IMG/VR virus record: IMGVR_UViG_3300017714_000209
Span: 1-21,470 of that record
Reading direction: 5' to 3' (one strand)
Origin: a virus
DNA: 21,470 nt
Numbering within the stretch: the stretch's first letter is position 1; every line of letters begins with the position of its first letter. Positions 1 through 21,470 of the stretch are shown one piece after another. The notes beneath the pieces were generated by a model that was not told the origin of the DNA, made no database searches, and was given only the letters and a program-made list of their open reading frames with translations. The translations under genes were made by a program, and so were the position numbers.

Positions 1-2290
1 GACCTGAAACTTCTTGATATCTATCTGAACCTATTTGTGAAAGCACTTCATCTGAGCCTTGCCCGAATGGTCGTAAAAACATATAACCCCATTTACCTGG
101 GCCCCAATCTGCACTTCCCTGAAAGTTGCATGTTAAACTTCCTTGTGCATATCTATTACCATTACCATATGTTAAATACATTTCTTCAGCAAAAGCAGTA
201 TTTATTTTTTTATGTAATAATCTTGCTGCTGAACTACTTCCACCTTTAGAAGAAGCTGCTGTTGTTGGCAGTTTATCACCGTTTTTCTTTCTAACATTAA
301 AATACGGATATGTGCCTTCGAATAAACGTAAGCCATATTTATATGCATCGTATATATCAATAATAGGTGATGATAAAACACCTGTTTCAAAACCTGATCT
401 GTTTGTTAAAAGAGAACTTTCAATATACGTTCCGTTTATTCTATTAGCTTCTGCCCAAGTTGCATTAAAATCAAAAACATTATCACCACTCAAAGGTAAT
501 AAAGAGTTTTGCAATAACTCATCTGTTTTAATAGAAACATTGCTCTTTACTGAAGCATCTTCAGCTGATAAAGGGTATTGGATTGGATATATAGCTTCTG
601 CATCATAACTTTCAACAAAAGATGAATACTGTTTATTTAAAAAATCTTTGTTTAGCTGTGTATTCCAGTGCCGAGGTTTTATTCTATATATTAAAGTTGG
701 TTGGGCACCTAATGCTTTTGTTATCAGCCCGCGAGGTTTAAATGCTGTGCTTCCTTCTGAAACTAATGTATCTTTGCCTTCAACTTTTCTAACCTCACCG
801 GTAACATCAGATGTTAAATCTTCTTTATAGAAAGGTATTAAAGTAGGTATGAGTTCTATCATTCTATCATCAGAAACAAATGTTCCTATTACTCTATTCC
901 AAGCAGATCCTCTTGTATTTAAAGCACCCTGAAACTTTGTTATAAATCTTTGATATGGAGGTTTTTCTGGCAACATCTGATACCATATTGAGCTCCTTGG
1001 CACATCTGATTTTTTTGTTGCAACTACGATTATATCACCTATTCTATCACCAAGTAAAGTATTATTTATACCACCTGTTCTTGATGAACGTGGAGTTGGG
1101 CCTGTTGATGCGTTATCTACAGATGAATCAACTTTACCTCTTGCTCCAGCTGAACTACCACCTGCTTTTGCTCTGGCTTTTGCTCTTGCAATGATTTCTT
1201 TACGTGATAAAAAACCAAGCTCTCTTCCTGCCACTGATGAAAGCATATCCATTGATTTAAAATATTGATATTGGCTTCCAAGGCCCATAAGAAATGCTGT
1301 AAATTGCATATCACCAGAAGTCGTCCAAGTGCTGCCGGCCGATGTATTTGTTTGTTGATTGCCTACACCTACTTGTGCTGCAACACCTTTGCTCATAGTA
1401 TCATGATATGCTTTTGATATTTTTACAAACTCTAACACACTCATTCCTACTGAAGGTGGCACTAACATATAACCAAAGTTTGTTATGAAGTTTTGTATTA
1501 CTTCTTGAAAATCATGTTCAGCAGAAGCAAAATCAGCCATCTCTTTAATGTGTTCTGCCCATTCTTTGCTCGACATAATAAAGTTTGATAAAAACTTCAT
1601 TTCACTATTATTAGCAACACTTTCAGTTGAACCATCTTCAGATTTTTGCAAGTTTCCTGGCATAACAACATAGTTGCAGTTTCTTATGGGCTCAATAAAA
1701 TCTCTTGCTTCAATTTGAACCTGTGCATAGTTATCTATACCATCAACATTTGAAAATGTTTGCTGTATGCTTGTTATCATACCAAAAAAAGAAGTAGTTC
1801 TCGGTTTAACTTTAGTTGTTGTTAGCTTTAAAGAACCATTATCTAACTTTTCATAAACAGAAGCTGTTTCTGTTTTCATATCTAATGATGCATAATGCCT
1901 AACTGTTATAAACTGGCCTGTTGTTATAGTATCAACTTCATCTGAAAATACTGTTCTCATTAATGAAAAAGGCATTTTTAAGGTTAAGCTAAGATTTCCG
2001 CCTTTTAAGCTTTCATTTCTTGAAACTGAAGTAATATAACTTGTTAAAGAAATAGGTATTGGAGAGCTCCACGTATGTAATAGATAGAAATCGTTTTTAT
2101 TATTTTTAGATTCGTTATAAGTTTCCTTTAATGAACGTGATATAACATTACGCATATTCTCTCTATTAGGTATAGTGCTTGTTTTTAACCTTGCAGATAT
2201 CGTCATATCACTAAACTCATAATTTTGAGATGCAGGTGCTGCTCCTGATGCTTTAATAGGAGTTCCTGCTGTTGAACCACCTGTTGCCAT
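1..2290 (-). CDS. Baseplate hub-like tail protein (3' end outside window)
   Basis: An uninterrupted reading frame of 763 codons starts at ATG 2290-2288 and is still open at the window edge, so the C-terminus is missing. The start shares one base with the tape-measure stop (TAATG) and has an AGGAG seven bases upstream, which points to coupled translation. Residues about 80-200 look like the first beta-barrel of hub proteins (gp27 or late-control-D type): a segment DTITTGQFITVRHY, then FFGMITSIQQTF, then ARDFIEPIRNC. Residues about 705-740 (YGNGNRYAQGSL followed by a Gly/Trp-rich stretch) resemble the closing hub domain. Residues 366-408 are a basic Ala/Gly/Ser linker. Its place directly after the tape measure fits a hub that closes the tail tube. 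I infer the function from position and fold-like patterns; another baseplate protein remains possible. Confidence 0.6.
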   Translation of the reverse strand, partial: MATGGSTAGTPIKASGAAPASQNYEFSDMTISARLKTSTIPNRENMRNVISRSLKETYNESKNNKNDFYLLHTWSSPIPISLTSYITSVSRNESLKGGNLSLTLKMPFSLMRTVFSDEVDTITTGQFITVRHYASLDMKTETASVYEKLDNGSLKLTTTKVKPRTTSFFGMITSIQQTFSNVDGIDNYAQVQIEARDFIEPIRNCNYVVMPGNLQKSEDGSTESVANNSEMKFLSNFIMSSKEWAEHIKEMADFASAEHDFQEVIQNFITNFGYMLVPPSVGMSVLEFVKISKAYHDTMSKGVAAQVGVGNQQTNTSAGSTWTTSGDMQFTAFLMGLGSQYQYFKSMDMLSSVAGRELGFLSRKEIIARAKARAKAGGSSAGARGKVDSSVDNASTGPTPRSSRTGGINNTLLGDRIGDIIVVATKKSDVPRSSIWYQMLPEKPPYQRFITKFQGALNTRGSAWNRVIGTFVSDDRMIELIPTLIPFYKEDLTSDVTGEVRKVEGKDTLVSEGSTAFKPRGLITKALGAQPTLIYRIKPRHWNTQLNKDFLNKQYSSFVESYDAEAIYPIQYPLSAEDASVKSNVSIKTDELLQNSLLPLSGDNVFDFNATWAEANRINGTYIESSLLTNRSGFETGVLSSPIIDIYDAYKYGLRLFEGTYPYFNVRKKNGDKLPTTAASSKGGSSSAARLLHKKINTAFAEEMYLTYGNGNRYAQGSLTCNFQGSADWGPGKWGYMFLRPFGQGSDEVLSQIGSDRYQEVSG

Positions 2291-4503
2291 TAGAAAGCTC
2301 CTAACGTTATGTTTTTACATTCAACATCTAATAATCTGTAATTTACCATATAGAAACCTCTCTCGTCTTTACATAATGATTCAGGTTTAGTTTTTAATAA
2401 ATCTTGCGCCATTACACCACTAAAAGTTGCACAAGGATTATGTTTATATTTCCAAGTATATACCTTTAAGCCTGAAGGTGAATAGCCAATGTGTTTAATG
2501 TTTTCTTTTAATCTTTCGTCGCTAAAGATGTTTGCAAATTTTTGAATCGCTAAAGGTATCGCCGTTGCTATTGTTCTCATGACGCCAGAAAGGCCTATCA
2601 TAGTATCTATTAAAGCCTCCATATCTTTTACATCTAAACCATCAAGTAGTTTCTGTTCGATTCTCTCATTTGTTTTAATGAGTGCCTTAATGTTTTCTAT
2701 TTGATTATCGTATGTATCTTTTAGTTTTCTTGAGTTAGATTCTGCATCTGCCTTAGTTATAATAGCACCTGCATTTTTACCGCCTGTTAGAGGTGTTGAT
2801 TTGCCGCCTCCCGTTCCGATAGCATCAATCTCTTCAGTTGTATATCCCATACCCATCATTGCCATATCACCAACATCTTCGCCCAATAACTCACGAAGTT
2901 TGTTTTTCATAACAGAAGGCTCCATTCTTTCTAATAATCTTCTTGCCTTCTTAAAATCACCACCAGTTTGAGCTAAAGCATCACTCATTAGTATGTTATT
3001 ACCTAATCCTGAAAATGTGCTGCCTAACTGTTGGCCTACTTGAACGCCACCTTTCATTCTTATTCTTGAATATGCACTTGCTGCTGCATCACCTTGGAAA
3101 CTTATACCACCTCTATTTTCAAGGCCGTTTATCTGAGCATCAGTTCCTTGGCCTAAACTTATACCCATTGCTGTGAATTGCTCACCAACAGCTAATCTTG
3201 AACTTAAATATTTTTGTGCTCCTGCACCTGTTAAACCTCGAGCATTCATTTGCCCTCTTAAATCATCACCACTAAATCCCCTTAATCCATTCACACCACT
3301 ACCTCTTAGCATACCAGCATCTGCTTGCCCATACATGCCAAAACCTAAACCGCTTGAAACGGCTTTACTTAGTTCATCAGCTGTAACTCTTCTTCTTGTT
3401 CCACCACCCTGAACTATTTGTGTTGCTGCATTTAAAGCTTCACCAGCTTGCATACCTAAGTTAGAAGCAGCATTGTTTATTAGCGTTCCATTAGCCGCCA
3501 TAGGGCTTCCAGCTTGTGCCATACCTGTTGAAACACCTGAATAGATCATAGAAGGCATTTCAATCTGTGCAGCCATATTTTGACGTCCTGCTAATGCTTG
3601 TAATGGAGCAGCAAGCAAACCACCAACATATGGTATCTGAGAAACAATCTCAGCCATATTCGTTCCTGAACCCATATTTGCTACCATATTGGCGCCTTTT
3701 GCAGCAAGTTGGCCTGTACGTTGAGCTGCTCTTTGGCCTCTTGTAGATTGTGCTGCTTGTTGTGCTGCTGCTCGGCCTAATCGAGCATTCCCAGGAGTTC
3801 CCGGCACCATGCCACCTGCTCTCACCGCTATCCCTGTTGCTGTTCCACTCGTCATAGGCAAATTGCCTATCGCCGGCCCTGCGCCGAATAAACCTCGACC
3901 AAAATTTACCATACCAGTTGCAAATCTTCTACCAGCGCCACCTCTCATTTGATTTACTATAGCACCTTGATTTTGATTAAACTGAAGTGCATTTAGAGAT
4001 TGCATTGGGTCGCCAGTATCCAAAGCTTGCATCACCCGATTATCTGCTGCACTTTGCCTTGTTTGTTGCTGATTAGCACCCAACTGAGGTTGCAATCTTT
4101 GAAGCATTCTTGCATTTAATGCTCCCATATCACCACTACCGGGTAATCCTATACGACTTGGGCCAGCCATTCCTCCACCACCGCCAGCACCGCCACTTTT
4201 TTCTAAAGCTCTAATACTCTTTGTTAAATCTTTTATTGCTGCTATTAAATCTTTATTACTTGAAACAAGCTTTTTAATACCATCACCTAAGGCTTTGCCT
4301 CCACCACCAAAAGGTGAAGAACCACCGCCACCGAAAGGGCTACTTTTACCCATCATACCTGCAGCAGCAAAAGGAGGCATTGAAAAACCTCCCATACCAC
4401 CACTCATTGATGATGTTCCGAAACCTTTACCCATTGCTCTTGCTCCGGGTGATGAAGCCATCGGGGAGCCTCCGCTGAAAGGTGTGCCTTGTATTGGTCG
4501 CAT
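2290..4503 (-). CDS. Probable tail tape measure protein with C-terminal S74-like chaperone domain
   Basis: A 737-residue protein lying between the tail assembly chaperones and the hub, the usual tape-measure position. Residues 1-70 are Gly/Pro/Ser/Met-rich low complexity, about 71-97 form a charged helix, and the middle is Ala/Gly/Gln-rich with a short hydrophobic stretch (IPYVGGLLAAPLQALAG). Residues about 595-650 are helical. From residue 661 the hallmark SDERLKENI begins, followed by GVMAQDLL and a GFYMVNYRLL ending, which is the layout of the short peptidase S74 / intramolecular chaperone domain. In that family cleavage falls between Ser and Asp of the SDxRxK motif with a Ser-Lys dyad, here S661 and K666. 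At about 1.5 angstrom per residue the length would fit a tail near 110 nm. AGGAGATA precedes the ATG. The tape-measure role is inferred from context; the S74-like match is read directly. Confidence 0.65.
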   Translation of the reverse strand: MRPIQGTPFSGGSPMASSPGARAMGKGFGTSSMSGGMGGFSMPPFAAAGMMGKSSPFGGGGSSPFGGGGKALGDGIKKLVSSNKDLIAAIKDLTKSIRALEKSGGAGGGGGMAGPSRIGLPGSGDMGALNARMLQRLQPQLGANQQQTRQSAADNRVMQALDTGDPMQSLNALQFNQNQGAIVNQMRGGAGRRFATGMVNFGRGLFGAGPAIGNLPMTSGTATGIAVRAGGMVPGTPGNARLGRAAAQQAAQSTRGQRAAQRTGQLAAKGANMVANMGSGTNMAEIVSQIPYVGGLLAAPLQALAGRQNMAAQIEMPSMIYSGVSTGMAQAGSPMAANGTLINNAASNLGMQAGEALNAATQIVQGGGTRRRVTADELSKAVSSGLGFGMYGQADAGMLRGSGVNGLRGFSGDDLRGQMNARGLTGAGAQKYLSSRLAVGEQFTAMGISLGQGTDAQINGLENRGGISFQGDAAASAYSRIRMKGGVQVGQQLGSTFSGLGNNILMSDALAQTGGDFKKARRLLERMEPSVMKNKLRELLGEDVGDMAMMGMGYTTEEIDAIGTGGGKSTPLTGGKNAGAIITKADAESNSRKLKDTYDNQIENIKALIKTNERIEQKLLDGLDVKDMEALIDTMIGLSGVMRTIATAIPLAIQKFANIFSDERLKENIKHIGYSPSGLKVYTWKYKHNPCATFSGVMAQDLLKTKPESLCKDERGFYMVNYRLLDVECKNITLGAF
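2293..2523 (-). other. S74-like (intramolecular chaperone) domain coding segment
   Basis: This segment encodes residues 661-737 of the tape-measure candidate. It contains the S-D-E-R-L-K cleavage/dyad motif, SPSGLKVYTWKY, GVMAQD and a Val-Asn-Tyr near the end, all typical positions of the short phage form of the domain. In known members the domain trimerises, assists folding of the upstream protein and is then released by self-cleavage before the Asp. Cleavage here would free about 76 residues. Confidence 0.75.
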
Positions 4504-4521
4504 AAAATATCTCCTATTTGT

Positions 4522-4869
4522 TTAAGTATATTTTGAGAAGAATTGTTGCATTGCTTCTTCTGGATTTCCACCATTAACGAATGCTTGTTCTATTTCATCT
4601 ATTATTGGGTCGCCGATTGATTCAACAAACTTTTTGTTGTTCTGATCTTCCCAGTGTCGCTGATACATCTCTTGAAATATATCATCAGGCATTGCCATTA
4701 ATGAAAACTCAACATTCTCCCAACAATATAAATCATTATCATTAAAGATATTTATGTTTGGAAGCTGTAATTTAGTTAAGCGCTGGAAAATCAATGGAAA
4801 AGCGTTGTGGTTTCTTCTCTCCGCTACCCTCATCACTGCTGTTTCGAAAGTATCGGGTTTCGTGCTCAA
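4522..4869 (-). CDS. Tail assembly chaperone, downstream frame (frameshift partner)
   Basis: This 115-codon frame overlaps the end of the upstream chaperone frame and lies directly before the tape measure, as do the lambda G-T, Mu and T4-like analogues. It is displaced +1 (equivalently -2) from the upstream frame. A TAG in this frame sits just before the first codon, so entry must occur between 4869 and about 4774. The only early start codons are TTG at 4869, with a GAGG four bases upstream, and an ATG at 4833 without a good ribosome site. The product is acidic and helical (ENVEFSLMAMPDDIFQEMYQ, ending in a Glu/Gln-rich tail). Expression by frameshift as a fusion of about 251-252 residues is the more likely reading, but independent initiation at TTG cannot be excluded. 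Confidence 0.7.
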   Translation of the reverse strand: MSTKPDTFETAVMRVAERRNHNAFPLIFQRLTKLQLPNINIFNDNDLYCWENVEFSLMAMPDDIFQEMYQRHWEDQNNKKFVESIGDPIIDEIEQAFVNGGNPEEAMQQFFSKYT

Positions 4870-5278
4870 CTAACCTCGTGGCCAAATGATAACAAAACTC
4901 TAAATCAGAACCTACAACTTCTAAAACCCACTCAGGTGGATCTTTTAACTGTGAAACAATTCTTGCTACACACTGATAACGTGTTTTTGTATCAACAGGA
5001 TAATCATCATATGCATAACCATCACATAGTCGCATAAGAATTTTATCTTGTCGTAATCTTCCTTCGCTATCTAAAATGGCAGAGCACAATGTGGCTTTCT
5101 TTAAACCCTTTTCAGTTTCGTATGATATTTCAAACTTAAGTTCTCTATCAACATACTCTTTCTTAATCATTTGTGCAACTTCTTTAGCAGCTTCTTTCTC
5201 TTTGCCAACATCTCTAACATCAACAACTGAAGCGTCTTCTGCCTTCTTTTTTAAATCAACCAAGTTTAAATTACTCAT
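4772..5278 (-). CDS. Tail assembly chaperone, upstream frame
   Basis: A 168-residue protein in the position between tail tube and tape measure that is reserved for the gpG-like chaperone in long-tailed phages. Residues 1-45 are charged and helical. The middle (LKFEISYETEKGLKKATLCS) is beta-like, and residues about 95-145 (RYQCVARIVSQLKDPPEWVL, then FCYHLATRLVEHETRYF) have the mostly helical character of the family. The last 20 residues, Ser/Glu/Lys-rich, look like a linker that a frameshift would bypass. The start follows GAGAGAGG with good spacing, and the gene has its own candidate promoter after the tube terminator. Sequence identity to a named chaperone is not recognised; the call rests on position, size and the overlapping second frame. 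Confidence 0.7.
   Translation of the reverse strand: MSNLNLVDLKKKAEDASVVDVRDVGKEKEAAKEVAQMIKKEYVDRELKFEISYETEKGLKKATLCSAILDSEGRLRQDKILMRLCDGYAYDDYPVDTKTRYQCVARIVSQLKDPPEWVLEVVGSDLEFCYHLATRLVEHETRYFRNSSDEGSGEKKPQRFSIDFPALN
4817..4849 (-). promoter_or_regulatory. Candidate ribosomal frameshift region in chaperone overlap
   Basis: Reading the upstream frame, the codons TTT CGA occur at 4849-4844. A +1 slip lets tRNA-Phe re-pair from TTT to TTC without mismatch while a potentially slow CGA waits in the A site. A second option is GGA GAG at 4822-4817, where a -2 slip re-pairs GAG with GAG and enters the same frame, reminiscent of the -2 event described for phage Mu. There is no canonical -1 heptamer, and a -1 shift would enter the wrong frame. 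Which site is used cannot be settled by inspection. Confidence 0.45.
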
Positions 5279-5326
5279 ACAATACCTCTCTCGTATTTTT
5301 TGTGTTATTAATAGTATATATCAACC

Positions 5327-5335
5327 ATTATAGCA
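5327..5335 (-). promoter_or_regulatory. Candidate promoter (extended -10) for tail chaperone operon
   Basis: On the minus strand the sequence is TGCTATAATGG, a perfect TATAAT with an upstream TG one base away (extended -10). It lies just after the tube terminator and about 50 bases before the chaperone start. No convincing -35 box is seen; an extended -10 can act without one. It would restart transcription for chaperones, tape measure and hub. Confidence 0.5.
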
Positions 5336-5351
5336 AGTTTATTCTTTAAAT

Positions 5352-5388
5352 AAAAAAAAATGCCGAAGTTTTTACAACAACGGCACTT
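5352..5388 (-). terminator. Intrinsic terminator after tail tube gene
   Basis: On the minus strand AAAGTGCCG pairs with CGGCATTTT (nine pairs including one G-T wobble; GC-rich core TGCCG/CGGCA at 5381-5385 and 5361-5365). The loop is 15 bases and the stem runs into nine consecutive T. It sits about 140 bases past the tail tube stop, so it should end the sheath-tube transcript. Confidence 0.85.
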
Positions 5389-5526
5389 TCATAACATTAT
5401 TAAAGATTAGTATCTTGATAAACTAAACATTAATGACGTTTAAGTAGGATAAACTTTTTTTTGTTAAATAGGTATATATTCAAATAAACCCAGCAGATTT
5501 AACAGAGTTAAAACTGGATATATGTA

Positions 5527-6117
5527 TCAATCATCTGCAACAGAAATGAGAGCTGCTGGGAAATGTCGTATTAGATATAAACCTTCAACGAATATCTGAA
5601 CGCCCATTAGAGAAGTTCTATCAACAACAATATTGTGTGAAGCAACTTTGCATCCCTTGAGAGTATATATTCTATTTTCAGAAGAAGCACTGCCAACTGG
5701 AGCAGTTCCAGGAGCGCTATCCCATATTTCTAAATCAAAAGAAATACCGCCGCCTCTAAACATATTATCAGTTCTATCGTCTTCACCTATCTCTGTAGAT
5801 CCATCTGAAGTTATCTCAGTATTTATCATACCTTTGCCGTAAGTTCTTTGCCCATCAGCATCACCGGCTTCATCAACTTCACCTTCATTTAATCCGTTAG
5901 CAGTTGTGCTTTGGAATATTCTGATAAGGTTTATTGAAGCAGATACTTGGCGTGATATTGGTGTAAGCTCTCTTGTATCAATAAAGCCTAAACTCTCAAC
6001 GCGACCATTTAAAGTGTTTTCAGAAATAGAAACACCGGTAGCATAACCAGCGACTTTACCGTCGATTTTAACGATAGCTTTGGCACCCGTTATTATATTT
6101 TTTGGATTGTTAGCCAT
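5527..6117 (-). CDS. Tail tube protein
   Basis: A 196-residue protein immediately downstream of the sheath gene (16-base gap), the standard sheath-tube pairing of contractile tails. The N-terminus ITGAKAIVKIDGKVAGYATG, with NGRVESLGFIDTRELTPISR after it, is the beta-hairpin pattern of myovirus tube proteins, where early residues sit at the hexamer ring. The middle (about 75-115) is an acidic Gly/Asp loop. The C-terminal half (ISFDLEIWD, YTLKGCKVASHNIVVDRTSL) completes the beta-barrel. The ribosome site is AAAGGATAAAAT rather than the AGGAGATA used by the sheath. A strong terminator follows. Multimers form the inner channel for DNA passage. Confidence 0.85.
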   Translation of the reverse strand: MANNPKNIITGAKAIVKIDGKVAGYATGVSISENTLNGRVESLGFIDTRELTPISRQVSASINLIRIFQSTTANGLNEGEVDEAGDADGQRTYGKGMINTEITSDGSTEIGEDDRTDNMFRGGGISFDLEIWDSAPGTAPVGSASSENRIYTLKGCKVASHNIVVDRTSLMGVQIFVEGLYLIRHFPAALISVADD

Positions 6118-6133
6118 TTTATTTTATCCTTTC

Positions 6134-8119
6134 TTAAAAATCACTAATGTTCATTGTAAATTCAACAAAGTTTAAAGGTTTAACAACAGCTAAATCTAAG
6201 GTTATAAAAGCTGTATCATCTACAATCTCAACCTTAATGTTTCTGAAGTTTTTAATAATACCTTCATCTTTTAATCTTTTGCATCTTGTATTAACCAAGT
6301 TAATGATTCTACCAGTTGAACCTGCTAAAACTTTTGAGCCAAGTTCTTTTGTTAAGATGCTTCTTAAGAAACGTGCTGCACCTAAGATACTCTCACGAGC
6401 ACTCATTTCACAGTTAATAGTTTCGTTATCTTTATTATAAGAAGAAACTCCTCTTGCAACTTTCAATGCATTATCAAAAGCTAAATAAACACCTAACTGG
6501 CATTTTCTGATTAGTTTATCTACATCAAGCTCTCTATTGAAGTTTTCTTCTGTGCTGATAAGGTTAGGTTTCAAACCTGTTAGAGGTTGAGCGTAAGGAA
6601 TTGCACCTTGCATACACATCATAAGAAATGCAAAATACTCAGGCCCTAAATCAACAACATCGCCGTTATGATTTTGAACGCTCATACTTTGGTTGCAAAC
6701 TGCCATAAATTTGCTGGCAAACTGTGAAACAACAGTTCCATATGCTTGGTCGATTGTGCTTCCTGCAGGAGCTCCAGCATAACCTTGCCTATCACGGCTG
6801 TAAGCTAATACTTCGTCTAAGTGTAAGCTCAATGCTTTAGTTGTATCAGTATCAGTTGTTAAGCAAGTGATGAGCTGAATATCTTTTGTTCTCATAGCAT
6901 CTAAAGCAGCTTCAAAATCTGCATCAAGAGGTGCGACAGTTGTTCCGCCAGTTAAATCTCTAAACTCACTCATATTTTCTAAAACGATAGGCCAACCAAC
7001 TATTTGTGCATCAACAGGATAGAAGTTTGCAGATGCTAAAACTTTGATATATCTTTCAAACTCAGCAACGTGAGCAGTAAGATACATTTTAGCTGAGCCT
7101 GAAGCATCTTGTTCATGATACACAGCATCTAAGTTTTTAGGAGCTGCACCTGCATCATAGTTAATAGCTTGAATATCAAAATAATCGCTAAGAGGATAAT
7201 CAACGCCACTTGCTGAAATAACTGCGTTTGTTAATCCTTGCGCTAAAGCGTCGTATGATGCATAATCTGTTAGCTCGTATTGAACTGTTGCCAGAGCAGC
7301 AGCTGTATCTGTAGCTTTATCAGTATTTATTTGAACAACGTCTGCATCAAAATCACCTGTGAGATCAACGCTTTGTGTTGCAAAGATAGCACTTCCATTA
7401 CCACTATCATCATATCCATCAGCATAAAGCTCAATGTTTAAATAACGAGCAACTTCTGTTCCTTCATCAACTTGATTTGCGCCTGCACCTCTATCATATC
7501 GCTCACCACCAGTAATCCACATCTTGAATTTTTTAGCTGCTTTAGGTGTGATGTTAAATTGTTCTTGAGCGCCTGTTGCTTCTTCTGCAGCTTCGGCACC
7601 ATAAAGTGTATTTAGTTTATAAAATGCATCTAAATCAGCTGAATCAACTGAAGATTTAAAACGAATATTATTACCTTCAGCACCATATGTTAGCGATTCA
7701 AGCTTGATTGCTTTCATTAGTGTTTCATTAGCACCTGGGTTTGCACCAACGATAGTTTCTCCAACGATTGCATTTGCAGCATTAAGGTGTCGTCCGTTAA
7801 TGTAATTTGAAGCAATAGTTTCACTTCCTGCATTTACAAATGTTAAAGACGCTGCAGAAGCTGAGCTATCCACAATCGGTGATTGAAACATTTTATTAAG
7901 TAAAAGCATTTCATAATCTGTGGGGTAAAGCTCAGGAACCGTTGGGCCGCTACCGTTTCTAAAAACATTTGCGGTTTTTGGTTTGAGCTTTGGAAAGTGG
8001 CCGATAACGCACATATTCTTAGCATCTAAACTTTCTGATGCTAAAAGCTGATTGTTTATATCGACAACAACAGAGGGAAGGTAAAGATTTCTCCCTCTAA
8101 AACTTATTGAACTTGGCAT
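6134..8119 (-). CDS. Contractile tail sheath protein
   Basis: A 661-residue protein, close in size to T4 gp18. The C-terminal 110 residues have the conserved sheath handshake pattern: SARESILGAARFLRSILTKE, then VNTRCKRLKDEG, then FITLDLAVVKPLNFVEFTMN. The N-terminus (RGRNLYLPSVVVDIN) resembles the usual inner-domain start. Residues about 85-370 are an acidic Asp/Ala-rich region, likely protruding outer domains. Residues about 400-560 (VDAQIVGWPIVLENMSEFRD, then QLITCLTT and YAYS-like segments) belong to the core. It polymerises around the tube and contracts to drive the tube into the host envelope. ATG at 8119 is preceded by AGGAGATA, and a TATAAT element lies upstream in the 82-base gap. Confidence 0.92.
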   Translation of the reverse strand: MPSSISFRGRNLYLPSVVVDINNQLLASESLDAKNMCVIGHFPKLKPKTANVFRNGSGPTVPELYPTDYEMLLLNKMFQSPIVDSSASAASLTFVNAGSETIASNYINGRHLNAANAIVGETIVGANPGANETLMKAIKLESLTYGAEGNNIRFKSSVDSADLDAFYKLNTLYGAEAAEEATGAQEQFNITPKAAKKFKMWITGGERYDRGAGANQVDEGTEVARYLNIELYADGYDDSGNGSAIFATQSVDLTGDFDADVVQINTDKATDTAAALATVQYELTDYASYDALAQGLTNAVISASGVDYPLSDYFDIQAINYDAGAAPKNLDAVYHEQDASGSAKMYLTAHVAEFERYIKVLASANFYPVDAQIVGWPIVLENMSEFRDLTGGTTVAPLDADFEAALDAMRTKDIQLITCLTTDTDTTKALSLHLDEVLAYSRDRQGYAGAPAGSTIDQAYGTVVSQFASKFMAVCNQSMSVQNHNGDVVDLGPEYFAFLMMCMQGAIPYAQPLTGLKPNLISTEENFNRELDVDKLIRKCQLGVYLAFDNALKVARGVSSYNKDNETINCEMSARESILGAARFLRSILTKELGSKVLAGSTGRIINLVNTRCKRLKDEGIIKNFRNIKVEIVDDTAFITLDLAVVKPLNFVEFTMNISDF

Positions 8120-8159
8120 AATTGTTATCTCCTATTTCGAAATTGGATGTTTATCCTTT

Positions 8160-8165
8160 ATTATA
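8160..8165 (-). promoter_or_regulatory. Candidate -10 element upstream of tail sheath
   Basis: The minus strand reads GATATATAATAAAGG 41 bases before the sheath start, containing TATAAT. No clear -35 is present. The same TATAATA core recurs in other gaps of this cluster, so it may be a late-promoter element; it could also be chance in AT-rich DNA. Confidence 0.35.
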
Positions 8166-8201
8166 TATCACTAACAGCATTAATATTTAACTTTTGTTTA
8201 A

Positions 8202-8822
8202 CTATTCTGATGAAGGAACAGCTAAAACATTTTCAACAACACTATCAGCATCATTATAATCAAAAGGTATATTTAAGTTGAGTTGCCAGAATACTTCAAC
8301 TTCGTCGCTGAAAGGCTGAACTTCTAAGATTCTCTGTGCGTTATAAGTTAGCTCACGAGCATAATATATCTCATCTGAGCTTGTATAACCTTCATCGTTT
8401 TCTAAAGCTTCTGATGATACAAAATCAAAGTTAAGATAACCATTTTGTAAGAAGCCATTTTTAAAAAGTAATAAAACACTCTGAATAACTCTATGTAATA
8501 TTCTGGTTAAATCATAATCTTTATCACATATTTTTATTCTGCTTTCAAGAGATAAAAACAGTTGTTTATTTCTTCCGCCATTTGATAATAATTGCTCATT
8601 CATAGAAGAAGCTTCTTCATAAGCAACTGAAATGGCTGGAGTTTTTTCTATCTTTCTTGAAAAACCTTTGGTAAAAGAAACATCTGCTACAGAAAACTTG
8701 TTCCAGTATTTAGTTCGAAGATTTTGCCCTAACTCAGGAAACAAACCTTCAAATGCTGCTTGATTACCTTGATAAGCTTTAATGCCATTAGAAACAGCAT
8801 GCAGAATATGTAAATCAATCAT
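8202..8822 (-). CDS. Probable tail terminator / neck protein
   Basis: A 206-residue protein, third of three genes between capsid and sheath, where long-tailed phages encode adaptor, stopper and tail terminator in that order. The alternating pattern NKQLFLSLESRIKICDKDYDL, a helix with ILHRVIQSVLLLFKNGFL, and a closing VEVFWQLNLNIPFDYN fit a small alpha/beta protein of the terminator type, which caps the tube and binds the head connector. The ATG at 8822 shares a base with the preceding stop (TAATG) and is preceded by TGGAGATA, so translation is probably coupled to the upstream gene. The function is inferred mainly from position and length; direct motif evidence is weak. Confidence 0.55.
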   Translation of the reverse strand: MIDLHILHAVSNGIKAYQGNQAAFEGLFPELGQNLRTKYWNKFSVADVSFTKGFSRKIEKTPAISVAYEEASSMNEQLLSNGGRNKQLFLSLESRIKICDKDYDLTRILHRVIQSVLLLFKNGFLQNGYLNFDFVSSEALENDEGYTSSDEIYYARELTYNAQRILEVQPFSDEVEVFWQLNLNIPFDYNDADSVVENVLAVPSSE

Positions 8823-9670
8823 TATAGTATCTCCAGTTTTGCATACGCTTGAACTATCATTGGAGTTGGTGTTTCTACACCTTTTTCTCTAATAACAGTA
8901 TCTCGCAGTGAGTGTGGATATGAAGAAACAACATAGATTGGGTTTGCGTAATAAACTATTGTATAATATTGGCCATCTAAAGGTGCAGATGCTAATGCAT
9001 CGCCTAAAGTAAAATCAATATATAAATCATCACCGTTAAGTGTTATTTCGTAATCTACACCTTCTTCTAAACTACCATTTACAACAGCTAATCCTGATGC
9101 ATCTGTTTTATGAAGGTATAAAGTTCCTTTTTGTATATCACCTGCAGCAAGCTTTAATGTTCTTTGTGAAAGTATATGTGATGTTTTATCTAACCCAACA
9201 ACTGTTGAAGTTGTTGAGCCTCGTTTTAATATTTCGTTTTGCACTATATGAGAGTTTTTTAATCTAAACCTATCACCAAATGCAGGTAAATGCTCTGGTA
9301 ATAATGATAGTTTAACTTCATCATATCTTGTTGTGCCTTTAATATCTGTTTTTTCTTCGCCTGCAGCGTTTGTAACTATAGCTTTAATAGATTGTTTTGA
9401 ATGACGAATAATACCGCTACCATTACATACTGGGCAAGTTGAGGGATGTGAATCTGAAATGTTTCCTTCATCAGAAAAATCATCAGATAAACCTGTCGTC
9501 ATTCTTAGATCTAAACCATACTCATTAGTATTTACGCGTGATGGGCATTTAGCAGTTTGCTCCCACTCCACATCAATACCTTTTTGTGCATGAAATCTTC
9601 TGAACTCTTCTGACATGAAATCAGAACGTGCTTTAGTAAGGCTTTGTGCTTTTGGTGTAAGTATAGCCAT
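8822..9670 (-). CDS. Probable head-tail stopper/neck protein with Cys motif
   Basis: A 282-residue protein, second in the connector trio. Cysteines at C42 (KCPSR) and C79/C82 (CPVCNGSG) form a split metal-binding-like pattern, C-x36-C-x2-C, with H75 and H90 nearby as possible fourth ligands. CPVCNGSG is a zinc-knuckle type turn, and I recall similar Cys motifs in neck proteins of other phages. The rest is beta-rich (KLSLLPEHLPAFGDRFRLKN, then VDYEITLNGDDLYIDFTLGD, then YYTIVYYANPIYVV), as expected for a stopper barrel that plugs the head after packaging. It starts two bases from the end of the preceding gene's stop and ends overlapping the next start. The exact role within the neck is inferred. 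Confidence 0.55.
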   Translation of the reverse strand: MAILTPKAQSLTKARSDFMSEEFRRFHAQKGIDVEWEQTAKCPSRVNTNEYGLDLRMTTGLSDDFSDEGNISDSHPSTCPVCNGSGIIRHSKQSIKAIVTNAAGEEKTDIKGTTRYDEVKLSLLPEHLPAFGDRFRLKNSHIVQNEILKRGSTTSTVVGLDKTSHILSQRTLKLAAGDIQKGTLYLHKTDASGLAVVNGSLEEGVDYEITLNGDDLYIDFTLGDALASAPLDGQYYTIVYYANPIYVVSSYPHSLRDTVIREKGVETPTPMIVQAYAKLEIL

Positions 9671-9672
9671 GT

Positions 9673-10677
9673 TTAGAAACCTATCGCAAGGCCAGCAATT
9701 TTATATCTTGCTTTGATTATAGAAACTGCATCTTTTAACTGCCTTCTATAACTTAGCATTCTTGCACCGTAAGCTGCTGATGTTGCTGACGCTGTAGATT
9801 GTATGTTTTGTTTTAATCCATCAACCTCTAATGCAAAAGCTCCAACACCTGCAGAAAGAGCTAAATCACCTGCTGTATCAAGAGGAAGCATTGCAGCCAT
9901 ATAGGCTATTGCTTTAACCATTGCTTGAGGAACTGTATGTATTTTAACTTTAATAACTGCATCTCCAACTGTAGGAGTAATAGATGTTCTTATTGAGTAT
10001 TTATCTTCGTGTGAATTGAAAGATTTTATTTTAGGAACTGCTGCACCCGCAATGTTTCCATTACCATCATCAACTATTTCAAAAACAAAGTTAGGTTTAG
10101 CTACTAAGTTTTCACCTATTACTATATCCAACACTTCAGTTGAATTTTGAGGTATAGTTATTGTTTGTTCTATAAAGTTAAATCCTGCTGTATAATCATA
10201 GTTGAAATATGCAGGAACTCTTTCATATGCTCTAAAAGCTGTAATCGGATCTGTTAAAAGTGGCAAACTATTGCTAAAAGTAAATGTGCCTAATGTTTCT
10301 GAAGTGGGTATTAAATGAATTGAACCTGCTTCTGGTGAAGATATATTTACCCAAGCTAAAGGTATTGATGTTGCAGGATAGTTGCCGTATGTTATTTCTA
10401 CTTTATCAACGGTTTTAACGGGCCTGTAATCTAATTGTGAGCCCCAAAAACTATATTTGTTTCCACTATAACCATCGTGTCGCTCACCTTTATTTGAATA
10501 TTCATCAATAGTGATACCTAACTCATTCTCAATAACAGAAACAGATTGGTCGATACATGCTTCAAACAAATCGTCTGGGTAATCATTACCTGAATCATCT
10601 GTTAAATCAATTCCAAACAGTAATGTATCTTTCAGATATTGTGGTGTTATGATGTCGCGAATACCAAATGCTGCCAT
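9673..10677 (-). CDS. Probable head-tail adaptor (connector) protein
   Basis: A 334-residue protein, first gene after the capsid terminator. Residues about 10-60 (TPQYLKDTLLFGIDLTDD, FEACIDQSVSVIENELGI) look like the helical start of gp6-type adaptors, followed by a DYRPVKTVDKVEI strand. Residues about 100-245 are a beta-rich insertion. The C-terminal helix region carries AMVKAIAYMAAMLP, GLKQNIQSTASATSAAYGAR and a basic YRRQLKDAVSIIKARYK, a combination I recall from adaptor-like proteins of several myoviruses. It would dock under the portal and bind the stopper. The ATG follows AGGAGATA at 10683-10690. It is the start of the segment after the capsid terminator, so it needs its own promoter or read-through. 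Confidence 0.6.
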   Translation of the reverse strand: MAAFGIRDIITPQYLKDTLLFGIDLTDDSGNDYPDDLFEACIDQSVSVIENELGITIDEYSNKGERHDGYSGNKYSFWGSQLDYRPVKTVDKVEITYGNYPATSIPLAWVNISSPEAGSIHLIPTSETLGTFTFSNSLPLLTDPITAFRAYERVPAYFNYDYTAGFNFIEQTITIPQNSTEVLDIVIGENLVAKPNFVFEIVDDGNGNIAGAAVPKIKSFNSHEDKYSIRTSITPTVGDAVIKVKIHTVPQAMVKAIAYMAAMLPLDTAGDLALSAGVGAFALEVDGLKQNIQSTASATSAAYGARMLSYRRQLKDAVSIIKARYKIAGLAIGF

Positions 10678-10788
10678 CTTTGTATCTCCTGTTTTAATCT
10701 GTTTGAACTTTTGTAAGTTTTATTTAGGTTTAAACAAGTATAAAGTTTTATTTTAACTGTGTTTAACCTCGTGTTTTATTTGATGCCT

Positions 10789-10837
10789 AAAAAGAAGCCT
10801 TTAGCAAGCTATTGAGAGAGGGCAAACTAAAGGCTTC
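10789..10837 (-). terminator. Intrinsic terminator after major capsid gene
   Basis: On the minus strand GAAGCCTTTAG at 10837-10827 pairs perfectly over 11 bases with CTAAAGGCTTC at 10804-10794, then TTTTT follows. The loop is 22 bases. It lies about 80 bases past the capsid stop and should end or strongly reduce the capsid transcript before the connector genes. Confidence 0.85.
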
Positions 10838-10839
10838 AG

Positions 10840-10894
10840 CGAGTTAAAAACTCGAAAAATGAACTGTATATAAATACTCCCCTCAGAAGTATTT
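10840..10894 (-). repeat. Two hairpins in the capsid 3' untranslated region
   Basis: Between the capsid stop and the terminator the minus strand holds two further hairpins. AAATACTTC pairs with GGAGTATTT (nine pairs with one wobble, loop TGAGG; 10872-10894). CGAGTT pairs with AACTCG (six pairs, loop TTT; 10840-10854). Neither is followed by a T run, so they are not terminators themselves. They may protect the 3' end of an abundant capsid mRNA. Confidence 0.6.
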
Positions 10895-10915
10895 CAATAA
10901 ACTAAAAGCTAAGGC

Positions 10916-12418
10916 TTAAAGTAATACTGAAGGAACATCACGAAGAGTGAAGCACTTAGAAGGAATTTTCACTACAGGTGATCCGAAGAGCATCAATAGG
11001 AATTGTCGTGCTGAACCAGTTTCTGCCAAAGGACGACGAAGGAAATCGAGAAGACGAGCAAACTCGATAACGCCTTGATCCATTTGTGCGAAAACGATAC
11101 GTCCATGGCCCCAACGCTCAATACCATAATCCTCGAACTCACGTCCAACGATTTCTGCTTGAGGAACCTCAGCAATAAGCTTACTATCACGAATAACCTC
11201 AGCATCAGTAAGAGCGTCAGCAGCTGCTTGGCTATATCCTGGTTTGAGGCGATAGATACGATAGTAAAGTGCTCCGTTAGGATTACTTACTTGGAACTTA
11301 ATCGGCTCTGCTTGAGCACCACTATCACCTTGGATAGAAGATGCAGAAACGATAGGTGCGCCGTATCCTTGCTTGCTAACTGGAACTACAACATAACGGA
11401 AGAAACCATTGTGATTATCAGTTGCGCCGCCAGCAAGATCCCATTTAGCTACGCCTGCGCCTGAAGCTACAGGAACCTGAGTAAATGCACCACCGATTGC
11501 AGCTGAACCAGCAGCACTTGCAGAGAAGTGGCGGCTAAGGAAAGGAGCTGAAACAACAGGAACTGGCCCCATGGGCCCCATGATGTGGAGTTTTGGCCCA
11601 GCACCAAGAGTTTGAACACCGTTAGAACCACGATCTACCATAAGAAGTGAATCATGACGACCGTTTTGAACTGATTGCTTGATAAGCTGGCTGTATAAAC
11701 GAGGCTCCATCATAACAGTATCAGGACGACCAAAACGAGGTGCGCTGTGAAGCTCACCAAGAATGTCGTGAAGTTTAGTTGGGTCGAGAGAAGCGCCTTC
11801 GTTAGAAACAGTATTCTCAGAGAAAGCCTGCCCACCGTTTGCGTCAGTTCTTGCTCCGCCTGCACGCTCAATTTGCTTTAAGATACCGTCGAAAGGAGTG
11901 CTTCCTGCTGCATCAAGCTCTTCGTCGCCCCAGAATAACTGTTGCTCAACTTTACGCATGAGGCTCATTGTTCCTCTTTCAGTTTCTTCAGCTAAACCAT
12001 TTGGGTTGCTTCCAAGAATACCAACAAGAGTAGCAACATCAGAAATCTGACGTCTTTCGGCCATATACTTGATTTTTACGTTTTTACGCTCATAAACAGA
12101 AGCAGTTGAACCAAAATCACTTGAAGCTCCGCCACCCTCTGAAATGAAGGGGTCGAGATCTTGGCCATGCTCTTTGATTACTGCATATTCATGTAGTGTA
12201 TTAGAAACTTGAACCTTAGGAAGCATCGGCCAAAGAGCCAAATCTTGCATGCTATGAGTAGCAGAAGCAAGAGTTCCTTCGATTGATTGTGGAACGATAG
12301 CATTAAAGCCTGAAGTGCCAGCAGCGGATTGATATCCAACTTCACTGTTCTTTTTAAGTGCATCGTTAAGACGGGTTAGATCGTTAATATCTACGTTTTC
12401 GTTAATGTTAGGTAACAT
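10916..12418 (-). CDS. Major capsid protein
   Basis: A 500-residue protein directly after a scaffold-like gene and the prohead protease, the standard place for an HK97-fold capsid protein. Residues 40-135 (IVPQSIEGTLASATHSMQDL, then KVQVSNTLHEYAVIKEHG, then RKNVKIKYMAERRQISDVA) match the N-arm/E-loop layout. LMRKVEQQLFWGDEEL followed by FDGILKQI is a well-known capsid segment, and TVMMEPRLYSQLIKQSV belongs to the P-domain. Residues about 324-418 (FRYVVVPVSKQGYG through YYRIYRLKPG) look like an Ig/FN3-type insertion, as I remember for SPO1/Twort-type capsids. Codon choice looks less AT-biased than neighbours, as in highly expressed genes (not measured). AGGAGATA precedes the ATG, and a strong terminator follows. 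Confidence 0.88.
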   Translation of the reverse strand: MLPNINENVDINDLTRLNDALKKNSEVGYQSAAGTSGFNAIVPQSIEGTLASATHSMQDLALWPMLPKVQVSNTLHEYAVIKEHGQDLDPFISEGGGASSDFGSTASVYERKNVKIKYMAERRQISDVATLVGILGSNPNGLAEETERGTMSLMRKVEQQLFWGDEELDAAGSTPFDGILKQIERAGGARTDANGGQAFSENTVSNEGASLDPTKLHDILGELHSAPRFGRPDTVMMEPRLYSQLIKQSVQNGRHDSLLMVDRGSNGVQTLGAGPKLHIMGPMGPVPVVSAPFLSRHFSASAAGSAAIGGAFTQVPVASGAGVAKWDLAGGATDNHNGFFRYVVVPVSKQGYGAPIVSASSIQGDSGAQAEPIKFQVSNPNGALYYRIYRLKPGYSQAAADALTDAEVIRDSKLIAEVPQAEIVGREFEDYGIERWGHGRIVFAQMDQGVIEFARLLDFLRRPLAETGSARQFLLMLFGSPVVKIPSKCFTLRDVPSVLL

Positions 12419-12430
12419 CTGTATCTCCTA

Positions 12431-13087
12431 TTAAAGTTTTATTTCAGTTAATGATACGCCAGCTTCGAGCTTAGATACTGCCTTGAACAGTTCTTTACGG
12501 CGTGGTAAATCAGCGGTTTTGATTTCAACAAGAGCTTTGCTGATGAGCTCAGGACGAGTTAGTTCTGTAGTTTCTTCAACTACAACTTCTTCACGAACTT
12601 CTACAGGTTCTGAAACTGTTTTAACGATTGGCTCTTTTTCAAGTTCATCAACTTTCTTAATAAGCTCTTCGTTTTCACAAACAGATTCTTCAACTGTTTT
12701 AACCAACTCATCATTTTGAGCTGTTAGTTCTTCATTCTTCTTGGCCAACGCTTCAGTTTTTTCTTCGGCATCAACGACACGCTTTGCAATCGGTTCGACT
12801 TTTTCGTCGAGGTTCTTTGCAATTTCTTCTGCTTTGTCGTTGATACTTTTTTCAATATCTTCAACAGAAGGAATAGCTAAGCTTTCAAACTTTTCCATCA
12901 CAGCATCAATCTTCTCATTAAGAATATCTAATGCTTTAGAAAATGTTTCCAGCTTTTCAGTTTGAACCTCAATCAATTCATCGGCACCTTTTGCAATAAC
13001 TTCAGAAGCTTTTGCTTCGCTATCAAGTGCTTCCTTAATGTTTTTAAGAAGCTCTTCGATACGATTGTTATCACTTTCGGTTTTCAT
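12431..13087 (-). CDS. Probable capsid scaffolding protein
   Basis: A 218-residue, very Glu/Lys-rich protein between prohead protease and major capsid genes, twelve bases upstream of the capsid start, which is the usual scaffold position. Residues about 1-150 are nearly continuous predicted coiled coil (repeats such as IEELLKNIKEALDSEAK, KKNEELTAQNDELVKTVEE). A Val/Glu/Pro-rich hinge follows (about 155-172). The last 40 residues form a basic helical unit (RPELISKALVEIKTADLPRR, then KLEAGVSLTEIKL) that could be the capsid-binding end. It would guide shell assembly and then be removed by the protease. The ATG follows AGGAGATA. No sequence match to a named scaffold is recognised; the call is from composition and position. 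Confidence 0.65.
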   Translation of the reverse strand: MKTESDNNRIEELLKNIKEALDSEAKASEVIAKGADELIEVQTEKLETFSKALDILNEKIDAVMEKFESLAIPSVEDIEKSINDKAEEIAKNLDEKVEPIAKRVVDAEEKTEALAKKNEELTAQNDELVKTVEESVCENEELIKKVDELEKEPIVKTVSEPVEVREEVVVEETTELTRPELISKALVEIKTADLPRRKELFKAVSKLEAGVSLTEIKL

Positions 13088-13160
13088 ATGTATCTCCTAT
13101 TTTTGAATTGAGTTGAAAGCTATTATAATAATATTACTGAACATTGTTTAACTATTGTGT

Positions 13161-13166
13161 ATTATA
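13161..13166 (-). promoter_or_regulatory. Candidate -10 element upstream of scaffold-capsid genes
   Basis: The minus strand reads TTGTTATATAATACAC about 75 bases before the scaffold ATG, in a 245-base gap after the protease gene. TATAAT is exact; the best -35 candidate (CTGTAA, 18 bases upstream) matches TTGACA at only three of six positions. It would feed scaffold and capsid. The rest of the gap is AT-rich with a single GC patch (GCCGGCCGC) and shows no gene. Confidence 0.4.
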
Positions 13167-13332
13167 TAACAAAAATGGTGTGCATTACAGCGCGCATTCT
13201 TTATTTAACTTAATAGCGGCCGGCAAAAAACTTTTCCTGAGCATATTACCAACATTCATATTATTATATATATCTTTACTTTTATGTTTTATTAGTTTTA
13301 GGCTAATTTTTTTTTATTTATTTAACGTTTTG

Positions 13333-14391
13333 TTATTCGCGCATCATTTGATGAACGAGCTCCATTATCTTCTCATCTTTCAATTCTGGATATTTTGAAA
13401 GTATTTCTTGGATTAACTCACGTACTTTCTCATCTCCAAAATCTTCAGAACTTTTTTCATCATCTATGGATTGAACTCTTATTTCTTCATTCTTATCCAT
13501 CTCCATACGTGCCTCTTCTATAGCTTGCGCACCTTCGAAGGGGGCAATATCATGTTTAATATCACCGCTTTCTTCTTCATCATTCTTGGGTAAAACAGCT
13601 TCTTCTTTGAGCTCAGGCAAACTTTTATCCATCTCTTTATCTTCTTTATCGTGATAGCTCATATCCATTTCTTTCATTTCTACATCAAGATAGTGGTAAG
13701 AAGCTTGAAGGTAATCTAAAGCTTTTGTTATTTTAGCCTGAACCCATTCTGGTAAATCAACATCTTCAGGTAATGAACCTAATAGCTCACATAGTTTCAT
13801 AGAGTAATCTTCAAGCATTTTGCTTTGTTTATAACTCATTGATAAATCTGAATATTCTTTTTGCATTTCTTCTTCTTTTGATTGTATATTCTTTTTTACT
13901 ATTTCAAAATCAGCATCTGTATTACATGGGTTGGCTGTAATGCTTACGTTTAATACTTTTGCTTTAGTTATTATTTTAGGATTTCTTGGGTCGCGAGCCA
14001 TAACTCTGCCTTCAACAGAGAATCCAAGCTTACGGTTAGAACCCGCATCTTTCATTGCATCGATTGTTTCTAATATATCTTTAACAATTTTCTTCTTCTT
14101 GTAAAGCATACCTTTCATAACGGTTGCTTTTAAACCTTCCTTTTCAGAAGGCACAATCTTAAGAGCTTCACCAAGTATATTTTCAACGCCAGATCTATGT
14201 TCATAGTTCAAATAACCACTCGACATTAAATAGCTGAAATCTAAACCATCTTGTTTGATGATTTCGCCAGATGCATCTGTTTTTTCGGAGGATATTACGC
14301 CTTCAATAAAAACTTTATCATCTTTAGCTTTTTTAATATCAAGAGAAATGGGTTGATAAGCAACAAAATAATTGTTATCAGTTTTAATCAT
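13333..14391 (-). CDS. Prohead (capsid maturation) protease with acidic C-terminal tail
   Basis: A 352-residue protein. Residues 1-165 have the phage prohead protease layout: KVFIEGVISSEKTDASGEII, then the His motif NYEHR (H65), then the Ser motif LGFSVEGRV (S125), then VLNVSITANPCN. These match the herpesvirus-like Ser/His protease fold used to trim scaffold and capsid proteins. Residues about 170-352 are a long charged extension with LPEWVQAKITKALDYLQ, many Glu/Asp/Met residues, and a helical end (VRELIQEILSKYPELKDEKI). Such a tail could act as a built-in scaffold segment or be removed by self-cleavage. The start is 4 bases past the preceding stop, with AAAGGA as ribosome site. The protease assignment is firm; the role of the tail is inference. 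Confidence 0.85.
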   Translation of the reverse strand: MIKTDNNYFVAYQPISLDIKKAKDDKVFIEGVISSEKTDASGEIIKQDGLDFSYLMSSGYLNYEHRSGVENILGEALKIVPSEKEGLKATVMKGMLYKKKKIVKDILETIDAMKDAGSNRKLGFSVEGRVMARDPRNPKIITKAKVLNVSITANPCNTDADFEIVKKNIQSKEEEMQKEYSDLSMSYKQSKMLEDYSMKLCELLGSLPEDVDLPEWVQAKITKALDYLQASYHYLDVEMKEMDMSYHDKEDKEMDKSLPELKEEAVLPKNDEEESGDIKHDIAPFEGAQAIEEARMEMDKNEEIRVQSIDDEKSSEDFGDEKVRELIQEILSKYPELKDEKIMELVHQMMRE

Positions 14392-14395
14392 ATCA

Positions 14396-14791
14396 TTATT
14401 CCTTTATCTCTATTTTTAGTTTTAGTGCTTCAGTTAAATCAACTTTTCTTTCTTTAACTGCAGTTTCAAGAAGTTTCATTGCTTTTCCGCCTACAATATG
14501 CCAATCTGGTCGTTTTGAACTATATCTCTTTTGAATATTCCAAGCTTTTTCAAACTGTGATAACTTAAGTTCTCCGTTTGCTAAACTTTTAGCAATCCTT
14601 AAAGAAGCATTTGAGCCTCTTTTGAGCTTCTTGTATTTAGAAACTGAATGTATTGATGTTCTAATAATAGCTTCACCAAGTTCAATATAAATAGGTTTTT
14701 TAGGTGCTTCAACAACAGCTTCTTCAATAATAGGCTGTTCAATAACTGTTTCTTCACCTCTTGCTTTTCTTAATAACGCTGTAAAACTCAT
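14396..14791 (-). CDS. Conserved-position protein of unknown function
   Basis: A 131-residue basic protein between portal and prohead protease genes. It is not recognised. Residues 1-35 contain a Glu/Val/Pro-rich segment (VIEQPIIEEAVVEAPKKP). The middle is helical and basic (IHSVSKYKKLKRGSNASLRI). Residues about 85-131 include LANGELKLSQFEKAWNIQKR and a C-terminal charged helix. The A--LAN-----L----------KR spacing loosely recalls the last module of the portal protein in this window, but the similarity is too short to call homology. GAGAGGG four bases before ATG is a strong ribosome site. It is packed within the prohead gene block, so a head-assembly or internal head role is plausible. Confidence 0.7.
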   Translation of the reverse strand: MSFTALLRKARGEETVIEQPIIEEAVVEAPKKPIYIELGEAIIRTSIHSVSKYKKLKRGSNASLRIAKSLANGELKLSQFEKAWNIQKRYSSKRPDWHIVGGKAMKLLETAVKERKVDLTEALKLKIEIKE

Positions 14792-14819
14792 TATGCCCTC
14801 TCATGCTTTGGTTTTATTT

Positions 14820-14825
14820 ATTATA
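14820..14825 (-). promoter_or_regulatory. Candidate -10 element upstream of the 131-residue gene
   Basis: TATAATAAA on the minus strand overlaps the stop codon of the small 34-residue ORF and lies about 30 bases before the next ATG. No -35 box is evident. It is listed because the same TATAAT core appears in most gaps of the cluster. Confidence 0.25.
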
Positions 14826-14925
14826 GTTTGTATGTTGGATTAGTATATCTATCCGAAGATTTCATATAAACTAACGTCCAGTAATCTATTTGTTTTTGTA
14901 GTTCATCTCTTTGTTCTTTACTCAT
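14821..14925 (-). CDS. Small 34-residue ORF overlapping the portal 3' end
   Basis: ATG at 14925-14923 starts eight bases inside the portal gene, and the frame runs 34 codons to TAA at 14823-14821, filling the whole gap between portal and the next gene. GAGG, provided by the last codons of the portal, lies six bases before the ATG, an ideal Shine-Dalgarno spacing. The product starts MSKEQRDELQKQIDYW and ends SDRYTNPTYKL, a charged N-terminal helix followed by an aromatic, polar tail. Overlap, ribosome site and gap-filling length argue for a real gene. Function is unknown; a small head or portal accessory peptide is possible. Confidence 0.65.
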   Translation of the reverse strand: MSKEQRDELQKQIDYWTLVYMKSSDRYTNPTYKL

Positions 14926-17230
14926 CATCATCCTCTATTTCATTTGCTTTAAGAATAATCTTTTCACACCAGCTCATAGCTTCTAAGCCGCCCCAAGCCA
15001 ATATCATTGTATATCCGGCATCTTCATACCATTCTTTACCTTCAGGGATATCTGCATTCTTTTCGTGACGTTTTAAGAAGCTATACATACGTTTAACTGT
15101 ATCTAAAGAAATGTTTTCTCTATTTGCTAACTGCCTTGCTCTTTTCCAACCAACTGGCGTCCCGAAATCAAAGTCGTGTTCTTCTTTAGCATCTAATGCT
15201 TTTTGTGCATTATCAGCAATATATTGAGGAACTACATATGTTTCTTCAACCTTTAATAGAGTATCTACGTTAATCTCTGTTTTAACTTCTTCTTCATTAG
15301 GTATGTTATCATTAGAAACTGATTTTTTGCTTTCTAAATGCTCTTCCCAAAGGTGCATATCAACTTTTCTTGCACCAGATTTTGAATCAAATAAGAAGGA
15401 ATAAACTCTTGCCCTCGACCAAGATTGTGGTGTTGCACCAGGGCGATGGCCTGATGTTGCATATGCTGCTAAACCTTTATCATAAACTTCTTCAATAATC
15501 TTTTTAGAAACGCCTGATACTTTACTTGCTGCACGTATAAATTCATCTTTACCGGGCTTTTTAATCTCTTCTCTTACTTCATCAGCCTTTTTAGATGTAG
15601 TGCCTTTGTTTTGTTTGGCTTTTTCAATATCTTCGTCGCCAGGGAGTGGCCCATATACTGGCTTTCCAGTTTCTCTATAAACTTTTTTACGTCGTTCTAT
15701 TTCTTTTTCACGTTTTCTTTTTGTATCTTCATCTAAACCTTCAAAGTATTCTGAAGGATGTGATTGGCCATCATTATCAAAATCAACGCTTTTATCAACG
15801 TTTTCTGTAATATCAGCAATACCTGCTTTAACACCAGCAACTTTTAGTTGAGCGTAATATGCAGCAACAACATCACCATCTTCTAACTCTGTTAAATCGT
15901 GTGAAGCTCTTATTTCATTAAGAGTTAAATACTTCATCCGATGCTCTTCAACTTTCATTTTATCAAGCAAAGAAATGCTATCTAAGTAGTTGAATGTAAT
16001 CTCAAATCTATCATCAATTTGCGAAATAATATATTTGTTTATCCACCCTTCGATACTTCTAATAAGTGGTCGCAAACCTTTTTCTTTACCCATGAGTATT
16101 CTTGCATTTGGATCAGCTGTAACAAAAGAGTTTCCGCTACCTTCATTACCAAAAACAAAGCCAATCTCTGCAGGATCCATTTGAAATACTGAACATGATA
16201 GCTTTATTAAATATTTAAGCCAGTTATCATATTCCATTTCTTTGTTGGAGTTGCTAAGGTTGATAGATGATATAGCTTCGTCGCCTTCTGGGTCGAGTTG
16301 TATTAGTGGAGTTCTTTTAGCGTTTTGAACCCCATTTAACATTTGATAAAACTCACGCCTAAATGCTCTGAAAAGGTTTGGGTTCATTTTGCTTTTAACA
16401 GCAATGATACCGTTTGCGTTTATACCATTAGTAAAGTTTGATGCATTATATGTTTCAGCTTGATAGATGTTTTGTATAACACCTACTAGCTCTTCTAACT
16501 CAGGATATCCGTATTTAAGTGAGCTTAAATCTGTTCTTGGTCGTCTAATACCAAAACATAAATCTTTTTGGCTATATTCAGCAACAACTTTGTTAGATAT
16601 TACTTGAACATATGCTGCTCTATCTTTATCTCTTCTACCAGCTTTAATCTCAGCTTCAGAGAGTTTTGCTCTTCTTACAGTTTTTGCATCAACTGGCTGA
16701 AAAGCAACAACATCGCCTAATCTATTTCTTACTATTTCAAAGTTGCACTGGTCGTATGCTAAACTATCTCTAACTATTTGCTTTAAGAAATTTTCGAAGT
16801 TAAGTTCAAAATCTGTAGGCTCTGAGCCACAATTTTCAATAAATGCTCTAAGCATCTTCATTGTTTCTTTATCTTCATCACTCGGCTCAGCTTCTGTATC
16901 TTTAAGTTTTATTGAAAAACCTAAATCATCATCATCTGTAAATCGAGCGAACTCAGCAACCTGATTAATCCTTGTTTGTAAGATACTTGATACGATTGGG
17001 TGTTTTGTTAAGTTTTCTAACTGATGATAAGTGATAGCACCACGGCCACCTACATCATAGTAATAATCACTTTTACCTTTCGAATCACTTAACATACTAA
17101 TATTAGCTGAATCGTATGGGTTTAACTCATACGACCTTGCTTCTTTTTGAAGTTCATCAATAACGCTTTTATTTATTTCGTTATCTTCTCCTTCATTTGC
17201 TGCTTTAAATCTTTCAAACCAATTAGGCAT
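14918..17230 (-). CDS. Portal protein with long C-terminal extension
   Basis: A 770-residue protein. Residues about 65-460 have portal character: LTKHPIVSSILQTRINQVAE, then FENFLKQIVRDSLAYDQCNF, VAFQPVDAKTVRRA, FTNGINANGIIAVKS and FQMDPAEIGFVFGNEG with the stem and wing elements of HK97/SPO1-type portals. It forms the ring through which DNA is packaged and to which the neck attaches. Residues 461-770 are an extension, first a basic linker, then a module at about 571-614 (SGVSKKIIEEVYDKGLAAY, HRPGATPQSWSRARVYSFL) and a second at about 692-755 (GWKRARQLANRENISLDTVK, MILAWGGLEAMSWCE). I recall both modules as tails of phage head proteins, including prohead proteases. ATG at 17230 follows a CGGAG. 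No terminase gene is adjacent in this window. Confidence 0.85.
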   Translation of the reverse strand: MPNWFERFKAANEGEDNEINKSVIDELQKEARSYELNPYDSANISMLSDSKGKSDYYYDVGGRGAITYHQLENLTKHPIVSSILQTRINQVAEFARFTDDDDLGFSIKLKDTEAEPSDEDKETMKMLRAFIENCGSEPTDFELNFENFLKQIVRDSLAYDQCNFEIVRNRLGDVVAFQPVDAKTVRRAKLSEAEIKAGRRDKDRAAYVQVISNKVVAEYSQKDLCFGIRRPRTDLSSLKYGYPELEELVGVIQNIYQAETYNASNFTNGINANGIIAVKSKMNPNLFRAFRREFYQMLNGVQNAKRTPLIQLDPEGDEAISSINLSNSNKEMEYDNWLKYLIKLSCSVFQMDPAEIGFVFGNEGSGNSFVTADPNARILMGKEKGLRPLIRSIEGWINKYIISQIDDRFEITFNYLDSISLLDKMKVEEHRMKYLTLNEIRASHDLTELEDGDVVAAYYAQLKVAGVKAGIADITENVDKSVDFDNDGQSHPSEYFEGLDEDTKRKREKEIERRKKVYRETGKPVYGPLPGDEDIEKAKQNKGTTSKKADEVREEIKKPGKDEFIRAASKVSGVSKKIIEEVYDKGLAAYATSGHRPGATPQSWSRARVYSFLFDSKSGARKVDMHLWEEHLESKKSVSNDNIPNEEEVKTEINVDTLLKVEETYVVPQYIADNAQKALDAKEEHDFDFGTPVGWKRARQLANRENISLDTVKRMYSFLKRHEKNADIPEGKEWYEDAGYTMILAWGGLEAMSWCEKIILKANEIEDDDE

Positions 17231-17265
17231 GCTTAACTCCGTTTGTTTTAATAATAAGTATAACT

Positions 17266-17271
17266 ATTATA
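17266..17271 (-). promoter_or_regulatory. Candidate -10 element upstream of portal gene
   Basis: ACTTATAATAGTTA on the minus strand lies about 36 bases before the portal ATG in the 66-base gap. It contains TATAAT but no clear -35. It shares the TATAATA core with other gaps. Confidence 0.35.
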
Positions 17272-17274
17272 AGT

Positions 17275-17294
17275 AAAAAATCTAAAAGATTTAC
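17275..17294 (-). terminator. Weak AT-only hairpin after the membrane-protein gene
   Basis: On the minus strand AAATCT pairs with AGATTT around a TTT loop and continues into TTT. It lies just past the stop of the 100-residue gene and just before the portal -10 element. The stem has little GC, so termination would be weak at best. Confidence 0.3.
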
Positions 17295-17296
17295 TA

Positions 17297-17599
17297 TTAG
17301 TTATCTCTTTGCATTAAATGCGCAATATTAGTATCTATTCGAGTTAAAGTTTGCTTCATATTGCTCATCTCTTCTTTGATTTCGCTTGTTTCTAACTTTA
17401 AATCTCTAATATCACGCCTTTGTTCTCTAAGTTGTTCAACTTCAGTTTCAAGTTTCTGTATATTTTTTGCTGTTTCTTTACTATCTTTGTGCCAAGCAAA
17501 AAAGAAACCTAAACCTGAAATAATTGTGCCAATAGATACGGCTACATTCGTCTCCATAGTTTTGATGCCTTTTCTTCTGGGTATGTTATTATCTTCCAT
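17297..17599 (-). CDS. Small single-pass membrane protein with coiled coil
   Basis: A 100-residue protein. Basic residues (RRKGIK, 8-13) precede one hydrophobic segment at about 17-36 (NVAVSIGTIISGLGFFFAW), and residues 42-95 form a heptad-rich coiled coil (AKNIQKLETEVEQLREQRRD, then TSEIKEEMSNMKQTLTRID). The positive-inside rule puts the N-terminus in the cytoplasm and the coil outside. That topology suits an inner-membrane spanin (Rz-like) or an XhlA-like lysis accessory, but no lipobox-bearing partner is seen nearby. A structural coiled-coil role is also possible. GGAGGAGGAG seven bases upstream is a strong ribosome site and supports the first ATG over the second at residue 15. The 161-base leader upstream contains small hairpins. 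Confidence 0.7.
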   Translation of the reverse strand: MEDNNIPRRKGIKTMETNVAVSIGTIISGLGFFFAWHKDSKETAKNIQKLETEVEQLREQRRDIRDLKLETSEIKEEMSNMKQTLTRIDTNIAHLMQRDN

Positions 17600-17623
17600 A
17601 AACAGGCTCCTCCTCCTGTATTC

Positions 17624-17635
17624 CCGCGATTGCGG
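17624..17635 (-). repeat. GC-rich mini-hairpin in leader of membrane-protein gene
   Basis: CCGC and GCGG flank a four-base loop (CCGCAATCGCGG on the minus strand) just upstream of the GGAGGAGGAG ribosome site. A second short stem ACCCT/AGGGT lies directly upstream at 17639-17658. This is the most GC-rich noncoding patch nearby and may structure the leader; no function can be assigned. Confidence 0.35.
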
Positions 17636-17743
17636 CCACCCTATAGCAGATAAGGGTATCTCATTTAACTTCTGCTAAACTTTCTTAGTAAATATGATTA
17701 AACATATAAACCTTGAAAGAATAAAAAACCTGCGTCATCCTCG

Positions 17744-17759
17744 AGTTAATCTCTTAACT
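17744..17759 (-). repeat. Hairpin with GAGA loop at the fibre gene 3' end
   Basis: AGTTAA-GAGA-TTAACT on the minus strand is a perfect six-pair stem with a GNRA-type tetraloop, starting two bases after the stop of the 839-residue gene. A run of six T appears only 16 bases later, so it is not a standard terminator; it may stabilise the 3' end. Confidence 0.45.
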
Positions 17760-17760
17760 A

Positions 17761-20280
17761 TTAGAATGAACCTAAATCAACTGCCTTCCAAGTATTGGTT
17801 GAAACACATACATAGATTTTGTTTGCATCAAAACGAATATCGCCAGCTGTTCCTGTAGCAGAAGCACTTGCAGGAGCTGAACCTTCAAGCCTTACCTGTG
17901 CAGTAAGAAGCCCAGCACAATCAACAGAAGCTGCTTCAAGTGCGCCAACATCCATTGCACCCTTAGTATAGTTTCCACTTACAGCAACAACATCAGAAGA
18001 TGGCTCTGTATCGTGAGTAAATACCTTGAATTTATCATCAGTTTCATCAAAGAAGAAACCGCAGAAGCTATTAGAAGATCTTTGTGAGTAGAAACCGTGA
18101 TCCTTGGCTGCAGTATTATTAACACCAAGTTCTAATAAAGTATCACCAAGAGTAACTGTAGCAGCTGCAGCAGTAAGGTTACCACCAACAACAACATTAC
18201 CAGTTGAAGTAATATTACCACCAACAGCTAAATCGTCAGCAATAGTCACGTCATTAGGCAAACCGATTGTGATAGTATCGTCAGAGATAGAAGTTTCAAT
18301 CTCATCAGAAGTTCCGTTGATAGTAAGTGTTCCACCCAATGCAATATCATTAGAAGTTCCACTACCAGCAGCAAGAGTAAGGTGGTCGTTAGCAATCATT
18401 GCGTTAGTAATAGCATCATTAGCAATTGCAGACGTCATTGCAACGTTGCCAGTAGCATCAAATGATACATTAGCAGCAGTAACTGGGCCACCAGTAATAC
18501 CAATGTTTCTTGCAGTTTCAAGAGCTGTTGCAGTTCCTGCATTACCAGAAGTATCACTGGATATTGAAGCAGGAAGAGTATAAGTAATCTCATTAGCAGA
18601 TGCACTGTAATTTACACTAAGGCCAGAAGCAGCAAACTTAAGAGTTGAACCTAATGCTCTATCATGATCTACACTATCAACTTGAATAATAAGCTTATCA
18701 TTTGCAAGCATATCATTTGTGATTTGGTCGTCAGCAATAGATGAAGTAAAGGCAACGTTTCCGGAACCATCAAAACTTACATTAGCAGCACGAACCGGCC
18801 CGCCTGTGATACCAAAGTTTCTTGCGCTTGCAAGAGTTGTTGCTGTTGAAGCATTACCTGTTAGAGCACCAACAAGGCTTGTAGCAGAAACTGAATCTAA
18901 TCCACTTACGTCATTAGGAAGGCTAAGAGTAATTGCATCGCCAGATACTGCTGTAACGATTTCGTTTGATGTTCCGTTAATGGTAAAGGTATCACCAAGT
19001 TGTAGAGCAGTTGAACCACTGCCACCAGCAAAAGTGATTGCGTCGTTAGCAAGCATGTCGTTTGTGATAGCTTCATCAGCGATAGTTGATTGAAGAGCAA
19101 CAGCGCCAGAACCATCAAAACTAATATTAGCAGCTCTAACAGGGCCGCCAGTAATACCGATATTTACTGCAGAGTTAAGTGCGTTTGCAGATGAAGCATT
19201 ACCATTAAGTGCTGCTGAAATTGTAGAAGGTAGGCTAAAGGTATAACGATTAGTTGCAGAACCATAAGAAACGTCGATTTCATTAGAAGTTCCTGCAATA
19301 TCGATAAATCCACCCAAAGCAATAGTTTCTTGTGAAGATCCAGCAAGTTTAAGCTCAATACCAGGGTTAGCTAACATATCGTTAGTAATCTGGTCGTCTG
19401 CGATAGTAGTAGTAAGAGAAAGATTACCTGTTCCATCAAATGAAACTGCAGAAGCTTGAACTGGGCCTGAACCGATTGCGAAAGTTCTTGCGCTTTCCAA
19501 TGCAGTAGCTGTAGAAGCATTACCAGTTAATGCACCAACGAGTGAAGTAGCGCTAACAGAAGAAAGGCCACTTACAGCTGAAGGTAATCCGAATGTGTAT
19601 GTTCCACTTGAGCGAGAAACCTCAAGCTCATTTGAAGTTCCTTGGAAAACCAATGCGCTTCCAATCTCAATAGTAGCTGGAGTTGTTCCATCACCAAAAG
19701 AGTATCCTGGGTTAGCAAGCATATCATTAGTAATCTGGTCGTCTGCGATAGAAGAGGTAAATGCAACATTTCCTGAACCATCAAATGATACGTTAGCAGC
19801 TCTTACTGGGCCAGCTGTAATACCAAGATTACGCGCAGTTGCTAAAGCAGTTGCTGTAGTTGCATTACCACTTAGAGCACCTTCAATATCAGCAACAAGA
19901 GTAGCAGCTGATCCACCAGTAACTGTGGTTGAAGGCTCAGAAGTAATCTCTTCTAATAGTTTAAATTTACCGCTATCATTAGCATCACGAACTAAAGCAG
20001 CATATTTATCAGCTCCGTCGTTATATAATCCGTAAAAACCAATGTCGAGTGCATCGCTGCTATTTCCGCGAGCAAGCTTGATTAGTGGATCTTCAACATC
20101 TAAGTTAGATACTTGAAGAGAAGTGTTTGTTCCTGTAACAGTAAGATTACCTTGAACTTCAACGTTTCCTGAAGCTGTAATAGTAGCGACTTGAACGTCA
20201 GCCGCATGAACTGTTCCCCATTTAACACTTGAGGTTCCGAGGTCGTGGCCCTCGTTTGAATCTGGTCGTAAAGCTGCCAT
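17761..20280 (-). CDS. Five-repeat fibre/virion structural protein
   Basis: An 839-residue Ala/Ser/Thr/Gly-rich protein with no charged helices, typical of elongated beta-structured fibres. Residues 1-30 (DLGTSSVKWGTVHAADVQ) form an attachment-like start common in marine phage fibres. A module at about 41-120 (GNLTVTG, DPLIKLARGN, GFYGLYN, KFKLLEE) is followed by five repeats of 104-115 residues (138-252, 253-359, 360-474, 475-578, 579-683), each opening GNA-(T/S)-A-AL and containing VSFDG-GN and ITNDMLAN or variants. A diverged copy of the first module returns at about 700-770 (GGNLTAAA, TLLELGVNN, HGFYSQRS, KFKVFTHD). A cap, DIRFDANKIYVCVSTNTWKA, ends the protein. The ribosome site is AAAGGAT. 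It probably mediates host contact or tail decoration; the exact position on the virion is unknown. Confidence 0.8.
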   Translation of the reverse strand: MAALRPDSNEGHDLGTSSVKWGTVHAADVQVATITASGNVEVQGNLTVTGTNTSLQVSNLDVEDPLIKLARGNSSDALDIGFYGLYNDGADKYAALVRDANDSGKFKLLEEITSEPSTTVTGGSAATLVADIEGALSGNATTATALATARNLGITAGPVRAANVSFDGSGNVAFTSSIADDQITNDMLANPGYSFGDGTTPATIEIGSALVFQGTSNELEVSRSSGTYTFGLPSAVSGLSSVSATSLVGALTGNASTATALESARTFAIGSGPVQASAVSFDGTGNLSLTTTIADDQITNDMLANPGIELKLAGSSQETIALGGFIDIAGTSNEIDVSYGSATNRYTFSLPSTISAALNGNASSANALNSAVNIGITGGPVRAANISFDGSGAVALQSTIADEAITNDMLANDAITFAGGSGSTALQLGDTFTINGTSNEIVTAVSGDAITLSLPNDVSGLDSVSATSLVGALTGNASTATTLASARNFGITGGPVRAANVSFDGSGNVAFTSSIADDQITNDMLANDKLIIQVDSVDHDRALGSTLKFAASGLSVNYSASANEITYTLPASISSDTSGNAGTATALETARNIGITGGPVTAANVSFDATGNVAMTSAIANDAITNAMIANDHLTLAAGSGTSNDIALGGTLTINGTSDEIETSISDDTITIGLPNDVTIADDLAVGGNITSTGNVVVGGNLTAAAATVTLGDTLLELGVNNTAAKDHGFYSQRSSNSFCGFFFDETDDKFKVFTHDTEPSSDVVAVSGNYTKGAMDVGALEAASVDCAGLLTAQVRLEGSAPASASATGTAGDIRFDANKIYVCVSTNTWKAVDLGSF
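18232..19869 (-). repeat. Five tandem coding repeats, 312-345 bp each
   Basis: The repeats lie at 19525-19869, 19204-19524, 18859-19203, 18547-18858 and 18232-18546. The first and third are both 115 residues and share the ending SVSATSLVGALT, while the first and fourth share an almost identical opening 50 residues. At DNA level the copies differ at many third positions, so the repeat is conserved as protein rather than as DNA. Confidence 0.9.
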
Positions 20281-20432
20281 GATGTAAATCCTTTCAGATT
20301 TTTAGTTTAATATTTATGTTTTATGATGCCGAGTATTTTATGACGCTGTAATACTATATATATCAAACAATAGTTAATTTATTAAAAATCCCTATTTTAT
20401 TTTTTTTATTATTGCAGATTGCTGGTTATATT

Positions 20433-20438
20433 TATAAT
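20433..20438 (+). promoter_or_regulatory. Candidate promoter for the plus-strand gene
   Basis: TATAAT at 20433-20438, with a TTGCAG 15 bases upstream (short of the ideal 17), lies 26 bases before the ATG of the only plus-strand gene. In the same 184-base divergent gap the minus strand carries GATATATATAGTATTA ahead of the fibre gene, which may be its promoter but has no exact TATAAT. Confidence 0.45.
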
Positions 20439-20464
20439 AGAAAAAAACCTGAAAGGATAAAATA

Positions 20465-20884
20465 ATGAGTGATAAAAAATACGAGAATGGTTTCCAAAAT
20501 CCCCAAATACAAAAAGAGTTAGGAAAACGTGGTGCTGCTTCATCTCTTAAGAAACAAAGAGAAGAAGAAAGCGGTTTTTTTGATGCCGAAAATAAAGTTA
20601 AGGGTGGTAAAGCTGCACAACCTATACTTAAAGAAAGTAATAAAGGTTTATATAACGAAGAAGTTAGAAAAGCAGGCACTAAAGCTGCTGTTAAATCTAA
20701 AAACTTTATGAATAACCAACAGAAAAGTTGCCCTAACTGTGGATATACTAACAACCCAGGCGTAGTCGGTCGTCATATGAAAAAGTGCGTAGAAACTAAA
20801 GAGTTATCTGAAGATGAAAAGAAAACTGAAGAGCTTCTAAAGCAACAAGCAACAGAAGCTCTTCGAAGCTTATTAGATATTTAA
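20465..20884 (+). CDS. Homing-endonuclease-like zinc-finger protein lacking a nuclease motif
   Basis: A 139-residue basic protein, the only gene on the plus strand. Residues about 8-80 hold three degenerate repeats (NGFQNPQIQKELGKRGAAS, SGFFDAENKVKGGKAA, KGLYNEEVRKAGTKAA) with the pattern G-(F/L)-(Q/F/Y)-x-(N/D/E)----K-G--A. I recall such Gly/Lys repeats from the DNA-binding parts of phage HNH homing endonucleases. Residues 89-108 form a C-x2-C-x11-H-x3-C finger (CPNCG, then GRHMKKC), also typical of those proteins. I see no HNH, GIY-YIG or LAGLIDADG catalytic motif. GAAAGGATAAAATAATG gives a clear start. The gene ends inside the opposing fibre gene by 12 bases. It may be a nuclease remnant or a DNA-binding protein. 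Confidence 0.7.
   Translation: MSDKKYENGFQNPQIQKELGKRGAASSLKKQREEESGFFDAENKVKGGKAAQPILKESNKGLYNEEVRKAGTKAAVKSKNFMNNQQKSCPNCGYTNNPGVVGRHMKKCVETKELSEDEKKTEELLKQQATEALRSLLDI
20820..20864 (-). terminator. Perfect 10-bp inverted repeat, likely terminator of the fibre gene
   Basis: GAAGAGCTTC at 20828-20837 and GAAGCTCTTC at 20855-20864 are perfect inverted copies separated by 17 bases. On the minus strand, nine bases past the fibre-protein stop, the stem is followed by AGTTTTCTTTTC, a mostly-T tail. It therefore looks like an intrinsic terminator for the minus-strand gene, although it lies within codons of the plus-strand gene. On the plus strand the tail after the stem is not T-rich. Confidence 0.65.
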
Positions 20885-21470
20885 TCCAGATACTGAGCCT
20901 GTAAATGCTGCATCACCATCAGTTTGAACGTCAAAGTGAATATCAGAACATCTTTCAGCACTTGTGCCATAGAAGATGAAGTCGAAACCAAATCCTCCTG
21001 CTCCAAATCCATCAAGATATGATTGGCCTAAGTTATAAGCGAATGGGCCTGCGTGGCCTCTGATAATAGGTGAGCTATCCATAACTGCTGAAGTTGTTGA
21101 TGTATCATTTCTCAACATACCACCACAACGTTGCTCCAATGAAGTAGCTCTTGTTTGTAGTGCTGTGATATCTGTATCATTACTTACGATAGCAGCTTCT
21201 GCAGTATCTAAATCATCTTGTGTGGTTTTAAGTTGTGTATCTAATGCTTCACGAGCAGCCTTCATTGTAGAAGCACTATCCATATAGTTAGAGCCACTGT
21301 GTGCAACATATGAGCCAGAAGAACTTAAACCTGCAGCTGTTTCAATAGCATCAACTTCAGTTTGTAGAGCAGAAATACTTCCGCCACTAACTCCAGCAAT
21401 ATCATCTTCATTAGTTTTAACTTGTGCATCCAACGCTTCAATAGCAGCTTTTAAACTATCACTATTCGAA
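20873..21470 (-). CDS. Fibre/spacer structural protein (N-terminus outside window)
   Basis: The frame is open to the right edge; 198 complete codons are visible before TAA at 20875-20873. A TTG at 21433 is unlikely to be the start because the repeat pattern continues upstream of it. The visible part begins with spacer units: SLKAAIEALDAQVKTNEDDI and TMKAAREALDTQLKTTQDDL, each followed by a stretch such as LQTEVDAIETAAGL; these are helical, coiled-coil-like repeats I know from marine phage structural proteins. Residues from about GGMLRNDTST onward form a compact Gly/Phe-rich C-terminal domain (GFGAGGFGFDFIFYG, then SDIHFDVQTDGDAAF) that may be the distal or trimerising end. A hairpin terminator candidate follows. 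A virion fibre or decoration protein is likely; the receptor-binding role is unproven. Confidence 0.7.
   Translation of the reverse strand, partial: SNSDSLKAAIEALDAQVKTNEDDIAGVSGGSISALQTEVDAIETAAGLSSSGSYVAHSGSNYMDSASTMKAAREALDTQLKTTQDDLDTAEAAIVSNDTDITALQTRATSLEQRCGGMLRNDTSTTSAVMDSSPIIRGHAGPFAYNLGQSYLDGFGAGGFGFDFIFYGTSAERCSDIHFDVQTDGDAAFTGSVSGLNI

What the first reader, a model, noticed from the sequence alone, without database searches (positions are those of the whole stretch)
2290..2535. Tape-measure candidate ends in an S74-like self-cleaving chaperone domain
The C-terminal 77 residues carry SDERLKENI and GVMAQD, the signature of the intramolecular chaperone domain, with the Ser-Lys pair intact (S661, K666). 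This domain is known on fibres, tailspikes and some ejection proteins. Here it sits on a protein in the tape-measure slot. Tape measures in lambda-like phages are cleaved at the C-terminus during tail assembly, usually by other means, so autocleavage by an attached trimeric chaperone would be a different route to a mature tape measure and would imply a trimeric ruler. The domain is read from sequence; its role is inference.
Basis: partly seen in the sequence, partly recalled or inferred. Interest (0 to 1): 0.75.

Follow-up and report, generated by a model that had tools for sequence, protein, structure and literature searches.

The report
Tail ruler with ejection-protein S74 cap
In a small group of uncultured contractile-tailed phages, the protein in the tail-ruler position ends in a short, probably self-cutting domain otherwise found on proteins that short-tailed phages eject with their DNA, which suggests an unusual way of finishing the ruler; no cutting has been shown.

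Summary
The 737-aa ORF (4503..2290, minus) ends in a Peptidase_S74 core (Pfam 25.6 bits, cut-off 22), with S661 and K666 intact. It sits in the tape-measure slot of a contractile tail: sheath, tube, two overlapping tail-chaperone frames, then this ORF, then baseplate genes. The domain is conserved in four related contigs.

The interpretation needs changing. This is not the fibre/tailspike form. It is a short form that stops 77 residues after the Ser, and its nearest families are podophage DNA-ejection proteins. It lacks the C-terminal coiled coil that drives trimerisation in MYRF and has no upstream beta-helix, so the domain does not by itself imply a trimeric ruler. The expected cut is before Ser661 (F660|S661), not after it.

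The catalytic positions are strictly conserved (Ser and Lys in 41/41 non-redundant and 34/34 separately retrieved relatives). The 30 residues before the Ser are usually the protein's most hydrophobic stretch.

Best model: an autocleaving C-terminal cap over a hydrophobic, possibly membrane-active helix of the ruler. T5 tape-measure processing, cut next to its hydrophobic stretch, is a parallel. Cleavage itself is untested. No tape measure annotated with S74 appeared among the phage records listed.

The parts
2290..4503 (-). tape-measure-slot protein, 737 aa, mostly predicted alpha-helical
   Evidence: ORF; gene order; AF2 mostly helical but low confidence (pLDDT 43); conserved in four related contigs
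2293..2523 (-). short-form Peptidase_S74 core, residues 661-737
   Evidence: Pfam; PHROG 6121 and 4287 (DNA ejection protein); PDB profile hits 6F45, 7DC3, 3GUD; AF2 core pLDDT about 84-91
2521..2523 (-). Ser661, putative nucleophile; expected scissile bond F660|S661
   Evidence: aligned with endoNF S911 and MYRF S587; invariant 41/41 and 34/34
2506..2508 (-). Lys666, putative general base
   Evidence: aligned with endoNF K916 and MYRF K592; invariant in the same sets
2524..2613 (-). hydrophobic stretch, residues 631-660, directly before the Ser (predicted helix 642-659)
   Evidence: 98th hydropathy percentile within the protein; helix in AF2 model, low confidence
4522..5278 (-). two overlapping tail-assembly-chaperone-like frames (5278..4772 and 4869..4522; +1/-2 frame relation)
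   Evidence: same frame relation in L010; about 36-nt overlap block identical in window, G003 and L010
5527..6117 (-). tail tube candidate, 196 aa
   Evidence: position between sheath and chaperone frames; only a PHROG match of unknown function
6134..8119 (-). contractile tail sheath, 661 aa
   Evidence: phrog_279 tail sheath E 3e-24
2..2290 (-). next gene after the ruler (854 aa in relative G003), baseplate/hub candidate by position only
   Evidence: no family match

Best explanation
The protein is the tape measure of a contractile-tailed phage. Its C-terminus carries a short S74 core of the kind found on podophage DNA-ejection proteins. Shown by sequence: the S74 core, the intact dyad, the tape-measure slot, the hydrophobic stretch ending exactly at the Ser, and conservation in four relatives. 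Inferred: the core folds behind the hydrophobic helix and keeps it soluble and correctly placed during assembly. Once rulers are bundled in the tail, by their own helices, Ser661 assisted by Lys666 cuts the F660|S661 bond. The mature ruler (about 67 kDa) then ends in an exposed hydrophobic helix that helps breach or line a host membrane on ejection. The 8.9-kDa cap is either lost or kept at the hub, as the cut-off piece is in T5.
For: S74 above the curated cut-off. Nearest families are 'virion structural' and 'DNA ejection protein', both with the domain at their extreme C-terminus. Nearest annotated relatives are ejection or injection proteins, several in the first ejection-gene slot of P22-like podophages. 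Ser, Asp, Lys and Gly, all mutationally important in endoNF/MYRF, are invariant in 41/41 non-redundant short forms. Ser, Asp and Lys are also invariant in 34/34 proteins retrieved on other motifs. Hydrophobic stretch before the Ser: 32 of 44 non-redundant proteins at or above the 90th percentile, binomial p about 6e-23. T5 TMP is cut between its hydrophobic stretch and its C-terminal part, and three C-terminal copies stay in the hub (PMC10038345; DT57C, PMC10713586). T7 gp14-like ejection proteins form outer-membrane pores (PMC8954989).
Against: The C-terminal coiled coil that drives trimerisation and hence cleavage in MYRF is absent, as is any candidate for the helix-borne residue near its reaction centre. 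No cleavage data for any short form were found in the papers I could read. The hydrophobic stretch is borderline for a membrane helix (Kyte-Doolittle 19-mer 1.57), and it is weak or missing before some short forms (L143, L098, L060). Foldseek found no PDB fold match.
Confidence: 0.5

Rival explanations
1. The short S74 core is not cut. It stays on the ruler as a fixed plug or adaptor that binds the baseplate hub, or as an ejection/packaging tag, and the motif is kept for folding reasons.
For: The trimerisation helix known to be needed for cutting is missing. The same short core ends many proteins carried inside virions, as expected of a targeting or docking module. Some carriers have no hydrophobic stretch before it.
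Against: Ser and Lys are strictly kept while the positions between them vary (SDITLK, SDKNLK, SDRVLK, SDIALK), which fits catalysis better than packing.
Confidence: 0.35
2. One reading: a full intramolecular chaperone that trimerises the ruler and then cuts itself off, as on tailspikes.
For: Homology to the tailspike/MYRF domain and an intact dyad.
Against: No C-terminal coiled coil, helical rather than beta-helical upstream sequence; nearest families are ejection proteins, not fibres.
Confidence: 0.1
3. The protein is not the tape measure but an internal ejected protein that happens to occupy this slot.
For: No tape-measure family matches it; its S74 type is that of ejection proteins; it is rich in Gly and Ala.
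Against: It directly follows the overlapping tail-chaperone frames and precedes baseplate genes. In the 57-kb relative the only longer proteins are the fibre-like 839- and 1021-aa proteins and the 773-aa portal, all outside the tail module, and the 854-aa protein after the ruler.
Confidence: 0.05

Closest known systems
S74-tailed podophage ejection proteins (PHROG 6121, PHROG 4287; Salmonella phage 7-11 gp20, phiGT1_17, Vibrio phage PVA1, Pseudoalteromonas H6/1 gp17)
   Same: short S74 core at the extreme C-terminus, Ser and Lys kept, often a hydrophobic stretch just before it
   Different: those are mostly 280-480 aa proteins, in short-tailed phages where the phage is annotated; here it ends a 737-aa ruler in a contractile tail
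Tailspike/fibre intramolecular chaperones (endoNF/K1F, T5 side fibre, GA-1 neck appendage 3GUD)
   Same: homologous core and Ser-Lys dyad
   Different: no C-terminal coiled coil and no triple beta-helix predicted upstream
MYRF ICA domain (7DC3)
   Same: S74 core used outside a viral fibre; Ser, Asp, Lys, Gly match
   Different: MYRF keeps the coiled coil and cuts in mid-protein
T5/DT57C tape measure (pb2) processing
   Same: ruler cut next to its hydrophobic stretch (T5); C-terminal piece stays as a trimer in the hub
   Different: no S74 domain mentioned; siphophage; the cut is after R1127 and involves another route

Membership tests
Peptidase_S74 (Pfam PF13884 core) | profile match above the curated cut-off | tested here: met
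   25.6 bits against 22; 29.4 bits for the C-terminal 151 aa and 48/48 relatives matching at E<=0.01
Peptidase_S74 (Pfam PF13884 core) | Ser-Lys dyad in SDxxxK | tested here: met
   S661/K666; invariant 41/41 and 34/34 in relatives
Peptidase_S74 (Pfam PF13884 core) | autocleavage at the Ser | not testable with these tools
   needs protein; no published test found for short forms
Intramolecular chaperone (endoNF/MYRF type) | other mutationally important residues (K1F N912/MYRF D579, K1F G956/MYRF G626) | tested here: met
   D662 and G696 by alignment
Intramolecular chaperone (endoNF/MYRF type) | C-terminal coiled coil that drives trimerisation | tested here: not met
   chain ends 77 aa after the Ser; no helix of that kind in the model; fibre-type S74s in the same sample carry it
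Intramolecular chaperone (endoNF/MYRF type) | triple beta-helix or beta stalk upstream | tested here: not met
   upstream region predicted helical, low confidence
Intramolecular chaperone (endoNF/MYRF type) | fold | tested here: inconclusive
   many of the best BFVD matches are proteins named for this domain; no PDB fold match
Tape measure protein | gene directly after tube and overlapping tail-chaperone frames | tested here: met
Tape measure protein | long, mostly helical protein in a tail module | tested here: met
   737 aa, predicted elements are helices apart from the S74 core, low confidence
Tape measure protein | sequence match to a known tape-measure family | tested here: not met
   none in Pfam or PHROGs; residues 1-635 match nothing in 50,697 phage records. 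Named by position, not filed in a sequence family
Tape measure protein | length sets tail length | not testable with these tools
   uncultured phage

The most novel reading that the evidence does not exclude
Short-form S74 domains are a separate functional class: self-removing caps on hydrophobic, membrane-active C-terminal helices of ejected virion proteins, shared by podophage ejection proteins and, here, a myophage ruler. Cutting does not need the domain's own coiled coil and arms a membrane-entry helix during assembly.
Probability: 0.35. Interest if true: 0.75.

Novelty: new variant of a known kind. Interest (0 to 1): 0.5.

Why it matters
Why and how tape measures are trimmed at the C-terminus is poorly understood. 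Here the presumed protease is built into the ruler, so one point mutation (S661A) would separate trimming from tail-length control. It also links rulers of long tails to ejection proteins of short tails through a shared C-terminal module, and it suggests that the many S74-tailed ejection proteins may be processed, which I found no published test of.

Tried and rejected
Fibre-type chaperone: rejected on the missing coiled coil and the nearest families. Another gene as the tape measure: rejected after reading all ORFs of 100 aa or more in the 57-kb relative. S74 on other tape measures: none annotated as such among the records listed; no phrog_279 sheath in 49 and 12 other carrier contigs, but only one sheath family was tested and many contigs are fragments. 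Longer S74 carriers L065, L077, L107 (617-800 aa) looked like possible rulers but lie beside lysozyme-like genes with no tail module seen. Two podophage marker families rang in none of the 50 environmental contigs, one of them in no control either, so tail type there stays largely untested. A PDB fold search gave only noise. A scan of genome contigs for the ruler found no relative. Papers: no proteomics of a short S74 protein's C-terminus was found.

Full report
What is there. The ORF 4503..2290 on the minus strand encodes 737 aa. Its C-terminus matches Pfam Peptidase_S74 over residues 661-707, 25.6 bits against a cut-off of 22, and PHROG 6121 over 657-724 at E 2.6e-16. Ser661 and Lys666 are in place. 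The C-terminal 151 aa alone scores 29.4 bits. A profile of ten relatives matches solved S74 domains: a long tail fibre (6F45, E 1e-6), the MYRF ICA domain (7DC3, 3e-6) and the GA-1 neck appendage (3GUD, 2e-4). That profile includes relatives, so it tests the family more than the single sequence; the window protein alone found no S74 entry in the PDB. This is the only S74 domain in the record and in each of three relatives; the fibre-like proteins have none.

Is it the tape measure? The window is a whole 21.5-kb virus record. Gene order is portal, protease-like, scaffold-like, major capsid, connectors, sheath (phrog_279, 3e-24), tube candidate, two overlapping frames, this ORF, then a further large gene. 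The 57-kb relative G003 continues with an 854-aa protein, a protein with a sheath-initiator-like end, and Baseplate_J. The two overlapping frames have a +1/-2 relation in both the window and the more distant relative L010, and a block of about 36 nt in the overlap is identical in window, G003 and L010 although the genes around it differ. That is the usual arrangement of tail-assembly chaperone genes just before a tape measure (general knowledge). No tape-measure family matches by sequence, so the naming rests on position and on a mostly helical prediction of low confidence.

Conservation. Three relatives with sheath about 95% identical, and one with sheath 65% identical (L010), carry the same C-terminus with Ser and Lys.

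Which kind of S74? The form here ends 77 residues after the Ser. In 54 relatives retrieved from viral contigs with the domain at the C-terminus, the tail is almost always 63-82 residues. The best PHROG matches are virion structural protein 6121 and DNA ejection protein 4287, in both of which the match ends at the profile's end, while fibre families continue beyond it. The nearest annotated phage proteins are ejection or injection proteins, several in the first ejection-gene slot of P22-like podophages, and the phiGT1 record already notes Pfam S74 at that protein's C-terminus. Fibre-type S74s in the same sample carry a C-terminal heptad helix that the short forms lack. The AF2 model shows a confident beta-rich core and no such helix.

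What that means for mechanism. In MYRF the C-terminal coiled coil is the main driver of trimerisation, and cleavage happens only in trimers; S587A and K592A abolish it; the cut is between P586 and S587 (PMC8326128). In endoNF and MYRF the residue after the Ser and a downstream Gly also matter (PMC3742443). The short form has all four residues but not the coiled coil. So the domain alone does not argue for a trimer, and cleavage, if it happens, must get its assembly trigger elsewhere, for example from the ruler's own helices. Trimeric rulers are known anyway (PMC10038345, PMC10713586).

Is the dyad under selection? In 41 non-redundant short forms Ser, Asp, Lys and the Gly are invariant, though Asp and Lys were part of one search motif there (Ser was not). 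In a second set retrieved on motifs elsewhere in the protein, 34 of 34 sequences with the region intact keep S-D-x-x-x-K while the middle positions vary. These sequences are related, so the count overstates independence.

The hydrophobic stretch. In the window protein the 30 residues before Ser661 are at the 98th hydropathy percentile of the protein. In 44 non-redundant short-form carriers, 32 are at or above the 90th percentile, where 10% is expected (binomial p about 6e-23). Some carriers lack it. T5's ruler is cut between its hydrophobic stretch and its C-terminal part, and T7 gp14-like ejection proteins insert in the outer membrane. Together these suggest the cap-and-release model; the membrane step is inference.

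How rare is it? No record listed was annotated as a tape measure under the match, but lists were partial and annotation is sparse. None of 61 other carrier contigs had a sheath of the family found here, with limited sensitivity. I found no paper describing S74 on a tape measure in the searches made; one of them shows the domain in an enterococcal tail-associated endopeptidase architecture.

Verdict. Real and correctly located; a known domain in a new protein context, of the ejection-protein subtype; autocleavage plausible but unproven.

Noticed in passing
L063, L066, L068, L069, L071, L074, L076, L079-L082, L084-L087, L089, L090, L095-L097, L103: Large proteins (about 1,000-1,850 aa) carry a short S74 core in the middle (Ser at about 280-640) followed by roughly 560-1,300 more residues; self-cutting would split them in two.
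   Followed up: partly
window 4772-4869; L010 7318-7379: Overlap of the two tail-chaperone-like frames holds a ~36-nt block identical between genomes whose surrounding genes differ, as expected of a programmed +1/-2 frameshift site.
   Followed up: partly
window ~3690-4190 (ruler residues ~105-272): This part of the ruler is very divergent between the window and relatives whose sheath is 95% identical, while both flanks are almost identical.
   Followed up: no
L013 11978-13912: 644-aa baseplate protein combines a weak LysM match and a sheath-initiator (gp25-like) end in one chain.
   Followed up: no
window 14918-17230: Portal protein carries an extra DUF5824 domain (residues 492-619) after the portal core.
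   Followed up: no
L010 2654-3328: An extra ORF resembling a GIY-YIG homing endonuclease (by eye) sits between connector genes, absent from the window.
   Followed up: no
window 20465-20884 (+): A 139-aa ORF with a CxxC...HxxxC zinc-like motif lies on the opposite strand between two fibre-like genes, conserved in G003.
   Followed up: no
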